Below, piece by piece: positions 1 through 64,000 of a DNA stretch of 64,000 bases. Source of the stretch: Lachnospiraceae bacterium 10-1 (lineage in GTDB: Bacteria > Bacillota > Clostridia > Lachnospirales > Lachnospiraceae); NCBI GenBank assembly GCA_000403495.2, contig KE159822.1, positions 1 through 64,000 on the forward strand, written 5' to 3'. Made by a program: the position numbers and the translations under genes. The notes under the pieces are model-generated. The model was given only the letters and a program-made list of their open reading frames with translations, did not search any database and was not told the origin of the DNA. Position 1 is the stretch's first letter. Each line of letters opens with the position of its first letter.

Positions 1-29
1 ATAGCATAAAATAGAGTAAAATGCTTGCG

Positions 30-57
30 TTCCGGATTTCTAGCGTGAGATCCGGAA
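30..57. repeat. 8-bp inverted repeat upstream of HTH gene
   Basis: TTCCGGAT at 30-37 is mirrored by ATCCGGAA at 50-57, with a 12-base loop. There is no T-run after it, so it is not an obvious terminator. It lies about 40 bp upstream of a -10 box and could be an operator for the HTH protein that follows, or the edge of an upstream gene or element that lies outside the window. Confidence 0.45.
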
Positions 58-97
58 TACATCTTCAGGGATACACCCCGAAATTAGGCGCTTACGG

Positions 98-117
98 TAT
101 AATATTAATGCGAGGAG
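98..117 (+). promoter_or_regulatory. -10 box and ribosome binding site of the HTH/HipA-like pair
   Basis: TATAAT at 98-103 and GAGGAG at 112-117 precede the ATG at 125. No good -35 is visible, which fits a promoter controlled by a regulator such as the adjacent HTH protein. Confidence 0.5.
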
Positions 118-124
118 TAATATT

Positions 125-553
125 ATGTTAAAGGAGTTATTGCATCAAAAAAATATGTCCATATATAAATTGGCTGGGATAAGTGGAATTCCTTACAGTA
201 CATTAAATGATATTGTAAATTATAAAGTAGACATAGCTAATATCAGGGCAGGAATTGTATTTAAGCTGGCTGGGATATTAAATATTTCTATGGATAAATT
301 ATACGAGTTATGTACGAATCAGATAATAGTGTATTCAGAAGGATATTCGGTAAAAGGAACAGTGGCCATAAGGAATAAGAAATATATACTGGAATTTCAA
401 TATCAAAACAGGGAATTTACGGATGAACTTTGCCCGGTAAAAAAGGAAGCAACAATGTTTATTGAAAGCATAGCGCGCTGGCAGATGGAAAAATTGATAT
501 CAGATTATGAAATGGAGAAGATATATGAATTATGTATTAAAGCGCAAAGATGA
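125..553 (+). CDS. XRE-type HTH protein, probable HipB-like antitoxin
   Basis: This is a 142-residue protein. Residues 1-65 resemble a Cro/CI (XRE) helix-turn-helix: a conserved start (MLKELL...KNMSIYKLA), the recognition-helix stretch GIPYSTLNDIV, and a later LAGILNISMDKLYEL segment. The remaining 75 residues are a beta-rich segment without a recognised domain. It overlaps the next gene, which encodes a HipA-like kinase, so by analogy with HipBA it is probably the DNA-binding antitoxin and autorepressor of a two-gene operon. The order (HTH first, kinase second) and the overlap support that. The family assignment of the HTH is good; the antitoxin role is inferred. Confidence 0.7.
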   Translation: MLKELLHQKNMSIYKLAGISGIPYSTLNDIVNYKVDIANIRAGIVFKLAGILNISMDKLYELCTNQIIVYSEGYSVKGTVAIRNKKYILEFQYQNREFTDELCPVKKEATMFIESIARWQMEKLISDYEMEKIYELCIKAQR

Positions 554-1754
554 AATTATAACGGTTATTGATTTTGCTGATGATGGCAGTGTCTATAAGT
601 TTCATCAAAAATTAATTAATCCGGAATTGGCTCCATTGCATGATGATAATAATTTTAATTGGCTAAAACAATGGTGGAAGAGAAGGTCGATTCCGATAAC
701 GCAGGGAAATATCAGACAGATGCTTGAAAAGAAAGGGTTGCTTGGACCGGAAGACTTTTTGTTTAAGAATTTGGGATTATCGTTAACGGATTATTATTGG
801 ATATCGCCTTTGGATTCTGGGATGATGTGGAAAGATGTTAATCTTTTTGATAATGATTTTCATGGAAATGTTTTGCTTTATGAAGCCGAGGATGATAATT
901 ATGATAATTTGCCCCATTATACCCCTAATGGTTCCTTACAGGGAACATTGGAAAAAAGCTGGATCATATTAAATGGAGAGCGCGGTTTATTAAAAGGAAA
1001 TCGTGATAATTTGTCTTCGGAAAGCATCAATGAGGTTATAGCTTCAAAATTGCATGAAATGCAGGGATTCAACAATTACACGAAGTATAAACTCATCAGG
1101 ATCAATGGTCGAAATTATGACTATGGCTGCTATTCGAAGCTTTTTACTTCTGAAAAATTGGAACTGATATTTGCCTATGATGTGGTTTGTTCTGAAAAGA
1201 AATTGAATGACGTATCTGCTTTCGAACATTTTATTCAGGTCTGCGTAAAGCATGGACTGGACGAAGAGGAGCTTAGAAGCTATTTGGATTATATGATTTT
1301 ATCTGATTTTGTATTGTCAGGAAAAGATCGCCATTTAAGTAATATTTCTATTTTAAGAGATTCTGAAACTTTACAGTTTGTGAAACCGGCGCCGATTTAC
1401 GATAGCGGAAAATGCTTATTCGTACAGGACAGTGTGCCATCAAGTGATAAAGGATTACTTAGTATAAAGACAGAAAGCTTTGCCGGTGATGAATTGAAAC
1501 TGCTGGGATTGGTAACAGACAGAAGCCTTTTAGACATTACGAAACTTCCTCCCCGTTCCTTTATAGAAGAAATCTATAGCATGGATTCGCAAATTGATGA
1601 GAAAAGGATCAGCTTAATAGGTGAAGGATATGAAAGAAAAATTGAATTGTTTAGAGCATTCCAATTGGGGCAGGATCTCCATAAAGTAAAAATGGCAATG
1701 AAAAATTATCGAAAACCAATAGTGAATACAGAGGAATTTGTTATTCAAAAGTGA
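525..1754 (+). CDS. HipA-like serine/threonine kinase (toxin-like)
   Basis: The protein has 409 residues from the ATG at 525. That start is preceded by GGAGA at 514-518; an in-frame ATG at 507 has a poorer site. The C-terminal half carries HipA-type kinase motifs: GKDRHLSNI near residue 268 (catalytic Asp, Arg, His and Asn positions) and APIYDSG further on (metal-binding Asp). The N-terminal half diverges from E. coli HipA and lacks an obvious HipA N-terminal subdomain. HipA kinases phosphorylate a translation component such as glutamyl-tRNA synthetase; the target here is unknown. It overlaps the HTH gene, as in toxin-antitoxin operons. It could instead be a domesticated HipA-fold kinase without toxicity. 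Confidence 0.7.
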   Translation: MNYVLKRKDEIITVIDFADDGSVYKFHQKLINPELAPLHDDNNFNWLKQWWKRRSIPITQGNIRQMLEKKGLLGPEDFLFKNLGLSLTDYYWISPLDSGMMWKDVNLFDNDFHGNVLLYEAEDDNYDNLPHYTPNGSLQGTLEKSWIILNGERGLLKGNRDNLSSESINEVIASKLHEMQGFNNYTKYKLIRINGRNYDYGCYSKLFTSEKLELIFAYDVVCSEKKLNDVSAFEHFIQVCVKHGLDEEELRSYLDYMILSDFVLSGKDRHLSNISILRDSETLQFVKPAPIYDSGKCLFVQDSVPSSDKGLLSIKTESFAGDELKLLGLVTDRSLLDITKLPPRSFIEEIYSMDSQIDEKRISLIGEGYERKIELFRAFQLGQDLHKVKMAMKNYRKPIVNTEEFVIQK

Positions 1755-1777
1755 TTATTTTTTGGAGGATATTTTTG

Positions 1778-1873
1778 ATGAAGCAAATCGCCTGGTTTAT
1801 GAAGTTTATGATAATCAAAATTTTTAGATTCCTTTATTTCCTGCAAAAGGTAGATGCAAAATTAAGTATGTAA
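1778..1873 (+). CDS. Small basic/hydrophobic peptide ORF (31 aa)
   Basis: A very good ribosome binding site (TTGGAGGAT at 1762-1770) precedes the ATG at 1778. The ORF encodes 31 residues, rich in Phe, Ile, Lys and Met, ending in VDAKLSM. The peptide looks like a short amphipathic or membrane-associated segment. It follows the HipA-like gene by 23 bp. No family is recognised. The strong translation signal is the only positive evidence; it may be a small protein or a remnant. The following 209 bp, to the next gene, show only A+T-rich sequence. Confidence 0.4.
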   Translation: MKQIAWFMKFMIIKIFRFLYFLQKVDAKLSM

Positions 1874-2082
1874 GCTAAGAATAAAGGCTTATGTCTTTTT
1901 TATGATAGAAAAATTAAGGGATTAACCTGAAATAGGAACTATAATTCATATTGAAAAATGTCGAAAAAAGAATAAAATAAATATAACGAAGAAATTTCCA
2001 AAATGAAAGATAATTTATAGTTATCTATTGGATTTATGGTGGAGAAATTGCTATGTGGTAAAATGTTTTTGGGAGATTAAAA

Positions 2083-3501
2083 ATGGGAAAAAACAAAAAT
2101 AGATTAAATAAATTTGTAAAATCATCAGAACCGCTTTTAAATGATTTAGTGGCTCATGGAAGAACTTTTTCAGGCAATTATCAAGGTGAAAATATCAAAC
2201 GCCTTAAATTAACAGATTGTATTTTTGATGGAGCTATACTTAATGATGTGGCAGCAACTGGTTCTAATTTTTGCAGGTGTAAATTTGAAGATTGTGATAT
2301 GGACCAGGGAGATTTCGAATATTGTGATTTTTTCAAATGTGATATCAAGGCAAAAACACGTATTTCAATCGCTTTCGATAATAGCAATTTTATCGAAACA
2401 AAAATACATGATTTAAAGTTTTACTCCAGTACTTTTTCCAATTCATTTTTTGATGAAACAGAATTTATAAATGTTGAAATAAATGACTGTACGTTAGAGG
2501 CAGCAACATTTCAGAGATGTTATTTTAAAAGCATTGATTTTAGCAATCTTAATTTGGATTTTGTTGATTTTCGCACTCCTCACTTTGATAAATCTATTTT
2601 ACCAATGTCACAAATTACATATACATATGGTCTTTTGCAGTATTTGATGACTACAGACGATAATGTTTATATTACTGAAAAAGGTAAAAAAATTGACTCT
2701 AAAAAATATATAGGTGAAGTTTTGCCTGCATTGCTGGAATTCTATTTGAATATGAATGAAGAAGAAAAAGCTAAAATCTATTTTCCTCTTATTAACATTT
2801 TATTGGTTTTGGATAATGTTGATGAAGCCAATAAATACTTGGAAAAAGCTTTGAACCTTTCAGCATCAATACAAGATTTTCGAATGCTGAAACATTATTG
2901 CAAACTGATTAATCTCAGCGAAAAATACACTACAAGACATAAAAAAAGTGTCTATCAGAGAATATGCAGTTTTTTCCGTCCCAGTACTATGACTTCATGG
3001 CAGTTAAAAGACTATTCCAGAAATATAGGGGATATGAAATATATTTTACTAATTGAAAACAATCTGCCTACGCTTGTATTTAACATTTTAACTGATATTT
3101 ATCATACTGGAATGGAGAAAATCGGGATTATCATAAGTGATATTTTAGGCTTATCTGACCAATATGACAGTACACCTCAAAGAGATATTCGCATTGAAAT
3201 AAGCAGAAATTCTCCGATTATGATTTCTGTACAATTTACTGAATCAATAGAAAATGTTTTTTACTTGTTAAAAGATTTGATTAAACTGACCTGCTACACT
3301 GTTTCAAAAGATCGTTTGTCGTTAAAATCAGATACCCCTATTATAGGCCATTTCCCTGCTGAATATACTACAGGCGATTATGAAATAAAAGAAAAATTAA
3401 TGAAATATGAACAGGTTCAATTATCTCTAGCATTATTGAATTTCCATATAGAAAATTGGACTAAAGAATATGGTTCAAATTATCCCGCCATCATTAATTG
3501 A
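2083..3501 (+). CDS. Pentapeptide-repeat protein with unknown C-terminal domain
   Basis: The protein has 472 residues. From about residue 30 to 165 it shows A(D/N)LXX-like pentapeptide units (CIFDGAILNDV, CKFEDCDMDQGDFEYCDF, SIDFSNLNLDFVDF), which fold as a right-handed quadrilateral beta-helix. Residues 210-290 look helical and TPR-like (EEEKAKIYFPL..., VDEANKYLEKALNL). The last 150 residues form an alpha/beta domain that is not recognised (DIRIEISRNSPIMISVQF). There is no signal peptide, so it is probably cytoplasmic. A membrane protein gene follows after 66 bp, so the two are probably co-transcribed. Pentapeptide proteins act as DNA mimics, scaffolds or conflict-system components; which applies here is unknown. 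Confidence 0.6.
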   Translation: MGKNKNRLNKFVKSSEPLLNDLVAHGRTFSGNYQGENIKRLKLTDCIFDGAILNDVAATGSNFCRCKFEDCDMDQGDFEYCDFFKCDIKAKTRISIAFDNSNFIETKIHDLKFYSSTFSNSFFDETEFINVEINDCTLEAATFQRCYFKSIDFSNLNLDFVDFRTPHFDKSILPMSQITYTYGLLQYLMTTDDNVYITEKGKKIDSKKYIGEVLPALLEFYLNMNEEEKAKIYFPLINILLVLDNVDEANKYLEKALNLSASIQDFRMLKHYCKLINLSEKYTTRHKKSVYQRICSFFRPSTMTSWQLKDYSRNIGDMKYILLIENNLPTLVFNILTDIYHTGMEKIGIIISDILGLSDQYDSTPQRDIRIEISRNSPIMISVQFTESIENVFYLLKDLIKLTCYTVSKDRLSLKSDTPIIGHFPAEYTTGDYEIKEKLMKYEQVQLSLALLNFHIENWTKEYGSNYPAIIN

Positions 3502-3567
3502 ACTTTCATAGCAGAAAGAAATTAACAAAACGGATGTGTATAAAATAAAAAGGAATGTTATAATTCA

Positions 3568-4290
3568 ATGAAACAGGCATATTACATTATTAACAGTAAG
3601 TTATTGGTTACCAATATCAATCATCATATAAACAAGCCATTATTATTTTGGATTCGAAAAATACTATGGTTCTTTTTTGTTATAACAATCTTTATTTGCA
3701 CAGGGCTTATATTTTATGTAATTTTATATTCAGACAATAATTTATTTAATGTAATCTCTTTGGGAGCTGTTTTCGCCACATTTGGTTCTACACTTGTCAG
3801 TATTGCCTCATTGCTTTGCAATAGATATTATGAAGAATTTAACAGTTGCATTAATATTTTCAAAAATGAATTATTGACACAGGAAATTAATTTCAATTGG
3901 ATTTTTCTAAAAAAGCAAGGTGTGGTTAGAAAATCTCAAAATGAATACATAATTTACCATGCAGATAATCCTAAAGTAGTTTTTGAAATAGGTTCTGTAA
4001 ATTTATCCATAGAAATTCCTGTCGAAAAAAAAGACTTCTATGAATTAGCACTTCTTAAAAAAATATTTAAAATGAAAATAGCCAAACAGACGTATCTTGT
4101 ATATTTGTTAAATTATGCGGATTCCATTATGGAATCTGGACTATATATATGGGAATGCACATACCATATATTATGCAGTGCTTTTTTTTATAAAATATAT
4201 CGAAATTTTATTATAACGGGTGTCATGTTCTTCATAAGCGGACTTGTTGCTGTTTTTTTATACCCCGTTATCATGCAAGGTTGCTTTTAG
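3568..4290 (+). CDS. Membrane protein with paired N-terminal helices, unknown function
   Basis: The protein has 240 residues. Two strong hydrophobic helices lie at about 27-53 (ILWFFFVITIFICTGLIFYV) and 60-84 (ISLGAVFATFGSTLVSIASLL). A soluble region of about 110 residues follows, and there is a further hydrophobic helix at the C terminus (IITGVMFFISGLVAVFLYPV). It is translated in the same direction as, and just after, the pentapeptide-repeat gene. Its 3' end overlaps the 3' end of the convergent ATP-grasp/radical-SAM gene by 33 bp. No family is recognised. A two-gene unit of soluble sensor or scaffold plus membrane partner is a reasonable but unproven reading. Confidence 0.5.
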   Translation: MKQAYYIINSKLLVTNINHHINKPLLFWIRKILWFFFVITIFICTGLIFYVILYSDNNLFNVISLGAVFATFGSTLVSIASLLCNRYYEEFNSCINIFKNELLTQEINFNWIFLKKQGVVRKSQNEYIIYHADNPKVVFEIGSVNLSIEIPVEKKDFYELALLKKIFKMKIAKQTYLVYLLNYADSIMESGLYIWECTYHILCSAFFYKIYRNFIITGVMFFISGLVAVFLYPVIMQGCF

Positions 4291-6561
4291 CACATTATCT
4301 TCGCAAAAGTGACATGCTGGCCCTAAAGGAACATTATATCTGCGGCAGATTTCCTCTGTTTGTTCCCATATTTTGAGAACCTCGTCACTAGCTGGAGCCC
4401 AGAAATTTTCTAACTGTTCAGCCGGTTTTATTAATGAGAGGATCGGGGATACTCCCAGTTTGCATAAAAATTCTACTCCTTGAAGGAGCGAATCTACAGG
4501 CTCTAATCCTACGATTAAAACACTTCGCACATTTCCATTTTTCCCCCAAAGCATAACAGCTTCTTTAAAAGCATTTTCATATCTTTCTAGCGATAATAAA
4601 CCTTTACCTGGCATATATTTACGGGCCAAAATACGATCATATATTTCCAAGTTAAATGCAACTTCAGTAACACCTGCTTCTTTCAAATGTGCTAATATTT
4701 TTGTTTCCTTTGGTGGAATAGACATTAAATAAATTTTTTTGGCAGTAGCATTATGAATATAACTGACAATTTTTATGATTTCAGAAAAATCATCTGAAGG
4801 TTTCTGCGAACCACCTCCTACCAGATAATGTTTGATAGATGGGTTGGAAATATAGGCTTGCAGCACCTCTTTAATATCTTCAAAAGAAAAAGTCTGGTCA
4901 GTGGATTCTATATCACAAAATGTACACCCAATGCCTTGTTCCTTAAAAAAACAGCCTTCACGCTGGTGTATTCTAAGACGGTCTACACCTAAATAGGCAA
5001 TCTCATTATAGCATATATGGTTCTTTGTCAACTGCTGTGCCAGCAAGTCATTAGTTCTGACAGATACTCTGGCAATGGGGTTCTCATAATAATTTAGCCA
5101 ATATTCGTTATTTATAAAAACTACCTCAAACGGACTAAGTTCGGAAAATTCTACCTTATATGGCACATTAAGAAATAATTTTCCCTCAACTGAAAGATCA
5201 ATCGCATAAAAAATTTCATAATTAATGCCACCATTTTGCGCAAGCTGCTCTACCGCCTGTTTGCTAATTCGTATACCCAAATTTAACATTAATACTTTAA
5301 AGCGTTTTATCTGTTTTGTCCAAGAAATGCCATCTAACAAATTAAAATCATAGTGGAAACCATTATATAATCTGCATGTATATTCAGGTGAAACACATGC
5401 GATATTTATTCTAAAAACCAGCTTAAAAAGATATGTATTGTTTTCCATTGGAATATTCCAATCCAAATTATCATCAATACATTGGGCAACTTCGGGACAG
5501 TCTTTGCTTTTTTCCCAAACATACTTCAACTGCTTTTTTGTCTTTGAATGAAAAGAATAATTATAAAAACTGTTTTCAATAGTCAAAACAGGAATATTGA
5601 AAGATGAAGTTTGATTGTAAAAAGAATCTATATGTAATTCCTGTAAGGAAGGTAATGATAACTTATTTAATGTATCATTAATTAAAAAAGACGAGGATTG
5701 AAATCTGGCATTAACCTCCATAAAAAAAACTTCGTCAGGAGTCGTTAAAAAATCAATGCCACAAATCCCTCTATACCCTCCGGCCTGTAAATGTTTACCA
5801 ATTATTTCGCTATACTGTTGAATTTTAGAAATAATATTTGAGGGCAATTGATTTAACATAAAGAAATCTGCACCGCCATAGCATAAATGTCTCTGATTTT
5901 CGTAAATAATTTGTACTGATGCAGGAAATAAAAGTATTTCCTGCTCATAAATAATCAAATGAATGTTTACAGAAATATTTTTTTCCTGAAAAGGAGTTAC
6001 AGTGTAAATAGATTGCGCACTAATATTTGATTGAATATCTTTCATATCATCATCATTTGAAATGAGCCATGTTCCTGATCCACCACAAGAAAAAGTCCCC
6101 TGTATTACAAAACTGTTTTCGTTCGGGAAAGCATTACAGATGTAGTCATAACTTAACTCTACTCCCAGCATAGTTGTAAATGGTATTACCGGAATTATTT
6201 TTGACAGCCATAATTTTGTATAAATCTTATTCTCAAGCAAATCTGTAATTGATGAGGAATTCATACATATAGCATGTTCTGAAATAATAGGATCATATTC
6301 ATCTACTTCCATTGGATAATATAGCAGAAATTTACATTGAGGATATTTTAGTAAAATTTTCGTTGCTGTTTCACTGATGAAAGAATTCAATCCATTATTA
6401 TCCTTATTGTAATCAATTCTTCTATTTTTTTCTTTTTCATAACTATAATTGTTTCTTTCATTGCTGCCAAAGACAGTAATAGAGCCGTCAAATAACTGCC
6501 CGGTGGCAGCAATTTCCGACTCACGAATACCAATCCAGAAAATTTTTTCTCCATGAAACAT
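4258..6561 (-). CDS. ATP-grasp ligase / radical SAM fusion protein
   Basis: The protein has 767 residues from the ATG at 6561, which follows a GGAGGA site; an upstream ATG at 6597 has none. Residues 1 to about 350 look like an ATP-grasp domain, with a glycine-rich nucleotide loop (FSCGGSGTW) and the metal-binding pattern MEVNAR near residue 280. After a linker of about 180 residues comes a radical SAM domain with Cys537, Cys546 and Cys549, a CX8CX2C arrangement instead of the common CX3CX2C. It is followed by VGGGSQKPSDD, which probably contacts SAM. A further CX2C (GPACHFCED) lies near the C terminus. ATP-grasp enzymes join a carboxylate to an amine or thiol, and radical SAM enzymes do radical chemistry, so the fusion suggests synthesis of a modified peptide or small metabolite. 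Substrate unknown. No precursor peptide gene was found beside it. Confidence 0.7.
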   Translation of the reverse strand: MFHGEKIFWIGIRESEIAATGQLFDGSITVFGSNERNNYSYEKEKNRRIDYNKDNNGLNSFISETATKILLKYPQCKFLLYYPMEVDEYDPIISEHAICMNSSSITDLLENKIYTKLWLSKIIPVIPFTTMLGVELSYDYICNAFPNENSFVIQGTFSCGGSGTWLISNDDDMKDIQSNISAQSIYTVTPFQEKNISVNIHLIIYEQEILLFPASVQIIYENQRHLCYGGADFFMLNQLPSNIISKIQQYSEIIGKHLQAGGYRGICGIDFLTTPDEVFFMEVNARFQSSSFLINDTLNKLSLPSLQELHIDSFYNQTSSFNIPVLTIENSFYNYSFHSKTKKQLKYVWEKSKDCPEVAQCIDDNLDWNIPMENNTYLFKLVFRINIACVSPEYTCRLYNGFHYDFNLLDGISWTKQIKRFKVLMLNLGIRISKQAVEQLAQNGGINYEIFYAIDLSVEGKLFLNVPYKVEFSELSPFEVVFINNEYWLNYYENPIARVSVRTNDLLAQQLTKNHICYNEIAYLGVDRLRIHQREGCFFKEQGIGCTFCDIESTDQTFSFEDIKEVLQAYISNPSIKHYLVGGGSQKPSDDFSEIIKIVSYIHNATAKKIYLMSIPPKETKILAHLKEAGVTEVAFNLEIYDRILARKYMPGKGLLSLERYENAFKEAVMLWGKNGNVRSVLIVGLEPVDSLLQGVEFLCKLGVSPILSLIKPAEQLENFWAPASDEVLKIWEQTEEICRRYNVPLGPACHFCEDNVLKATLHDNGV

Positions 6562-6640
6562 AATGATTCCTCCATCTATTCTCCACCATAAATCCAATAG
6601 ATAACTATAAATTATCTTTCATTTTAGAAATTATACTCTT

Positions 6641-6793
6641 GCTATATCAACTGCAATTCCGGAGGTACAGTCAAATAAAATTGAAAATCAAGACCGCAAA
6701 GAAGTTCATAAGGGAGAAGCGCGCAGATTTTTGCAGGAACTGGGATTTAGCGGAAACAATTATGCACAGATGCGCAGAGAATGGGAATTATAA
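6641..6793 (+). pseudogene. C-terminal remnant of an unidentified gene
   Basis: An open frame without a start codon encodes about 50 residues ending in GFSGNNYAQMRREWEL, with coding-like composition and a proper stop. It looks like the tail of a larger gene whose body is gone. The parent family is not recognised. It lies in the 309-bp gap between two genes. Confidence 0.35.
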
Positions 6794-6870
6794 AAATTTT
6801 TTATGATGCAAAAATGATGCATAGTTGATTTATAATAAGATAAAGAAAAAACACGAAGGGATCGTTTGGG

Positions 6871-8250
6871 ATGAATTGTAAGAAAAAATTTGTAGCTGGA
6901 TTCATATTCATATTTATACTGATTTTAACAGGAATCATTATTTCTTTATCAAATTATGCATCAAAAGCAGAAGAAAGCCACCAGGCAGTGGAAGAGAGTG
7001 CTGACAGAGAAAAAGAAGAAAGCAGGACGCAGGATGAGCAAGAAGAATTTAAATCATTACTGCCGGAAGCCACAGATGCTGCGTCTGTAAAAGGAAGCGA
7101 TTCCTGCTTTACCTATGAGGAACTGCCGGATGGAACCCTGCGGATTACAGGCTATGATGAGGAGAAAAACACGCAGAATCCTTATCAGGTAACCATTCCT
7201 TCCACAATTGATGGAAAACAGGTATCTACTCTTGGAAAGGAATGTCTGGGTACGCCCTATGCAGGAAATATGCTGGAACTTACGATTTCTGACGGGATTA
7301 CAACAATAGAAGAAAATATAATTGAAAATACTTCTGACATTGGTCTTATAAAACTGCCGGATAGTGTGATTTCCATTGATGAAAAAGCTTTTTGGAGAAA
7401 TGACAGCCAGTGGCCGGTTGCGATTGCCTGCAAGGACACTTCCTATGCGTATCAATATGCAAAAGAAAATAGCTATGCTTTTCAGGTGGCAGAGTCTGTT
7501 TTGCCGGAAAATGCTTTTTTAAAGGAGTATAGAAACAGGGCGACAATGGAGATTCCCTATTTTGCACATTTAAGGACAGAAGGAGAGCGGTATGACTATA
7601 TTACGATAGAATATCGGGATAATGAAATTGATAAAAGACTGGAAGGGGAGCTGATTTATCATGAACCAAATGAATTTCTGGTATTGATTCTGGACAAAAA
7701 GGATGGAGACATCCTGCAATGTATTGATTCCTCCAGTATGGATACTGAAAAAACAACATTCTGTTGGTTGGATGGTGTCTGGTGTCAGAATTTTTTATCT
7801 TTGGCAGACTGGAATTTTGACGGGGAAGAAGATCTATGCTGCAATCAGGGGATATTTGGTACGGGAGCTGCATCCTTTTCTTCTTTATTTGTTTATGATG
7901 CCGATAGTGGACTTTATGAAAATGTGCCAGAATTTTTGGGGATTGATTCCCCTTCCTTAAGGCAGGATAAAGAGTGTATTTATGGATTTTCCAGAAATGG
8001 CGCCGCAACCCATTATGTAGACCGGTATGAGTATGTGGACGACCGGCTTACAAACGTTGCAAGACTCAGCCAGGTCGTAAAGGATGGAAGTGAGGTTGAG
8101 ATTGTGGATGAACGTCTGATAGACGGAAAATGGCAGGTCTATCATCAGGAAATTTTTTACCCACTGGATCCGTCGGCAGAGGAATCCTGGCAGGATGCAT
8201 ATGAACAGTCGGAAATTTTGTATGTGAATGATGGATATTGGGATTTGTAA
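6871..8250 (+). CDS. Membrane-anchored cell-surface protein with LRR_5-like repeats
   Basis: The protein has 459 residues. Residues 1-33 are a basic start plus a hydrophobic stretch (FVAGFIFIFILILTGIIISL) acting as a signal anchor, followed by a Glu/Lys-rich linker to about 70. Residues 75-205 resemble BspA-type leucine-rich repeats (LRITGYDE, VTIPSTIDGKQVSTLG, LTISDGITTIEENI, IKLPDSVISIDEKAF). The C-terminal half has a FG-GAP-like or XAC2610-like pattern, with LADWNFDGEEDLCC as a possible calcium loop. It is probably displayed outside the membrane. It is monocistronic, with a hairpin terminator downstream. The domain calls come from motif reading only. Confidence 0.65.
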   Translation: MNCKKKFVAGFIFIFILILTGIIISLSNYASKAEESHQAVEESADREKEESRTQDEQEEFKSLLPEATDAASVKGSDSCFTYEELPDGTLRITGYDEEKNTQNPYQVTIPSTIDGKQVSTLGKECLGTPYAGNMLELTISDGITTIEENIIENTSDIGLIKLPDSVISIDEKAFWRNDSQWPVAIACKDTSYAYQYAKENSYAFQVAESVLPENAFLKEYRNRATMEIPYFAHLRTEGERYDYITIEYRDNEIDKRLEGELIYHEPNEFLVLILDKKDGDILQCIDSSSMDTEKTTFCWLDGVWCQNFLSLADWNFDGEEDLCCNQGIFGTGAASFSSLFVYDADSGLYENVPEFLGIDSPSLRQDKECIYGFSRNGAATHYVDRYEYVDDRLTNVARLSQVVKDGSEVEIVDERLIDGKWQVYHQEIFYPLDPSAEESWQDAYEQSEILYVNDGYWDL

Positions 8251-8278
8251 TGTAATTAAATGAGTGAAAATATGAAGG

Positions 8279-8308
8279 CAGGCGGATGCTCTGGGTTCCG
8301 CCTGTTTT
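8279..8308. terminator. Bidirectional rho-independent terminator
   Basis: CAGGCGGA at 8279-8286 pairs with TCCGCCTG at 8297-8304, followed by TTTT. It sits between convergent genes and can serve both strands. Confidence 0.75.
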
Positions 8309-10125
8309 CAATTTCCATTTTTATATTCATACTCATCCATGAGATGTAACAAATGATTATATTGGATAATATCACAATCATCATCAGTGCTGTTGATAAA
8401 TTCCTGAATTGTTTCTCGGGCGATTTTTTTTGCCGGACCGCAGGAGATTTTGACAAGATAGTTCCAATATTTATCATAAGAGCCGCAAAAATATCCATTT
8501 AAATTGCTCAGTATTTCTTTGACCAGTTGTGAATAATGAGTTTTATCTAAACAGATTTTTTGGTGGCTGATATGATCATATTTAATCTTTTTATAATCTG
8601 TTGATTGATTGGATGCAACTTGATTGGAATTATGTTCATTTACACAATCAATAAAGCGCATGGTATCACTGTCACATTTGAAAGAGTTATCGAAATGTAT
8701 ATAAGCCCATTGTCCATAATCAAATGTAGAATTGACAGGAAGCTCACAGGCAATTGGCAGTAATTTGTGAAAAAATTTTTTCCTTAATCCCAGTTTTTGA
8801 AGTGAATCAAATAATGAAATTACCATATGCTGTGAAGAAAAGTATTTCAGGTCTTTTTGTTCAATTTTTTTATTGATATAATTCAGCACTATCTTATCAA
8901 GTTCTTTCCCAGGCGAGGGCATTGCGTTCAGTTCCCAAATGGTTGATTGGAGTGGGGCTTCACTTTCAGCCTTTTCTTCTCTTTTTCTTTGCTGTTGAAA
9001 AGTAATGCAGGGATCATTTCCATATACTTTTTCTATTAATGTATCACTGCCAAGAACCTTTACCAAGTTTGTGATTTGCTGTTCCAATTGCTTTTTATTT
9101 TTATAATAAATTATGGTGTTTATGCCATTATGATTGATCAAATCTCTTAAAATGTCACCATCTGTTACATCCAGAGAATGTCCAAAAATATACAAAGTAT
9201 TTTGCTTATTGAGTTCTGGATTTTCATCTATTTCTTTCAACCAGTTTTTATAGTTATTTGTGGTATTTTTATAAATTCTCTGATAGTATTTTTTAAATGG
9301 AAGAAAATCCATTTCTTTGTCTTTTCTGTCATCAGGAAGATATTCATCAATTCCCAATACCATATTATTTTCTGACATATATATTTCCAGTATATTAGGT
9401 GATTCTTCTAAATTTTTGAGAAAAAACAGGTCAAATCTTGTATATCCATGCACAAAGTGATAATTGTCTATATTTTGAACAGCAGCGTATAAATGCAAAT
9501 ATGTTTGGGAGTAATTAAAACTTATTATTTTGTCAAACGAATTATATAATATGTCAGGGTTGTAATATTGAATATTCATGTGATTTATATAATATTCAAT
9601 ATAAATTTCCAATGCGCAAATCAGTCTGTTTAAATCCAAAATCATTGGTTTAATATTTGCTTTGATTCTATCAATTTCCAGAGATTCCTTATCAACAAAT
9701 TTAGTTAAAGTTTCCATGCACAGGTTACATAAAACAGTATCTTCCACTCCTGTAAGTCTGTAATTATCATAATATTTGATTAAACGATCCATTGTCTGCA
9801 CTACTGACGAGATTTCACTTTCGAAATCAATCCAGTTTTCCTTAAGAAAAAGATGCTCGTCATGAACTTTAATAAAATAGTTGATCCATAGATTCCCATA
9901 TATTAATTTGCGCAATGCATTGACTATAATCTCATGGTCAGATATTTTTATGTCATTTCTAAAAGCAGAAGAAAAATAGATATTTTCAAATTCACGTATT
10001 GCAGATGCATTATTTGGAGAGTAATAGGCTTGATTAAAGTCCTTTATAAACTTAAGAAAATCAGTGTATTTTGTTGGCAGACCATGTTCTAAGTCAAAAC
10101 CATTTCCTATCATTAGTATATTCAT
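8308..10125 (-). CDS. AbiH family abortive-infection protein with long C-terminal extension
   Basis: The protein has 605 residues. The N terminus MNILMIGNGFDLEHGLPTKY is the signature of the AbiH family (PF14253): a Rossmann-like glycine motif followed by LPTxYxDF. The AbiH domain appears to run to about residue 345, with IISFNYSQTY and LYIFGHSLDVTDGDIL as the other family-typical blocks. The last 240 residues are not explained by AbiH and contain no recognised motif. AbiH was described as a phage abortive-infection protein in Lactococcus; its biochemical activity is not settled. The gene stands alone between a terminator and the PadR/membrane pair, all on the minus strand. A defence role fits the neighbourhood. 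Confidence 0.75.
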   Translation of the reverse strand: MNILMIGNGFDLEHGLPTKYTDFLKFIKDFNQAYYSPNNASAIREFENIYFSSAFRNDIKISDHEIIVNALRKLIYGNLWINYFIKVHDEHLFLKENWIDFESEISSVVQTMDRLIKYYDNYRLTGVEDTVLCNLCMETLTKFVDKESLEIDRIKANIKPMILDLNRLICALEIYIEYYINHMNIQYYNPDILYNSFDKIISFNYSQTYLHLYAAVQNIDNYHFVHGYTRFDLFFLKNLEESPNILEIYMSENNMVLGIDEYLPDDRKDKEMDFLPFKKYYQRIYKNTTNNYKNWLKEIDENPELNKQNTLYIFGHSLDVTDGDILRDLINHNGINTIIYYKNKKQLEQQITNLVKVLGSDTLIEKVYGNDPCITFQQQRKREEKAESEAPLQSTIWELNAMPSPGKELDKIVLNYINKKIEQKDLKYFSSQHMVISLFDSLQKLGLRKKFFHKLLPIACELPVNSTFDYGQWAYIHFDNSFKCDSDTMRFIDCVNEHNSNQVASNQSTDYKKIKYDHISHQKICLDKTHYSQLVKEILSNLNGYFCGSYDKYWNYLVKISCGPAKKIARETIQEFINSTDDDCDIIQYNHLLHLMDEYEYKNGN

Positions 10126-10153
10126 GTGTATTTTTTTATCCCTTCTCTGAAAA

Positions 10154-10648
10154 TCAGTTTTTATACATTAACGAATTATATGAGTGGGAAAGGGCATGTG
10201 ACTTATGAATTCCAATATGTCCGATTCCCAGGATAACTGTTGCAATCAGCATCCATATTATTTTACCATAAATACCCAGTAGAAAAAAGGCAATTACGGG
10301 CAGAGTTGCACCAGCATAGGGAATTCCCAAAAAACTGCTGTAGAAATCGGACAGCTCTTTAGGGCTTCTAAAATATCGTATCCACCATAATTCATATAAG
10401 AGCATGAAGAGAACAGATGCTGCCAGCCACCAGGACCAGGCTGACCACTCATGCAGGTTAAAGTCGTTAAACAATATCGCGCAGCAGCAAACTGACACTT
10501 CACCTGTTCGTTCAAAAAATAAAAGAATTTTACTTTCGTTCTTTGAAGTATATCCTTCAGGCAGATTTTTAGTCCAGATAATATTAGGAATAAATAATAG
10601 CAGTAAAAATAAAAAACCTACATATGAAAATCCAATATGTCCAATCAT
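10154..10648 (-). CDS. Small multi-pass membrane protein
   Basis: The protein has 164 residues with about four or five hydrophobic helices (YVGFLFLLLLFIPNIIW, WWLAASVLFMLLYELWWI, TLPVIAFFLLGIYGKI, IWMLIATVILGIGHIGI). It begins 4 bp after the stop of the PadR gene, so the two form an operon and the regulator probably controls it. PadR-linked membrane proteins are often exporters or stress proteins, but no transporter signature is present here. Confidence 0.55.
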   Translation of the reverse strand: MIGHIGFSYVGFLFLLLLFIPNIIWTKNLPEGYTSKNESKILLFFERTGEVSVCCCAILFNDFNLHEWSAWSWWLAASVLFMLLYELWWIRYFRSPKELSDFYSSFLGIPYAGATLPVIAFFLLGIYGKIIWMLIATVILGIGHIGIHKSHALSHSYNSLMYKN

Positions 10649-10651
10649 TGC

Positions 10652-11200
10652 TCAGTCCTCACTTTTCCTTAGAATTTTTTTTGATTTTTTGCACCATGAT
10701 AAATAGGCATGATATGTTTTTATTCCAAATTTGACGGTGAGCAGATAGTATTTGTGGGCATCGTCTTCATTCAGGCAGCTTTTTAATGTTTTTTTATATT
10801 CCAATAAGGCAGACAATTCTTTTTCTGTTTTGGATTGAAAGGCTTCTATGTGAGATAATGTATATTCTGTGTCCTGGCCCCCGCCGAAAAATACTTTAAG
10901 TAAAGTTTCAAAACGTATTTCATCTTTTTCAACAGGAAGAGTGAGCCAGTTTTTTAAATAATTCCGTCCATCCTCTGTGATGGTATAAATCTGTTTCTTT
11001 CTTTTGCTTTCAGTATCTTCTCTTTTTATAGCCAGGCCGCGGTCAACCAGATTGCTTAGAGTGGGATAGATACTGCCATAGCTTGCACCCCAAAAATATT
11101 TTAACACGGTATCTATTCTCTTTTTAATTTCATATCCTGTCAGGTCTTCGTGATTTAACAATCCTAAAATGACGCAGTCAAGTTTCTTTTCATTAGCCAT
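10652..11200 (-). CDS. PadR family transcriptional regulator
   Basis: The protein has 182 residues. The N-terminal winged helix has the PadR signature (LGLLNHEDLTGYEIKK, then SYGSIYPTLSNLVDRGL and YTITEDGRNYLKNWL). The C-terminal part (about 95-180) matches the helical Vir_act_alpha_C-type dimerisation domain. The ATG is preceded by AGAAAGGAAA. PadR proteins are usually repressors of a neighbouring transporter or membrane-protein gene, here the gene 4 bp downstream. The IS110 element begins roughly 40 bp upstream and may have separated the gene from part of its promoter. Confidence 0.85.
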   Translation of the reverse strand: MANEKKLDCVILGLLNHEDLTGYEIKKRIDTVLKYFWGASYGSIYPTLSNLVDRGLAIKREDTESKRKKQIYTITEDGRNYLKNWLTLPVEKDEIRFETLLKVFFGGGQDTEYTLSHIEAFQSKTEKELSALLEYKKTLKSCLNEDDAHKYYLLTVKFGIKTYHAYLSWCKKSKKILRKSED

Positions 11201-11284
11201 AGCTGTTTCCTTTCTACTACAATATAAATATGGTTAATATCCCTTACAGCCAGTAAGGAATTACCCATCTTGTTGCTTAAGCTG

Positions 11285-11494
11285 TATAATGATGGAGCAA
11301 TCGGTATATCGTCTACCTTTCTTGGACTTCGCGTCCGCATCAAAGACTGATAACCAGCTCCTCATTCGCAGCGTTCGTTTTATGCAGGTTGAACTGCCAA
11401 TAGGTACGTTCGTGTCACACCACAGTAGATTGAATAGGCAATGAGTAAAACTGGTTCTTATCCATTGCAATACATCTTAAGGAGTGACTAATTT
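11285..11494 (+). ncRNA. Candidate bridge RNA in the IS110 left end
   Basis: IS110 elements of the group with a long 5' end are known to make a structured bridge RNA from this position; its loops pair with target and donor DNA. Here TATAAT at 11285-11290 could be its -10, and no ORF of credible quality occupies the leader. CAGGTTG at 11385-11391 is complementary to CAACCTG at 12768-12774 in the right flank, a possible but statistically weak guide match. The placement is inferred from family knowledge, not from a computed fold. Confidence 0.45.
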
Positions 11495-12706
11495 ATGAAC
11501 GCAGTAGGTATCGATGTTTCCAAAGGTAAAAGCATGGTGGCAATCTTACGCCCTTTCGGTGAGATTGTTTACAGTCCTTTTGAAATCAAGCACACATCCC
11601 ATGATATTAATTCTCTTGTTGATCTCATCCATTCCGTTGATGGTGAATCCCGTGTCGTGATGGAGCATACTGGACGTTATTACGAAGTCCTTGCTCATCA
11701 GCTTTCCGAGGCAGACATTTTCGTCAGCACAATCAATCCCAAACTAATCAAAGACTTTGATAATGATTCTCTTCGTAAAGTTAAATCCGACAAAGCAGAT
11801 GCAGTGAAGATTGCTCGCTATGCTCTTGACAAGTGGCAGAATCTGAAACAGTATAGTCTTATGGATGAATTACGCAACCAACTTAAAACCATGAACCGTC
11901 AGTTTGGTTTCTATATGAAGCACAAAACTGCCATGAAAAATAACCTTATTGGCATCCTTGATCAGACTTATCCTGGCGTAAATACTTACTTCGACAGTCC
12001 TGCACGAAGTGACGGCAGCCAGAAATGGGTTGATTTTGCATCTATATACTGGCATGTGGACTGTGTTCGTAAAATGTCTTTAAACGCCTTTACTGACCAC
12101 TATCAGAAATGGTGCAAACGCAAGAAGTACAACTTCAGCAAATCAAAAGCCGAAGAAATCTATGGAAAAGCTAAGGAACTTGTTCCTGTACTTCCCAAGG
12201 ATGAAATAACCAAACGAATCATCAAACAAGCAGTTGAGCAACTCAACAGTGCTTCCTCTACTGTTGAGGAACTGCGCATCTTGATGAATGATACAGCCTC
12301 AAAGCTCCCTGAATATCCCATTGTTATGGCAATGAACGGCGTCGGTCCATCTCTTGGTCCACAGCTTATTGCGGAAATCGGAGATGTTACTCGCTTTACT
12401 CACAAAGGTGCTGTTACAGCATTTGCTGGTGTTGACCCTGGTGTAAATGAATCCGGAACCTTCTCACAGAAAAGTGTTCCTACATCAAAACGCGGCTCTG
12501 CTGATTTACGGAAAACGCTGTTTCTTGTAATGGATGTTCTTATCAAAACAATGCCACAGGACGATCCTGTATATCAGTTTTTAGACAAGAAGCGTTCCCA
12601 AGGTAAGCCTTACTACGTTTACATGACTGCCGGAGCTAATAAATTTTTGAGAATCTACTATGGGCGAGTGAAAGAATATCTTGCATCACTTCCTCAATCA
12701 GAATAA
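11495..12706 (+). CDS. IS110 family transposase (recombinase)
   Basis: The protein has 403 residues. The N terminus has the RuvC-like DEDD catalytic domain of IS110 (MNAVGIDVSKGKSMVAI with the first Asp, VVMEHTGRYYE with the Glu, and KSDKADAVKIARYAL with the last acidic residues). The C-terminal part is the Transposase_20 domain (MAMNGVGPSLGPQLIAEIGD, then FAGVDPGVNESGTFSQKSVP with the conserved Ser region). Ribosome binding site AAGGAG at 11478-11483. The length is normal and the frame intact, so the element may be active. Confidence 0.93.
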   Translation: MNAVGIDVSKGKSMVAILRPFGEIVYSPFEIKHTSHDINSLVDLIHSVDGESRVVMEHTGRYYEVLAHQLSEADIFVSTINPKLIKDFDNDSLRKVKSDKADAVKIARYALDKWQNLKQYSLMDELRNQLKTMNRQFGFYMKHKTAMKNNLIGILDQTYPGVNTYFDSPARSDGSQKWVDFASIYWHVDCVRKMSLNAFTDHYQKWCKRKKYNFSKSKAEEIYGKAKELVPVLPKDEITKRIIKQAVEQLNSASSTVEELRILMNDTASKLPEYPIVMAMNGVGPSLGPQLIAEIGDVTRFTHKGAVTAFAGVDPGVNESGTFSQKSVPTSKRGSADLRKTLFLVMDVLIKTMPQDDPVYQFLDKKRSQGKPYYVYMTAGANKFLRIYYGRVKEYLASLPQSE

Positions 12707-12726
12707 TATATACATACCTTTCTGAT

Positions 12727-12756
12727 AGACCAGCACAATGTGGTGGTCTTATTTTG
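12727..12756 (+). terminator. Hairpin after the IS110 transposase
   Basis: AGACCAGCAC (12727-12736) pairs with GTGGTGGTCT (12740-12749), with one mismatch, followed by TATTTT. It may terminate the transposase transcript. Confidence 0.6.
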
Positions 12757-12863
12757 ATACCCTTTTGCAACCTGTATAAAATTTTCAAAGTTCTTTCAAT
12801 TTAGCCTTGACTTTTTATTTGCAGGCTTTGATTTCATAATAAAAAATATAAAGCCTTGAGATT

Positions 12864-12895
12864 ATATATCAAAATGATATATTAAAATGATATAT
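12864..12895. repeat. A+T-rich palindrome and 12-bp direct repeat
   Basis: ATATATC at 12864-12870 and GATATAT at 12876-12882 form a perfect inverted repeat. AAAATGATATAT occurs twice, at 12871-12882 and 12884-12895. It may be an orphan operator. It sits in the long gene-poor stretch 12765-14106, which otherwise holds only gene remnants. Confidence 0.35.
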
Positions 12896-13128
12896 ATAAT
12901 GTATATTATTTTGGTATAAGCGTCAAGTTGAAAAAAGGCTGAAGAGTATAAGGAACAATATGTGGTAAAGAAATTAAGACCGTTTCGTGGAAATATACAG
13001 ATGATAAAAAATAAGAGAATTGTGAGTAGCATAAAAAAGAATTATAGCTCCTTCATAAAAAATATGTAGCTGGTATAATTTAAGTAATGGCATTGCTTTT
13101 CAAAAACAGATGCCTTGTGATATGTGGC

Positions 13129-13427
13129 GGTGATTGTGCAAAAGAAATATAAATCTAAGAAAGATTTTATTTTGATTGATAAAAACAACGGCCATGTAAC
13201 TTTTGCGAAAAAATACTTGCAGACTACTATTAGGTATTCTTATCTTGACATTTCAAAAAGGTGAAAACAAGAAGAAGCTGGCTGATAATGAAATACAGGA
13301 AAATGCTGTTTTGAGTGACGCATATAACCTGACAGAAAAAATCCTCTGTTTCGTTTCTGAAAATTTGCCTTTGTATCGTTTTAAAGATTATCAGATTCAT
13401 ATTTGTGAAGTGGTTGAGAAGGGTTAA
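13129..13427 (+). pseudogene. Frameshifted remnant, unidentified
   Basis: One frame reads from 13129 (QKKYKSKKDFILID... to YLDISKR) and stops at 13263. The coding-like text continues in another frame (KKLADNEIQENAVLSDAYNL...) to 13427. Joining the two with a single frameshift near 13258 gives a continuous Lys/Leu-rich protein of about 98 residues. The family is not recognised. The frame change indicates decay. Confidence 0.35.
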
Positions 13428-13450
13428 AGTGTTTTTAAATGTCTCAGGTA

Positions 13451-13517
13451 AAGATTGAAAGAAACCTTCAATCTTACGATTTGAGGCTATTCCCACTTGG
13501 GTAAAGCACAAGTGGGA
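13451..13517. other. Two adjacent perfect 9-bp hairpins
   Basis: AAGATTGAA (13451-13459) pairs with TTCAATCTT (13467-13475). TCCCACTTG (13491-13499) pairs with CAAGTGGGA (13509-13517). Neither is followed by a clear T-run. They could be a structured RNA, a recombination site or a processed repeat left by a lost element. Confidence 0.4.
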
Positions 13518-13548
13518 AAGGCAAGGGTGTAAAAATGAATTGATATTA

Positions 13549-13766
13549 TCAGGAGATAAAGTAGTAATGTTAGAGAAAATGGGTAGTTTTACTTTGAAAA
13601 TTCTGCAATACTTGCGATTTTAAGTGCAGAAGAAGCATTTGTGGGTGAAGCAGAAAAAGCTGATTTTCATTCAGAGAAGGTAATGCAGGATTATATGAAG
13701 GATATTCGAAAGGAAGTAAGTAGGGGGATTAGTTTTTGGGCATGTGGGATAGGAAAGATTAGCTGA
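13549..13766 (+). pseudogene. Decayed AbrB-type antitoxin
   Basis: GDKVVMLEK begins in one frame at 13552. After a frameshift near 13592 the sequence continues as FYFENSAILAILSAEEAF and GEAEKADFHSEKVMQDYMKD. The second part has the GEAEKAG(F)xSE-x(n)-IRKE tail typical of AbrB-like antitoxins paired with PIN toxins. The beginning of the gene is missing, and the PIN remnant follows directly. Confidence 0.55.
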
Positions 13767-13904
13767 TACTGGCAACAGTGATTTTGGAAAGTATTGATGT
13801 GTTTGTGACAGGAGATAAGGATTTTTTAGTTTTTGGATATTGATATGCCGGAAATTGTTACGAAGATGAAAGTATTGGAGTCATATCAAGAAAAAGATGA
13901 TTAA
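13763..13904 (+). pseudogene. Decayed PIN-domain toxin (C-terminal part)
   Basis: DVFVTGDKDFL in one frame, followed after a one-base frameshift by DIDMPEIVTKMKVLESY, matches the last third of VapC-like PIN ribonucleases (the TGDKDFL motif with acidic residues, then PEIVTPxEF). The N-terminal catalytic part is missing. With the preceding remnant it is a dead AbrB/PIN toxin-antitoxin. Confidence 0.6.
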
Positions 13905-14106
13905 AATATATGGATAATAAAGAGTTATCCCTTAGAATTTTTAGTTTGGAAACAAAGGATAATTCCTAATTAGCAGACAGAAATTCGGTTGGATATCTTT
14001 TTTACTCACCAAGGAAAACTCTAATAGGTTTAAAATTAATTAATGATGAAACACTGTATCCGAAACTGTTATAAGAATCGGTAGTTTTTAGTGGAGAAAT
14101 AGTTAT

Positions 14107-16611
14107 ATGCTTAATACAGATGTATTTAAATTTGAATTTGTTAATCGAAAAAGAGAACGTCAAATAATAGACAAATTCATTGGTAATTTTTTAGAACCAA
14201 CTAAACAGGCGCTTTGGATGCACGGCGAACGTGGTACTGGTAAGAGTTTCTTATTAACGGAATATGTTGTCCAGCGGAGCAGTTTTTCTAGTGTTTATGT
14301 TAATGTCGAAGTTGAAAACAATACATCATTTACATATTTGAAAAACCTTATTTCCCAAATAAATGGAGTGGCTAAATTAAAATTCACAAATTTTATACGA
14401 ACAAATTATGATTCTATAGCAGATGTTGGACAGCAAGCAATAGGTGTAGTTTTAAGTATATTGGAAATGAATGATTTTCAATTGGACAAATTAAGTTACT
14501 CAATTTCTAATTATTTCATATCTAAACGAGGCGAACGAGAAAATTCCACAGCACTTGTCAAGAAGTATTTTTTAGAAGCATTGAAGAAATGTCCAAGATT
14601 AGTTTTTATATTTGATAATTTTACCCAATGTGATACTTCTTCACTGGATGTTATTACTTCTGTTACTCATGAATTAATAGATAATCCCAATATAAGATTT
14701 ATATTTTGTACTACAGATGATGATATAAAGAATCGATTTGACATTCAACAAATTCTAGCAGAAAAAATTGCCAACATTCCAATGGAAGTATCCGCTTTTG
14801 ATGAAAAACAGCTTTTTGTTCGTATGATTGAACAGAATTTTGATTTTGATGAAGAAAATCTGGCTTTAATTTCACGAACTTTTGATTTGTGTAAAGGTTA
14901 TCCACAGCGTTTTAAAGAGATACTAATTAATCTCTATACCAATCAAGGAATTGAAATAAATAATGGAAAAGCAAGATTTATTATAGATGTTTTTCATCAG
15001 ATTTTAGTTAAAAAAACTATATCATTTGATATTGATGCTTTATGTCAAGGACATAGAGGTGCAAAAAATATACTTCAAATTATTGCCTTCTGGGGTGCTC
15101 CTATATCTATTAATGTATTATTTCAATTTATAGATTTTTTTGTAAATATAGATCCAATTTCTTTTGTTAAAAAGGAGGCTGGAAAAACAATTCAAATATT
15201 GGAAGATATGCATGTCTTATCTCGTTCATATAGAGATAAGACAATTTTACTACATTATGAACATGACTCTCTGAAAATTGCAGTTAAAGAATATTTTAAA
15301 AATGAGCGTTCAATACAGTTTTTACACTTAAATATTTATGAATTTATTAAATCAGTAAATTCCAGCCAAGAGCAAACCTATTGGGATGAATATCAACATT
15401 CGTTACTTGCCTATCATTCTTATGAAGCCCAAATTGATGGGTGGATTGAATACAATTTTGCGTATGGATATGATTTTTTTAAAAATAAATTGTATAAAGA
15501 AGCAGAAGTAATTTTTGCAAGGTTAGAGTCTTCTATAACTTCTCTATTAGGAGAGCAAATACTTATAATGGGAATTACACTTTTTTATTGTGGACAGTAC
15601 CATAAGGCGAATGACTTATTTAAAAATATTTGGGCACACGAATTATTAAATGATTTTTCAGAAGAGCAACTTGTCAAGTTGTATATTTTTCAAGCTCGTT
15701 CAAGATCCTGTATTCTGGAAACACAAAGTGCTCTTGAATTAATTGTGCAAGCAGAAAAATTAGATATATCAGACGAGCATCTACAAATGCTACTATTGGG
15801 AACAAAGCAAAGTATTTTATATTTATCGCCAAATGGTTTTACGGAGGCAAAAAAACTTTTTGATGATCTAACCGCAAAAAATATTCATATTCGAGAAATG
15901 GCATTGATTTATCAATCAGCAATGGACTATTATGAGGGAGAAAAAGCACTAGAATTACTCAATAAAGGACTGAATCTTGCAAAAAAATTTTCAGATAAGA
16001 TAACGGAAGCAAAGATTTTAAATAATATGGGTTTTGAACATTTACGCATTGGAAACTATGAGCAGGCACAGGAATTATTTGAAAACAGTATTTCAATACT
16101 AGTAGAGGATCAACCTCATGAACAGGTGTATCCTTATAGTAATCTTTCGGTACTTTACATGATTTCAAAAGATTGGCAAAAAGCACTTGACTGTATTTTT
16201 GAAGCTCTTTTTTGGAATAAATCCGATTATGTTTCTTATGTTTTAAAAACTAATCGTATGCTGTGCTATTATTTTATAGGGAATAGCCAGTGGGAAAAAT
16301 TGTATAATGAACTGTTTAAATATGTTGAGGTTAATCGGCGCATAGATGATAAAATTTATAAAAAAATTTGTATAAATTTGGCTATATTAGCCCAAAAATG
16401 TGATAAGCAATATGATTTAGAACAATTGCTAAAATTATGTTCCCCTCACCTCAAAAATGAATGGGAATATGGGAAATACCGCTTTTTAAAATTGGAACAA
16501 TCAATAACTGGATTATCACAGGCACTTCCAAAGCCAACTGATTCTTGTTATATACAATATTATTGTGATATAGAATTTGAACCATGGCTGGTTAATTTTA
16601 CCCATGATTAA
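14107..16611 (+). CDS. STAND-like ATPase with C-terminal TPR-like repeats
   Basis: The protein has 834 residues. A P-loop GERGTGKS lies at 40-47, and a Walker-B-like strand LVFIFDNF near 165-173 is followed by a sensor-like FIFCTTDDD. Residues 1-290 form an AAA/STAND NTPase and 300-400 are probably the winged-helix part. From about 440 to 780 the protein is helical, with TPR-like pairs (ILNNMGFEHLRIGNYEQAQELFENS, SNLSVLYMISKDWQKALDCI). STAND proteins are switches: the repeats sense a ligand and the NTPase oligomerises. No effector domain is visible at either end, so the effector may be a separate protein. The gene converges on, and overlaps by 14 bp, the interrupted ATP-grasp gene. Anti-phage signalling and transcriptional control are both possible. 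Confidence 0.7.
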   Translation: MLNTDVFKFEFVNRKRERQIIDKFIGNFLEPTKQALWMHGERGTGKSFLLTEYVVQRSSFSSVYVNVEVENNTSFTYLKNLISQINGVAKLKFTNFIRTNYDSIADVGQQAIGVVLSILEMNDFQLDKLSYSISNYFISKRGERENSTALVKKYFLEALKKCPRLVFIFDNFTQCDTSSLDVITSVTHELIDNPNIRFIFCTTDDDIKNRFDIQQILAEKIANIPMEVSAFDEKQLFVRMIEQNFDFDEENLALISRTFDLCKGYPQRFKEILINLYTNQGIEINNGKARFIIDVFHQILVKKTISFDIDALCQGHRGAKNILQIIAFWGAPISINVLFQFIDFFVNIDPISFVKKEAGKTIQILEDMHVLSRSYRDKTILLHYEHDSLKIAVKEYFKNERSIQFLHLNIYEFIKSVNSSQEQTYWDEYQHSLLAYHSYEAQIDGWIEYNFAYGYDFFKNKLYKEAEVIFARLESSITSLLGEQILIMGITLFYCGQYHKANDLFKNIWAHELLNDFSEEQLVKLYIFQARSRSCILETQSALELIVQAEKLDISDEHLQMLLLGTKQSILYLSPNGFTEAKKLFDDLTAKNIHIREMALIYQSAMDYYEGEKALELLNKGLNLAKKFSDKITEAKILNNMGFEHLRIGNYEQAQELFENSISILVEDQPHEQVYPYSNLSVLYMISKDWQKALDCIFEALFWNKSDYVSYVLKTNRMLCYYFIGNSQWEKLYNELFKYVEVNRRIDDKIYKKICINLAILAQKCDKQYDLEQLLKLCSPHLKNEWEYGKYRFLKLEQSITGLSQALPKPTDSCYIQYYCDIEFEPWLVNFTHD

Positions 16612-17013
16612 TATTCAATCGTTCTTGGGCTGTATGAATAATATTTGAAACGATTTTTCCATAAGATATATTTAACTCACAACTGATTAAGCCGATTTCA
16701 GAGGTTTTACTAATTACAGGATTACCATTAATTTCAATAAAAAACAATTGACCATTTTTTTGAAGCCGGAAATCTATTCTGGCAAAATCACGCATATTTA
16801 ATGCTTCGAATACGCATTTGGCAGCTTGGCATATTTTTTCAATTTGTTTCTTTTCTAAAATATTGCGTGCAAGAAATTCTTTTCTAGAATGGCTTGCCTT
16901 TTCCTCTAAACCAAATACAAAATTATCAAAATAACGAATTCCGTTATATTCACATATAATAGGCTCATTTAAATAATAACTGCCTTTATTTCCAATTACA
17001 AAACAGGTTATTT
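16598..17013 (-). pseudogene. Ddl-like ATP-grasp ligase, C-terminal half (cut by IS66)
   Basis: This is the 3' part of a gene split by the IS66 element. It carries the metal-binding end of the ATP-grasp fold (FARIDFRLQKNGQLFFIEIN, then GNPVIS), equivalent to the RVDF...LEVNTxPG block of D-alanine-D-alanine ligases. Joined to 19777-20373 with one copy of the target duplication, it gives an uninterrupted frame of 334 residues, the usual size of this family. It has no start of its own after the insertion, so it is unlikely to be made. Confidence 0.85.
17006..17013. repeat. IS66 target site duplication, left copy
   Basis: GGTTATTT directly abuts the left end of the element and is repeated at 19777-19784. 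Eight base pairs is the duplication length typical of IS66. Confidence 0.95.
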
Positions 17014-17034
17014 GTAAACGTCAAATCATACGCC
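17014..17034 (+). repeat. IS66 left terminal inverted repeat
   Basis: It begins GTAAACGTCAAATCATACG and matches the right end in reverse complement at 19 of 21 positions. Confidence 0.95.
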
Positions 17035-17108
17035 TAGTCAGATTATAGATTTTCTGTCAAACTTTAAAAAACTAATAAAACTAACTAGTTTTTTAAAGGA
17101 GGCTAACA

Positions 17109-17492
17109 ATGGATAAGATCACACATGAAATCCGACTTTCCAACTGGAAAGCAGTCATCGAACAATGCAGTTTAAGACCAGAAGGCCAGACTGTAAAACA
17201 ATGGCTTGCTGATAACGGGATCAATGAGAAAACTTATTATTACTGGCAGAGACGGATAAGAAAAGAGGTTTTCGGGCAGATAAATCTGCCTCAGCCAGCC
17301 GAAAACCCGGAACTGGCGTCTGTTTCATTTGCTGAGATACCGGTTATACCGGAACAAAGAGAAACGACCATGGAAGCTTCTTTTCACGCAGATGCAGTTA
17401 TCCGGACAGGAAACACAACTATTGGTTTATCCAACAGCATATCCGACCGTCTGCTTGACAGGATAATGGGAGGGCTTTTACATGCTCGCTGA
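17109..17492 (+). CDS. tnpA: IS66 TnpA-like accessory protein
   Basis: The protein has 127 residues. The N terminus is a helix-turn-helix of the IS66 TnpA type (QTVKQWLADNGINEKTYYYW followed by QRRIRKEVF). It is preceded by AAAGGAGG at 17095-17102. It overlaps tnpB by 11 bp, as usual for IS66. TnpA is needed with TnpB and TnpC for transposition; its exact job is not settled. Confidence 0.88.
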   Translation: MDKITHEIRLSNWKAVIEQCSLRPEGQTVKQWLADNGINEKTYYYWQRRIRKEVFGQINLPQPAENPELASVSFAEIPVIPEQRETTMEASFHADAVIRTGNTTIGLSNSISDRLLDRIMGGLLHAR

Positions 17493-17838
17493 AGCCTTCG
17501 GGGTCAAAAAGATCGTGATAGCCTGCGGCCGCACTGATCTGCGGAAAAGCATTGACGGGCTGGCGCAGCTGGTCAGCACCGGATATGACCTGGATCCGTT
17601 CGAAAAGGATGTGCTGTTTTTGTTCTGCGGTGGAAGAAACGACCGGATAAAGGGACTGCTCTGGGAAGGGACGGGATTTCTGCTCCTTTATAAAAGACTG
17701 GAAGCAGGTTCGTTTTCCTGGCCCAGGACACCGGAAGAAGCGGTGGAGCTTACAAGGGAACAGTACCGTTTCTTAATGAATGGACTAAATCCAGTCAATC
17801 CGAAGATCAGGGAAATCCAGCCTTCCAAGGTACTGTAA
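17482..17838 (+). CDS. tnpB: IS66 TnpB accessory protein (Orf2 family)
   Basis: The protein has 118 residues and is intact. It carries the IS66 Orf2 signature: IACGRTDLRKSIDGLAQLV, then LFLFCGGRNDRIKGLLWEGTG and LLYKRLEAGSFSWP. This TnpB is unrelated to the RNA-guided TnpB of IS200/IS605. It overlaps tnpA and is probably translationally coupled to it. Confidence 0.93.
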   Translation: MLAEAFGVKKIVIACGRTDLRKSIDGLAQLVSTGYDLDPFEKDVLFLFCGGRNDRIKGLLWEGTGFLLLYKRLEAGSFSWPRTPEEAVELTREQYRFLMNGLNPVNPKIREIQPSKVL

Positions 17839-18109
17839 TCTTTTGTGCAGAACAGAGAAATTTTCAGGCTTATCCTGTAGTAAATGGGATGCCGCAAAAT
17901 GGCTTCAGCAGCGCCTTGTACATTGGTTTAAGAGTGTGCTGAAGGCATTATAAAGAAAGCATATGAACTTTGAAAATCTCATATTTCCATCCTGCCAAAG
18001 GCCCTGTCCGAGCGCTTATAAACATAGGCAGAATGACGAATGACAGGTCTTCTGAAATTCGCTTGTTTTCCGGTTTTGCTGTATAATAATAACCACAGGA
18101 GAGATTTTC

Positions 18110-19732
18110 ATGGCAAAGAAATATACACCGGATGAACTGAATGGCTTAAGCAGACAGGAACTGATCTTCCTTGCCATATCCATGCAGGATCAGCTGGAAC
18201 AACTGAACGCAAACATGGAGAGGCTGATCGAACAGATCAGCATTGCAAACCAGCAGCGTTTTGGGAGACATTCGGAACGTCTTGATGTGATCGACGGCCA
18301 GCTGGATCTGTTTAATGAGGCTGAGGCTTTATCGGAAGGGGCCGGGAACGTTCCGGAGCCTTCCATTGACGAAGCGCTCCCACAGCATCCAAAAAGGAAG
18401 AAAAAAACAGGAACCCGTGATGCCGATCTTTCCGGACTGCCGGAAGAATCCATCATACACAGTGTCCCAGAAGAAAAACTGATCGAACATTTTGGAGAGG
18501 GGTGTTATCGGAAACTGCCGGATGAGAGTTACAAAAGGCTCCGATATACTCCGGCATCATGGACGGTGGAGCTGCATACGGTTGAAGTGTATGTAGGTAC
18601 GGACGGACTGCGCCAGGATGAATTCTTACGGGGTGACAGGCCGAAAGACCTTTTGCGTAACAGCATCGTCACACCCTCCCTGGAAGCTGCTATTCTCAAT
18701 GGCAAGTATGTCAATTCCATACCGCTTTACAGAATGGAGCAGGAGTTTCAGAGAAATGGTGTGTACATCAGCCGGCAGAACATGGCGAATTGGACGATAC
18801 TCTGTGCGGAAAGATATTTAAAGCCTGTTTATGACAGGCTGAAAGAAGAATTTTTCAGATATCATGTCACCCAGGCGGATGAAACGCCGGTGGAAGTCAT
18901 AAATGACGGGCGCAGTGCCGGTTCCACCAGTTATATGTGGGTGCACCGTTCGGGCGAATACTATAAGGACAGGCCGGTTGTCCTGTATGAATACCAGAAA
19001 ACACGCCACCACAAACATCCCGAAGAATTCTACAAAGGCTTCAAGGGCATTCTGGTAACCGACGGCCTGGCACAGTACCATCTGCTCGAAGACCATCTTG
19101 AGGGATTGACGAACGCCAACTGCTGGGCCCATGCAAGAAGGGATTTCTCTGATGCGATCAAAGCCATAAAGGATCCGGAGCTGGCAAAAAGGTCCACCGC
19201 ATATCAGGCACTGGTAAGGATCGCGGCAATCTATAAGCTGGATGAAAGCCTGAAAGAACTGACGCCGCGGCAGCGCCTCAAAGAACGGCAGAAACATGTA
19301 AAGCCGCTTGTTGAGGAATATTTTGCATGGGTAAAAGATGTTTTGGACAGCCAGCTTCCAAAAGGAGCGACTGCTTCCGGACTTCATTACAGTATCAACC
19401 AGGAAAAGTATCTCCGGGTATTTCTCAATGACGGAGAAATCCCGATCGATAATTCCGCATCAGAAAGAGCCATCCGTACATTCTGTATCGGAAAGAAAAA
19501 CTGGGTAATTATTGATTCCGTCAAAGGAGCAGAAGCAAGTGCCATAATATACAGCATCTCAGAAACAGCGAAACTAAACAGCCTGAGCACTTATAATTAT
19601 TTTAACCATCTGCTGACAGAACTCCCCAAACTTATCGACAGGGAGGGAAATGTGAGCAATGCGAAAGCGTTGGAATCATTACTGCCGTGGGCAGAGGAAT
19701 TACCCGATATATGCAGAAAACCACGCCGCTGA
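18110..19732 (+). CDS. tnpC: IS66 TnpC transposase (DDE)
   Basis: The protein has 540 residues. The N-terminal coiled coil (LEQLNANMERLIEQI) and FGRHSERLD are typical of IS66 transposases. The catalytic acids are likely in TQADETPVEVI (Asp), LVTDGLAQYH (Asp) and NSASERAIRTF (Glu). The C-terminal IS66 domain (YNYFNHLLTELP) is complete. The 271 bp between tnpB and tnpC hold no credible gene. A -10-like TATAAT precedes the AGGAGA ribosome binding site and the ATG. Confidence 0.95.
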   Translation: MAKKYTPDELNGLSRQELIFLAISMQDQLEQLNANMERLIEQISIANQQRFGRHSERLDVIDGQLDLFNEAEALSEGAGNVPEPSIDEALPQHPKRKKKTGTRDADLSGLPEESIIHSVPEEKLIEHFGEGCYRKLPDESYKRLRYTPASWTVELHTVEVYVGTDGLRQDEFLRGDRPKDLLRNSIVTPSLEAAILNGKYVNSIPLYRMEQEFQRNGVYISRQNMANWTILCAERYLKPVYDRLKEEFFRYHVTQADETPVEVINDGRSAGSTSYMWVHRSGEYYKDRPVVLYEYQKTRHHKHPEEFYKGFKGILVTDGLAQYHLLEDHLEGLTNANCWAHARRDFSDAIKAIKDPELAKRSTAYQALVRIAAIYKLDESLKELTPRQRLKERQKHVKPLVEEYFAWVKDVLDSQLPKGATASGLHYSINQEKYLRVFLNDGEIPIDNSASERAIRTFCIGKKNWVIIDSVKGAEASAIIYSISETAKLNSLSTYNYFNHLLTELPKLIDREGNVSNAKALESLLPWAEELPDICRKPRR

Positions 19733-19749
19733 AAAGCGGCGTTGCTTTA
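19723..19749 (+). terminator. Terminator overlapping the tnpC stop
   Basis: ACGCCGCT (19723-19730) and AGCGGCGT (19735-19742) form a perfect GAAA-loop hairpin followed by TGCTTTATT. The tnpC stop codon lies in the loop. Confidence 0.8.
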
Positions 19750-19755
19750 TTCTGT

Positions 19756-19776
19756 GGCGTATGGTTTGACGCTTAC
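19756..19776 (-). repeat. IS66 right terminal inverted repeat
   Basis: In reverse complement it begins GTAAGCGTCAAACCATACG and matches the left end with two differences. Confidence 0.95.
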
Positions 19777-19784
19777 GGTTATTT
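19777..19784. repeat. IS66 target site duplication, right copy
   Basis: GGTTATTT, identical to 17006-17013. Confidence 0.95.
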
Positions 19785-20373
19785 CGTATCCCGGTATGTA
19801 TTCTTCTATTATGACTTCATGGTATTTTGATAATAGCATTGGTAATCGTTCATGAAGTTCCGTAAAGTTTGCACAAATATTTTTTTGTGAGATTCCTAAT
19901 GACGATCCTTCGCGATTTGGTTTTATTACTACAGGAAATTTGGGTGGCTGTGTAATAGTATCATTCTGGAAAATTAACATATCATGAGGTACATTTACAC
20001 ATGAACTTACTAGTTTTTTGGCGTAGGTTTTATTTCCGGCCATTAACATAGATAATGCATCCGATCCTGTATAAGGAACACCTAGATATTCCAATAATAT
20101 AGCAGTTTGAGCTTTTCTATTTTTTTGTATTAATCCATCAGAAAAGTTTAAAAATAAAGCTTTTTGAAATTGTTTTTTTTGAGAGCATGCTTCAATTAAT
20201 TTCTCTACACCACCAAATATTTCAACGTTATATCCATTTTCTTGTAATTGCCTTGCTAAATAAGCAATACTTTCAGCGCTGGGATGATCATTATATGGGT
20301 GTATAGCTGAGTTGGATTCATTATCAAATTGCTCTCTGGTATCTGCAATAATATAATATTTTTTAAATTTCAT
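19777..20373 (-). pseudogene. Ddl-like ATP-grasp ligase, N-terminal part (cut by IS66)
   Basis: It starts at the ATG at 20373, one base after the methyltransferase stop, so the two genes were translationally coupled. The 199 codons include ALSMLMAGNKTYAKKLV, KPNREGSSLGIS (the nucleotide loop of D-Ala-D-Ala ligases) and EEYIPGYEIT, where IS66 entered. Reading runs 9 codons into the element and stops. The N terminus lacks the GGxSxExxVS motif of housekeeping Ddl, so the enzyme may have joined a non-standard amino acid pair or dipeptide. Insertion removes the metal-binding end and must inactivate it. Confidence 0.88.
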
Positions 20374-20374
20374 T

Positions 20375-21115
20375 TCAACTTTTCCTCTCAAAAAGTATAA
20401 ATGTATATCCTTCATTCTGATGTAATAAGACCTGATTTTGATAATCTGTTTCCATTAAAGAAACACCATATTGATATTCCTCACTTGAAATTAAGTTTAA
20501 AACGGAAAGAGACTTTTGTCGTATCCGTTCCAAAAAAGTGCCGGATATAGAAGCAGTGATTTGAGTTTCGGTTTTTACAGTTTCTCTATGTACCCATCCT
20601 GCATTTTCACCAATTCTGATGACTTCCTCAATGGGGTGAAATCTTTTTTGATCAATACTAAGTATACTTGGAAAATATTTTAACCAATATTTTTCCTTTA
20701 GTTGATCAGATGATTCTGTACATATACAAAATTTTGCACCGTTATTGGATATCTTAAATAAATTTTGGAAGAGTAAATCAAGATGGTCTATATGGTGAAC
20801 TACATCAGTGCTATATAATTTGTTGAAACGGATATTTGAAAACGGTATAGCTGTATGATCACCAGCTAAAATATGATCCGATTGTAGTTTTTCTTGTGCA
20901 ATTTTGCGCATTTTAACCGAAGGTTCTATTCCGTATACTTCAATCCCGTAATCTATGGAAAACTGTTTTAAATAGTTTCCAGTTCCACAACCGAAATCAA
21001 GAATTGCCTCATCTTTTTGAGGAGTAAGCATACATGATAGTATTGAGTAAACAATTGGTTCAATAGTTCTCGTTCTTTCATAATTAAACGCTTGTTGGTT
21101 ATAATCAATTTTCAT
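20375..21115 (-). CDS. Class I SAM-dependent methyltransferase
   Basis: The protein has 246 residues. Motif I is AILDFGCGTGNYLKQF, motif II has the acidic end of the second strand (VYGIEPSVKM), and the post-motif block is AIPFSNIRFNKLYSTDVVHHI. This is the Methyltransf_11/25 fold, probably acting on a small molecule. It is the first gene of a two-gene operon with the ATP-grasp ligase, and its stop lies one base from the ligase start. The pair suggests that a ligated dipeptide or amino acid derivative is methylated. The substrate is not deducible. The gene itself is intact. Confidence 0.8.
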   Translation of the reverse strand: MKIDYNQQAFNYERTRTIEPIVYSILSCMLTPQKDEAILDFGCGTGNYLKQFSIDYGIEVYGIEPSVKMRKIAQEKLQSDHILAGDHTAIPFSNIRFNKLYSTDVVHHIDHLDLLFQNLFKISNNGAKFCICTESSDQLKEKYWLKYFPSILSIDQKRFHPIEEVIRIGENAGWVHRETVKTETQITASISGTFLERIRQKSLSVLNLISSEEYQYGVSLMETDYQNQVLLHQNEGYTFILFERKS

Positions 21116-21196
21116 TTGAAAGCTCCAATCTAAAACATACTAAAAGAAATAATATTATTTGCCATATGTTTTGCATGATATAAATAAATCCAACGG

Positions 21197-21365
21197 ATAA
21201 CTCTTTATTATCCATAACTTCCATACCCAATCACCCAAAACATCCAATTCCCCTCCAATAATATTTCCCGAAAAATTTCCACCCCCAAAATTCAATTTCT
21301 TCGCTCCACCTCCCTCCTCCCCCACCACCCCACACACTACCCCAAACCTCCCGTTCACAACATCT
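21197..21365. other. G-depleted, C-run tract with quadruplex potential on the minus strand
   Basis: Over 169 bp the plus strand has only three G residues (21270, 21303, 21353), while C runs are frequent. On the minus strand, G runs at 21312-21352 (GGG, GGGG, GGGG, GGGGG, GGG, with loops of 6, 8, 4 and 4) could fold as a G-quadruplex. The tract occupies most of the intergenic space upstream of the LytTR regulator. An antisense 82-codon frame across it has no ribosome binding site and is not accepted as a gene. Confidence 0.6.
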
Positions 21366-21427
21366 GCCCAAGTTTTTTCCTTATTTATGCCGATACATAC
21401 CATATAATTGAAAGGGCGGTAAGAATC

Positions 21428-22144
21428 ATGTTATCAATTGCGGTATGTGATGATGAGATTATAGAATGCTGTGGCATAGCAGGAAAAGTAAAGAAAATTA
21501 TGGAAGAGATGAAACTGTCCTGTATTTTGCGTCAATTCAGCAGCGGGCAGGAACTTTTAAATTCGTTAGAAAGTTTTGACATCATATTTTTGGACATCCT
21601 TATGCGGGATTTGGACGGGATGCAGACTGCACAGCTTTTTCGGGAAAAAGCATTTGATAAAATACTTATTTTCATATCTTCCAGCAGGGACTACGTTTTT
21701 GAAGCTTATGATGTGGAAGCTTTTTGGTATCTGCTAAAGCCGGTTGATGAAAAGAAGTTAAAGAGGGTTTTGGAAAAGGCTGTTTTGAAGCTGGAAAGTC
21801 GTCCCCGGGAATTTATGATTGTCAGCAGGGAAAGGCAGAAAAAGAAACTGTTTTTAGATGATATTTACTACTTTGAGGTAAAGGGAAGAATCATTCATGT
21901 GCATGGAAAAGAAGAGAGCTTTACCTATTATGAGAAGCTTGGCATTTTGGAAAATTGTCTGCAGGGGAAAGGCTTTTTCAGGTGCCACAAAGGCTATCTT
22001 GTAAACTTGAAGTATGCTGCAGGGTATAACCGGCAGGAGGTTATTCTTGACAATGGAGAACGGATTGCAATTGCAAAAAGGCGATATGATGAATTTTGCA
22101 GGGAATTTCTGATGTATATGAAAAAAAGCGGAGGAATCATGTGA
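21428..22144 (+). CDS. LytTR family response regulator (AgrA-like)
   Basis: The protein has 238 residues. The receiver domain has MLSIAVCDDE (acidic pocket), DIIFLDILMRDLDG (phosphorylated Asp) and the Lys of WYLLKPVDEKKLK. The C-terminal LytTR DNA-binding domain starts near 135 (FEVKGRIIHVHGKEESFTYY, FFRCHKGYLVNLKYA). It is followed directly by its sensor gene, the two overlapping by one base. Such pairs regulate bacteriocin, quorum-sensing or surface functions; no agrB or agrD is seen nearby. Confidence 0.9.
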   Translation: MLSIAVCDDEIIECCGIAGKVKKIMEEMKLSCILRQFSSGQELLNSLESFDIIFLDILMRDLDGMQTAQLFREKAFDKILIFISSSRDYVFEAYDVEAFWYLLKPVDEKKLKRVLEKAVLKLESRPREFMIVSRERQKKKLFLDDIYYFEVKGRIIHVHGKEESFTYYEKLGILENCLQGKGFFRCHKGYLVNLKYAAGYNRQEVILDNGERIAIAKRRYDEFCREFLMYMKKSGGIM

Positions 22145-23523
22145 TGGCAGAGTTAGCTGGAAGTTTCATAGTAGTACTATGCTATATGTGTTATTTATGG
22201 ACAGCAAAAAAGTTTTGTAAAGCTTATCTGGAAAGTTCAAGAATGCAGGAATGGGTATTTGTGTTGGTTCTTTTTGCTGGCTGGATACTGCAAAATATAA
22301 TGAGTAAATATTGCGGTGTTCCTAATATTGTCTATGACTTGTCAGGGCATTTTTTCCTTCTTGGGGCAGTAGCATTATTATTTCGGGGAACAATGGAGAA
22401 GAAAGTACTTGTCTCTTCCATGTTGATAACAGTAACAATATTGGTGGAAAATTTTTGCGCCTCCTGTTATTCCTGTCTTTACCTGATCTGGTTACATACT
22501 CAAAAAGACATTCCGGTTCCTTTTTTAAATGAGTGGGAAATGAATCTGATTCTTTGTATCAGTTTGCTCACAGGAAGTCTGGCGGTGTATCTGCTGTCAA
22601 TTCATCCGGCGTCCTTTTTTTCTGGAAAAACGAAAAGATGTATTGTATTGGCGGTTCCATTTTTTATGATTATAGCAGTATTTGATGTGGCAAATTGGGG
22701 AGCGGGCTATGGCATTTTAGTTAGAAGCGGAGGAAATTTAGGTCTGTATTATGATCAGATTTTCAGCAATGCGGGGTTTGGCATATTTGCATTATTGTCT
22801 ATGCTCGCAATAGGATTTTATGTTTTGGGGATGGACAAAATTTACCTGGAACAAAGGAAAAGCAGCCAGTATTTTGCCCAGGTTGCTGCATATCAAATAT
22901 TGGAGGAGCAGTATAGCCAATTGGAGCGGTTAAGGCATGATATGAAAAACCATATCATTGCTTTAGGAGGGCTTTTGGAAAATAAAGAATGGGAAAAAAT
23001 GAGAAGTTATTTAAAAAATATGGAAGAAGGAGCGGGAATTAGAACCGGTGAGGAAGTGACTGGAAATCAGGTGGTGGATGCACTTTTAGAGCAAAAACGA
23101 AAGGCGGCGGAAGAGAAAAATATTTTATGGGAATGCGATGTGCAGGTGCCGAAAAGTCGTTGTATCAGTGAGTTTGATTTATGTGTACTGTTTGGAAATA
23201 TACTGGATAATGCGCTGGAGGCCTGTGAAAGGCTGCCTTATAGCGAGGCAACGGACAGGAAGCGTGGCTTTATCAAAATTCAGGCAAAAGTAGTGAAACA
23301 TTGTTTTCTTCTGGAAGTGCAAAACAGCGCAGAGGAACCATATGTGCATGGAGCAGCAGACAGGAAAAATTCAAAGATACATGGAGTTGGCCTGCTGAAT
23401 GTGAATGATGTGGTAAACAGATACAATGGGGTGGTGAATATAAATTTTCAAAATGCTGTTTTTACAATCTCGATTTTAATACCGATAAATGCTGACGTAC
23501 ATGACAGCAAACAGGCTGTTTAA
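22144..23523 (+). CDS. GHKL sensor histidine kinase (AgrC-like)
   Basis: The protein has 459 residues from the ATG at 22144, after GGAGGAATC. The first 235 residues contain about six membrane helices. The phospho-acceptor motif is LERLRHDMKNHIIALGGLL (His in RHDMKNH). The ATPase part has FGNILDNALEAC (N-box) and KIHGVGLLNV (G-box). The topology is that of peptide-sensing AgrC/ComD-type kinases. It phosphorylates the upstream LytTR regulator. The signal is unknown. Confidence 0.9.
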   Translation: MAELAGSFIVVLCYMCYLWTAKKFCKAYLESSRMQEWVFVLVLFAGWILQNIMSKYCGVPNIVYDLSGHFFLLGAVALLFRGTMEKKVLVSSMLITVTILVENFCASCYSCLYLIWLHTQKDIPVPFLNEWEMNLILCISLLTGSLAVYLLSIHPASFFSGKTKRCIVLAVPFFMIIAVFDVANWGAGYGILVRSGGNLGLYYDQIFSNAGFGIFALLSMLAIGFYVLGMDKIYLEQRKSSQYFAQVAAYQILEEQYSQLERLRHDMKNHIIALGGLLENKEWEKMRSYLKNMEEGAGIRTGEEVTGNQVVDALLEQKRKAAEEKNILWECDVQVPKSRCISEFDLCVLFGNILDNALEACERLPYSEATDRKRGFIKIQAKVVKHCFLLEVQNSAEEPYVHGAADRKNSKIHGVGLLNVNDVVNRYNGVVNINFQNAVFTISILIPINADVHDSKQAV

Positions 23524-23546
23524 AACGGAAAACTAATAAATTTTTT

Positions 23547-23582
23547 TATAATGTCGAAAGAAAAAATAAAGACTCAGGAGGA
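23547..23582 (+). promoter_or_regulatory. -10 box and strong ribosome binding site
   Basis: TATAAT at 23547-23552 and CAGGAGGA at 23575-23582, 6 bp before the ATG of the coiled-coil protein. This suggests separate transcription from the two-component pair. Confidence 0.5.
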
Positions 23583-23588
23583 TTTGCT

Positions 23589-24068
23589 ATGCATACAAAA
23601 GTTATGGAAGGGATCGTAGGAGCCAGAACCAATATGGATATGGTAGATGTGCCTATGAGAGTTTATAAGGAGGCAAGACGTAAAGGGGATACAGCCACAA
23701 TGGAACGGGCAATGGGGTATGTCAATGAGTTTGAAAACAAAGCCCGGGAGTACAAGGCAGAAGCTGATGAAGGAATGAAAGAAGAGGCTGAGGAACTTAA
23801 GGAAAATGAAAAGCTGGAGAGGGAAGAATCCATTCAAAAGCGCAGGGAAGAACGTGAAAAATTCGAAGAAAAAATTGAAGAAAACAGGGAAGCGGATACC
23901 CTGGAAGTGAGCGAGGAAGGTAAAGTCTTACTTAAAAGTAACACCGATTCGAATTGCTCTGATGCACCCAAATCACATTCTGATTCTGCCCAGGAGCCTG
24001 TAATTTATACGAAAACAGGAGAGGCCAGTAGGAAAGAACAGATGTCAAGTATTTCGGTTTCTGTGTAG
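23589..24068 (+). CDS. Charged coiled-coil protein, unknown
   Basis: The protein has 159 residues. Residues 35-115 are a long, highly charged helix (Glu/Lys/Arg heptads such as EAEELKENEKLEREES). The C-terminal 45 residues are polar and Ser/Thr-rich, without a domain. The N terminus (EGIVGARTNMDMVDVPMRVY) looks conserved-type but is not recognised. It has its own promoter and very good ribosome binding site, and may be a target of the LytTR pair. Confidence 0.6.
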   Translation: MHTKVMEGIVGARTNMDMVDVPMRVYKEARRKGDTATMERAMGYVNEFENKAREYKAEADEGMKEEAEELKENEKLEREESIQKRREEREKFEEKIEENREADTLEVSEEGKVLLKSNTDSNCSDAPKSHSDSAQEPVIYTKTGEASRKEQMSSISVSV

Positions 24069-24209
24069 CAGAATAAACATATCCCATCGTTTTTTTCAAA
24101 TAATGTTTGATGAAAATACATATCATATTTCCTTCTCCACAAGTTTAAAGTATACTATAAGAAAAGGGAATTACCTGTTATTACCTTTGGACGAAAGGGG
24201 GAGCACCTG

Positions 24210-24629
24210 ATGGAAATAAAGGTTAACTTAAAGTCTCTGGGAAAACGAAGACAGTCTGTTAAAACGGTAACTTATGAAATCCCGGGGCATCCTAAAACCC
24301 TTCGGGAGTTGATTTGTGCTGTTACCCAGGCGGGGGTTGAGGAATACAACTGTCGTATGGAGACGCCGGAATTGTTGCGTTGTCTGACCAGTGAAGAGAT
24401 TACGGATATGGCGCAGGCAGGAAAAGTATCCTTTGGAGTTAATTATGGGGAAAAGAAGGCAGACTTTATTAAAGCACAGGAAAATGCCATTCAATGCTTT
24501 GAGGATGGAATTTACAGGATCTTTTTAAATGAAACTCCTCTGGAAGCATTGGAGGAGAGGATTCAAATTACAGAGGAAAGTATATTTACATTTGTCAGGA
24601 TGACTATGCTGGTGGGAAGGATGTGGTAA
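24210..24629 (+). CDS. Small partner protein of the DUF4132 gene
   Basis: The protein has 139 residues and no signal peptide or membrane segment. It reads as an alpha/beta protein: VKTVTYEIPGHPKTLRELI resembles a ubiquitin-like or prokaryotic E2-partner start, but this is weak. It ends one base before the TTG start of the giant downstream gene, so the two are probably co-translated. AAGGGGGAGC precedes the ATG. Confidence 0.55.
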   Translation: MEIKVNLKSLGKRRQSVKTVTYEIPGHPKTLRELICAVTQAGVEEYNCRMETPELLRCLTSEEITDMAQAGKVSFGVNYGEKKADFIKAQENAIQCFEDGIYRIFLNETPLEALEERIQITEESIFTFVRMTMLVGRMW

Positions 24630-24630
24630 G

Positions 24631-27600
24631 TTGAAGGAGCAGGTATTTGATTATAACACAAGGCGGGAAATTACCAACAGGCGGAAAGCCGAGTTAGAGC
24701 AGAGAATCCGTAAACTGTCTGGAAATGACAGGGAACTGGTGCTGGAACTTTTGGAACAGCCGGGAAGAAGTGGTGAACAGATCAGAAAGATAGCAAAGCA
24801 GTTTTATGCAAATCCAGAGAAAAAGCCTTCCCAGTGGTTTGACCAGAGCGGTTTGCTGCCAATGACGCGTGTTCATAAAGGACTGCTGGATACTTTTGTG
24901 CCCGAAAACTATCAGGAGTCTTATCTTTATATCATAGATAAACTGAATCAGTTTCCTTTTTCCTACGGATGGAACAGGAGAACGGTACGTACGAAAGGCT
25001 ATGGCCCACAGATTTCACTGGTGTTTTCCCTGCTTACTACTTATGAAAAGTTATTTTATTTTGATGGAAGGCTGGAGGACTATATTTATAAGCGCTTAGA
25101 TGAGGAGAAGCTGGATTATATCAAAAATGACTGGAATTTTAACCGGAATTTCAGTCTGATTTATGCAGCGGAAATTGACAGAAAAAATCAGTCGGTAATA
25201 GATGCGTTGAAAAATTTGATTTTAAGTGAAAGTAATACTGCTTATCTGGATCGGGAGATGATTCTTGGTATTATCCGTTCCAGCAATCAGGAATTACATA
25301 AACTCCTTGGGGAGCTTTTACTTGCCGCCAGATTGCAGGAAGGTTTAAGGCAGGCAGTCTGTGAAACGATGGATGAGGGAACCAGGGAAGGATTTTTGCA
25401 CCTTTTTCAGGTGATTGAAGAAAATGATTTGATTCGTTATTCTTCGGTGAAACGCGCAGTTTCCACATGGATTGGAATTTATGATGAAAAAAATGTAGAC
25501 CGGATCAATGAAAAGCTTTTAAGGCTGATGGGGCTATGCCTGCGGGAGAGAGAATTTTGTAAGGAACAATTGCACAGTAACGACTCCATTGCTATCAGTG
25601 CAGCACTTTGGGCTCTTGGATTTAATGAGGCGGAGGACGCTGTTGAAGCGATGTTTGATCTGATCGATTATGGAACGAAAAACCAGAAGCTGACCGCATC
25701 CTTTTATAATTTAAATTTATTTGAAGATTCTTTAAAAATGAAAGCTGCCCGAAAAGTGGTTTTGGAACATACTGATGACTTAGAGCTGGTTGCAGCATAT
25801 ATGCCGGCATTTACCATGCGTCTGGGAGGCTGGATCAGAGGACTTTTGTATCAGGGACCGTCTGATTCACGGAGTATTCCCGCCCCTAAAAGGCCAGTGC
25901 TGACAGACTATTTTGCAGATAAAGAAGATGCTTTAAGACAGTATGAAAAATTCGCCAGTATCTATGAAAGGCTGCCGAAAAAAGGTCTTGTTTTTGATCC
26001 ATGCATTTTTCCCTGGTATCGGGTGGAACTTACCCCTTCCACAGTAGTTCGTCAGATGGCATTTACCGCTTATGTACTGCAGGATGAGAAAAAGATCACT
26101 TACATGGCGGGGCTATTGGGAGAAGTGGCAGGAAGCAGCTATGACAGGGGATATCTTTTAAACCTGCTTTTATACCATCCTTCCAACCAGAGACAGAGGG
26201 AATTGCTGATTCAGTATATGGGTAATGCAGAGGAGTCCACTTCTTCAAAGGCGATCAGGCTGGTAAAAAATTTGTCCTTGAGGGAGCAGGATTACCGGTT
26301 GATGGAGGATATGCTGCGGTTTAAAAGAAGCAAACTGCGCAAAGAACTTTTAGAGTTCCTTATGGGGCAGGAGGATGCGTCTATGGAAGGATGCTTAAAG
26401 CGGCTTCTGGCGGATGACAGGGAAGAGAAGCGCAGCGCAGGACTGGATTTGATGCTCCGTCTTTCAAAGAATAAGGAAAAAGAAGGCTTTTATCAGAGGG
26501 TAAAATCTCTGGCAGCAGAAATTGAGAATCCCACGGATAAAGAAAAGATTCTGCTGGAAGAAATTTTAGGAAAGGAAAAAGAGAACCTTTCGGAAAAGAA
26601 AGGATTTGGCATTTATGATCCTGATGCGCCGGTGGAAATTCCGGAGCTGAAAGAGGGAAGTGACGCCGTTAAAAAATGCATTCCATTGTCGGAGAAGGAG
26701 ATTATTTCAAAGCTTGAAAAGTTGGATGGGATATTTAGAGAAAATCGGAATTTTGAATATGAAACATCCTCCGGCGAAAAAGCCCTGCTGGGGAATAATT
26801 ATACCTGGCAGAAAAAAGAATCCGGTATGGGAAGACAGGTAAACTTTACGGAACGGTATCGGTTAAAGAATTATCCTTTGGAGGAAAAACTACGGGCTTT
26901 TTATCAGGAAGAAATTGGTGATTACGGAACTTTTATCGAATGGGAGGCAAGGTTCCTTTTGCAAAACAGAGAGCTTTATCAAAAGAGCCGGACGTTTTAT
27001 GAGGCAGTTTTCGGGAAACTTCCCTTTGCCCCTATGCCTCTTGGGCTGGAATATCAGAAGCAGATTACGAGTGTGCGTCTAAATTACCGCTATGAATTTA
27101 TGGACAGGAAGCTTTTGTTTGAGGCAGGTATACAGGCTGTGCAGGCGTTGACAAAGGTGATTCATCAAAAGAACAAGACCATCAGCTATCATTATACTGG
27201 ATGGAATAACAGAATACTGGAACAGTCCACATCCGTGAACAATCTACGGTTTTTTGACCGTTTTCTGGAAGGATTGGGGTATTGGAAAACAGAGGAGGAG
27301 TTTAAAAAAGCCTTTTATACCGCATGGAAATTCGAGTTAAAGTGCAGCGAAGACCGGGAACAGTCCCAGTTTATTCCTAATGTCCAATCCTATAACAGTT
27401 TAAATGCTTCTGCCCTGACGCCGATTACGCCTTATTGGTTTTTAAAGGCATATCATATGGAATTGATTTCAAAAGATATCTTGTTGAAATCCATTTTAAA
27501 CTACTTTAACAGAAGAAATAATTTAAAGGCGCTTACCCAGTTGGTAAAAGGGGAATATGCAAAGCCTGCAAACCGGGCTTTGTGGCGGCAGTTTTTCGGT

Positions 27601-29802
27601 GAGAACATGGCACAAAGTATAATAGAACAGGGAGAAGCACTTGTTGGAAAGGATACCTGGTGCGGCCGGCTGGTACAGGAGCTGTATGATCTGATTGTAC
27701 CGGTGATGGTGGATACGGAGTTAAGGCGTGGAGAAGCGGAAACCGTATTTTCCGGCGATATGGGAGGTATTACCTATATACAGGGGATTGCATATTTGAT
27801 TCGGATTCTTATGGCGTTGGGAAAGGATACCTTAAGCCGGGAAACATATTATTCCTGGTATTATTCTGCAAATAATACGAAAAAAGATGTGCTAAGCAGA
27901 TTGCTTAAGGCCTGTTATCCTGCCAGGGAAGAGGATGGAAAGGCGTTGGGAAAGGCATTAAAGGGCACCAGCATCAAGGTGGACCGGCTGGTGGAGGTGG
28001 CCATGTACGCGCCCCAGTGGATTGATATTATTCAGGAATATTTAGGCTGGCAGGGGTTAAAGAGCGGATGCTATTATTTTATGGCTCATATGAATGAACG
28101 GTTTGACGATCAGAAGATGGCTATGATAGCCAGGTACACACCCTTAGAGCGGGAAGAACTGCAGGAGGGTGCCTTTGACATTGACTGGTTCAGGGAAGCC
28201 TATGGAATGCTTGGAGAGAAGAATTTTGAACTGCTTTATAAGGCGGCAAAATATATTTCTGACGGGCAAAAACATTCCAGAGCAAGAAAATATGCGGATG
28301 CGGCAACAGGAAAGGTTACCTTAAAAGAGCTGCAGGAGCAGATTTTATCAAAACGAAATAAAGATCTTTTAATGAGCTATGGCTTAGTGCCTTTTAAGGA
28401 GGATCAGGAAAAGGATATGCTGGACAGATACCAGTTTATCCAAAAGTATGCAAAAGAGGCTAAGGCATTTGGCGCCCAAAGACGGGCAAGCGAATCCAAG
28501 GCAGCTCAGATTGCTCTTGTTAACTTAAGCGTTCATGGGGGATTTTCTGATGTAACCAGACTGATCTTAAAGATGGAAAGTCGGCTGGCAGAGGAGTTTG
28601 CAGCCTGTATGGAATGGACTTTAGTGGGAGATGTTGAAGTCTGTCTAAAGGTGGATGAATCAGGGAAAAGCGAAATCCTGTGCCGGAGGGATGGAAAGAT
28701 GCTGAAATCAGTTCCTTCAAGGCTTGGGAAACAAGCCCACGTGCTGGAAGTTAAGGAAGCCCATAAGAAGTTAAAGGAACAGTATATAAGGGCGAAAAAA
28801 CTGATGGAAGAGTCTATGGAAAGCGGTGCGGAATTTACCGCTTTGGAAGTGGCGGGATTAATGGAAAATCCTGTGGTCAGGGCAATTTTACAGTCACTTG
28901 TGTTTATAAGCGGAGAAAACACAGGTCTTTTGGTATGGGAAAAGAATGACATTTCCATAAAAGCATGGGATGACAATATAACGACTTTAGACGCAGAACA
29001 GAAAGTCCGCATTGCCCACCCGCTTGATCTTTACAGGATGAAAGTATGGCACCAGTATCAGAAGCTTTTGTTTGACCGGCAGATTCGTCAGCCCTTTAAG
29101 CAGGTGTTCCGTGAGTTATATGTGAAGCTGCCGGAAGAAGCAGGACTTACTGCATCAAGAATGTTTGCCGGCAATCAGATTCAGCCCCAGAAAACAGTTG
29201 GATGTCTGAGAGGCCGCAGATGGATTGCCGATTATGAGGAAGGACTTCAGAAGATTTATTATAAAGAAAATATCATTGCCAGAATTTATGCGCTGGCAGA
29301 CTGGTTTTCTCCAAGTGACGTGGAAGCGCCAACCCTGGAATGGGTGGAGTTTTCCAATCGGAAAACCTTTGAGCCGCTTACCATTTCGCAGGTGCCGGAT
29401 TTAATTTACAGTGAGGTAATGCGGGACGTGGATTTGGCAGTGAGCGTGGCTCATGCAGGTGGCGTGGATCCGGAAACCAGCCATTCAACCATTGAAATGA
29501 GGCGGGCAATTATTGCATTTAACCTGTCTTTGTTCCGGCTTACAAATGTAACCTTAAAGGACAGTCATGCGCTGATTCAGGGAAGCAGAGGCAATTACAG
29601 CGTCCACTTAGGAAGCGGCGTAATTCATCAGGAAGGCGGCGTCATGCTGAATATTCTGCCGGTGCACAGTCAGAAAAGAGGAAAGCTGTTCCTGCCCTTT
29701 GTGGATGAAGATCCAAAGACGGCAGAAATTATGTCTAAAATCGTGCTGCTGGCGGAAGATAAGAAGATAAAAGATCCTTTTATTTTAGATCAGCTTGTCT
29801 GA
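24631..29802 (+). CDS. Giant DUF4132 domain protein (MolR-like)
   Basis: The protein has 1,723 residues. The TTG start is preceded by GGAAGGATG. The first 1,300 residues are mainly helical, HEAT-like in places (ALWALGFNEAEDAVEAMFD). The C-terminal 280 residues match DUF4132, including GCLRGRRWIADYEEGLQKIY and ARIYALADWFSPSD. E. coli MolR/YehI belongs to the same broad family; the molecular function is unknown. There are no membrane segments. It is convergent with the MgtC-family gene, with one base between the stops and no terminator. Confidence 0.75.
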   Translation: MKEQVFDYNTRREITNRRKAELEQRIRKLSGNDRELVLELLEQPGRSGEQIRKIAKQFYANPEKKPSQWFDQSGLLPMTRVHKGLLDTFVPENYQESYLYIIDKLNQFPFSYGWNRRTVRTKGYGPQISLVFSLLTTYEKLFYFDGRLEDYIYKRLDEEKLDYIKNDWNFNRNFSLIYAAEIDRKNQSVIDALKNLILSESNTAYLDREMILGIIRSSNQELHKLLGELLLAARLQEGLRQAVCETMDEGTREGFLHLFQVIEENDLIRYSSVKRAVSTWIGIYDEKNVDRINEKLLRLMGLCLREREFCKEQLHSNDSIAISAALWALGFNEAEDAVEAMFDLIDYGTKNQKLTASFYNLNLFEDSLKMKAARKVVLEHTDDLELVAAYMPAFTMRLGGWIRGLLYQGPSDSRSIPAPKRPVLTDYFADKEDALRQYEKFASIYERLPKKGLVFDPCIFPWYRVELTPSTVVRQMAFTAYVLQDEKKITYMAGLLGEVAGSSYDRGYLLNLLLYHPSNQRQRELLIQYMGNAEESTSSKAIRLVKNLSLREQDYRLMEDMLRFKRSKLRKELLEFLMGQEDASMEGCLKRLLADDREEKRSAGLDLMLRLSKNKEKEGFYQRVKSLAAEIENPTDKEKILLEEILGKEKENLSEKKGFGIYDPDAPVEIPELKEGSDAVKKCIPLSEKEIISKLEKLDGIFRENRNFEYETSSGEKALLGNNYTWQKKESGMGRQVNFTERYRLKNYPLEEKLRAFYQEEIGDYGTFIEWEARFLLQNRELYQKSRTFYEAVFGKLPFAPMPLGLEYQKQITSVRLNYRYEFMDRKLLFEAGIQAVQALTKVIHQKNKTISYHYTGWNNRILEQSTSVNNLRFFDRFLEGLGYWKTEEEFKKAFYTAWKFELKCSEDREQSQFIPNVQSYNSLNASALTPITPYWFLKAYHMELISKDILLKSILNYFNRRNNLKALTQLVKGEYAKPANRALWRQFFGENMAQSIIEQGEALVGKDTWCGRLVQELYDLIVPVMVDTELRRGEAETVFSGDMGGITYIQGIAYLIRILMALGKDTLSRETYYSWYYSANNTKKDVLSRLLKACYPAREEDGKALGKALKGTSIKVDRLVEVAMYAPQWIDIIQEYLGWQGLKSGCYYFMAHMNERFDDQKMAMIARYTPLEREELQEGAFDIDWFREAYGMLGEKNFELLYKAAKYISDGQKHSRARKYADAATGKVTLKELQEQILSKRNKDLLMSYGLVPFKEDQEKDMLDRYQFIQKYAKEAKAFGAQRRASESKAAQIALVNLSVHGGFSDVTRLILKMESRLAEEFAACMEWTLVGDVEVCLKVDESGKSEILCRRDGKMLKSVPSRLGKQAHVLEVKEAHKKLKEQYIRAKKLMEESMESGAEFTALEVAGLMENPVVRAILQSLVFISGENTGLLVWEKNDISIKAWDDNITTLDAEQKVRIAHPLDLYRMKVWHQYQKLLFDRQIRQPFKQVFRELYVKLPEEAGLTASRMFAGNQIQPQKTVGCLRGRRWIADYEEGLQKIYYKENIIARIYALADWFSPSDVEAPTLEWVEFSNRKTFEPLTISQVPDLIYSEVMRDVDLAVSVAHAGGVDPETSHSTIEMRRAIIAFNLSLFRLTNVTLKDSHALIQGSRGNYSVHLGSGVIHQEGGVMLNILPVHSQKRGKLFLPFVDEDPKTAEIMSKIVLLAEDKKIKDPFILDQLV

Positions 29803-29803
29803 C

Positions 29804-30505
29804 TTAATTATAGGCATAATCAATATAAGTAACCCCTTCCAAACCGCCATAGGTTTCCACAATCTGGGAATAGGTAAGCTCTTCCGCAAAGCTTAAGGCA
29901 ATGATTGCGGAGACTGCGGTGCTTTCCGAAGTCTTTTTGGGACGTGTCATTTCCAGATGATCAATGATACAATGTTCGTTTTTGGCAAAGGCAATAAACT
30001 GACTCATGTCACTGATTTTTGCAAATTCTACATGAAGGGTGATGGATTTTAAGGCGGGGTTTAAGTGGGTATGTACGATCCGCAGCATCCTTAGAGAAAT
30101 CCATATTGCAGCGAACACAACCAGTGCGCCGGTGTAAAAGCCGGCGCCTAAAGCAAGCCCGATACATGCAACAGCCCATAACCCAGCAGCAGTAGTTAAG
30201 CCTCTTACCTGATTCTGTCTGGTGACAAGTATGGTGCCGGCGCCCAGAAAACCAATGCCGCTTATCACCTGTGCAGGAATGCGGCCGGCATCGGCAGATG
30301 AAAAATTAGTGGATAAATAAATGCCCACCATCATTGCCAGACAGGAGCCGAGACATACCACCAGATAGGTGCGGAAGCCTGCCGGACGGTGCCTTTTTTC
30401 TCTTTCATATCCTAAAATTCCACTGAGCATCATGGCAAGAAAAGTGCGCAGCAGGATAGAAGGAAATGTTAATTCTTTTAAAAAATTTATTTGTTCTAAA
30501 ATCAT
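29804..30505 (-). CDS. MgtC/SapB family membrane protein
   Basis: The protein has 233 residues. The N-terminal 130 residues form four or five membrane helices with the MgtC signature (GYEREKRHRPAGFRTYLVV, then IPAQVISGIGFLGAGTILV). The C-terminal 90 residues form an ACT-like cytoplasmic domain. Members of the family affect magnesium homeostasis, ATP synthase or acid tolerance; which applies here is not known. It stands alone. Confidence 0.88.
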   Translation of the reverse strand: MILEQINFLKELTFPSILLRTFLAMMLSGILGYEREKRHRPAGFRTYLVVCLGSCLAMMVGIYLSTNFSSADAGRIPAQVISGIGFLGAGTILVTRQNQVRGLTTAAGLWAVACIGLALGAGFYTGALVVFAAIWISLRMLRIVHTHLNPALKSITLHVEFAKISDMSQFIAFAKNEHCIIDHLEMTRPKKTSESTAVSAIIALSFAEELTYSQIVETYGGLEGVTYIDYAYN

Positions 30506-30619
30506 GAGCAGTCTCCTTATAAGTAAAGTTTATCATAGTGAAGGCTTTAACTCAAATTATTTTGTTGTGATAATAAAGGCAGTGGAAAGATAACGTAAAA
30601 GCAGACAGAAAAAAGTATA

Positions 30620-30648
30620 TTGTCAAAAAATTATCAATGTGGTATGAT
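30620..30648 (+). promoter_or_regulatory. Promoter of the panT-coaX-coaBC operon
   Basis: TTGTCA at 30620-30625, a 17-bp spacer, and TATGAT at 30643-30648. AGGAGGAA follows before the ATG at 30698. Confidence 0.75.
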
Positions 30649-30697
30649 TACACCGTATTGTATCTCATAAGAGAATAATAACAGGAGGAAACGTACC

Positions 30698-31522
30698 ATG
30701 AAAAATGAAAAAACCTATGAACTTGTGCTGACGGCACTGTTCACCGCCATTATTGTGATAATGGCATTCACTCCACTGGGATATATCCCGCTTGTTGTAA
30801 TCAATGCAACAGTCATTCATATTCCGGTTATCCTTGGAGCACTATTTTTAGGTCCAAAAAAAGGTGCATTTTTAGGATTCGTATTTGGATTAACAAGCTT
30901 TATCAACAACACATTTAAGGCAGTTACTGCCTCCGCATTTGTTTTTTCGCCAGTTTTAGCGGCAAATGTGGTAGGAATGTCAGGCGTATTTAAGAGCATG
31001 TATATCTGCTTTGTACCCAGAATTTTAGTTGGAATCATTCCTTATTTTGTGTATATTCTGATTCGCAATTTATTAAAAAGTGAACAGAAAGTATGGCGTG
31101 TTGTGATTAATGCAGTAGTATCTTTTGTCTTATTTATTTCCATTAGAGCATTTGTAAGTAATTTGATAGAAAAGGGGAATGGGGCACTTACTGGAACTTT
31201 ATCAGGTGCTGCTGTGGGAATCATTTTGTTTATTGTACTTACCATAACTGCCCATAAGAAGGCATCCTCTAGTGTTGCACTTGCCTATGCAGGTTTGACA
31301 GGTGCTTTTACCAATACGCTGTTTGTAATGAGCGGAATTTATATTTTATATAAAGATGCATATGCGCAGGCGTTAGGAATTGCAGGAGATACTGTAATTG
31401 ATGTAATCATGGGTATTATCAGTTTTAATGGCATTGTGGAAGCTGTGGTTGCCGCAATCCTGATCGCAGGTATTGGATTGGCACTTATGCAGGTAAAACC
31501 CATTAAAGGACTTAAGGAATAA
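30698..31522 (+). CDS. panT: ECF transporter S component, probable pantothenate transporter
   Basis: The protein has 274 residues with about eight hydrophobic segments. It has the N-terminal ECF S-component pattern (LVLTALFTAIIVIMAFTPLG) and VIHIPVILGALFLGPKKGA, the family-typical HIPVIIGA.xxGP motif. S components bind one vitamin and use a shared EcfAAT energising module encoded elsewhere. It is followed at once by two CoA-biosynthesis genes, so pantothenate is the likely substrate. The substrate comes from context, not from the sequence of the binding site. Confidence 0.82.
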   Translation: MKNEKTYELVLTALFTAIIVIMAFTPLGYIPLVVINATVIHIPVILGALFLGPKKGAFLGFVFGLTSFINNTFKAVTASAFVFSPVLAANVVGMSGVFKSMYICFVPRILVGIIPYFVYILIRNLLKSEQKVWRVVINAVVSFVLFISIRAFVSNLIEKGNGALTGTLSGAAVGIILFIVLTITAHKKASSSVALAYAGLTGAFTNTLFVMSGIYILYKDAYAQALGIAGDTVIDVIMGIISFNGIVEAVVAAILIAGIGLALMQVKPIKGLKE

Positions 31523-31566
31523 AAAAGAAGGGCAGAAGCAGCCTTGAAAGGAGTATGACTGTAATC

Positions 31567-32343
31567 ATGATTTTAGCAGTGGATATTGGAAATACAAACA
31601 TAGTAATCGGATGTATCGAGATGGAAAAGGTTTATTTTGTAGAACGGGTTTCCACAGATACTGCCAAAACCGAATTAGAATATGTGGTGGCGTTTAAGAC
31701 GCTTCTTGACCTGTACCAGATTAAAGTGGAAGAAATTACAGGTTCTATTATTGCATCTGTAGTGCCGCCCCTTACCAATGTTATGAAGTCTGCTATGAAT
31801 AAGCTTCTGCAAAATGAGCCATTAGTGGTAGGCCCAGGAGTGAGGACCGGGCTGAATATACTGATGGATAATCCTGGACAGGTAGGCTCCGATCTGATTG
31901 TGAATGCAGTTGCAGGATTAAAATATTATGGTGAGCCAATTATCATTATTGATATGGGAACAGCCACTACCATCAGCGTGGTTGATGAAAAGAAAAATTA
32001 TATTGGAGGTATGATTCTGCCCGGTGTGAAGGTTTCACTGGAATCGCTGGTAAATCGTACCTCCCAGCTTCCCAGGATCAGCTTGGAGGCGCCCAAAAAG
32101 ATCATCGGAAAAAATACCATTGACTGTATGAAAAGCGGAATCATTATGGGACAGGCGGCCAGTATGGATGGCATGATTGAACGGATATGGGAAGAGCTGG
32201 GCTATAGGGCAGCAGTGGTGGCGACCGGAGGTCTGGCTGGCTGCATCGTACCATACTGCAAACAGAAAATTGTCTATGACAATGAGCTGACGCTGAAAGG
32301 ACTCAATATAATTTATCATAAAAATGTGGATACACAAGCCTGA
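31567..32343 (+). CDS. coaX: Type III pantothenate kinase
   Basis: The protein has 258 residues from the ATG at 31567, where the canonical start MILAVDIGNTNIVIG begins. An ATG at 31555 is one base from the GAAAGGAG site and less likely. Motifs: the DIGNTN phosphate-1 loop, GPGVRTGLNI with NPGQVGSDLI, and IDMGTATT. It phosphorylates pantothenate with ATP in the cytoplasm, the first step of CoA synthesis. It lies second in the panT-coaX-coaBC operon. Confidence 0.95.
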   Translation: MILAVDIGNTNIVIGCIEMEKVYFVERVSTDTAKTELEYVVAFKTLLDLYQIKVEEITGSIIASVVPPLTNVMKSAMNKLLQNEPLVVGPGVRTGLNILMDNPGQVGSDLIVNAVAGLKYYGEPIIIIDMGTATTISVVDEKKNYIGGMILPGVKVSLESLVNRTSQLPRISLEAPKKIIGKNTIDCMKSGIIMGQAASMDGMIERIWEELGYRAAVVATGGLAGCIVPYCKQKIVYDNELTLKGLNIIYHKNVDTQA

Positions 32344-32363
32344 GTGAAGGAAAGGAAAGCAGG

Positions 32364-33557
32364 ATGTTAGAAGGAAAGCATATTGTACTTGGAGTGACCG
32401 GCAGCATTGCTGCCTATAAAATAGCATCACTGGCCAGCATGCTGAAAAAGCAAAAAGCAGATGTGACTGTGATTATGACGCAGAATGCTGCCAATTTTAT
32501 TAATCCGATTACTTTTGAAAGTCTCACTGGAAATAAGTGCCTAGTGGATACTTTTGACAGAAATTTTCAGCACAGTGTGGAACATGTGTCACTGGCCAAA
32601 CAGACAGATTTATTTATGATTGCGCCAGCATCTGCCAATGTAATTGCAAAGGCAGCGCATGGGATTGCTGATGATATGCTGACCACTACACTGCTTGCCT
32701 GCCAGTGTCCGAAGATCATTGCACCGGCCATGAATACCAGAATGTATCAGAATCCAATTGTACAGGATAATATAAAAATATTGGAGCGTTACGGGATGGA
32801 AGTAATTATGCCGGCGTCTGGGTATCTGGCATGCGGGGATACCGGAGAAGGAAAAATGCCAGAGCCGGAGGTTTTATTTGAATTTATTTTAAAAGGCTTA
32901 AAGACTAAGGATATGACAGGGCTGAAAGTACTTGTAACAGCAGGACCTACTATAGAAAAGCTCGATCCGGTCCGGTTTATCAGCAATCATTCTACTGGAA
33001 AAATGGGCTATGCGATTGCAAAAGCAGCAATGCGGCGCGGTGCGGAAGTTATACTGGTTACAGGAAAAACAGAATTGAAACCGCCTGTGGGAGTAAATAC
33101 CATAGATATTTTATCTGCGGCAGATATGGCACAGGCAGTAAAAGAGCACGCACCTTCCCAGGACATTATTATCAAGGCCGCTGCAGTGGCAGATTATCGC
33201 CCTAAAGATATAGCAGATGAAAAAATAAAGAAAAAAGATGACGCCATGAATATTGAGCTTGAACGCACGGAAGACATTTTAGGGTATTTGGGAGCGCATA
33301 AGATAAATGGGCAGTTTTTATGCGGTTTTTCCATGGAAACAGAGCATATGATTGAAAATTCTAAGGAAAAGCTCAAGAAAAAAAATCTGGATTTAATTGT
33401 AGCTAATAATTTAAAGCAGCAGGGAGCCGGTTTTGGAACAGATACCAATGTGGTGACTCTGATATCAAAGGAAGATACAATACAGCTTCCGATTATGAGT
33501 AAAGAGGAAGTGGCGGATGAATTATTAAGCTGCATATTAAAAGGCCTGGGCAATTAA
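32364..33557 (+). CDS. coaBC: Bifunctional phosphopantothenoylcysteine decarboxylase/synthetase
   Basis: The protein has 397 residues and is full length. The N-terminal CoaC flavoprotein domain has GVTGSIAAYK, APAMNTRMYQNP and ASGYLACGDTGEGKM with the active-site Cys. The C-terminal CoaB domain has TAGPTIEKLDPVRFISNHS and TGKMG, and the AAVADYRP motif. It makes 4'-phosphopantetheine from 4'-phosphopantothenate and cysteine. It is the last gene of the operon and is followed by a terminator. Confidence 0.96.
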   Translation: MLEGKHIVLGVTGSIAAYKIASLASMLKKQKADVTVIMTQNAANFINPITFESLTGNKCLVDTFDRNFQHSVEHVSLAKQTDLFMIAPASANVIAKAAHGIADDMLTTTLLACQCPKIIAPAMNTRMYQNPIVQDNIKILERYGMEVIMPASGYLACGDTGEGKMPEPEVLFEFILKGLKTKDMTGLKVLVTAGPTIEKLDPVRFISNHSTGKMGYAIAKAAMRRGAEVILVTGKTELKPPVGVNTIDILSAADMAQAVKEHAPSQDIIIKAAAVADYRPKDIADEKIKKKDDAMNIELERTEDILGYLGAHKINGQFLCGFSMETEHMIENSKEKLKKKNLDLIVANNLKQQGAGFGTDTNVVTLISKEDTIQLPIMSKEEVADELLSCILKGLGN

Positions 33558-33570
33558 CGCCTGGGCCTTT
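33540..33570. terminator. Terminator after coaBC
   Basis: AAAGGCCTGGGC (33540-33551) pairs with GCCTGGGCCTTT (33559-33570), with two G-T pairs. It ends in TTT and lies between convergent genes. Confidence 0.75.
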
Positions 33571-33579
33571 ACCTGACTG

Positions 33580-35130
33580 CTATGCAGTATATTTTTCAAT
33601 TAATTCAATAAATTTGTCATGATTTGCGGCAATCCATTTATCATAAGCAGCTGCCTCGGCTGAGATCATTTTCCCCAGTTCCACAAGGAAATCCGGAATT
33701 TTATCAGCTTCTATGGATTTCCCCATATCCGAGATTACTTCCTGTCCCTGTAATGGGCAGCCGCCTTCAAAGATAGCAAAGGCAGGTTTTGGTCCATCTG
33801 GTGTCTGCCTGATCCCGCCTCTGAAACCAATGGTACCGATCTGATGGGTACCGCAGGAAGAAGGACAGCCTGAAATGTGAATTTTGGGCAACACGCCGTC
33901 AGCAAAATTTTCCTTACGTACTTTTTCAATACATGCAGATAGTAGAGCAGGAGAATTGCCGATTCCTACCTGGCAGATGGAAGCACCAATGCAGGCCACG
34001 GAAGTTTCAAAGAGATTTTGTGCACCGTCAGTAGTAGCCTTAAGAACTTTTTCCGCTTCGCTGGCACTGCAGTTAATTACATAAAGACCTTCATCAGGAG
34101 TAAGGCGTATTTCAACATCTTTCATAGGTTCAATTAAATGGTATAAACAAGCTGCTTTATCAGGCGTTAAATTTCCTCCTATAGGTTGATAAAAAACTGC
34201 ATATAAACCAGCCTGCTTTTGAGAAATTATCCGCTTGTCAGCAAAAGGAATGCCTGTTTCTTTTTGGATAGGGGCTGTTTGTAAAAGCTCTGAAGGCTGA
34301 AGCGTCAGAGACTCTGATTTCATAACCTGAGAAAGCTTTTCCCTAAATGCACTGATGAGCCCATCTTTGCCCAGAGATTCCTGCATAAAGCGTGTTCTTG
34401 CTTTTCCACGGTTTTCATAATTGCCATAGGCAGTAAATGTGTTTACCATAGCTTTGAGATAATAAAGAATCTGTTCAGGAGGAGCACCCTTTGCAACGCA
34501 GATGCCAAGGCCTGGCTTAATACCTAAACCTCCTGCAATATAAACATCAAAGGTATGGTCAGCATTAGCGGTAAATCCCATGTCCCGAAAAGTAGCATGG
34601 GTATTATTTTCAGGGGAATTGGAAAAGCTGACTTTCAGCTTTCGTGGAAATTTTACCGCTTTGATAAAATTCATTAAATATTCACCGGCAGCTTCCGCAT
34701 AAGGCATTACATCAAAATGTTCATTCTGCTGGACGCCGGATAAAGGAGAAGCCATTACATTGCGGGGAAAATCACCACCGCCGCCTCTTGAGATCATGCC
34801 AGCCATCCAGGCTTTTTCTATTAACTCACATAAATCAGAAGCTTCAAGATCATGCAGCTGGATGGATTGGCAGGTGGTCATTTTTAAACGGTTTATGCCA
34901 TAAGCATCACAGTTTTCAACGATAAATTTCAAACGTTCTTTTGTGAGACGTCCGCCAGCCATGCGCAGACGCAGCATGTGCTTTTTTCCGCCTCTTTGTG
35001 CATAGCTTCCGAAGCCTCCGGAAAATGCCTTATATTCAGCAACTGTAATTTCTCCACGGTGGAACTGCATGGTTTTTTCCTTGAACTGCTCTAAGTCGGG
35101 AAGAAATTCAGCTAAATAATCTTTTGGCAT
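33580..35130 (-). CDS. Siroheme / 4Fe-4S nitrite/sulfite reductase
   Basis: The protein has 516 residues. Two ferredoxin-like half domains and two catalytic halves are present. The cluster and siroheme ligands are CIGASIC (CX5C) and GCPSSCGTHQIG (CX3C). Such enzymes do the six-electron reduction of sulfite to sulfide or nitrite to ammonia in the cytoplasm. The substrate cannot be told from the motifs. It follows the cyclic-nucleotide-domain gene by 27 bp on the same strand, so the pair is probably an operon and the upstream protein may be its regulator or electron-supply partner. Confidence 0.88.
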   Translation of the reverse strand: MPKDYLAEFLPDLEQFKEKTMQFHRGEITVAEYKAFSGGFGSYAQRGGKKHMLRLRMAGGRLTKERLKFIVENCDAYGINRLKMTTCQSIQLHDLEASDLCELIEKAWMAGMISRGGGGDFPRNVMASPLSGVQQNEHFDVMPYAEAAGEYLMNFIKAVKFPRKLKVSFSNSPENNTHATFRDMGFTANADHTFDVYIAGGLGIKPGLGICVAKGAPPEQILYYLKAMVNTFTAYGNYENRGKARTRFMQESLGKDGLISAFREKLSQVMKSESLTLQPSELLQTAPIQKETGIPFADKRIISQKQAGLYAVFYQPIGGNLTPDKAACLYHLIEPMKDVEIRLTPDEGLYVINCSASEAEKVLKATTDGAQNLFETSVACIGASICQVGIGNSPALLSACIEKVRKENFADGVLPKIHISGCPSSCGTHQIGTIGFRGGIRQTPDGPKPAFAIFEGGCPLQGQEVISDMGKSIEADKIPDFLVELGKMISAEAAAYDKWIAANHDKFIELIEKYTA

Positions 35131-35157
35131 AAAATAGATACGCTCCTTTTTGTGTGA

Positions 35158-37440
35158 TTAGTAGTTTAAGTAATCCAATTCATCCTGCAATTCCTGAGGA
35201 ATGTCGATACCGCTGTTTTCCACTCTTTTTTTCAGCATGTCGATTCTGTGAATATGCTGTTTCTGGCGCACATCATAACGTTCCATCAAATCTTTAAAGA
35301 TCGGATTGCCAGCCAAAGTATTTCTAACCGGTTTTGCAAAAGGACAGTAAGTAAACAGGATGGTTCTTGCTATTTTAGTCAGTCTCGGGGAACCTGTTCC
35401 TTCAAATAATATATAGGAAATATAATCCCGCACAAACATTTCTTTAAAACTGCCTCTTGATTTCTGCAGGGCAGTTTTGATTTTTTCTTTTGTTGTAGGT
35501 GATAATTCCGTGTTTTTCTTATAAAACTGGATGTAGTCAAAGTATTCACTGGTCAGGGAACGCTCAGACAGATCGTTCCAACGCGGCCCTTGGATACGCT
35601 TGCACATTTCCCATCGGTATTCGCCGGTTAGTCTTACTATAGCGGAACGAAGATCATCCATATAAAACATAGGAAGCATCATGCGGGCTGATGTATTTCT
35701 GCGGCGTCCTTCGATTTCCTGCCACATAACGCCTCTGGTACCTACACCTGGCATAAGGATGAAATCAGGCAGCTTTTCCATATGGAAAAATTCCTTTGGA
35801 ATGTTTGCTTCCACGTTGGTATAAACATATTCCCTGTAATAAGCGGTGAAATCCAGGGAGATATTATAGGTTAAGGAAGCCTGTAGTGTGTTGTTAGAGA
35901 CCAGACAGCTATCAAGTGCCTTTAAAACGTTGTGGGCAGAGAAAACAGGACAAAAGGTTGAAATACGTCCACTGGTCATTTTGTTTACAGGCGGCATCAT
36001 GTTCTTTAGTTCATATTCCACTTTTTTGGAGGTATCATCTGCAAATTCAGTTTCTTCCTGGGCGCTGATCTTGCCGGAAACCTTCATTGTGTGCAGGTAC
36101 TTGGTGTAATCCTCGTCAAATTCGTTTCGGCTTGGTTCACGTTCCCCTTTTAAAATAGCATTGAGCCAGTCGAAAAGGGTAAAGGTATGAGGATGGGATT
36201 CCCTGGAAAGACGGTCAGCCAGTTTTCCCAGACAGGCTGTGTTTTCTGTTCCTGCCAGTAGTTCATCCACATAACCAAAGTAAAGGAACATACGGACAGG
36301 CAGCGGCATGGAAGCATCATTTGCCGCTTTAAAAAAGATAGTATTATACAATTCATAAAAAGAAGAAGTAATCTGCTGTCTTAAACGTCTTGCACTGTCA
36401 TCTGAAGCATTTTTATCTTCCATATTTTGGTAGGTATTAATAAAATCTTTAAATTGGCTGCAAAACGCTTCCTCAGCTCCGGAGTAAGAGAGAATTGTCT
36501 GGAGGGAATCGGTTAATTGCTCTAAGAAAGTGGAATCTATAACAGATTCTTTTTCCGCAGGCGCTTCAGTTCCCGCAGGTTTAGCTTTTAAAACAGCCTG
36601 GAAGCTGGCAGAACGTTTTGCATAAAGATCCTGATCAATGCCGGGGATGGATTGCAGACGCTGGAGCATTTGTGCAATAGATGTCTGCAAAAGCTTAAAA
36701 TCAGAAGAGCCAGCATCGGATTTTTCATATAAGGTAATATATAAATTAAATAAATCATTTCCATCTTCATTTAAATACAGGGCAAGAGCCTGCTTTTGAT
36801 AATCCATCAGCGAATCTATGGATGAAATGATTCTTTCAAAATCAGGGCCGATGTTGATAATTAATCCAAGTGGAACGGCAGGAGCTTTTGCTAAAACAGC
36901 CGAATCACTGTTTGCAGATAAGAGGTATTCAAATCCATCATAGTAGGAAACTGTCCAATCTTCTAAAGGAGAATCTTCTACACAGGGAGCCAGTTCCGAT
37001 AATCCGGAAAGTTTCTGGGCGCTGACCTGATGCCGCATACAACAGACATTATAGAGAGAATAATCCTTTGTACAGGTATTATAAAGTTCACTACAGGAAA
37101 AACGTGCTTTTTCATAGCATTGTAAAACTGAATTTACCTGCCTGAAAGCAGAGCGCGCAAACAAAATGCTGGAATCGGGATTGGCACGGAAGAATGATTC
37201 TAAGGTTGCAATATCATAAATAGGGTAAGACATTATAACTGAATCTTCCAGCGTTCTGCATGTCATAAAATGCACGTCTTTACATAGTTCACAGATGCCC
37301 GGAACATCTCCCTTTGATAAAGTATATTTTCCTCCGGGGAAGGAGACAGAAACACTGCCTTTCACAATTAAGAAAAGCTCATTTGCGGGTTGGCCAGCCT
37401 CAAAGAGCAGCTGGTCTTTTTCAATTGTAACAGAAGTCAT
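35158..37440 (-). CDS. Cyclic-nucleotide-binding-domain protein, unknown
   Basis: The protein has 760 residues. Residues 1-110 match the cNMP-binding/CRP beta-roll (LFEAGQPANELFLIVKGSVS, then GDVPGICELC). The remaining 650 residues are largely helical, with no HTH, kinase or channel domain seen. A Cys/His-scattered stretch (CTKDYSLYNVCCMRH) lies near residue 125. There is no DNA-binding domain, so it is not a standard CRP regulator. It is co-directional with the reductase gene downstream. Function unknown. Confidence 0.65.
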   Translation of the reverse strand: MTSVTIEKDQLLFEAGQPANELFLIVKGSVSVSFPGGKYTLSKGDVPGICELCKDVHFMTCRTLEDSVIMSYPIYDIATLESFFRANPDSSILFARSAFRQVNSVLQCYEKARFSCSELYNTCTKDYSLYNVCCMRHQVSAQKLSGLSELAPCVEDSPLEDWTVSYYDGFEYLLSANSDSAVLAKAPAVPLGLIINIGPDFERIISSIDSLMDYQKQALALYLNEDGNDLFNLYITLYEKSDAGSSDFKLLQTSIAQMLQRLQSIPGIDQDLYAKRSASFQAVLKAKPAGTEAPAEKESVIDSTFLEQLTDSLQTILSYSGAEEAFCSQFKDFINTYQNMEDKNASDDSARRLRQQITSSFYELYNTIFFKAANDASMPLPVRMFLYFGYVDELLAGTENTACLGKLADRLSRESHPHTFTLFDWLNAILKGEREPSRNEFDEDYTKYLHTMKVSGKISAQEETEFADDTSKKVEYELKNMMPPVNKMTSGRISTFCPVFSAHNVLKALDSCLVSNNTLQASLTYNISLDFTAYYREYVYTNVEANIPKEFFHMEKLPDFILMPGVGTRGVMWQEIEGRRRNTSARMMLPMFYMDDLRSAIVRLTGEYRWEMCKRIQGPRWNDLSERSLTSEYFDYIQFYKKNTELSPTTKEKIKTALQKSRGSFKEMFVRDYISYILFEGTGSPRLTKIARTILFTYCPFAKPVRNTLAGNPIFKDLMERYDVRQKQHIHRIDMLKKRVENSGIDIPQELQDELDYLNY

Positions 37441-37559
37441 GAGTTCCTCCTTATTATTTTCAAATCTTTTTTTATTATACCCTTTGAAGAGAACAAATTC
37501 AATATGTGAATCACTTAGAGTAAATTGAAAAAAGCTGGCAGCTTTCTATGAGTGTTTTA

Positions 37560-37588
37560 TTGTATCTACCTGTTATTTATGGTATAAT
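37560..37588 (+). promoter_or_regulatory. Promoter of the FIST signalling operon
   Basis: TTGTAT at 37560-37565, 17 bp, TATAAT at 37583-37588. The ATG at 37641 has AAAGGAGAAGG upstream. Confidence 0.7.
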
Positions 37589-37640
37589 TTTACATCATAA
37601 TTTTAAGCAGTCATAAAAATATAGTAAAGGAGAAGGAATC

Positions 37641-38063
37641 ATGGCAAAACTAATCATAACAGTTGAAGGCGGAAAGATAACGCAGACATTAAACTTTTTG
37701 GACAGAAACATTAAGGATAACAGGTATGTTTATGGAAATGGTAATGAATCAGGCATTGTAGATGATCCTGAAGATATTTTTTCAGATATTCCTGAGAACC
37801 AGCGTTTATCTGAACTCTACAGCGAACTGCTTGAAACAGTAAATTTGGGTAATAGCCAGATCACCAGCATTATGCGTCAGTTAAACGAGCTTGAGAAGGA
37901 AATGGAGGTTTATGTGATTCCTAAAGCAGGCAGTGAGCAGGAGCATGTGATCACTCTTAATAATATTGATTTGACGGAACTTTCAAAAAAGGGAAAACAT
38001 CCGCTTACCACTGACAAACAGATTGAGGATGCGGTTAAACAGGCTATATATCAAAAAAAGTAA
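37641..38063 (+). CDS. Small soluble protein heading the FIST operon
   Basis: The protein has 140 residues, acidic and partly helical (LYSELLETVNLGNSQITSIM), with no membrane segment and no family recognised. It begins with a beta strand pattern (AKLIITVEGGKITQTLNF). It lies 21 bp before the FIST gene and shares its promoter, so it is probably part of the same signalling unit. Confidence 0.55.
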   Translation: MAKLIITVEGGKITQTLNFLDRNIKDNRYVYGNGNESGIVDDPEDIFSDIPENQRLSELYSELLETVNLGNSQITSIMRQLNELEKEMEVYVIPKAGSEQEHVITLNNIDLTELSKKGKHPLTTDKQIEDAVKQAIYQKK

Positions 38064-38084
38064 TGAGGAAGAGAGGATAAAATA

Positions 38085-39140
38085 TTGAAACAGTTTTTCG
38101 GAATGAGTCAGAGCGGAAATCTGCAGGAAGCGGTGAAAGGGCTTAACAGTCCTCAATTAATTATGCTGCTGTCTAACAATGATCAATTTGAAGCACATGT
38201 AAAGAAGCTTGAAGAACTTTATCCCCAAGTACCAAGCATAGGCTGTATTGGAATGAGCTATGATACTAAAGTAGTGGAAAAAGGTGTGGGAGTAATAGCA
38301 TTTTATGATGGTGTTAACGCAACCGCAAACGTACTTGAAGAAGTATCTGTTATGCCGGTAAAATATATTGACCGGCTGGAGCAAGATGTACATACTGTAA
38401 ATGGTTCGCTGAATGATACTGTTTGTATTGATTTTTGCTCTGGAAATGATGCATGTGTGCTGACAACTATATACAGCGTATTAAAAAAGAAAAACATTTC
38501 TTTGGTAGGCGGAACAGGAGATGGTGGGAAAGTATCCGCAAATGGAAAGATTTATTCCGATGCAGTGGCATATGCACTGGTAAAAAATAAAAATGGAAAA
38601 GTAAAGGCCTATAAGGAAAATATTTACCGACAGATGGATAATTACCGTTTTATTGCATCTAAAACTGATAAAGCCAATTATATGCTGGGGAAATTGAATG
38701 GGGTTCCTGCAAAGCAGGTTTACCAGGATATACTCCATGTGACGGAAAAGGAGATATTAACACAAACATTTAAAAATCCATTTGGGAAAATTAATGGTGA
38801 TGACACCTGCATTATATCTATTAAGGAAGTAAATGGCGATGCGCTGACCTGTTTCAGACAGGTAAATGATTCTGATGTTCTAATTTTGCTTGAGCTGGGA
38901 GATTATAAAGAAATTGTAAAAAATACAATACGTCAGATACGTCAGGATTTCCCCCAAATTTCGGCAGTTTTTTCAGTAAACTGTCTTTTCAGATATTTAT
39001 TGTTTACGGAAAATCATTATATGAAGGAATATTTAAATGAAATGGCGGCTTTGGGAAATCATGCCGGCCTGGTAGGATATGGAGAACATTATAACAATCG
39101 ATTTGTCAACCAGTCTATGACTTGCGTTGTGTTTGAATAA
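38085..39140 (+). CDS. FIST domain sensor protein
   Basis: The protein has 351 residues and a TTG start after GAGAGGA. The FIST N domain spans about 30-190 ([20 protein letters not shown], and [20 protein letters not shown]), and FIST C about 205-350 ([31 protein letters not shown]). FIST domains are thought to sense small ligands such as amino acids and usually sit with chemoreceptors or output domains. Here the output is probably the chemoreceptor-like protein encoded 9 bp downstream. Confidence 0.85.
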
Positions 39141-39148
39141 ATGGAGGA

Positions 39149-40078
39149 ATGATGATGAAATTTAAGAGAAAAAACCGGCGCAGATCAAAGAGTTTATATC
39201 CGGTGTTATATGTGATAGGAAGCTTAAAAGATTATCATAAGGAACTGGTGCAAAGAGAAGTTTCTTCCCTGTGGGAACTGAACATGGTGAGTAAGTCCTT
39301 TGGCAGTGTGCTTCATGAATCAGAGAATTTTAAGGAAACACTTAGAGAATTTAATGAGACATTTTCCAATATAAATACAGTGTCAGGACAATTTGCTGCT
39401 GTAAAAGAAAATATATCCCAGTCGGTAGTACAGGCTCAGGAAGAGATAGAACAGTTGAAATACAGCTCACTTATGGTACAAACACATTTTGATGAGATGC
39501 AGGAAACTTTTGAAGAGTTTCAGCAGTCTTTAAGAAAGATTAAAGGATGTATGGGGAAAATTGTATCTATTGCAGATCAAACCAACATTCTTTCACTAAA
39601 TGCGTCTATTGAGGCGGCGAGGGCAGGAGAAAAGGGAAAAGGATTTGCAGTAGTTGCAGAGGAAGTAAAGAGTTTATCAGATGAGATAAAAAATCTGGCA
39701 GCAGAGGTGGATGTCAGCATTGGTGATGTGGAACAGGGAACAGATATGCTAAATAGCAGTATAAACACTTCACACCAGGCTTTGGAACAGAGCCTTTCTA
39801 AAGTTGAAGAAGCTTATGAGACCTTTGACAGCATTACACAGGCGGCTGAGGGGACTTCAGAAGTGCAGATGGAAATTTCTCAAGTAGTGGATGAATCCAA
39901 GGAGGCACTTCAGACTTTATATGATTTCTTTGAAAATACTAAAAGACAGTATCAGGAAGTGGTGAAACACATCAATCATGCCAGCAATCTGGGAACTACG
40001 AAAAGTGCCATGTTTGAGGATATAGATAACATGCTGTCACAGATTCCCCCTATTATAGAAGATTACAATAAAGGCTGA
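39149..40078 (+). CDS. Soluble methyl-accepting chemotaxis-like protein
   Basis: The protein has 309 residues and no membrane segment. The C-terminal half has the chemoreceptor hairpin tip ([20 protein letters not shown] and [13 protein letters not shown]). The N-terminal half is a short helical region without a sensor domain, so input probably comes from the FIST protein encoded just upstream. There is no C-terminal CheR-tethering pentapeptide. No other che genes are in the window. Confidence 0.85.
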
Positions 40079-40086
40079 TAAAAATT

Positions 40087-40111
40087 GGGCGGCATATAGC
40101 CGCCCTTTCTT
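40087..40111. terminator. Terminator between the chemoreceptor and HD-GYP genes
   Basis: GGGCGGC (40087-40093) and GCCGCCC (40099-40105) form a perfect stem with an ATATA loop, followed by TTTCTT. Confidence 0.85.
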
Positions 40112-41210
40112 ATTCATCATCTTTATATTTTTTGACCAGATTTTCGAATTCGCCTCTTACTTCCACAAAAGCTTTTAGCAGCTTCGGTGAAAAGGAACCG
40201 TTTTGTCCATTCATAATGATTTGATAAGCTTTGTCTGTATTATAAGCAGCTTTATAAACACGTTTGGAGGTAAGAGCATCATACACATCGATTAAAGAAA
40301 CGATTTGGGCGGCAATGCTGATTTCATCACCCTTTAAGCCATCAGGATACCCTTTACCATTATATTTCTCATGATGATGTCGTGCAATGTCATAAGCGTA
40401 ATCGCAAAATACTTTGTCATCCAGATGAATTACCTGTTTTATGATTTCTGCGCCCTTAGTAGTATGGGATTTTATGATTTCAAATTCATCGGTGGTTAGT
40501 TTTCCGGATTTCAATATTATGCTGTCAGAAATCATAATCTTTCCAATATCATGGAGACAGGAGGCCCTTGCAATTACTTCCAGTTTTTCCGGGGTAAGTT
40601 CATATTCAGGATAAAGCTTCATTACGCTTGTTCCAAGACACATACAAAAGCTGCGTACTCTTTTTATGTGCTGCTCTGATTCCAGATCTCTGAATTCCAC
40701 AATATTACTTAAGGCATCTACCAAAATTTCATTCATGTGCCTGAGTTGTGTAGCCTGCTGACGCAGTACAGCATTTTGCTTTTCCAGTTTAGCCGCCTGT
40801 CCTTTGACTGTAATTTCCAATTGATGCTTGTATTGGAAAAAGTTGAGCACATTTTTTACCAGTTGTTTTACAACCTCAGGATAAAATGGTTTTTTCACAT
40901 AGCTTACCACACCATATTCATATCCCTTTTTTTCAAATTCAGCTGAGGTTTCACTTGTGATCATTATAAAAGGGATGAGTGTTAACAATCTTTTAGCATT
41001 TAAAAGTTCCAAAACCTGAAATCCATTCATAACAGGCATGGTATAATCCAAAAAGACTACTGCAATGGAGGAAGCTTTTTTTCTTAAGAGTTCAATTCCT
41101 TCTTTGCCATTATTGGCTTCTAAGATTTTATATTCATCTCGGAAAATATCAGCAAGCATTGTGCGGCTGATATTGTCATCATCAATAATTAATATTGTAT
41201 CGTTCTGCAT
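40110..41210 (-). CDS. Response regulator with HD-GYP phosphodiesterase domain
   Basis: The protein has 366 residues. The receiver domain spans 1-125 (ILIIDDDNISR, FLDYTMPVMNG with phospho-Asp, and VKKPFYPEV). A short coiled coil lies at 130-170. The HD-GYP domain spans 180-355, with HDIGK and HHHEKYNGKGYPDGL. Active HD-GYP domains hydrolyse cyclic di-GMP, so signalling through the receiver probably changes c-di-GMP level. It is 26 bp downstream of the DUF342 gene on the same strand. Confidence 0.92.
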   Translation of the reverse strand: MQNDTILIIDDDNISRTMLADIFRDEYKILEANNGKEGIELLRKKASSIAVVFLDYTMPVMNGFQVLELLNAKRLLTLIPFIMITSETSAEFEKKGYEYGVVSYVKKPFYPEVVKQLVKNVLNFFQYKHQLEITVKGQAAKLEKQNAVLRQQATQLRHMNEILVDALSNIVEFRDLESEQHIKRVRSFCMCLGTSVMKLYPEYELTPEKLEVIARASCLHDIGKIMISDSIILKSGKLTTDEFEIIKSHTTKGAEIIKQVIHLDDKVFCDYAYDIARHHHEKYNGKGYPDGLKGDEISIAAQIVSLIDVYDALTSKRVYKAAYNTDKAYQIIMNGQNGSFSPKLLKAFVEVRGEFENLVKKYKDDE

Positions 41211-41236
41211 TTTTCCGCCATACTTTCTTTTTTATT

Positions 41237-43351
41237 TTATAGTTTAACCATTACTACAGTTTTATTTCGAAGCTTGAATATGATTCTGTTTACATCGGAA
41301 GGAAGCATGTATTTAATAGAATTAATTATTATAACACTTCCAGGATATGCATTTCCTCTGACACAGACAGGAGCCTTCATATCCTGGTCCGTCATATTGG
41401 CAAGCTTTGAAATTTCAGCATCCAGATTGGCCAATTCCCGATCCTTTGCTACGATAGTAGCGTTTAATTTCTTTAAGGTTTCCTCCGCCAGTTCTTTTTT
41501 TGCAGGGAGATGTTTTAGCATTTTATTCCAGCCTTCTTCTAAAGCTGATATTGCGTTTAAGATTATTTCACGCCTGTCATTTAATTTAATCTGTTCCTGC
41601 TCGTAAAGCTCGTTTCGTCCTATATCAAGAAGAGTTTTGATATGAGAGCTGTTTCCCAGGTTGTATGTGTCTACTCCTTTTACCGCACAAATACTGCCGC
41701 CTAAAAGAATTCCCTTGCTTCCGGATACAATCACTCGTCCCATAGTGCGAATGTTGCTGTTCATAATATAGTTAGCCTTTACATTGCCGCCGGCAGTGAT
41801 GTTAGCAGCTTCGAAAAAGCTTCCTGAAACTTCTCCTCCTGCCTCAATAAAGCAGTCACGTTTAGAACAGCTTCCCTTTTTAATCATTACATTACCACCG
41901 GCAATAAGCTTTGCTGTTTCTACGTTGTATTCAACAATAATATCTCCGGATGCCTTTATATATCCGCCGGAATGAATACTGCCGATTACATGTACGGAAC
42001 CATCTACCTCCAGCTTACCGGTAACAGCAGTTACATCTTCACAGACAACAATCATGTTGGTAATGACGATTCGGCCATTTATAAATTCAAATTTTCCACT
42101 TATTTTTGAAAAATAAGTTACTCCGTCTGAGGCAAGTGCAAATCCAACTCCCTTTAAGGGATTTTTTTCAAGACCGTTATTGGCATGGATTACTTCACCA
42201 AATACATTTTTTCCATCGGTTCCTTTTTCGGCCCGGTGATATACTGCAATTTTTTCTCCCTCTTCCACCATCTCAAAGGCTTCTATGTTGACGTAATCAA
42301 CACCGCCGTCTGGGAGTGGTGCCGGAATACGGGGAAGGTCAAGTCTTACAAAAAATTCATACCATCCATCTTTGCCGGCTTTGGCGGGAGTACCTTCAGC
42401 AATTAGAATTTTTTCATTCATCCGCCTTTTTGTAATCATTTCAGAGATTACATCATGTTTAATGCCTAATACAATTCCCCGAAGAGCCAGATCATCTAAA
42501 ATGTCTTCTTTTGTAACTGCATTGCCGGGAACCCAGGGAATAAATGCATAAGCTTTATTTCCATTATCCTCAATTAAAATACTAAATTCTTTTGCCCTTG
42601 CATAAGCAGCGTTCGGTTTAGGAGCATTTGAGGAAGAGGGACTTGAATCTTTCCTGGCTGAAAGATTTAAACGCATTTCCTCCATGTCGCTGCTGGTATA
42701 GATCAATTTGGCGTAAGAAAAAACATCCAATCCGGCTTCCAGTCCAAGACGTATCTCTTTCATCTGCCAGTGATTGAACAAAGGATTTGCATAATCTGAA
42801 ACCGTTAGTTTCTTTTCCAGACCAAGGCGTATCTCCTGCATTTGCATCCAGTTATATTTTACATCAGCATAAATGGCAACATTCAGGTCTTCATACATGC
42901 CTATTCTGATTTCATGAATCTGCTGTGCATACATATCATCAGTAATCCATCGATCAATAGGCAGTCCGTCTTCTAAAGCAAGCCGGATTTGTTCCAGTTC
43001 ATCATCAGCAAAGCCACGATTCAAATATGGAGAGAGGTCAGTAGAAGAGTAGAAAGCAAGCCGAATCTGCTTCATGGTATCATAGCTGTAGGCCGGATCT
43101 GCATAAGTAGAGACATCTACTTTATCTTTAAGCCCCATGCGGATTTGTTCCATTTGCAGCCAGTTAAATTCTGCTTTGGCATATAAAGAAACATTTAATC
43201 CTTCTTCTGTGCCAAGGCGGATTTCCTGACTTTGTTCATCAGAAAATTTTTGATTTTCAATCATTGGAAGATGCAGCCCTGAATTTGCTGTATTTTTAGA
43301 ATCTTGCTGTTGTCTATGTTCAGAATACAAATTACCCATATTTGCCACCAT
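41237..43351 (-). CDS. FapA/DUF342 family protein with N-terminal 26-residue repeats
   Basis: The protein has up to 704 residues; an internal ATG at 43339 with GGTGG upstream is an equally good start. Residues 42-223 are seven tandem 26-residue repeats. From about 260 the protein matches DUF342/FapA: an N-terminal part (SILIEDNGNKAYAFIPW), GMxxx-type turn regions, a beta-helix (GSVHVIGSIHSGGYIKASGD, GGNVMIKKGSC) and a C-terminal coiled coil around 600-650. FapA-like proteins of clostridia are linked to polymerised signalling or cell-surface organisation; function is not established. It is the first gene of an operon with the HD-GYP regulator. Confidence 0.8.
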   Translation of the reverse strand: MVANMGNLYSEHRQQQDSKNTANSGLHLPMIENQKFSDEQSQEIRLGTEEGLNVSLYAKAEFNWLQMEQIRMGLKDKVDVSTYADPAYSYDTMKQIRLAFYSSTDLSPYLNRGFADDELEQIRLALEDGLPIDRWITDDMYAQQIHEIRIGMYEDLNVAIYADVKYNWMQMQEIRLGLEKKLTVSDYANPLFNHWQMKEIRLGLEAGLDVFSYAKLIYTSSDMEEMRLNLSARKDSSPSSSNAPKPNAAYARAKEFSILIEDNGNKAYAFIPWVPGNAVTKEDILDDLALRGIVLGIKHDVISEMITKRRMNEKILIAEGTPAKAGKDGWYEFFVRLDLPRIPAPLPDGGVDYVNIEAFEMVEEGEKIAVYHRAEKGTDGKNVFGEVIHANNGLEKNPLKGVGFALASDGVTYFSKISGKFEFINGRIVITNMIVVCEDVTAVTGKLEVDGSVHVIGSIHSGGYIKASGDIIVEYNVETAKLIAGGNVMIKKGSCSKRDCFIEAGGEVSGSFFEAANITAGGNVKANYIMNSNIRTMGRVIVSGSKGILLGGSICAVKGVDTYNLGNSSHIKTLLDIGRNELYEQEQIKLNDRREIILNAISALEEGWNKMLKHLPAKKELAEETLKKLNATIVAKDRELANLDAEISKLANMTDQDMKAPVCVRGNAYPGSVIIINSIKYMLPSDVNRIIFKLRNKTVVMVKL
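42683..43228 (-). repeat. Seven tandem 78-bp (26-residue) repeats in the DUF342 gene
   Basis: Each unit follows the pattern (E/Q)(E/Q)IRLGLE-GLDVS-YADP-Y-(x5)M, all exactly 26 residues, with no gaps between units. An eighth unit begins and breaks off after EEMRLNL. The DNA repeats have diverged, but the protein pattern is strict. Confidence 0.85.
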
Positions 43352-43439
43352 TTTCTTATTTATAAATATATGGTATTAGTATATCAAAAGTACTGTAGGA
43401 AGTCTACTGTTTTTAAATGGCAGGGCCGGAAATGGGAAA

Positions 43440-43967
43440 TTAATCAGAAAGATGACTTAAGACATTGGGTGCATATCTGTTTAAGATATAGGATAGAGGA
43501 CGGAATAGTATAAGGGTAAGGGTAAAATTTCCAGCACAGTGAAGAATATCATAAGGAATACCGGCGCCCCAGTATGCAAGGGCGGCGCCCACGCCCCCGG
43601 ATATCAGATAAGGAATGGAGCAAAGAGCACCAAACAATAAGCCGAAGGCACCGGCGATCACTGACCATACTATGACAGAGCTGTTTTTTTGGAAAAGCAA
43701 TACGATCAGAGCAAGAATGCTCCAAATGTATAAGTAGCTTATCCACCAGATGCCGAAGCCGAAAATCAGTCCTTCCATCAGAACAAAGGCATAAATAACA
43801 AGGAAGACCTTTTTTTTATATGCCAGTGTGTAAACAATCAAAAGGACAGTAACCGGCTCAATATTAGGAAGAAATGCCATTCCCAGCTGTGCCAGAAGAA
43901 GGATGGCGCAAAGGAGCCCCAGGGTTACAATATCGATTACTTTTTCGGAAATCTGTCGTTGTTTCAT
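43440..43967 (-). CDS. ECF transporter S component, probable corrinoid uptake
   Basis: The protein has 175 residues with five or six membrane helices (IDIVTLGLLCAILLLAQLGM, AYKKKVFLVIYAFVLMEGL). Length and pattern fit ECF S components. It is the second gene behind a cobalamin riboswitch, with 9 bp separating it from the DUF4430 gene, so it is likely to bind cobalamin or a precursor. It needs the shared EcfAAT module. The substrate is inferred from the riboswitch. Confidence 0.75.
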   Translation of the reverse strand: MKQRQISEKVIDIVTLGLLCAILLLAQLGMAFLPNIEPVTVLLIVYTLAYKKKVFLVIYAFVLMEGLIFGFGIWWISYLYIWSILALIVLLFQKNSSVIVWSVIAGAFGLLFGALCSIPYLISGGVGAALAYWGAGIPYDILHCAGNFTLTLILFRPLSYILNRYAPNVLSHLSD

Positions 43968-43976
43968 ATTCTGCCT

Positions 43977-44372
43977 CTAGTATCCAATCATTAATGTAAG
44001 TTCATATTTGTCTCCATCTGCAATGGGGGTTTGGTCTGCTGAGGTATTCACCTGGCCGCCTTCTTTGGTGATACACCACCATTCCTGATTGGAATCGTCA
44101 GCGGTTTCTCCGTCTACGGAAGTAATAAAAAGTCCATAGGCTCCATTTTCACCTTCCACCAGCGCTTCATCCACCAGCACATCTCCAAGAAATTCCTGCT
44201 GGGTATGATATTCAAAAGATTTAACGGTTTCATCCTTATGCACAACTTCAACAATGATGTTTTTTTCTCCGGCAGTGGAAGATGGTTTGGTAAATTGATA
44301 AATGCCAAACATGGCGGCAATTGCAATTACAAGCGCCGCAAGGGAAATAATAATTTTTCTTTGGTTTTTCAT
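43977..44372 (-). CDS. Secreted/anchored DUF4430 domain protein
   Basis: The protein has 131 residues from the ATG at 44372 (AAAGGAATT upstream). Residues 1-25 are a signal anchor (KIIISLAALVIAIAAMFGIY). The rest matches DUF4430 (GLFITSVDGETADDSNQEWW). This fold resembles the beta domain of cobalamin-binding intrinsic factor and transcobalamin, and the gene lies directly behind a cobalamin riboswitch. It probably captures corrinoids outside the membrane and hands them to the S component encoded downstream. Confidence 0.8.
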   Translation of the reverse strand: MKNQRKIIISLAALVIAIAAMFGIYQFTKPSSTAGEKNIIVEVVHKDETVKSFEYHTQQEFLGDVLVDEALVEGENGAYGLFITSVDGETADDSNQEWWCITKEGGQVNTSADQTPIADGDKYELTLMIGY

Positions 44373-44526
44373 GATAAATTCCTTTCTTTTTCTGTTTTGT
44401 GCGGTCTGCACCTTGCTTGGGGAATATTTAAAAGATATATGATTCCATACAAGAAAAAGCTGTCAAGAATATTCAGGCAGCAAGATATATCTCATGTGGT
44501 CATCCCTCGTAACCAATGAATGAACT

Positions 44527-44676
44527 AAAACAGGCAGGTCTTCTGACTAAGGCATCATGGCGCTGCTTTGCCTTCCCGGTTTCCCAGTGGCTTTACAAAG
44601 CAGTACTCCTCCCATACAGCGGCGTGACCGTGAAGCGTAACTTACTTTCCTATTCTCCTAAAAAGGCACCTGTTTT
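44527..44676 (-). promoter_or_regulatory. Cobalamin (AdoCbl-type) riboswitch
   Basis: On the minus strand AAAACAGG (44676-44669) and CCTGTTTT (44534-44527) close the P1 helix. Between them lie the conserved blocks: GCCACTGGGAAACCGGGAAG, and the 3' block GTCAGAAGACCTGCC. These are the hallmark motifs of cobalamin riboswitches. It precedes the DUF4430 and ECF S genes by about 150 bp and should shut them off when cobalamin is plentiful. Confidence 0.93.
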
Positions 44677-44796
44677 ATTAGATTGTGCGAATTTACTATA
44701 CATGAGTTTAATAAGAAATGCAAGAAAATACTTTCTATATTTTTGGAAATGTGCTGTATTATAAAAAAAGAATTTAAGTCAGAAAGGAGTTTTAAG

Positions 44797-45432
44797 ATGA
44801 TAAAAATAAGAAATGAAGCGGAAGAAGATTACAAAATTGTGGAGGAGATAACCAGAAAAGCATTTTATAATATTCATGTCCCGGGATGCGGAGAGCATTA
44901 TCTGGTGCATATTATGAGGCAGCACGAGGACTTTATACCAGAATTGGATTTTGTGATTGAACTTGACGGGCGGGTAATTGGAAATATCATGTATACAAAG
45001 TCAAAATTGGTTGATGAAGCTGGAATGGAAAAGGAAATTCTTACCTTTGGCCCTGTCTGTATTTTGCCGGAATATCAAAGAATGAATTATGGAAAGCAGC
45101 TTATGGAATATTCATTTGAGCAGGCAGTAGCACTTGGATATGATGTGATAGTTATCTTTGGAAGCCCTGCAAATTATGTAGGACGTGGATTTAAAAGCAG
45201 CAAAAGATATAATATTTGTACAAAGGATGGAAAGTTTCCTGCCGCAATGATGGCAAAGTAATTAATTCCTGACACATTGGATGGAAGAAAGTGGGTTTAT
45301 TATGACAGCCCTGTCATGGCATTTGACCAGGAGGAAGCCGACAAGTATGATGAATCTTTGGAAAAAATGAAAAAGAAATATCTGCCGAGCCAGGAAGAAT
45401 TTTATATTTTGAGTCATTCTTTTATTGAGTAA
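44797..45432 (+). pseudogene. GNAT family N-acetyltransferase with in-frame stop
   Basis: The GNAT domain spans 1-155 (MIKIRNEAEEDYKIVEEI, FGPVCILPEYQRMNYGKQLM as the acetyl-CoA loop). The frame stops with TAA at 45259-45261, but the same frame continues for 57 codons (LIPDTLDGRKWVYYDS to LSHSFIE), where relatives have further protein. TAA in place of GAA would be a single base change. The truncated 154-residue product still has the acetyl-CoA-binding core and may be active. Confidence 0.75.
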
Positions 45433-45493
45433 TCAAATAAAGGGAAAGTATGGAAGTAAATGGTCAGGTATGCAGAAAAGGCAGGTGAAAAAT

Positions 45494-45805
45494 ATGGAAA
45501 ATAAAGAAGCGGAAATAAAAAGAAATGTTTTTGAATTTCAGGCAGTGATTGAAGCGGTTCCTGATAAAGGGGGCGCATATGTGCGGTATCCAGGCGATAT
45601 CAGGAAAGAGCTTGGAAAAGGAAGAGTTAAAGTGGAGGTGACTTTTGATGGAGAACCTTATCTTGGAAGCATTGTGAACATGGGAGTAAAAAATGAAGAT
45701 GGCTCCGTCTGCTATATTATAGGAATTCGTAAGGACATCCGCAGCAAAATAGGAAAACAGCCGGGAGATATGGTTTTCGTCAAAGTAAAGGAATTTATAA
45801 AATGA
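45494..45805 (+). CDS. DUF1905 domain protein
   Basis: The protein has 103 residues from the ATG at 45494. It contains the DUF1905 pattern (FEAVIEAVPDKGGAYVRYP-like start, then GRVKVEVTFDGEPYLGSI, and IRKDIRSKIGKQPGD). The family is small and uncharacterised, and often adjoins acetyltransferase or YdeI-like genes. Its stop overlaps the next start by 4 bp. It is intact. Confidence 0.85.
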   Translation: MENKEAEIKRNVFEFQAVIEAVPDKGGAYVRYPGDIRKELGKGRVKVEVTFDGEPYLGSIVNMGVKNEDGSVCYIIGIRKDIRSKIGKQPGDMVFVKVKEFIK

Positions 45806-46276
45806 AGCAGAGAATATTGATTATAGATGATGATATGGATTTATGTAAGTTATTGAAAAATAATCTGGAGCAGGAAGGTACTATGTCTGTACTTGTCATG
45901 ATGGATCGACAGGATTAAAAAAGCGGTAAGTTCTGATTACCAGCTTATTATTTTAGATATCATGCTTCCGCAAAAAAATGGATATGAGGTATTGGAAAAA
46001 ATCAGGGAGAAGAACTTTGTGCCTGATTTGATGCTGACAGCGAAAGACAGCGAAGGTGATAAAGTGTCCGGATTAAGAATGGGGGCAGATGATTACCTGA
46101 CAAAGTCATTTTCAAATAGCGAATTTCTTGCTCGTGTATCCTCTCTTTTGCGAAGATATACCCTTTTTAATTCAACAAATGCTTCAGGTAAAGTTATCAG
46201 GGTGGGAAATTTAGTGATTGATAAATGCAGTCGTGAAGTATGCAAAAATAATCACCTGAACGGAATTCATTTGTGA
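45802..46276 (+). pseudogene. OmpR-type response regulator, frameshifted and truncated
   Basis: It begins ILIIDDDMDLCKLLKNN. A one-base loss near 45880 shifts the frame. It then continues as VCTCHDGSTGLKKAVSSDYQ and LIILDIMLPQKNGYEVLEKI. The receiver is otherwise complete (GADDYLTK). After the linker (VGNLVIDKCSREVCKNN) the DNA-binding domain is gone and the sequence jumps into the kinase gene. Confidence 0.8.
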
Positions 46277-46960
46277 AGGGAACCGGAATTCTTGCTGAAA
46301 TTAATTATGAATTAAATGGCATATTAGAGAAAAAACGTGAGCAGTTCGTGAAATTGCAAAGGACGGAGAAATCCAGCCAACAGTTATTGACAGACCTGTC
46401 ACATGATGTAAGAACACCGCTTGCCTCTTTAGTGGGACATCTGGAGTCATTAGATTCTCAGACTGCAAAGGAAAAAGAGGAGTATATTCATGTGGCCTAC
46501 AGGAAAGCGTTAGATTTACAGGAACTGATCGACATGCTTTTTCAATGGTTTAAATTGGCTTCTCATGAACAGTTGTATCAGATGAAAGTCTATGACATTA
46601 ATGAGCTGACAAAAGAAATAATAATTGAACATATTCCGGTATTTGAAAAGAAGCAAATTTCTTTTTTAGAAAATATTCCTGAAGGTGAATGGTTTATAAA
46701 ACTTGACAGGGTTGCATATGCAAGGATTATTTATAATCTTTTGAGTAACGCTGTTAAACATGGGCAATGTACTTTAATAAAAGTTGAGATTCAAAAGAAT
46801 AAAGACCAGGTGCTGATTTTCATATCGAATAATGGAATTGCTATTCCAAATGATAAAATTTCGCTTATCTTTGACCGTCTGTATAAATGTGATGCTGCCA
46901 CCTCTTGTAAGAAAAAATTAAGATTTGATAAAGGAGGATGTCAGAACTTACTGGTAAAAT
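46273..46960 (+). pseudogene. Sensor histidine kinase lacking its membrane part
   Basis: The frame encodes the dimerisation and ATPase domains only: LLTDLSHDVRTPLASLVGHL (H-box) and IIYNLLSNAVKHG (N-box). The N-terminal sensor and membrane helices were removed by the deletion that also took the end of the regulator gene. The G-box (GxGLGL) is replaced by unrelated residues (CDAATSCKKKL), so ATP binding is lost. Confidence 0.78.
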
Positions 46961-46983
46961 AGAAATCAGGAGGTGTGCATCAG

Positions 46984-47574
46984 ATGAGTGAATATGTAAT
47001 TGAAACGGAAAATTTAACAAAAAAATACAAAAACCAAATTGTTGTAGACCGGCTGAACCTGCATGTGCAAAAAGGGAAAATTTGAAGATTTTGGAAAGAC
47101 TGCGTGGAAGGCATCGGAAAGATATGGTAGAAAATGCACTTTCCATCATGAATTTAGGTAAAGAAAACAAAAAACTGTTTCGTGAATATTCATTGGGAAT
47201 GAAGCAGCGTTTAGGATTAGCGGCGGCGATCATGCATGAACCTGAGCTGTTGATTTTAGACGAGCCTATGAACGGTCTTGATCCTATTAGGATACATGAA
47301 ACCAGAAAGTATTTGCTGCAATTATGTAAAGAAAGAGGTACAACAATATTTGTTTCCAGTCATGAACTGAATGAAATTGAACTGCTTGCGGATGTAATAG
47401 GTATTATAGATCATGGACAAGCCAATATTACGATTGTATGAAAAACTTGATAGCAGGGGAAAGATCAACAGCAGCTTTGTCAAAGAGGGGATTGTTGTTG
47501 AAAATGTCAGTGTAGGTGCAGGAAATCTGGAAGACTATTTTACAGAACTGGTCGGGGGTGATGAAATTGGCTGA
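46984..47574 (+). pseudogene. ABC transporter ATPase without its Walker A
   Basis: The start YVIETENLTKKYKNQIVVD is normal for lantibiotic-immunity-type ATPases. After QKGKI the frame stops, and the text resumes at KILERLRG. About 65 residues including the Walker A are missing. Signature and Walker B remain (YSLGMKQRLGLAAA, LLILDEPMNGLDP). A second frameshift near 47437 precedes the normal C terminus (LEDYFTELVGG). Confidence 0.8.
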
Positions 47575-48009
47575 TATTGTATATTGTGAATTAATGAAAT
47601 TAAAACGTTCAAAAATTATATTGATTGGCATTTTGGGTTCACTTATCGTACCGTTTTTAGTAGTTACAAATGACATTTTAGCAGGCAAGTTTATTACCTT
47701 GTTTATTCTGGTAGTATTGTTTATGGTTCTTTCATGGCTGGATATTGTGGTGATAGCGGTATTATGCAGTTTGTTTATGGATGTCTCGCAGCATTTATTG
47801 CCATTGCAGCAGTTATTCTGCTAAATGTAGTGTTATCTGGCTCCCCGATCGCCGGATTTTATCCGTGGACTGCGTCTTATCTTTTGCTGACTGGCAGACT
47901 GGAACAATCAGGATGTCCGACTTCCGTTGGAATACTGATTATTTTTCTTTTGTGCCTGTTTGGTATCTGTTACAGTATTTTTAGATTTCAAAAAAATGAT
48001 ATTGTGTAA
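47561..48009 (+). pseudogene. ABC permease with internal deletion
   Basis: The N-terminal cytoplasmic start and first helix are normal (YCELMKLKRSKIILIGILGS). After VLFMVLSWLDIVVIA the frame is broken, and the end of a permease appears in another frame (IAAVILLNVVLSGSPIAGF to FRFQKNDIV). Most central helices are missing. It was the partner of the ATPase pseudogene. Confidence 0.72.
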
Positions 48010-48053
48010 TTTTAAAAACAGATTAAATCTTAACAAATGTTAAAAAAATAAAA

Positions 48054-48140
48054 GGCGGTGCTGCGAATGTCGGCGCTTATGTCAATGAGGACCAGGAAAA
48101 CGGAAAGGAAGAGAGGGAAAGCGAAGAACCGGAAGACTGA
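48054..48140 (+). pseudogene. C-terminal scrap of an unidentified gene
   Basis: A 28-residue acidic tail (GGAANVGAYVNEDQENGKEE...) in good coding style, without a start. It lies in the 278-bp gap before the DUF4317 gene. Nothing else is seen there. Confidence 0.3.
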
Positions 48141-48287
48141 AAGGGGGGGACATATCCGGACAGAGAGTATAGGCAGGCATTGCCCTCCTACAGAAAATGC
48201 GTTATAATTTTTCATAGCAGAAAATAAGGAAAGCACTGCCGCATGCCCTTCCGGGGTGCGGCAGTATGTAACAGAGGGATAGCGGAT

Positions 48288-48923
48288 ATGGGAAAAATCA
48301 ACCGTGAGGATATGCTGGAACTGACAAGGCGCATGACGCTGAAACGGAACTGCTTTGACAGGATCGCCGGGGCATATCTGGACGAAGAGGGATTTGTGGA
48401 CGGAACCTTTAACAAGCATTTTCAGAAACTGTCACAGAAAGACCAGCAGGCAAACCTCGATATTGCAAAGACCATTCCCTTTTCCGGTACAAACGTGCAG
48501 CTAAAAGAGTATGTTTTCAGTGAGGTGGACCGGAGGCCGGGAAGCATCTGGCAGCTGCTTATGGCATTGAATGAGTGCGGGCTGAAAAATGATGCAATGC
48601 TGGACACTTTTTATGAGGAATTCGGGCAGAGGTACTGGACGGGTAAAAGCTATGCCATTTACTTTTTCCATGGCAGCTATGACGTTCCGCTGAAAGCAAA
48701 CGATAAGGAAAGTCTGTGGGAATCGGAGGAGGTCTACCGGTTCTTAGTCTGTGCGGTCTGCCCGGTAAGCGGCGATTATGAGCCGGGTGAGCCGGAATGC
48801 GGGTTCCTGTTCCCTGCGTTCAAGGACAGGAGCAGCGATACAGAGAGGGTTAATGTTTTTGCGTCGGATGGAAATTTCAGGAAGGCCGGGGGAGTGGGGG
48901 AAATCCTGTTTTCCCGGAAATAG
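48288..48923 (+). pseudogene. DUF4317 protein, C-terminally truncated
   Basis: There are 211 residues from the ATG at 48288. The sequence follows the DUF4317 family (NREDMLELTRRM, FDRIAGAYLDEEGFVDGTFN, IAKTIPFSGTNVQLKEY). Family members are about 380-400 residues; this one stops soon after GFLFPAFKDRSSDTERVNVF, with an unrelated tail. Function of the family is unknown. The truncation lies at an integrative-element scar. Confidence 0.7.
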
Positions 48924-49011
48924 ATATTTTGCTGATAAACAGGCAGTAGCAGATGAAAGACTGCGGGGAACGGAACAGGGAAGGAAATCGGGATTTACGG
49001 AGGAAACGGAT

Positions 49012-49407
49012 ATGTGGATTTGCCCAAAATGCGGGAGAGAATTTAAAAGAACAAATCAAGGCCATTACTGTGGGAAAGCACCCGGAACAGTATTGGAATA
49101 TATAGATTCGCAGCCCATAGTAACACGCCCCCGCTTAATGGAAATGATGGTTTTATTACAAAACAGCGTTCCGTGTGTAAAGGAACGTATATCCTGGAGC
49201 ATGCCATATTATGAGAAAGAGGGAAAATCCATCTCATTTTCTGCCTGTAAAAAGCACATCAGTTTTTATGCAGGGGCTGAAGCCATTGGAAAGTTTGCAT
49301 TGGAGTTAAACGAATTTGCCACTAATAAAAATGCAATATATTTTCCTTATGATAAAGCATTACCTGCAGAATTGATTGAAAATATCGCAAGATGGTGTTT
49401 AAGCTGA
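49012..49407 (+). CDS. DUF1801/YdhG-like protein with N-terminal zinc ribbon
   Basis: The protein has 131 residues; the ATG at 49012 is preceded by GGAGGAAACGG. A small zinc-ribbon-like start (MWICPKCGREFKRTNQGHYC) is followed by the YdhG/DUF1801 fold (VKERISWSMPYYEKEGKSIS, HISFYAGAEAIGKF). Relatives include frataxin-like iron proteins, but the role is unproven. It looks intact and separately translated. Confidence 0.75.
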   Translation: MWICPKCGREFKRTNQGHYCGKAPGTVLEYIDSQPIVTRPRLMEMMVLLQNSVPCVKERISWSMPYYEKEGKSISFSACKKHISFYAGAEAIGKFALELNEFATNKNAIYFPYDKALPAELIENIARWCLS

Positions 49408-49466
49408 TCTGACAGCTTTCTGTTCACAGGGAGCGTGATAATGCTCATAACTGTACGGGGGGACCA

Positions 49467-49925
49467 ATGGAGGAACTGTTTGTATATGCATTGCTATATA
49501 GTGAAGGCTTTGATGTGTGGTCTTTGTATGCAGATAAACTTGACCGGCTCTTTATGGAAGATATGGAAAATGAGACCTATCTTACTCTGGAAGGAATGGC
49601 GCCCAAAGAGGCTGTTTTACATACCCTCTCTATTATGGAGGGGAGCAGCTTCGACACAGAATATTTCGGGAAGATATTGATGCGGTCACTCCTGCGGATA
49701 TATGAAGATACGGATATTGCGGTTTTTGCAGGGAAGATGTATTCCCTGTGGAATAAACTGCCACGGGATACAGGGCGGAAGGAACCGTTTTTAACGTTAT
49801 GTTATGCAGATGACTGTCTGTCCTACCATGATGAGGCGCAGTGCAGGAAGCTATATGAAAAAGCAATGCGTTATTATGACCAGACAATAGATTTACGGAG
49901 GGAAACAGAATGGCGGTTACAGTGA
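49467..49925 (+). CDS. Hypothetical protein, helical
   Basis: The protein has 152 residues, acidic and helical, and no family is recognised. The final 16 bases overlap the start of the monooxygenase-like gene, so the two are coupled. No membrane segment or signal peptide. Confidence 0.5.
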   Translation: MEELFVYALLYSEGFDVWSLYADKLDRLFMEDMENETYLTLEGMAPKEAVLHTLSIMEGSSFDTEYFGKILMRSLLRIYEDTDIAVFAGKMYSLWNKLPRDTGRKEPFLTLCYADDCLSYHDEAQCRKLYEKAMRYYDQTIDLRRETEWRLQ

Positions 49926-50242
49926 ACATCTATTACAGCGGCGAGAATGGGAATGCAAGGAAATTTGCGGAGGAAATGGCCTCAAGCGGCGTGGCTGATG
50001 ATATCCGTGCGGAAGCCGGGAACATCAGGTATGAATATTTTTTCCCGATGGAGGATGCGGAGACGGTGCTTTTGATTGACAGCTGGGAAGACCAGCATTC
50101 CATAGACGCCCACCATGCTTCCCCAATGATGGCAAAGATCATTGGACTCAGAGAAAAATATGGCCTGCATATGAGAGTAGAGCGGTACGTGTCTGATGAA
50201 GACGGAATTCCGGAAGCAGATAAAGCATTTATAAAAGAATAA
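49910..50242 (+). CDS. ABM-domain monooxygenase-like protein (YgiN type)
   Basis: The protein has 110 residues. The ferredoxin-like ABM fold is indicated by IRYEYFFPMEDAETVLLIDS, then WEDQHSIDAHHASPMMAKII, the conserved W...HxxS pattern of quinol monooxygenase-like proteins. GGAGGGAAAC precedes the ATG. It probably acts on a quinone or a small aromatic compound; substrate unknown. Confidence 0.82.
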   Translation: MAVTVNIYYSGENGNARKFAEEMASSGVADDIRAEAGNIRYEYFFPMEDAETVLLIDSWEDQHSIDAHHASPMMAKIIGLREKYGLHMRVERYVSDEDGIPEADKAFIKE

Positions 50243-50362
50243 CCACGCAGGAGTTTTAAAAGAACGGTACGGATATTTGTGGAATGAAAAAACAGCATAT
50301 TTTATGAACCAGGGGCAATCAGGAACGGTTGCTCTTTTTTTGCGCAAAAAAGGAGGAAACAT

Positions 50363-50473
50363 ATGTTTTTAGTTATCGGCGAGAAGCCCAGCGTCTTGAG
50401 ACGCAGCCAAGCAGGGCGGCTTAGAGCCCGCGTCCCTAGCCACCCGTTTTACGGGAGGGGCGCCCCCTCTTGA
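50363..50473 (+). pseudogene. Start of a DNA topoisomerase III gene (topB scar)
   Basis: AGGAGG at 50351-50356 and MFLVIGEKPSV match the ribosome binding site and N terminus of element-borne topB genes (relatives begin MxLVIAEKPSV). After 11 codons the sequence turns into a G+C-rich stretch with a CCCG/CGGG hairpin and soon stops. This is a deletion scar of an integrative element. Confidence 0.6.
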
Positions 50474-50520
50474 CAGCCGCTATGTATTGTATTATACTGT
50501 ATTTGTTAAAATAATACAGT
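50470..50520 (+). promoter_or_regulatory. Consensus promoter with overlapping palindromic operator
   Basis: TTGACA at 50470-50475, 17 bp, TATACT at 50493-50498. ACTGTATT (50496-50503) and AATACAGT (50513-50520) form a perfect inverted repeat starting inside the -10. This is a fitting site for repression by the YtrA-type GntR regulator encoded just downstream. Confidence 0.85.
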
Positions 50521-50544
50521 TAAGAACAGAAAGGCGGTGGGACT

Positions 50545-50919
50545 TTGGAAATTGTCGTGAGCAACAAAACAAGTCGCCCTCTGTATGAGCAAATTTCAAC
50601 ACAAATTAAATCGCAGATTATGAATGGCGAACTGAAAGCTGGAGAAGCACTTCCCTCTATCCGTTCTCTTGCAAAATCATTGCAGATTAGTGTTTTGACG
50701 GTACAAAAGGCATACGACCTTCTTCAAACAGACGGTTTTATAGAAACGACAGCCGGAAAAGGTTGCTATGTATCAGTGCAAAACCAAGATTTTTATCTTG
50801 AAGAACAGCAGAAAAAAATAGAGGAACGATTTAATGAGGCTATTGAGATAGCCCGCACAAGTGGAATACCACTTAATAAATTACTCAATTTGTTGACACT
50901 ATTGTATGAGGAGGATTGA
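50545..50919 (+). CDS. GntR family regulator, YtrA subfamily
   Basis: The protein has 124 residues; TTG start with GGCGGTGGG upstream. The winged-helix domain has the GntR pattern (PLYEQISTQIKSQIMNGEL, LPSIRSLAKSLQISVLTVQK, GFIETTAGKGCYVS). The short C-terminal dimerisation helix defines the YtrA group, which controls ABC transporters. It heads a three-gene operon and probably represses it through the palindrome at 50496-50520. Confidence 0.9.
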   Translation: MEIVVSNKTSRPLYEQISTQIKSQIMNGELKAGEALPSIRSLAKSLQISVLTVQKAYDLLQTDGFIETTAGKGCYVSVQNQDFYLEEQQKKIEERFNEAIEIARTSGIPLNKLLNLLTLLYEED

Positions 50920-50921
50920 CA

Positions 50922-51773
50922 ATGAACAATGCTTTGATTATTTCAGGTCTTACCAAAACATATAAAGATTTTGTTTTGAATAATGTTTCCTTTAGCGTTC
51001 CAAGTGGCTCTATTGTCGGACTGATTGGAGAAAATGGCGCAGGGAAAAGCACAACAATAAATGCGGCTTTGGGGCTTATCCAAAAAGAAGACGGTTATGT
51101 TTCGGTATTTGGAAAAGATGAACTGGACAATGAAACAAAAGAACAGATTGGAGTAGTATTTGACGGAAGCAACTACCCGGAAATTCTTTCTCCCAAGAAA
51201 ATCAACCAGATAATGAAAAATATCTATGGCTCATGGGACGAGCAAGCCTATTTTCGGCTGCTGAAACAATTTTCTTTGCCCCTTGATAAGCAGATTAAAC
51301 AGTTTTCCAAGGGAATGAAAATGAAGCTGGCTATTTCTGTAGCCCTTTCACACCATTCTAAACTGCTGATTTTGGACGAAGCAACCAGCGGGCTTGACCC
51401 TGTTATCCGGGACGATATTCTGGATATGCTTTTGGATTTTGTGCAGGACGAAGAACACTCCATACTGGTATCTTCCCACATTACCAGCGATTTAGAAAAA
51501 ATTGCCGATTACATTGTTTTTATTCATGAGGGAAAAGTTGTTTTTTCAAAACCGAAAGATGAACTGATTGAACAATATGGCGTTATAAAATGCGGAGCAG
51601 CACAATTTGACGCATTGGATAAATCGGATATTATCACATACAGAAAAATGGATTACGAATGGCAGATTTTAGTTTCTGAACGAGATAAAATGCAGAAAAA
51701 ATATCCGAAAGCATTGATTGTACCAGCTACGATTGATGAAATTATGCTTCTTTATGTAAAGGGGGAAAGATGA
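50922..51773 (+). CDS. ABC transporter ATP-binding protein
   Basis: The protein has 283 residues from the ATG at 50922 (GAGGAGG upstream). Walker A GENGAGKST, signature FSKGMKMKLAI (a variant of LSGGQ, common in this group), Walker B LLILDEATSGLDP and the His switch VSSHIT are all present. It energises the ABC-2 permease encoded next. YtrA-type systems often respond to cell-wall antibiotics; the substrate here is unknown. Confidence 0.93.
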   Translation: MNNALIISGLTKTYKDFVLNNVSFSVPSGSIVGLIGENGAGKSTTINAALGLIQKEDGYVSVFGKDELDNETKEQIGVVFDGSNYPEILSPKKINQIMKNIYGSWDEQAYFRLLKQFSLPLDKQIKQFSKGMKMKLAISVALSHHSKLLILDEATSGLDPVIRDDILDMLLDFVQDEEHSILVSSHITSDLEKIADYIVFIHEGKVVFSKPKDELIEQYGVIKCGAAQFDALDKSDIITYRKMDYEWQILVSERDKMQKKYPKALIVPATIDEIMLLYVKGER

Positions 51774-52402
51774 TGAAAGGCGTTTTACTAAAAGACTTCT
51801 ATATTGCAAAGAGCAATATCCTTGTAACTATCGTCAGCTTGATTGTTTTAGGTTTTGGATTGTCTTTTTTACTGGAAACAAGCGCACTTCTGATTTTAGC
51901 CCCGGTAGCTTCCACAACAGCGGTTTTTATCAGTATCACAAGTGACGCAGGCTCAAAATGGAATAAAAATGTGATTACCATGCCCGTATCAAGAAATCAG
52001 ATTATCAGCGAGAAATTTATCTTTTATATCTTGCTTGCGGTAGTCGGTCTAATTACAGCACTTATTCCATGTATTGTGCTTATGTTGGCGGGAGCAGATA
52101 TAACAGTTCATTCTTTGTGCTTATATGCTGCTATCGGTATGAGTGCTACTTTATTGGCGGGCGGCATTAGCTTACCATGTGCCTATTTGTTTGACCCGGA
52201 AAAATCCCAGATTGTTTTTATGATGTCCTTTATGGCATCGACAGGTATTATTGTTGGGCTTGTGCTTCTCACAAATCTCTTCATTCCTGTAAAAAACAAT
52301 ATCCTGTTGGATTTTAATATCGTTCTTGTAATTTCTGGTGTTTGTTTTTTCATCTCATACCGAATTGCAGTAGCAGTATATCAAAATCGGGATATAGTTT
52401 GA
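51770..52402 (+). CDS. ABC-2 type permease
   Basis: The protein has 210 residues with six hydrophobic segments and the N-terminal pattern of ABC-2 permeases (MMKGVLLKDFYIAKSNILVTI). It overlaps the ATPase gene by 4 bp. Together with it, it forms an exporter, probably for toxic peptides or amphiphiles. Confidence 0.85.
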   Translation: MMKGVLLKDFYIAKSNILVTIVSLIVLGFGLSFLLETSALLILAPVASTTAVFISITSDAGSKWNKNVITMPVSRNQIISEKFIFYILLAVVGLITALIPCIVLMLAGADITVHSLCLYAAIGMSATLLAGGISLPCAYLFDPEKSQIVFMMSFMASTGIIVGLVLLTNLFIPVKNNILLDFNIVLVISGVCFFISYRIAVAVYQNRDIV

Positions 52403-52479
52403 TAACTCAGTAGCAAAATAGCAAATCCAGCCGAGCCAGTAAACCACAGCACAACCTTTGAGAAAAGGGGGGATTTTCC

Positions 52480-52881
52480 ATGACTTGCACAGAAGCATAC
52501 AAAGAACATATCGAATACACATTCCATGTTTTTTGTAAAGTCGTTATCCGCAATACCATGCTCACAGCCATACGGACATGGAACAGGGCTGTTGATCGTG
52601 CGATTGTAAGCGGCGTGCCCGAAGCGGAGATTTTGGAGTTAAAGAAAACGGAGATTACGGACAGGGTAAAGGAATTCGTGGAACAGAACGGAAAAAAGCC
52701 GGAGCTGTTCGGGGATATTGTCAGGGCGGCGATTGAGTTGTTAGAGTGTTTGATTACAAAAGTTATGCAGAAGGTAATGGATATAGCGGAAAAAGTTATC
52801 GGCAAAGTTACTGATTCACAAAAGGAAACGCCGAAAGAAATGGAAATTCATATCCATACAAAAGATGAGCCGGTGGTTTAG
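52480..52881 (+). CDS. Chimeric element-borne protein (sigma-like start)
   Basis: The protein has 133 residues. The first 25 (MTCTEAYKEHIEYTFHVFCK) match the start of the sigma-factor-like HTH proteins carried by Tn916-related and Lachnospiraceae integrative elements. The rest is a helical region of a different element protein (VPEAEILELKKTEITDRVKE, IELLECLITKVMQKVMDIAE). The HTH is missing, so it appears to be a deletion fusion. It is translated from a GGGGGG-rich site. Confidence 0.5.
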   Translation: MTCTEAYKEHIEYTFHVFCKVVIRNTMLTAIRTWNRAVDRAIVSGVPEAEILELKKTEITDRVKEFVEQNGKKPELFGDIVRAAIELLECLITKVMQKVMDIAEKVIGKVTDSQKETPKEMEIHIHTKDEPVV

Positions 52882-53422
52882 CCGGAAAGGAAGAAGATAC
52901 TATTTCCTATAAATCCGCAGCGTAGAGCTAAAGCAGATGCACAAAATAAAGAACTGTCACAGCAGGAAAGCACCTCAACAGTCAAAAAATTCGTGGTTGG
53001 GAAGATAAAAACAGGGCAAAAATCTGTGCCTGCGGAAGCAAAGCGGCAGATTCCATGAGTATCAGGGACAGGCCTAAGCAGAAAAGGCAGATAGTAAAAG
53101 AAAGAGAAGCAAACAGGGAGCATTGGTTAAAACAGAAAGACAAAGGGGCGAAGTAGAAATGAATGGACGGATAGTATATTGCTATTTGTCCAGCAATTTT
53201 TGTATCTATGAGAGAGGCTGTGAAAGTATAAGTCTGTTGCATGGCAGTATAAGGTGTTTTTGAGATGATATACGATTAAATCGGTAAAAATTTTATGGAT
53301 AGAGGGTAAAAGGATAAATCGAAATTGCCTTTTCAGATTTTGAGTGATATAGTAAAAAGCGGTGGATGCACCTGACTAAAGTAGGAGCAATGAATTTTAT
53401 CAATAGAAATGCAGGTGTTTGT
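52882..53422. other. Gene-poor scar before the van locus
   Basis: This 540-bp stretch holds short frames only, including a basic tail (RDRPKQKRQIVKEREANREH) of an element-type protein ending at 53156. No -35/-10 pair for vanR is convincing. Nothing else is recognised. Confidence 0.4.
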
Positions 53423-54124
53423 ATGAACGAAAAAATTTTGATAGTGGACGATGAAAAAGAAATAGCAGATTTAATTGAGGTCTACCTCAAAAATGATGGT
53501 TATACTGTATATAAATTCTATAATGGGATGGATGCCTTGAAGTGCATTCATGAAATAGAACTGGATTTGGCGATTATTGATGTAATGTTGCCTGATACAG
53601 ACGGTTTCCAGATTTGCCAAAAGATCAGGGAACGGTTTTATTATCCGATCATAATACTTACAGCAAAAATAGAGGATAGGGATAAGATTATGGGACTGAC
53701 AATCGGCGCTGATGATTATATAACAAAGCCGTTTAACCCATTAGAGGTAGTTGCAAGAGTAAAAACGCAGTTGAGGCGGTATGTACGTTATAATAATCTT
53801 GCAGGAAGAAAAATTGAGGAGATAGAGGAGTATGATATTAGGGGGTTGCTGATTAACAAACATACCCATAAATGTTTTTTGTATGGAAAAGAGTTACAAT
53901 TAACACCAATAGAGTTTTCGATTCTCTGGTATTTATGTAAGAATCAAGGAAAAGTAGTTCCGTCAGAAGAATTATTTGAGGCAGTATGGGGTGAAAAATA
54001 TTTGAATAGCAATAATACGGTAATGGCGCATATAGGTCGTTTGCGGGAAAAGATGAATGATTCAGCAAAAAAGGCAAAATTTATAGTAAATATATGGGGA
54101 GTTGGATACACCATTGAAAAATAA
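53423..54124 (+). CDS. vanR: VanR-type response regulator (vanG class)
   Basis: The protein has 233 residues from the ATG at 53423, where homology begins (MNEKILIVDDEKEIADLIEV); an upstream in-frame start at 53366 adds an unrelated leader. The receiver has LAIIDVMLPDTDGF (phospho-Asp) and ADDYITKPFNPLEVVARVKT. The C-terminal winged helix has LTPIEFSILWYLCKNQG. The sequence style is that of VanR of vanG operons. Together with vanS it should control the ligase operon in response to a glycopeptide. Confidence 0.88.
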   Translation: MNEKILIVDDEKEIADLIEVYLKNDGYTVYKFYNGMDALKCIHEIELDLAIIDVMLPDTDGFQICQKIRERFYYPIIILTAKIEDRDKIMGLTIGADDYITKPFNPLEVVARVKTQLRRYVRYNNLAGRKIEEIEEYDIRGLLINKHTHKCFLYGKELQLTPIEFSILWYLCKNQGKVVPSEELFEAVWGEKYLNSNNTVMAHIGRLREKMNDSAKKAKFIVNIWGVGYTIEK

Positions 54125-55247
54125 AAAAAATATATTAAATAAAGAATTTCAAACATTTTATACCAAGGTATATATACGTTTGATTGCAATGTTTTTGATG
54201 GCAATTTTGTTGATTTTTTTTCTGCGCTTTACGGTTTTACGAGGTCACTTTGCTGATTTTATAATTGATATTTTACAAAATGGTTTTCTGATGGAGTATG
54301 ATGCGGCATATAGTTTATATTCTCAAGTATTTCGTAATCATATGGATATGATAATGATAGCAGCGTTAGTGATAGCATTTCTTATTATATTTCGCATCTT
54401 TCTGAAGTGGCTTACAAAGTATTTTGAGGAAATTGGAAAAGGAATGGACAGCTTGATAGAAGCTGGTGCGGCGGAGGTATCTTTATCGCCTGAACTTTTG
54501 CCAATGGAGAGACAGTTAAACACAATAAAGCATATTATTGAAAAACAAAGAAGAGATATGTCTGTGGCAGAACAGCGAAAAAATGATTTGATTATGTATC
54601 TTGCCCATGACCTGAAAACACCTCTTGCATCTGTTATAGGCTATCTGAGTTTATTGCATGATGAAGAAAAAATATCAGATGAGCTGAGGAAAAAGTATCT
54701 TTCTGTTTCATTGGATAAAGCAGAGCGGTTGGAAGATTTAATCAATGAATTTTTTGAAATATCGAAATATAATTTGACGACAATAACACTTCAATATAGT
54801 AAAATAAATTTAAGACGTTTGCTTGAAATGCTTTTATATGAATTCCAGCCAATGCTGAATGAAAAGAATTTGAAGTGTAATCTTCATGTTCCAGAGGATA
54901 TTATAATGAGATGCGATGCAAACAGAATGCAGCGTGTGTTTGATAATCTGTTAAGGAATGCCGTTATTTACAGTTTTAATGGTACGGATATTAACATTAC
55001 AGTTACCAGACAGGAAGAAAATGTAATGATCAGTTTCGCAAATCATGGAGATACCATTCCGGCGGAAAAACTGGAACGAATATTTGAACAGTTTTACAGG
55101 CTTGATGCTTCACGAAGTACGAGCAGTGGAGGGGCAGGTTTGGGACTGGCTATTGCAAAGCAGATTGTTGAGCTTCATCATGGTACTATTCAGGCGAGAA
55201 GTCAGGATGAAGTAATTGAGTTTGAAGTCGTGTTGCCAGTTTCGTAA
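54102..55247 (+). CDS. vanS: VanS-type sensor histidine kinase
   Basis: The protein has up to 381 residues. The TTG at 54102 is used here; TTG at 54114 is an alternative with better spacing from GGGGAG. Two membrane helices lie near 28-48 and 82-102. H-box LAHDLKTPLASVIGYLS, N-box FDNLLRNAVIYS and G-box GGAGLGLAIAKQI are intact. It overlaps vanR. VanS proteins sense glycopeptides or wall precursors and phosphorylate VanR. Confidence 0.88.
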   Translation: MDTPLKNKKNILNKEFQTFYTKVYIRLIAMFLMAILLIFFLRFTVLRGHFADFIIDILQNGFLMEYDAAYSLYSQVFRNHMDMIMIAALVIAFLIIFRIFLKWLTKYFEEIGKGMDSLIEAGAAEVSLSPELLPMERQLNTIKHIIEKQRRDMSVAEQRKNDLIMYLAHDLKTPLASVIGYLSLLHDEEKISDELRKKYLSVSLDKAERLEDLINEFFEISKYNLTTITLQYSKINLRRLLEMLLYEFQPMLNEKNLKCNLHVPEDIIMRCDANRMQRVFDNLLRNAVIYSFNGTDINITVTRQEENVMISFANHGDTIPAEKLERIFEQFYRLDASRSTSSGGAGLGLAIAKQIVELHHGTIQARSQDEVIEFEVVLPVS

Positions 55248-55308
55248 GTAAATTGTAAGAAAGTTTATAGTAAATCAGTTGAATATTGTGTGTGTAAACA
55301 AATAAACC

Positions 55309-55352
55309 ACACTCTTGTTTTTGATACAATAACAGTACTAAAACAAGAGTGT
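55309..55352 (+). promoter_or_regulatory. 13-bp perfect inverted repeat between vanS and vanW
   Basis: ACACTCTTGTTTT (55309-55321) and AAAACAAGAGTGT (55340-55352) form a perfect stem with an 18-base loop, followed by TTTGTTTTG. It could be a terminator or attenuator separating regulatory genes from resistance genes. A GATACAAT -10-like box lies in the loop, so it may also be the VanR-controlled promoter. Confidence 0.6.
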
Positions 55353-55389
55353 TTTGTTTTGTGCAAATATAAGATGAAGGAGCAGTTTT

Positions 55390-55644
55390 ATGTCAAGAAA
55401 GAGACTAACACAGATATTTCCTTTTTTGCTTCCTCTCCGTAAATGGCAAAGGAAAAAAATTTTTTTTCTCAAAATGCTGTTAGACGAATACAGGTATGCA
55501 CAAAGGAAGTCTGAAAAAATACTTCCCAATTTAGTATTTGAAACTTCAATTCCTATACTGAATGGAAACAGACAGGGATTCCGGCAGAAAAACGGAAAGA
55601 AAACAGTATATCAATTGGTGTCAAATAGGTTATCGGCTTCCTGA
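55390..55644 (+). pseudogene. vanW: VanW remnant (N-terminal part)
   Basis: There are 84 residues. MSRKRLTQIFPFLLPLRKWQ and LPNLVFETSIPIL match the start of VanW proteins of vanB and vanG operons (MxRKRxTQxFPFLLPxRxxQR). After about 60 residues the family sequence is lost and the frame ends in unrelated residues. AAGGAGCAG is upstream. VanW has no known enzymatic role, so loss may not affect resistance. The normal length is about 275 residues. Confidence 0.75.
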
Positions 55645-55676
55645 TAACATAAAAATTGAAGAAGGCGGTATATAAG

Positions 55677-56744
55677 ATGAAAAAAAGGATAGCAGTTATT
55701 TTTGGCGGTCATTCGACAGAGCATGATGTATCGCTACAATCAGCATTTTCTGTTTTGCAGAATATCAATAGAAAACATTTTGAGATTGTACCTGTTGGTA
55801 TTACCAGAGATGGAGAATGGTATCATTATACAGGAAAAATTGAAAATATCAGTAATAATTCATGGTTTGAAGACGAGGAAAATTTATATCCAGTTATGGT
55901 TTCCCAAAGCCGCCTGGCACAAGGATTTACAGAGTTTCATGGGAATAAGTTTAGAGAGATTCCAGTTGATTTGGTATTTCCCATATTACATGGCAAAAAT
56001 GGGGAAGATGGCACTCTGCAAGGATTATTTGAATTGGCAGGCATACCAGTTGTTGGATGTAATACGCTTTCATCGGCGATTTGTATGGACAAGGACAGGG
56101 CGCATAAACTTGTCAGCCTTGCAGGAATCGCTGTTCCTAAATCGGTATCTTTCAGGCGTTTTGAAAAAGAAACAGCTTATAGGGAAATAAAGAAAAAATT
56201 ATGTTGTCCGTTGTTTGTAAAACCTGTCCGCTCCGGATCATCTTTTGGCATTACAAGAATAAATGAAATGAAGCAGCTTGATGCGGCGGCAGAATTTGCC
56301 TTTCAATACGATACGGAAGTTATTTCCGAAGAAGCTATCATTGGATTTGAAGTCGGCTGCGCAATACTTGGCAATGATACCCTGACCGTTGGGAGAATTG
56401 ATGAAATAGAATTATCAGGAAGTTTTTTTGATTACACTGAAAAGTATACATTGAAATCTTCAAAAATATATATGCCTGCACGAGTGGACTGCGAAACAGA
56501 AAAAAGGATACAGGAAACTGCCAAGATAATATACAGGGTTTTGGGATGTTCAGGTTATGCAAGGGTGGATATGTTCTATACATCATCTGGTGAAATCATA
56601 TTTAATGAAGTAAATACAATTCCCGGATTTACTACCCATAGCCGATATCCCAACATGATGAAAGGCATTGGCTTATCTTTTACAGAAGTATTGGATAAGT
56701 TAATAAGCCTGTATTTAAATTGGGATAGTAAAGATGAATTGTAG
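55677..56744 (+). CDS. vanG: VanG-type D-Ala-D-Ser ligase
   Basis: The protein has 355 residues from the ATG at 55677 with AAGGCGG upstream. Motifs: IAVIFGGHSTEHDVSLQS (binding of the first D-Ala), FVKPVRSGSSFGITR (nucleotide loop), EKYTLKSSKIYMPARV (the omega loop of the VanG and VanC group, unlike the EKYxxxxxK-x-x-P of standard Ddl) and GEIIFNEVNTIPGF (metal site). It joins D-Ala to D-Ser to make low-affinity wall precursors. It is complete. Confidence 0.88.
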   Translation: MKKRIAVIFGGHSTEHDVSLQSAFSVLQNINRKHFEIVPVGITRDGEWYHYTGKIENISNNSWFEDEENLYPVMVSQSRLAQGFTEFHGNKFREIPVDLVFPILHGKNGEDGTLQGLFELAGIPVVGCNTLSSAICMDKDRAHKLVSLAGIAVPKSVSFRRFEKETAYREIKKKLCCPLFVKPVRSGSSFGITRINEMKQLDAAAEFAFQYDTEVISEEAIIGFEVGCAILGNDTLTVGRIDEIELSGSFFDYTEKYTLKSSKIYMPARVDCETEKRIQETAKIIYRVLGCSGYARVDMFYTSSGEIIFNEVNTIPGFTTHSRYPNMMKGIGLSFTEVLDKLISLYLNWDSKDEL

Positions 56745-56772
56745 GATAGAAGATTTTTATAAGGAGGTCATC

Positions 56773-57240
56773 ATGAATATCAGAAGAAGGATCATTGACT
56801 ATTCAAGGGGAAATAATCTGCATCATTTTTGGCGTCTTTACAGGCTTCAGAACAAGGCAGGGAAAGAAGGAATGGCACATGATATTTTAACTTTTTTACT
56901 TAGTAGATGTGCGCATCGGCATGGAGGGTATATTGGTCCGGATACAGTAATAAAGAATCATTTATCGCTTCCACACGGACTGCATGGAGTTTTTATTTCA
57001 CGGTATGCACAAATAGGAGAAAACTGTTGCATTTACCAAAATGTAACAATTGGAGAAGTAAATAAAAAAGCACCTGTTATTGGTAATAATTGTTTGGTTG
57101 GTGCAGGTGCTGTCATTATTGGGGATATCAGAATAGGGGATAATGTAAAAATTGGCGCAGGTGCGGTAGTAAATACAAATGTTCCGGACAATTATACTGT
57201 TGTTTCACAGCCAATGCGTATGATAGAAGGAGAAGGATAA
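56773..57240 (+). CDS. Serine O-acetyltransferase-like hexapeptide-repeat protein
   Basis: The protein has 155 residues from the ATG at 56773 after AAGGAGG. The left-handed beta-helix shows hexapeptide repeats: FISRYAQIGENCCIYQNVTI, VIGNNCLVGAGAVIIG and DNVKIGAGAVVNTNVPDN. His residues in LPHGLHGVFI could be catalytic. The closest known pattern is the LbH domain of CysE, but the N-terminal helical domain of true CysE is mostly missing. It sits between ligase and racemase, so it might acetylate a serine or cell-wall component. Function is inferred. Confidence 0.65.
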   Translation: MNIRRRIIDYSRGNNLHHFWRLYRLQNKAGKEGMAHDILTFLLSRCAHRHGGYIGPDTVIKNHLSLPHGLHGVFISRYAQIGENCCIYQNVTIGEVNKKAPVIGNNCLVGAGAVIIGDIRIGDNVKIGAGAVVNTNVPDNYTVVSQPMRMIEGEG

Positions 57241-57241
57241 A

Positions 57242-58387
57242 GTGGGGAGCATACAGGCGAAAATGGAGCGTTCATGGATTGAACTTAATATACAAAATCT
57301 GAAACATAACGTAAAAATATTAACGGAAGCAATACCGCCTGAATGTGAATTAATGGCTGTTGTAAAAGCGGAAGCATATGGGCATGGGGCTTGCAAAGTA
57401 TCCACAATTCTTAATAAAATGGGGATTAAAGCGTTTGCGGTTGCTACGGTTGAAGAAGGCATACAGCTTAGAAAAAATGGCGTTTGCGGGGAAATCCTTA
57501 TTCTTGGATATACCAGTGTGAAACGCGCGTCCGATCTGGAAAAATTTGATTTGATACAGACCTTGACAGATTTTGAATATGCAAAAGACTTAAACAGCCA
57601 AAATGTCGCACTAAAAGCCCATATTAAAATAGATACGGGGATGCACAGGCTTGGATTTTCCTGCAAGGAAGTTATGGCGGTAAAAAAGGTCTTTGAGATG
57701 AAAAATTTAAAAATCTGTGGGATATATACGCATTTGTGCTGTGCAGACAGTATGCTGCCGGATGATATTGCATTTACCAGAAAGCAGATTGACAATTTTT
57801 ATCATTTGACAGATGATTTGAAAGATAGGAAAATAAATATTCCTAAAGTACATATTCAAAGCAGTTACGGTTTATTAAACTATCCTGATCTTACTTGTAA
57901 TTACATAAGAGTAGGAATAGCGTTATATGGAGTTTTAAGTTCCCCGAATGATGATACGAATTTAAAACTTGACCTGCGTCCTGTATTTTCTTTAAAAAGC
58001 CGAGTGGTGTCAATACGACAGGTCAATAAAGGTGACAGCGTTGGATATGGCAGGGATTTTGTAGCTGAACGTGACAGCAGAATTGCGATTATACCGATTG
58101 GATATGGTGATGGCTTTCCGAGAAACCTTTCAAATGGAAAAGGCAGGGTATTGGTAAACAGTCATATTGTACCTATTGTCGGGCGTATTTGCATGGATCA
58201 GCTTTCTATAGACATAACAGATGTGCAAGGGGTGTCCACAGGTGATATTGCAACTCTTATAGGCGCGGAAGAATATGATGATTTATCTGCTTCTGCTGTT
58301 GCATACCGTTCCGGCAGTATCAGCAACGAACTACTGTGCAGAATGGGGGCAAGGTTGCCTGTCATCAACTTGAAAACACCCAAATGA
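57242..58387 (+). CDS. vanT: Alanine/serine racemase without membrane domain (VanT-like)
   Basis: The protein has 381 residues; start GTG at 57242 (two bases after the upstream stop) or ATG at 57263. PLP Lys lies in AVVKAEAYGHGA, the catalytic Tyr is probably in GYGRDF, and RVGIALYGVLSS is conserved. VanT of vanG and vanC operons has about 300 extra residues of membrane domain for serine uptake; that domain is absent here. It is very probably the D-Ser source for VanG, although alanine racemase activity is likewise possible. Confidence 0.8.
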   Translation: MGSIQAKMERSWIELNIQNLKHNVKILTEAIPPECELMAVVKAEAYGHGACKVSTILNKMGIKAFAVATVEEGIQLRKNGVCGEILILGYTSVKRASDLEKFDLIQTLTDFEYAKDLNSQNVALKAHIKIDTGMHRLGFSCKEVMAVKKVFEMKNLKICGIYTHLCCADSMLPDDIAFTRKQIDNFYHLTDDLKDRKINIPKVHIQSSYGLLNYPDLTCNYIRVGIALYGVLSSPNDDTNLKLDLRPVFSLKSRVVSIRQVNKGDSVGYGRDFVAERDSRIAIIPIGYGDGFPRNLSNGKGRVLVNSHIVPIVGRICMDQLSIDITDVQGVSTGDIATLIGAEEYDDLSASAVAYRSGSISNELLCRMGARLPVINLKTPK

Positions 58388-58524
58388 ATGAATTGTTGCC
58401 GGAATCTGATAGTAATTCGCCTGAAACAGAGCAGGTATCTGGTGATTGTTCCATTTCTATAAGGGATTTAACGATTTCATTATATAAGAGTAAGCAGGAT
58501 ATTACGAATAAACTGAAGTTTTGA
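58384..58524 (+). CDS. Small ORF after vanT
   Basis: There are 46 residues (MNELLPESDSNSPETEQVSG...), overlapping the racemase stop (ATGA type). It is acidic and Ser-rich with a basic end. No family is recognised. It may be a truncated gene start. The next 36 bp are empty. Confidence 0.35.
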   Translation: MNELLPESDSNSPETEQVSGDCSISIRDLTISLYKSKQDITNKLKF

Positions 58525-58560
58525 AAAGGTACATGATTATTGCTATAAGCGTGGATTTAT

Positions 58561-59211
58561 GATATATCCCGAAAAGACGTCGCGCAGAACACATTTCGGC
58601 TTTGTGCACTTGGAGCTATCACAAAGGAGGAACAGGCGGCAGTGTTATTGTCCCTGCTCAATATTTGCAATGCGGGGGACAGTTTTATCAGCATAATGAA
58701 TATTTACGGAGGCTCTGTCAATTTGTTTTCACATACCCTCAGGCGGTTGGGGATTGAGTGTATTTATATTGATAAAAACGCATCGGATGAAGAAATAGAT
58801 GCAGCATTTCAGTCAAACACAAAGGCGGTATTCGGAGAAACGATTGCGAACCTTGCCTTGACAGTTTTTGATATTGAGCGGTTTGCTGCTACTGCGGACA
58901 AACATAAGGTTCCGCTGATTATAGATAATACATTTGCAACGCCTATTTTGTGTAAACCCTTTGAATTTGGGGCAGATATAATTGTTTATTCCACATCAAA
59001 TTATATGGACGGTCATGCAGTACAGGTAGGAGGAGTGATTGTAGACAGCGGGAATTTTGACTGGACAAATGGAAAATTCCCGGATTTAACGGAGCAGGAT
59101 GACAAAGATAAAGCAGCAATGAAAGAGTTTGCCACAAAGTGTTGTCAGCTTTTGAGTATTCGCAGTTTGAAGAATTATAAAGAAATCAGTTTACCGGGGA
59201 CACAAGGGTAG
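58561..59211 (+). pseudogene. O-acetylhomoserine sulfhydrylase-like remnant
   Basis: The frame (217 codons) matches the middle of PLP-dependent Cys/Met metabolism enzymes: NICNAGDSFISIMNIYGGSV, then IIDNTFATPILCKPFEFGAD, and NYMDGHAVQVGGVIVDSG. The catalytic Lys expected in (S/T)TKYxxGH is Asn here (TSNYMDGH). Start and C-terminal third are missing. It is non-functional as read. Confidence 0.8.
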
Positions 59212-59302
59212 GATGGGTTTTCTTATGAGGGAGTACCATTCAAGCCGGACGGTGATGATAAATGTGCTGCTACTGACAGGATAGAAGTTTAGGAGGTTTT
59301 CT

Positions 59303-59939
59303 ATGAGAAATGTATATAATTTTTCTGTGGGACCGGCTGTTTTGCCGGAACTCGTATTTCAGGAAGCAGCGGATGAAATGTTGGATTATAAGGGAAGCGG
59401 TATGTCTGTTATGGAAATCAGCCACCGTTCTTCTTTGTTCCCCATTATTGATAAAACAGAGCAGGATTTACGCACGCTTATGAATATTCCAGATGATTAT
59501 GTAGTTTTGTTCCTGCAAGGAGGAACTTCCCTGCGATTTTCCATGGTACCAATGAATTTTATACGGAATGGAAAAGCAGATTATATTTTAACCGGATATT
59601 GGGCGAAGAAAGCATATGAGGAAGCGAAAAGATACGGTCAGCTTAACATTGCGGCATCTTCGGAAGGGGATTATTTTTCTTATATTCCAGATTGTAGTGA
59701 TTTGGAAATATCTCAGGATTCGGACTATGTATATATGTGAAAATAATACAATTTATGGAACAAAGTTTCATTGCTGTCCGAACAGTCATGGAAAAATACT
59801 TGTGAATGATCTATCTTCCAGCTTTTTATCAGAACCGATAGATGATTTTATCCATAAGGAAAACGTGAAACAGCAGTCTCTATTGATACAAACAATTGAC
59901 GGGAGAAAAAACAACGGATACAAGGCTTATAGATTATAG
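59303..59939 (+). pseudogene. serC: Phosphoserine aminotransferase (serC) remnant
   Basis: AGGAGG precedes the ATG at 59303. YNFSVGPAVLPELVFQEAA and GMSVMEISHRS are SerC signatures. After 145 codons a frameshift near 59737 ends the frame. In the next frame ICENNTIYGTKFH and GKILVNDLSSSFLSEPID continue SerC to about residue 190, then the gene breaks off before the PLP Lys. SerC makes phosphoserine, the L-serine precursor. Confidence 0.85.
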
Positions 59940-61115
59940 TCTAATGTCGGAAGGATGTTTTCTATATTCACAAGGTGTAACACCGACATATTTTTTGAAT
60001 ATTTTGATAAAGTAGCTTGTAGAGTTAAAGCACAAATAAGAAGCCACTTCATTAACAGAATAATCAGAACTGGTAAGGATTTTGCAGGCCAGTTCTGATT
60101 TTTTTTTGTTTATATAATGGGTTACTGTAATACCGTAATCGCTTTTAAAGCAGGTAGCCAGATATTCTCTTGATACGGATAAATCACTTGCCAGTGACGC
60201 AAGGGTAATGTGATTCAATAATCCAGAGTGGATTAATTTTTTACATTGTGTGCCTGTAAAACTATATGCCCCAATAGATTGATACTGCAAAACAAGTTTC
60301 GTAAATGTAATAGATGCATCATGGGCGGCTGCTGTCATCTCATCTTCAGTGTTACATTCGGAAATTATTTTTAGATATGCATCACTTTGTGCAAATGCTA
60401 TGCTGGCCGGGACATGGCCGGATATTGCGGCCCTGCAGAGAAGTGAAATTAAGCTGACAACCATATATTCCTGATTTTTCACTTGGTTTTTGACCGGTGT
60501 CGGATATAAAAATGTGGTGCTTGACAGTAGCGCCTGCATACCAGTAACATCGCCTTTTTTGACAAGATCCAGAAAATAATTTTCACTCTGGCTTGTGTGG
60601 TTGAGCTGAAAAGTATCTATTTGTGTCAGCTGCTGGTCAACGAAATCAGATTCAGTGGAGATAACAGATTCTCTTTTAGAAAACATTTTTGATAAGTCTG
60701 TGATTGATACAATTTTATTATCTACTATAAAAATAAGTAAAGACAGGGCAGCATAAGTAGAACTTTCACTGCAGTTTACTAAGAAATTCACGGTGTCTCT
60801 ATGGTTTATTTTGTAATTATGGATATCCCAAGAGGAAAGCACATGATGGGCGACCGGTCCAAACAGGATAATATTTTTAGCAGATTTAATGGCATAAAGA
60901 TATATTTGAGAAGCAGAATCAAGGGTTTCCCGGTAAATATCTTCTGAAGAAAGGTGGGAGACAATAGATTCTACCGGAAAATTGCTATATGCGGCAACGG
61001 TAATGTTTGTGCCGTGATATCCATAGACCGGATTCAAATTATGATCATAAATAAAGCTGTTAAGCCCTGTAAGGGCATAGATATTTGCAAGGGTGTTCAA
61101 GATTGTTGAATTCAA
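59934..61115 (-). CDS. AraC family transcriptional regulator
   Basis: The protein has 393 residues from the TTG at 61115, which is 8 bp after GGAGG; an earlier TTG at 61130 would overlap that site. The C-terminal AraC double helix-turn-helix is clear (ITLASLASDLSVSREYLATC and SVNEVASYLCFNSTSYFIKI). The N-terminal 280 residues have no recognised sugar-binding motif. It is divergent from the sugar transporter gene and probably controls it with the GH3 gene. Confidence 0.9.
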   Translation of the reverse strand: MNSTILNTLANIYALTGLNSFIYDHNLNPVYGYHGTNITVAAYSNFPVESIVSHLSSEDIYRETLDSASQIYLYAIKSAKNIILFGPVAHHVLSSWDIHNYKINHRDTVNFLVNCSESSTYAALSLLIFIVDNKIVSITDLSKMFSKRESVISTESDFVDQQLTQIDTFQLNHTSQSENYFLDLVKKGDVTGMQALLSSTTFLYPTPVKNQVKNQEYMVVSLISLLCRAAISGHVPASIAFAQSDAYLKIISECNTEDEMTAAAHDASITFTKLVLQYQSIGAYSFTGTQCKKLIHSGLLNHITLASLASDLSVSREYLATCFKSDYGITVTHYINKKKSELACKILTSSDYSVNEVASYLCFNSTSYFIKIFKKYVGVTPCEYRKHPSDIRL

Positions 61116-61240
61116 ATGAATTACCTCCAACCATATCCAAATAATATTAAAATAATTATATTTATATTAATATAATTATATCATAAATTTTAAATCTTTT
61201 GTAGCATAAAAACAGAAATATTAATTAACGGGAGGAAGCT

Positions 61241-62563
61241 ATGAATAAGGGGGAAGTAAATACCAAGTTTAAAATATTTTTTTCTACAAAAAATATTTCC
61301 CAATGTGTCATCACTGTATTGATTACATTTATTACATTTTATGCAACAGATTTTATGGAGCTGGCCCCAACAACGGTAGGTATTGTGCTGATCGTATCAA
61401 AAATTTTTGATGGAATAACTGATCTGGTGTGTGGAATATTGATTGACCATACGCATTCCAGGCTGGGACAGGCCAGACCATATGAACTTGCATTAATCGG
61501 GTATTGGGGATGCCTGGTTGCTATTTTTTCGGCACCTGATATGAGTCATTATGCGTCTGTAATTTATCTGTTTGTAATGTATACACTTCTTAATTCTATA
61601 TTTGGTACTATGGTCACATGCAATGATGCCCCTTATTTGGCGAACAGTTTAAACGATACGGCAGAGGCGCCAAGAGTAATTTCCTTTGCGGCGGCCATTT
61701 CAATGGTTTTTACAATTGTTGCGGCAGTGGCAGTGCCACAGTTGATCTCAACGTTCGCTACCACCAAAGAAGGCTGGAGAATACTGTCATGTGTAATAGC
61801 AGTCCCTATGGTATTTGTTGGATTGCTTCGATTCCTGACAATTAAAGAGGTGCGTACTGTTACACATGGAAAAAGTGAGCAGGTGAATTTAAAGGAAGAT
61901 TTGCGGCTTCTATTTGGAAATAAATATATTCTCTTGATTGGGGCAATGCTGCTTATTTCTAATATTTGTTCACAGAGTCTGAGTACCAATTATTATTGTA
62001 CATATATTTTGCATGATATAGGAATGGCATCGCTGATTGCACTTGGTCTTTTGAGCGTAGTTCCAATTTTGATACTGGCACCAGTGCTGACAAAGAAATT
62101 CGGGCTTATGAGAGTGATGACTATTTGCTGTTTTATTGGTGCAGCAGGATTTTTGATCAAGTTAATTAATCCCCAAAGCATTCCCATTGTCATAATTTCC
62201 AGTTTCATAGGCAGCCTGGGATATTATCCTGTCTGGTTTTTGTGCAATGCCGTCATTATTGACACGATGGATTATGGGGAATGGAAATTTGGAAGACGGG
62301 CGCAGGGAACATTGAGTTGTGTGAACGGAATTTCCAGTAAACTTGGCACTGCATTGGGAGCCGGCCTTTTGGGACTTATGATGGGCATGACTGATTATAA
62401 TGGGCTGCTTGAGATTCAGTCCTCCGCGGCAAATAATATGATCATAGCACTTCTTTCTGTTGTTCCGGCAATCCTTTGCGCCGCAATGGGAGCGTTTGGA
62501 TTATTTTACGATTTAGATAAGCAAATGTCAGAAATCAGGAGTGATTTAAATGAAAAAAGATAA
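61241..62563 (+). CDS. GPH family sugar:cation symporter (MFS)
   Basis: The protein has 440 residues and 12 hydrophobic helices. GPH-family patterns are visible: LVCGILIDHTHSRLGQARPY with the conserved Asp, and MDYGEWKFGRRAQGTLSCVN. Members such as MelB and XynB-type carriers import oligosaccharides with Na+ or H+. The downstream glycosidase overlaps it by 14 bp, so a beta-glucoside or similar oligosaccharide is the likely cargo. Confidence 0.88.
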   Translation: MNKGEVNTKFKIFFSTKNISQCVITVLITFITFYATDFMELAPTTVGIVLIVSKIFDGITDLVCGILIDHTHSRLGQARPYELALIGYWGCLVAIFSAPDMSHYASVIYLFVMYTLLNSIFGTMVTCNDAPYLANSLNDTAEAPRVISFAAAISMVFTIVAAVAVPQLISTFATTKEGWRILSCVIAVPMVFVGLLRFLTIKEVRTVTHGKSEQVNLKEDLRLLFGNKYILLIGAMLLISNICSQSLSTNYYCTYILHDIGMASLIALGLLSVVPILILAPVLTKKFGLMRVMTICCFIGAAGFLIKLINPQSIPIVIISSFIGSLGYYPVWFLCNAVIIDTMDYGEWKFGRRAQGTLSCVNGISSKLGTALGAGLLGLMMGMTDYNGLLEIQSSAANNMIIALLSVVPAILCAAMGAFGLFYDLDKQMSEIRSDLNEKR

Positions 62564-64000
62564 AATACAATTGCAAAAAACAAAAGAATATGAAATAAGG
62601 GCTTCCTATACCGACGAAGTATCGGAATTAGAAAAAAAGAACAGGATTCTTGCGAAAGAGATTGCGGCAGAGGGGATTGTTCTACTTGAGAATGACGGAG
62701 TTCTGCCATTACATACTGATGATATTAAAATCGCATTATATGGAAATGGGGCACGGAGGACAATTTATGGCGGAACCGGATCTGGGGAGGTCAATTCCAG
62801 GGAGCAGGTAAATATTGAGGATGGGCTTATAGGGCAGGGGGCAGTAATTACAACTAAGCCGTGGTTAAACCGTTATGAGGAAGTGTGGGCAAAGGGAAAG
62901 AAACGATATATCAGGGAGGGACGTGCAAAGCTAAAAAAGTTCAGTACGGAGCTGCTTGCAGAACTTATCGCATCAGAATACCAATATCCGTATGGGGATG
63001 AGATCACAGATGAGGATTTAAAAAACAGCAATACAGATGCCTGTATCTATGTGATCTCACGCCAGTCCGGGGAAGGCAGGGACCGGACGGTTGCTGAAGG
63101 TGACTATAAACTGGCTGATGTGGAACTGGCGAATATAAGGAAATGCGCTCGCGGATATCTTATATGGAAAGCAGACCCCATCAGGACATCTGGCGGCAAC
63201 ATGGGCATACAGATACGAGGATACCCCCGGAGCCATGGACTTTGGAGAGATGGCAAAGGATAGCAGCAAAATAAGTTATACCGAGGGGATGCTAGTAGGA
63301 TACCGGCATTTCGACACAAACAGGATTCAGGTAAGGTATCCCTTTGGTTATGGTCTTTCCTATACAGCATTTGAAAGCAGGGTGGCAGGTTATGAGGCAT
63401 TCGGCAGTGTAATTAAGGTTTGTGTAAAAGTTAAAAATGTGGGATCTGTATATGCTGGGAAACATGTTGTCGGAATTTATGCAGGGAGAAAGGAAAATCT
63501 GGATAATGAGGAAGCAGCGCCCCGCAGAAGCCTGATCGGATTTGAAAAAACAAAAACGCTGCGTCCACAGGAAGAAACAGAGGTGTTTTTGGAAATTCCG
63601 ATGGACAGGCTGGGGACATATGATGAAAATGCTAATGTGACGAAAATTTGTCCGGGAGCATATGCACTGTATCTTGGAATTGACATCAATACAAGTGAAT
63701 TTGCGGGGGAGTTTACCGTTAGCTGCGAACAGATTCTCTGTGACCATAATTCTTCTGATAATTCAGGAAAATCCGGAGTTGAAGAATCATGTTTAACAAA
63801 GAAGGACACAGCCTGTTTGGAGAAGGTAGAAAATATCATAAAGGGATTGTCTGAAAAAGAACTGATAGAACTTTGCGTTGGGAATGGTCTGTTTAGTGAT
63901 GGAAAAGGATATCAGGTTCCCGGTTCGGTTGGATGCACCAGCACAAGATTTTTGGGCAAAGGCATAAGAAATATATTGATGTGTGACGGACCTGCAGGCG
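62550..64000 (+). pseudogene. Permuted GH3 beta-glucosidase-type gene, internal deletion, runs off window
   Basis: The order is C-terminal GH3 domain first (LAKEIAAEGIVLLENDGVLP), then a fibronectin-like domain (VKVKNVGSVYAGKHVVGIY), then the start of the catalytic barrel (IRNILMCDGPAG at the window end). This permuted order is known from Ruminococcus albus and Butyrivibrio enzymes. After VELANIRKC near 63150 the frame changes, and the family text resumes as ADILYGKQTPSG and AYRYEDTPGAMDFGEMAKD. Roughly 60 residues are missing. The original frame stops at 63263. The second part has no start, so the enzyme is probably dead. Confidence 0.85.

What the first reader, a model, noticed from the sequence alone, without database searches (positions are those of the whole stretch)
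4258..6561. ATP-grasp/radical SAM fusion with CX8CX2C cluster motif
Seen: one 767-residue protein with ATP-grasp motifs (FSCGGSGTW, MEVNAR), a long unassigned middle and a radical SAM-like part with Cys537, Cys546, Cys549 and a late CX2C. Known: ATP-grasp enzymes make amide or thioester bonds; radical SAM enzymes usually have CX3CX2C. Inference: a single polypeptide could ligate an amino acid and then do radical chemistry on it, pointing to an undescribed modified peptide or cofactor. It lies in an island with no other biosynthetic genes except a second ATP-grasp/methyltransferase pair 14 kb away.
Basis: partly seen in the sequence, partly recalled or inferred. Interest (0 to 1): 0.72.

Follow-up and report, generated by a model that had tools for sequence, protein, structure and literature searches.

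The report
Flippable enzyme-or-effector gene cassette
The enzyme fusion is one half of a stretch of DNA that a recombinase probably flips back and forth, so that the bacterium makes either this enzyme or a partner protein that resembles immune sensors or effectors.

Summary
The ATP-grasp/radical-SAM fusion is real (window 4258-6561, minus strand, 767 aa). Both domains pass curated cut-offs. C537, C546, C549, C750 and C753 are invariant in 35 of 35 aligned homologues, and the model (pLDDT 92, pTM 0.90) has the strand/helix order of a partial TIM barrel. The Cys pattern is not unique: MSMEG_0568-type proteins have CX9CX2C plus the late CX2C. The larger finding surrounds it. The fusion converges on a pentapeptide-repeat gene (2083-3501, plus), and a 54-nt inverted repeat (1993-2046 / 6579-6632) with core GATAAYNNNNNRTTATC bounds the pair. 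Of 34 loci with the convergent partner, 31 carry repeats above all controls; the other 3 sit on contigs ending 19-49 nt from a called gene start. The own genome has two more such cassettes, one being the 'second ATP-grasp/methyltransferase pair', and a dedicated XerC-like recombinase on another contig. In relatives it lies beside cassettes pairing varied enzymes with ATPase/TPR, TIR or pentapeptide proteins, in both orientations. I read this as a multi-locus either/or DNA-inversion switch. Inversion within one strain, the promoter, the product and any defence role are unproven. Ten searches of open papers gave no description of it.

The parts
4258..6561 (-). ATP-grasp/radical SAM fusion, 767 aa (ATP-grasp matches within 98-318, radical SAM match 420-741)
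3568..4290 (+). Small hydrophobic protein (240 aa; membrane protein by eye, no family above cut-off) between partner and fusion; homologues in 8 loci including the window
2083..3501 (+). Pentapeptide-repeat protein (472 aa; beta-solenoid to about 175, then helices and an alpha/beta end), convergent partner of the fusion
1993..2046 (+). Left arm of the 54-nt inverted repeat (98% complementary); core 2009-2025 GATAATTTATAGTTATC
6579..6632 (-). Right arm of the same inverted repeat; core 6600-6616, exact reverse complement of the left core
13909..13942 (+). Left arm (34 nt, 88%) of the second cassette; core 13913-13929
14107..16611 (+). ATPase/TPR protein (834 aa; TPR_12 passes, AAA_16 just below cut-off; 'STAND-like' is my label), effector-like half of the second cassette
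16610..17017 (-). C-terminal piece of the ATP-grasp gene of the second cassette, separated by the insertion next to it
   Evidence: tblastn with the L177 homologue, 33% identity
17109..19732 (+). Insertion-sequence ORFs (IS66-type by recall; no family search was run on them) inside that ATP-grasp gene
19747..20415 (-). N-terminal piece of the same ATP-grasp gene (222-aa ORF; Dala_Dala_lig_C passes)
20375..21115 (-). Methyltransferase (246 aa), enzyme half of the second cassette
21183..21216 (-). Right arm of the second cassette; core 21196-21212

Best explanation
The fusion is the enzyme half of a site-specifically invertible two-faced cassette. Two convergent transcription units, [ATP-grasp/radical SAM enzyme, in some relatives with a RaSEA-like radical SAM and a nitroreductase] and [pentapeptide-repeat effector-like protein plus a small hydrophobic protein], are enclosed by inverted repeats whose cores (GATAAY-N5-RTTATC) are the crossover sites of a dedicated XerC-like tyrosine recombinase. 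In this genome the recombinase is encoded on another contig, near a third cassette, and would act in trans on the two cassettes of the window; each cassette has its own spacer, which would keep exchange within a pair. A promoter in the flank outside one repeat would transcribe whichever half faces it, so a cell expresses either the enzyme or the partner. The enzyme most likely activates a carboxylate as acyl phosphate, ligates an amino acid or amine, and uses a CX8CX2C [4Fe-4S] radical SAM site to rearrange or couple it into a small metabolite. Shown here: architecture, site pairs, recombinase association, conservation, co-inheritance of the halves, both orientations among related units. Inferred: inversion within one strain, promoter choice, mutual exclusion, the chemistry, and a defence-like role of the partner.
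For: Inverted repeats enclose the pair in 31 of 34 loci with the convergent partner, each above all its same-locus controls; 30 have the ATAA-N7-TTAT core in or within 12 nt of the arm (two of the 34, L065 and L066, have ATP-grasp without radical SAM). Own genome: 8 core sites against 1 for the pattern read backwards; six form three same-spacer inverted pairs, each around a convergent pair of genes. A recombinase 70% identical to that beside the L049 cassette lies on C20; the next best match is 33%. 39 of 299 family genomes have it at E<=1e-70; 18 of 40 fetched recombinase loci show a cored repeat around convergent genes. Same-spacer pairs on one contig: 13 of 20 recombinase-positive genomes, 1 of the 14 listed of 20 negatives. 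Recombinase within 3 kb in 33 of 41 cassettes, next to the enzyme in 18 and the partner in 15. L174 against L176 and L180: homologous cassettes inverted relative to a collinear recombinase. Five contigs run exactly from repeat to repeat; 8 of 42 recombinase genes lie within 250 nt of a contig end, 0.55 expected. Fusion and partner distances correlate (r=0.889, n=27, 0 of 5000 permutations); with the recombinase much less (n=12: 0.333 and 0.139).
Against: No reads were available, so inversion within one strain is not shown. At the site shared by L028 and L029 the flanks are collinear and the cassette is reversed, but the two fusions are only 34% identical while the recombinase gene is 77% identical in DNA, so this may be cassette replacement. 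Promoter evidence is weak: 15 of 40 cassettes have a flank with p<0.05, and in the window both flanks score alike (p 0.05 and 0.06). In the window the recombinase is not adjacent; 8 of 41 cassettes have none adjacent, and that counted for L184 has an internal stop. 22 of 40 recombinase loci showed no cored repeat. Single core sites are common and not diagnostic: 206 of 299 genomes have one or more. One recombinase-negative genome (G223) has two pairs. Four fusion loci (L023, L025, L026, L042) lack the convergent partner. Repeats longer than an assembler's word also break contigs without mixed orientation. Eight of 10 effector-like proteins match no PADLOC model. Several labels rest on sub-threshold matches.
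Confidence: 0.78

Rival explanations
1. The inverted repeats are the ends of a mobile cassette that the recombinase inserts or exchanges at fixed sites, in either orientation; inversion in place is at most a side effect.
For: At the orthologous site of L028 and L029 the flanks are conserved (77-82% DNA) while the cassette is a diverged allele in the other orientation. Fusion and partner distances correlate with each other far better than with the recombinase. The fusion is scattered over records titled Lachnospiraceae, Bacilli, Bacteroidales, Chitinispirillales, Rhodospirillales and Gallionellaceae.
Against: Tyrosine recombinases acting on inverted identical sites give inversion (established knowledge). 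The spacer is identical within each pair and differs between the pairs of the own genome. Gene starts lie close to the arms, in L021 with both start codons inside them, which a plain mobile element would not need.
Confidence: 0.25
2. An ordinary convergent gene pair: a biosynthetic enzyme and a self-protection or scaffold protein; the repeats are regulatory or incidental.
For: In L023 and L025 the enzyme operon is followed, on the same strand, by a longer pentapeptide protein without the convergent layout. AlbG, Qnr and MfpA, which protect gyrase from poisons (established knowledge), are the best structural matches of the partner.
Against: Arms reach 124 nt without mismatch (L030) and score above all controls in 31 of 34 loci; the same core and recombinase family enclose unrelated enzyme/effector-like pairs.
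Confidence: 0.07
3. The fusion is just a new NF045502 radical SAM enzyme making one cofactor or peptide, and the flanking genes are unrelated neighbours in a defence island.
For: NF045502 passes its cut-off. An AbiH gene (121.1 vs 30.9 bits) and a HipA-like gene (18.7, below 30.5) lie nearby.
Against: The partner is conserved convergently in 34 of 40 loci examined, whereas AbiH and the HipA-like gene have no homologue among the ORFs of L014-L093.
Confidence: 0.04

Closest known systems
NF045502 variant radical SAM / MSMEG_0568 (TIGR04043) radical SAM proteins of nitrilase clusters
   Same: Same radical SAM domain model, wide Cys spacing and late CX2C.
   Different: Here fused to ATP-grasp; CX8 instead of CX9; TIGR04043 cut-off missed (90.7 vs 303.7 bits).
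Clostridioides difficile RecV switches
   Same: One tyrosine recombinase inverting several loci in a Clostridia genome (abstract starts; passages).
   Different: The passages describe short segments controlling adjacent genes; here the segment carries two convergent units of different function.
Hin, Gin, Cin and Pin gene-containing invertible segments
   Same: DNA inversion changes which genes are expressed (passages of the PinQ paper).
   Different: Serine recombinases and (in part recalled) alternative flagellar or phage host-range proteins; here a XerC-like enzyme, and the alternatives are an enzyme and an effector-like protein.
Streptococcus pneumoniae programmed inversions (PsrA)
   Same: Inversion by a tyrosine recombinase, linked to peptidoglycan acetylation and genome methylation states (titles and abstract starts).
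   Different: Different genes; no such enzyme-versus-effector pairing in what I saw.
Hailong HalA and Qnr/AlbG/MfpA pentapeptide proteins
   Same: Pentapeptide beta-solenoid.
   Different: NF051894 cut-off missed (34.5 vs 250 bits); the partner has a further C-terminal half; no HalB-like gene was noticed nearby (not searched).

Membership tests
Radical SAM superfamily (NF045502 variant_rSAM) | Curated model score | tested here: met
   140.8 vs 125 bits; Pfam Radical_SAM 35.9 vs 29.5
Radical SAM superfamily (NF045502 variant_rSAM) | Conserved three-Cys motif | tested here: met
   invariant in 35 of 35 rows
Radical SAM superfamily (NF045502 variant_rSAM) | Partial TIM barrel holding the three Cys | tested here: inconclusive
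   secondary-structure order fits; coordinates not available, radical SAM half not searched alone
Radical SAM superfamily (NF045502 variant_rSAM) | [4Fe-4S] cluster and SAM cleavage | not testable with these tools
   needs purified protein
MSMEG_0568 family (TIGR04043) | Curated cut-off | tested here: not met
   90.7 vs 303.7 bits
MSMEG_0568 family (TIGR04043) | Nitrilase-cluster context (as in L185) | not tested
   no nitrilase noticed by eye near the fusion; none searched for
ATP-grasp superfamily | Curated score and conserved residues | tested here: met
   ATP-grasp_3 32.1 vs 23.2 bits; invariant residues; PurK-type structural matches
Tyrosine-recombinase invertible DNA element | Inverted repeats with a common core flanking the segment | tested here: met
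Tyrosine-recombinase invertible DNA element | Dedicated recombinase in the genome | tested here: met
   C20:15985-16902; within 3 kb in 33 of 41 cassettes
Tyrosine-recombinase invertible DNA element | Both orientations occur in one strain | tested here: inconclusive
   seen between related units; contig breaks are suggestive; no reads
Tyrosine-recombinase invertible DNA element | Promoter outside the repeat selects the expressed half | tested here: inconclusive
   16 of 80 flanks p<0.05, 4 expected; 25 of 40 cassettes neither side; similar extended -10 beside the repeat in L028 and L029
Known anti-phage systems (PADLOC) | Match to a PADLOC model | tested here: not met
   8 of 10 effector-like proteins, the window's two included, have no match; the TIR parts of L155 and L159 match PDC-S66 and, L159, RT-TIR_XII in part
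Hailong HalA | NF051894 cut-off | tested here: not met
   34.5 vs 250 bits
RaSEA (TIGR01210), for the upstream radical SAM of relatives | Curated cut-off | tested here: not met
   125.6 vs 212.15 bits for L029

The most novel reading that the evidence does not exclude
A genome-wide producer/responder switch: one recombinase independently sets several cassettes so that each cell either makes a particular small metabolite (enzyme half) or expresses the matched ATPase/TPR, TIR or pentapeptide protein that senses it or is triggered by it or by phage. A clonal population is thereby split into cells with different chemical marks and different immune receptors. The tight co-inheritance of the halves would reflect a metabolite-receptor match.
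Probability: 0.2. Interest if true: 0.93.

Novelty: new variant of a known kind. Interest (0 to 1): 0.8.

Why it matters
Invertible DNA is known mainly for switching surface structures, restriction specificity or adjacent genes (partly recalled). Here one site and recombinase family encloses many cassettes, each setting an enzyme against a protein that resembles immune sensors or effectors. If inversion is confirmed, it gives a simple handle (repeats of known position, a recombinase to delete) on what such ATPase/TPR, TIR and pentapeptide proteins do together with metabolite enzymes, and it means that one genome sequence of such a strain shows only one of several expression states. It also gives the variant radical SAM family a testable genetic context.

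Tried and rejected
Rejected: that the Cys spacing is unique. Rejected: that the AbiH and HipA-like neighbours belong to the fusion's system; neither recurs among the ORFs of L014-L093. Rejected as proof of inversion in place: L028 against L029, because the cassette alleles are too different. The promoter scan gave only weak support. The viral-contig scan found 48 pattern matches but no relative. PDB sequence search of the fusion gave nothing useful. L165 pairs a pentapeptide protein with a different, aminotransferase-like enzyme, but that protein matches the partner family by profile only in the repeat part, so it is no evidence of swapped halves.

Rows dropped: the 41 cassettes are 3 of the own genome, 22 of the other 30 loci with repeats (L015, L018, L024, L031, L034, L036, L038 and L043 dropped because a contig ends at or near an arm), and 16 of the 18 (L172 is the same locus as L029; L178 has enzyme-like ORFs on both strands). 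One search also lost L029 for a short flank. A3 left out L019, L023, L025, L026, L035 and L046. The labels enzyme and effector-like are mine.

Literature: ten searches gave no description of this cassette. I saw listings and abstract starts, and passages by 'find' of PMC7159879, PMC7824862, PMC12529663 and PMC5903667; no paper was read whole, and only open papers are held.
Full report
Observation. The quoted motifs and Cys are where it said. Pfam ATP-grasp_3 and Radical_SAM pass their cut-offs, as does NCBIfam NF045502 variant_rSAM. In an alignment of 35 homologues (window plus 34 of the 37 loci L014-L050; L016, L020 and L048 left out for short or split ORFs) C537, C546, C549, C750, C753 and K112, Q154, E282, N284, R286 are invariant. 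The AlphaFold2 model has mean pLDDT 92.3 and pTM 0.90, and after the Cys loop its helices and strands alternate as in a partial TIM barrel; I had no coordinates to measure closure or the Cys cluster. The best Foldseek matches are PurK-type ATP-grasp enzymes, pyruvate carboxylases and some amino-acid or peptide ligases; no aligned ranges are given, so that they cover the N-terminal half is inference.

The motif is not unique. Two MSMEG_0568 proteins on plasmids (L185, in a nitrilase cluster; L186, beside a nitrilase) have CX9CX2C and the late CX2C; a stand-alone relative in L013 has CX8CX2C. The fusion is therefore a variant member of a known radical SAM type. TIGR04043 itself is missed (90.7 vs 303.7 bits).

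Distribution and neighbours. Of 299 genomes of the family 7 had a match at E<=1e-20; 6 matches are full-length, the window's own included. A scan of genome contigs found 132 relatives among 260 pattern matches, of which the best 80 loci were kept. The full-length fusions come mostly from records titled Lachnospiraceae or other Clostridia, with three titled Bacilli (one of them with a split ORF) and one each titled Bacteroidales, Chitinispirillales, Rhodospirillales, Gallionellaceae and Candidatus Magnetocorallium. A RaSEA-like radical SAM gene (L029: 125.6 bits, below the 212.15 cut-off) lies upstream in 14 of the 38 near loci scanned (window and L014-L050), and a nitroreductase domain is separate in 4 and fused to the N-terminus in 2. 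The window itself has neither. A PLP-decarboxylase-like gene (tested for L042: nspC 342.0 bits, below the 409 cut-off) follows in L023, L025, L026 and L042.

The conserved partner. A pentapeptide-repeat gene with a further C-terminal half converges on the fusion. Its model (pLDDT 86.3, pTM 0.74) shows the beta-solenoid, then helices and an alpha/beta end. Structural matches include AlbG, Qnr, MfpA and, lower, HalA.

The inverted repeats. Repeat searches in six loci showed long inverted repeats with one arm near the start of each convergent unit, e.g. 112 nt and 104 nt at 100% in L049 and L035. In the window the arms are 1993-2046 and 6579-6632, 54 nt, 98%. Of 40 loci examined (window, L014-L050, L065, L066), 34 have the convergent partner; in 31 the repeat scores above every same-locus control (117-189 per locus), and 30 have the core ATAA-N7-TTAT in or within 12 nt of the arm. 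L065 and L066 have ATP-grasp without radical SAM. The 3 failures, L019, L020 and L046, lie on contigs that end 28, 49 and 19 nt from a called gene start. Of the 6 loci without the partner, L017 ends 132 nt and L048 1,409 nt after the fusion match; L023, L025, L026 and L042 have room for it and lack it. In 41 cassettes ATAA and TTAT are fixed by the search; the next position is G in 40 of 41 on one side and C in 37 of 41 on the other. In L021 both start codons lie in the arms, so inversion would also exchange the translation start.

Three cassettes in this genome. GATAAYNNNNNRTTATC occurs 8 times in 4.57 Mb (1 for the pattern read backwards): two arms here, two at 13913 and 21196 of the window, two on C20, and two lone sites on C1. 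Within a pair the sites are exact reverse complements; between pairs the spacers differ. The third encloses an SHMT-like enzyme (68.1 vs 27 bits) and an ATPase with hydrophobic N-terminus inside an 88-nt perfect repeat. A XerC-like recombinase lies 2.4 kb from the third cassette. It is 70% identical to the recombinase beside the L049 cassette; the genome's next best match to that one is 33%.

A family of such cassettes. The recombinase occurs in 39 of 299 family genomes at E<=1e-70, the own included. Of 40 recombinase loci fetched, 18 show a cored inverted repeat around convergent genes (L172 is the same locus as L029); of the 22 that do not, 8 have the recombinase within 250 nt of a contig end. 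Effector-like halves with family matches above cut-off: TIR (L155, L159), AAA-type ATPase (L106, L147, L163, L177), TPR (L155, L159, L177, window) and pentapeptide repeats (L165); below cut-off: NB-ARC (L149), Mrr nuclease (L163, L178); without match: L169. Enzyme halves above cut-off: D-Ala-ligase-type ATP-grasp (L155, L169), carbamoyltransferase (L147), GT2 glycosyltransferase (L151), SHMT (L106), KamA-family radical SAM (L159) and D-ribitol-5-phosphate cytidylyltransferase (L163); weaker: SHMT and threonine-dehydrogenase-like (L149), aminotransferase-like (L165), glycosyltransferases (L153, L154); without match: L174 and the second L153 enzyme. STAND is my label for the ATPase/TPR proteins. 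Single core sites are common (206 of 299 genomes), so the count alone means little; same-spacer inverted pairs on one contig occur in 13 of 20 recombinase-positive genomes and in 1 (G223, two pairs) of the 14 negatives whose sites were listed, of 20 searched and chosen for high site counts.

Evidence for inversion. (a) The recombinase lies within 3 kb of 33 of 41 cassettes (one of them, L184, with an internal stop); the enzyme is nearer in 18, the partner in 15. (b) L174 against L176 and L180: homologous cassettes aligned in minus with the recombinase in plus. This is the cleanest case, though in another cassette type than the fusion's. (c) L028 against L029: flanks on both sides collinear, inside reversed, and a similar extended -10 element just outside the repeat on the side away from the recombinase; but the fusions are 34% identical, so replacement is possible. 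(d) Contigs L015, L018, L024, L038 and L043 run exactly from arm to arm, and 8 of 42 recombinase genes lie within 250 nt of a contig end, 0.55 expected. (e) Promoter-like sites: of 80 flanks 16 have p<0.05 (4 expected), 10 on the enzyme and 6 on the effector-like side, and only 1 of the 15 cassettes concerned has them on both; 25 of 40 have none.

The halves belong together. Distances between fusions and between partners correlate with r=0.889 (27 loci with fusion ORF of 700 aa or more and partner of 430 aa or more; 0 of 5000 permutations reach it). In the 12 of these with a recombinase in the locus, enzyme-partner is 0.918 (1 of 5000), enzyme-recombinase 0.333 (289 of 5000) and partner-recombinase 0.139 (1169 of 5000). 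Physical linkage alone could produce the first; the contrast suggests that the cassette, not cassette plus recombinase, is the inherited unit.

Interpretation. I take the system to be an either/or inversion switch. Phase-variable inversion by tyrosine recombinases is known, including one recombinase acting on several loci in C. difficile (abstract starts and passages). What I did not find in ten searches is a recurrent cassette that sets an enzyme against an ATPase/TPR, TIR or pentapeptide protein. The role of the product is open: surface or metabolite modification as an alternative to intracellular defence, or a metabolite matched to its receptor. The window's partner proteins match no PADLOC model, so defence is an analogy, not membership.

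Noticed in passing
window 507-1754, 8308-10125: A HipA-like gene (18.7 bits, below the 30.5 cut-off) and an AbiH gene (121.1 vs 30.9) lie close by; neither recurs among the ORFs of L014-L093.
   Followed up: partly
L068, L070, L072-L075, L080, L081, L084, L086, L087, L093: Recurrent group of a glycosyltransferase (in L081 GT4-conflict passes, TCAD9 does not), a guanylate-kinase-like protein, an ATP-grasp related to the fusion's (with NUDIX in L081) and in 10 of these 12 loci a further conserved gene of about 725 aa.
   Followed up: partly
L013 8341-14503: Stand-alone variant radical SAM (138.6 vs 125 bits) and ATP-grasp genes next to genes that by eye look like an M20 peptidase, a PP-loop protein and an aldehyde dehydrogenase: a possible unfused relative of the pathway.
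   Followed up: no
L159 1929-6912: Cassette setting a TIR-TPR protein against a KamA-family radical SAM and an ATP-grasp-like gene (the latter by eye): two enzyme types as in the fusion, but unfused and of another radical SAM family.
   Followed up: partly
L023 13481-16027, L025 13225-16095: Fusion operons without the convergent layout but followed by long pentapeptide proteins on the same strand (Pfam run for L023); the L025 one begins with a hydrophobic segment and a Thr/Ser-rich stretch.
   Followed up: no
G176:C3:22611 (in the contig of L029): A third copy of the cassette's core site with the same spacer, 16.5 kb from the pair.
   Followed up: no
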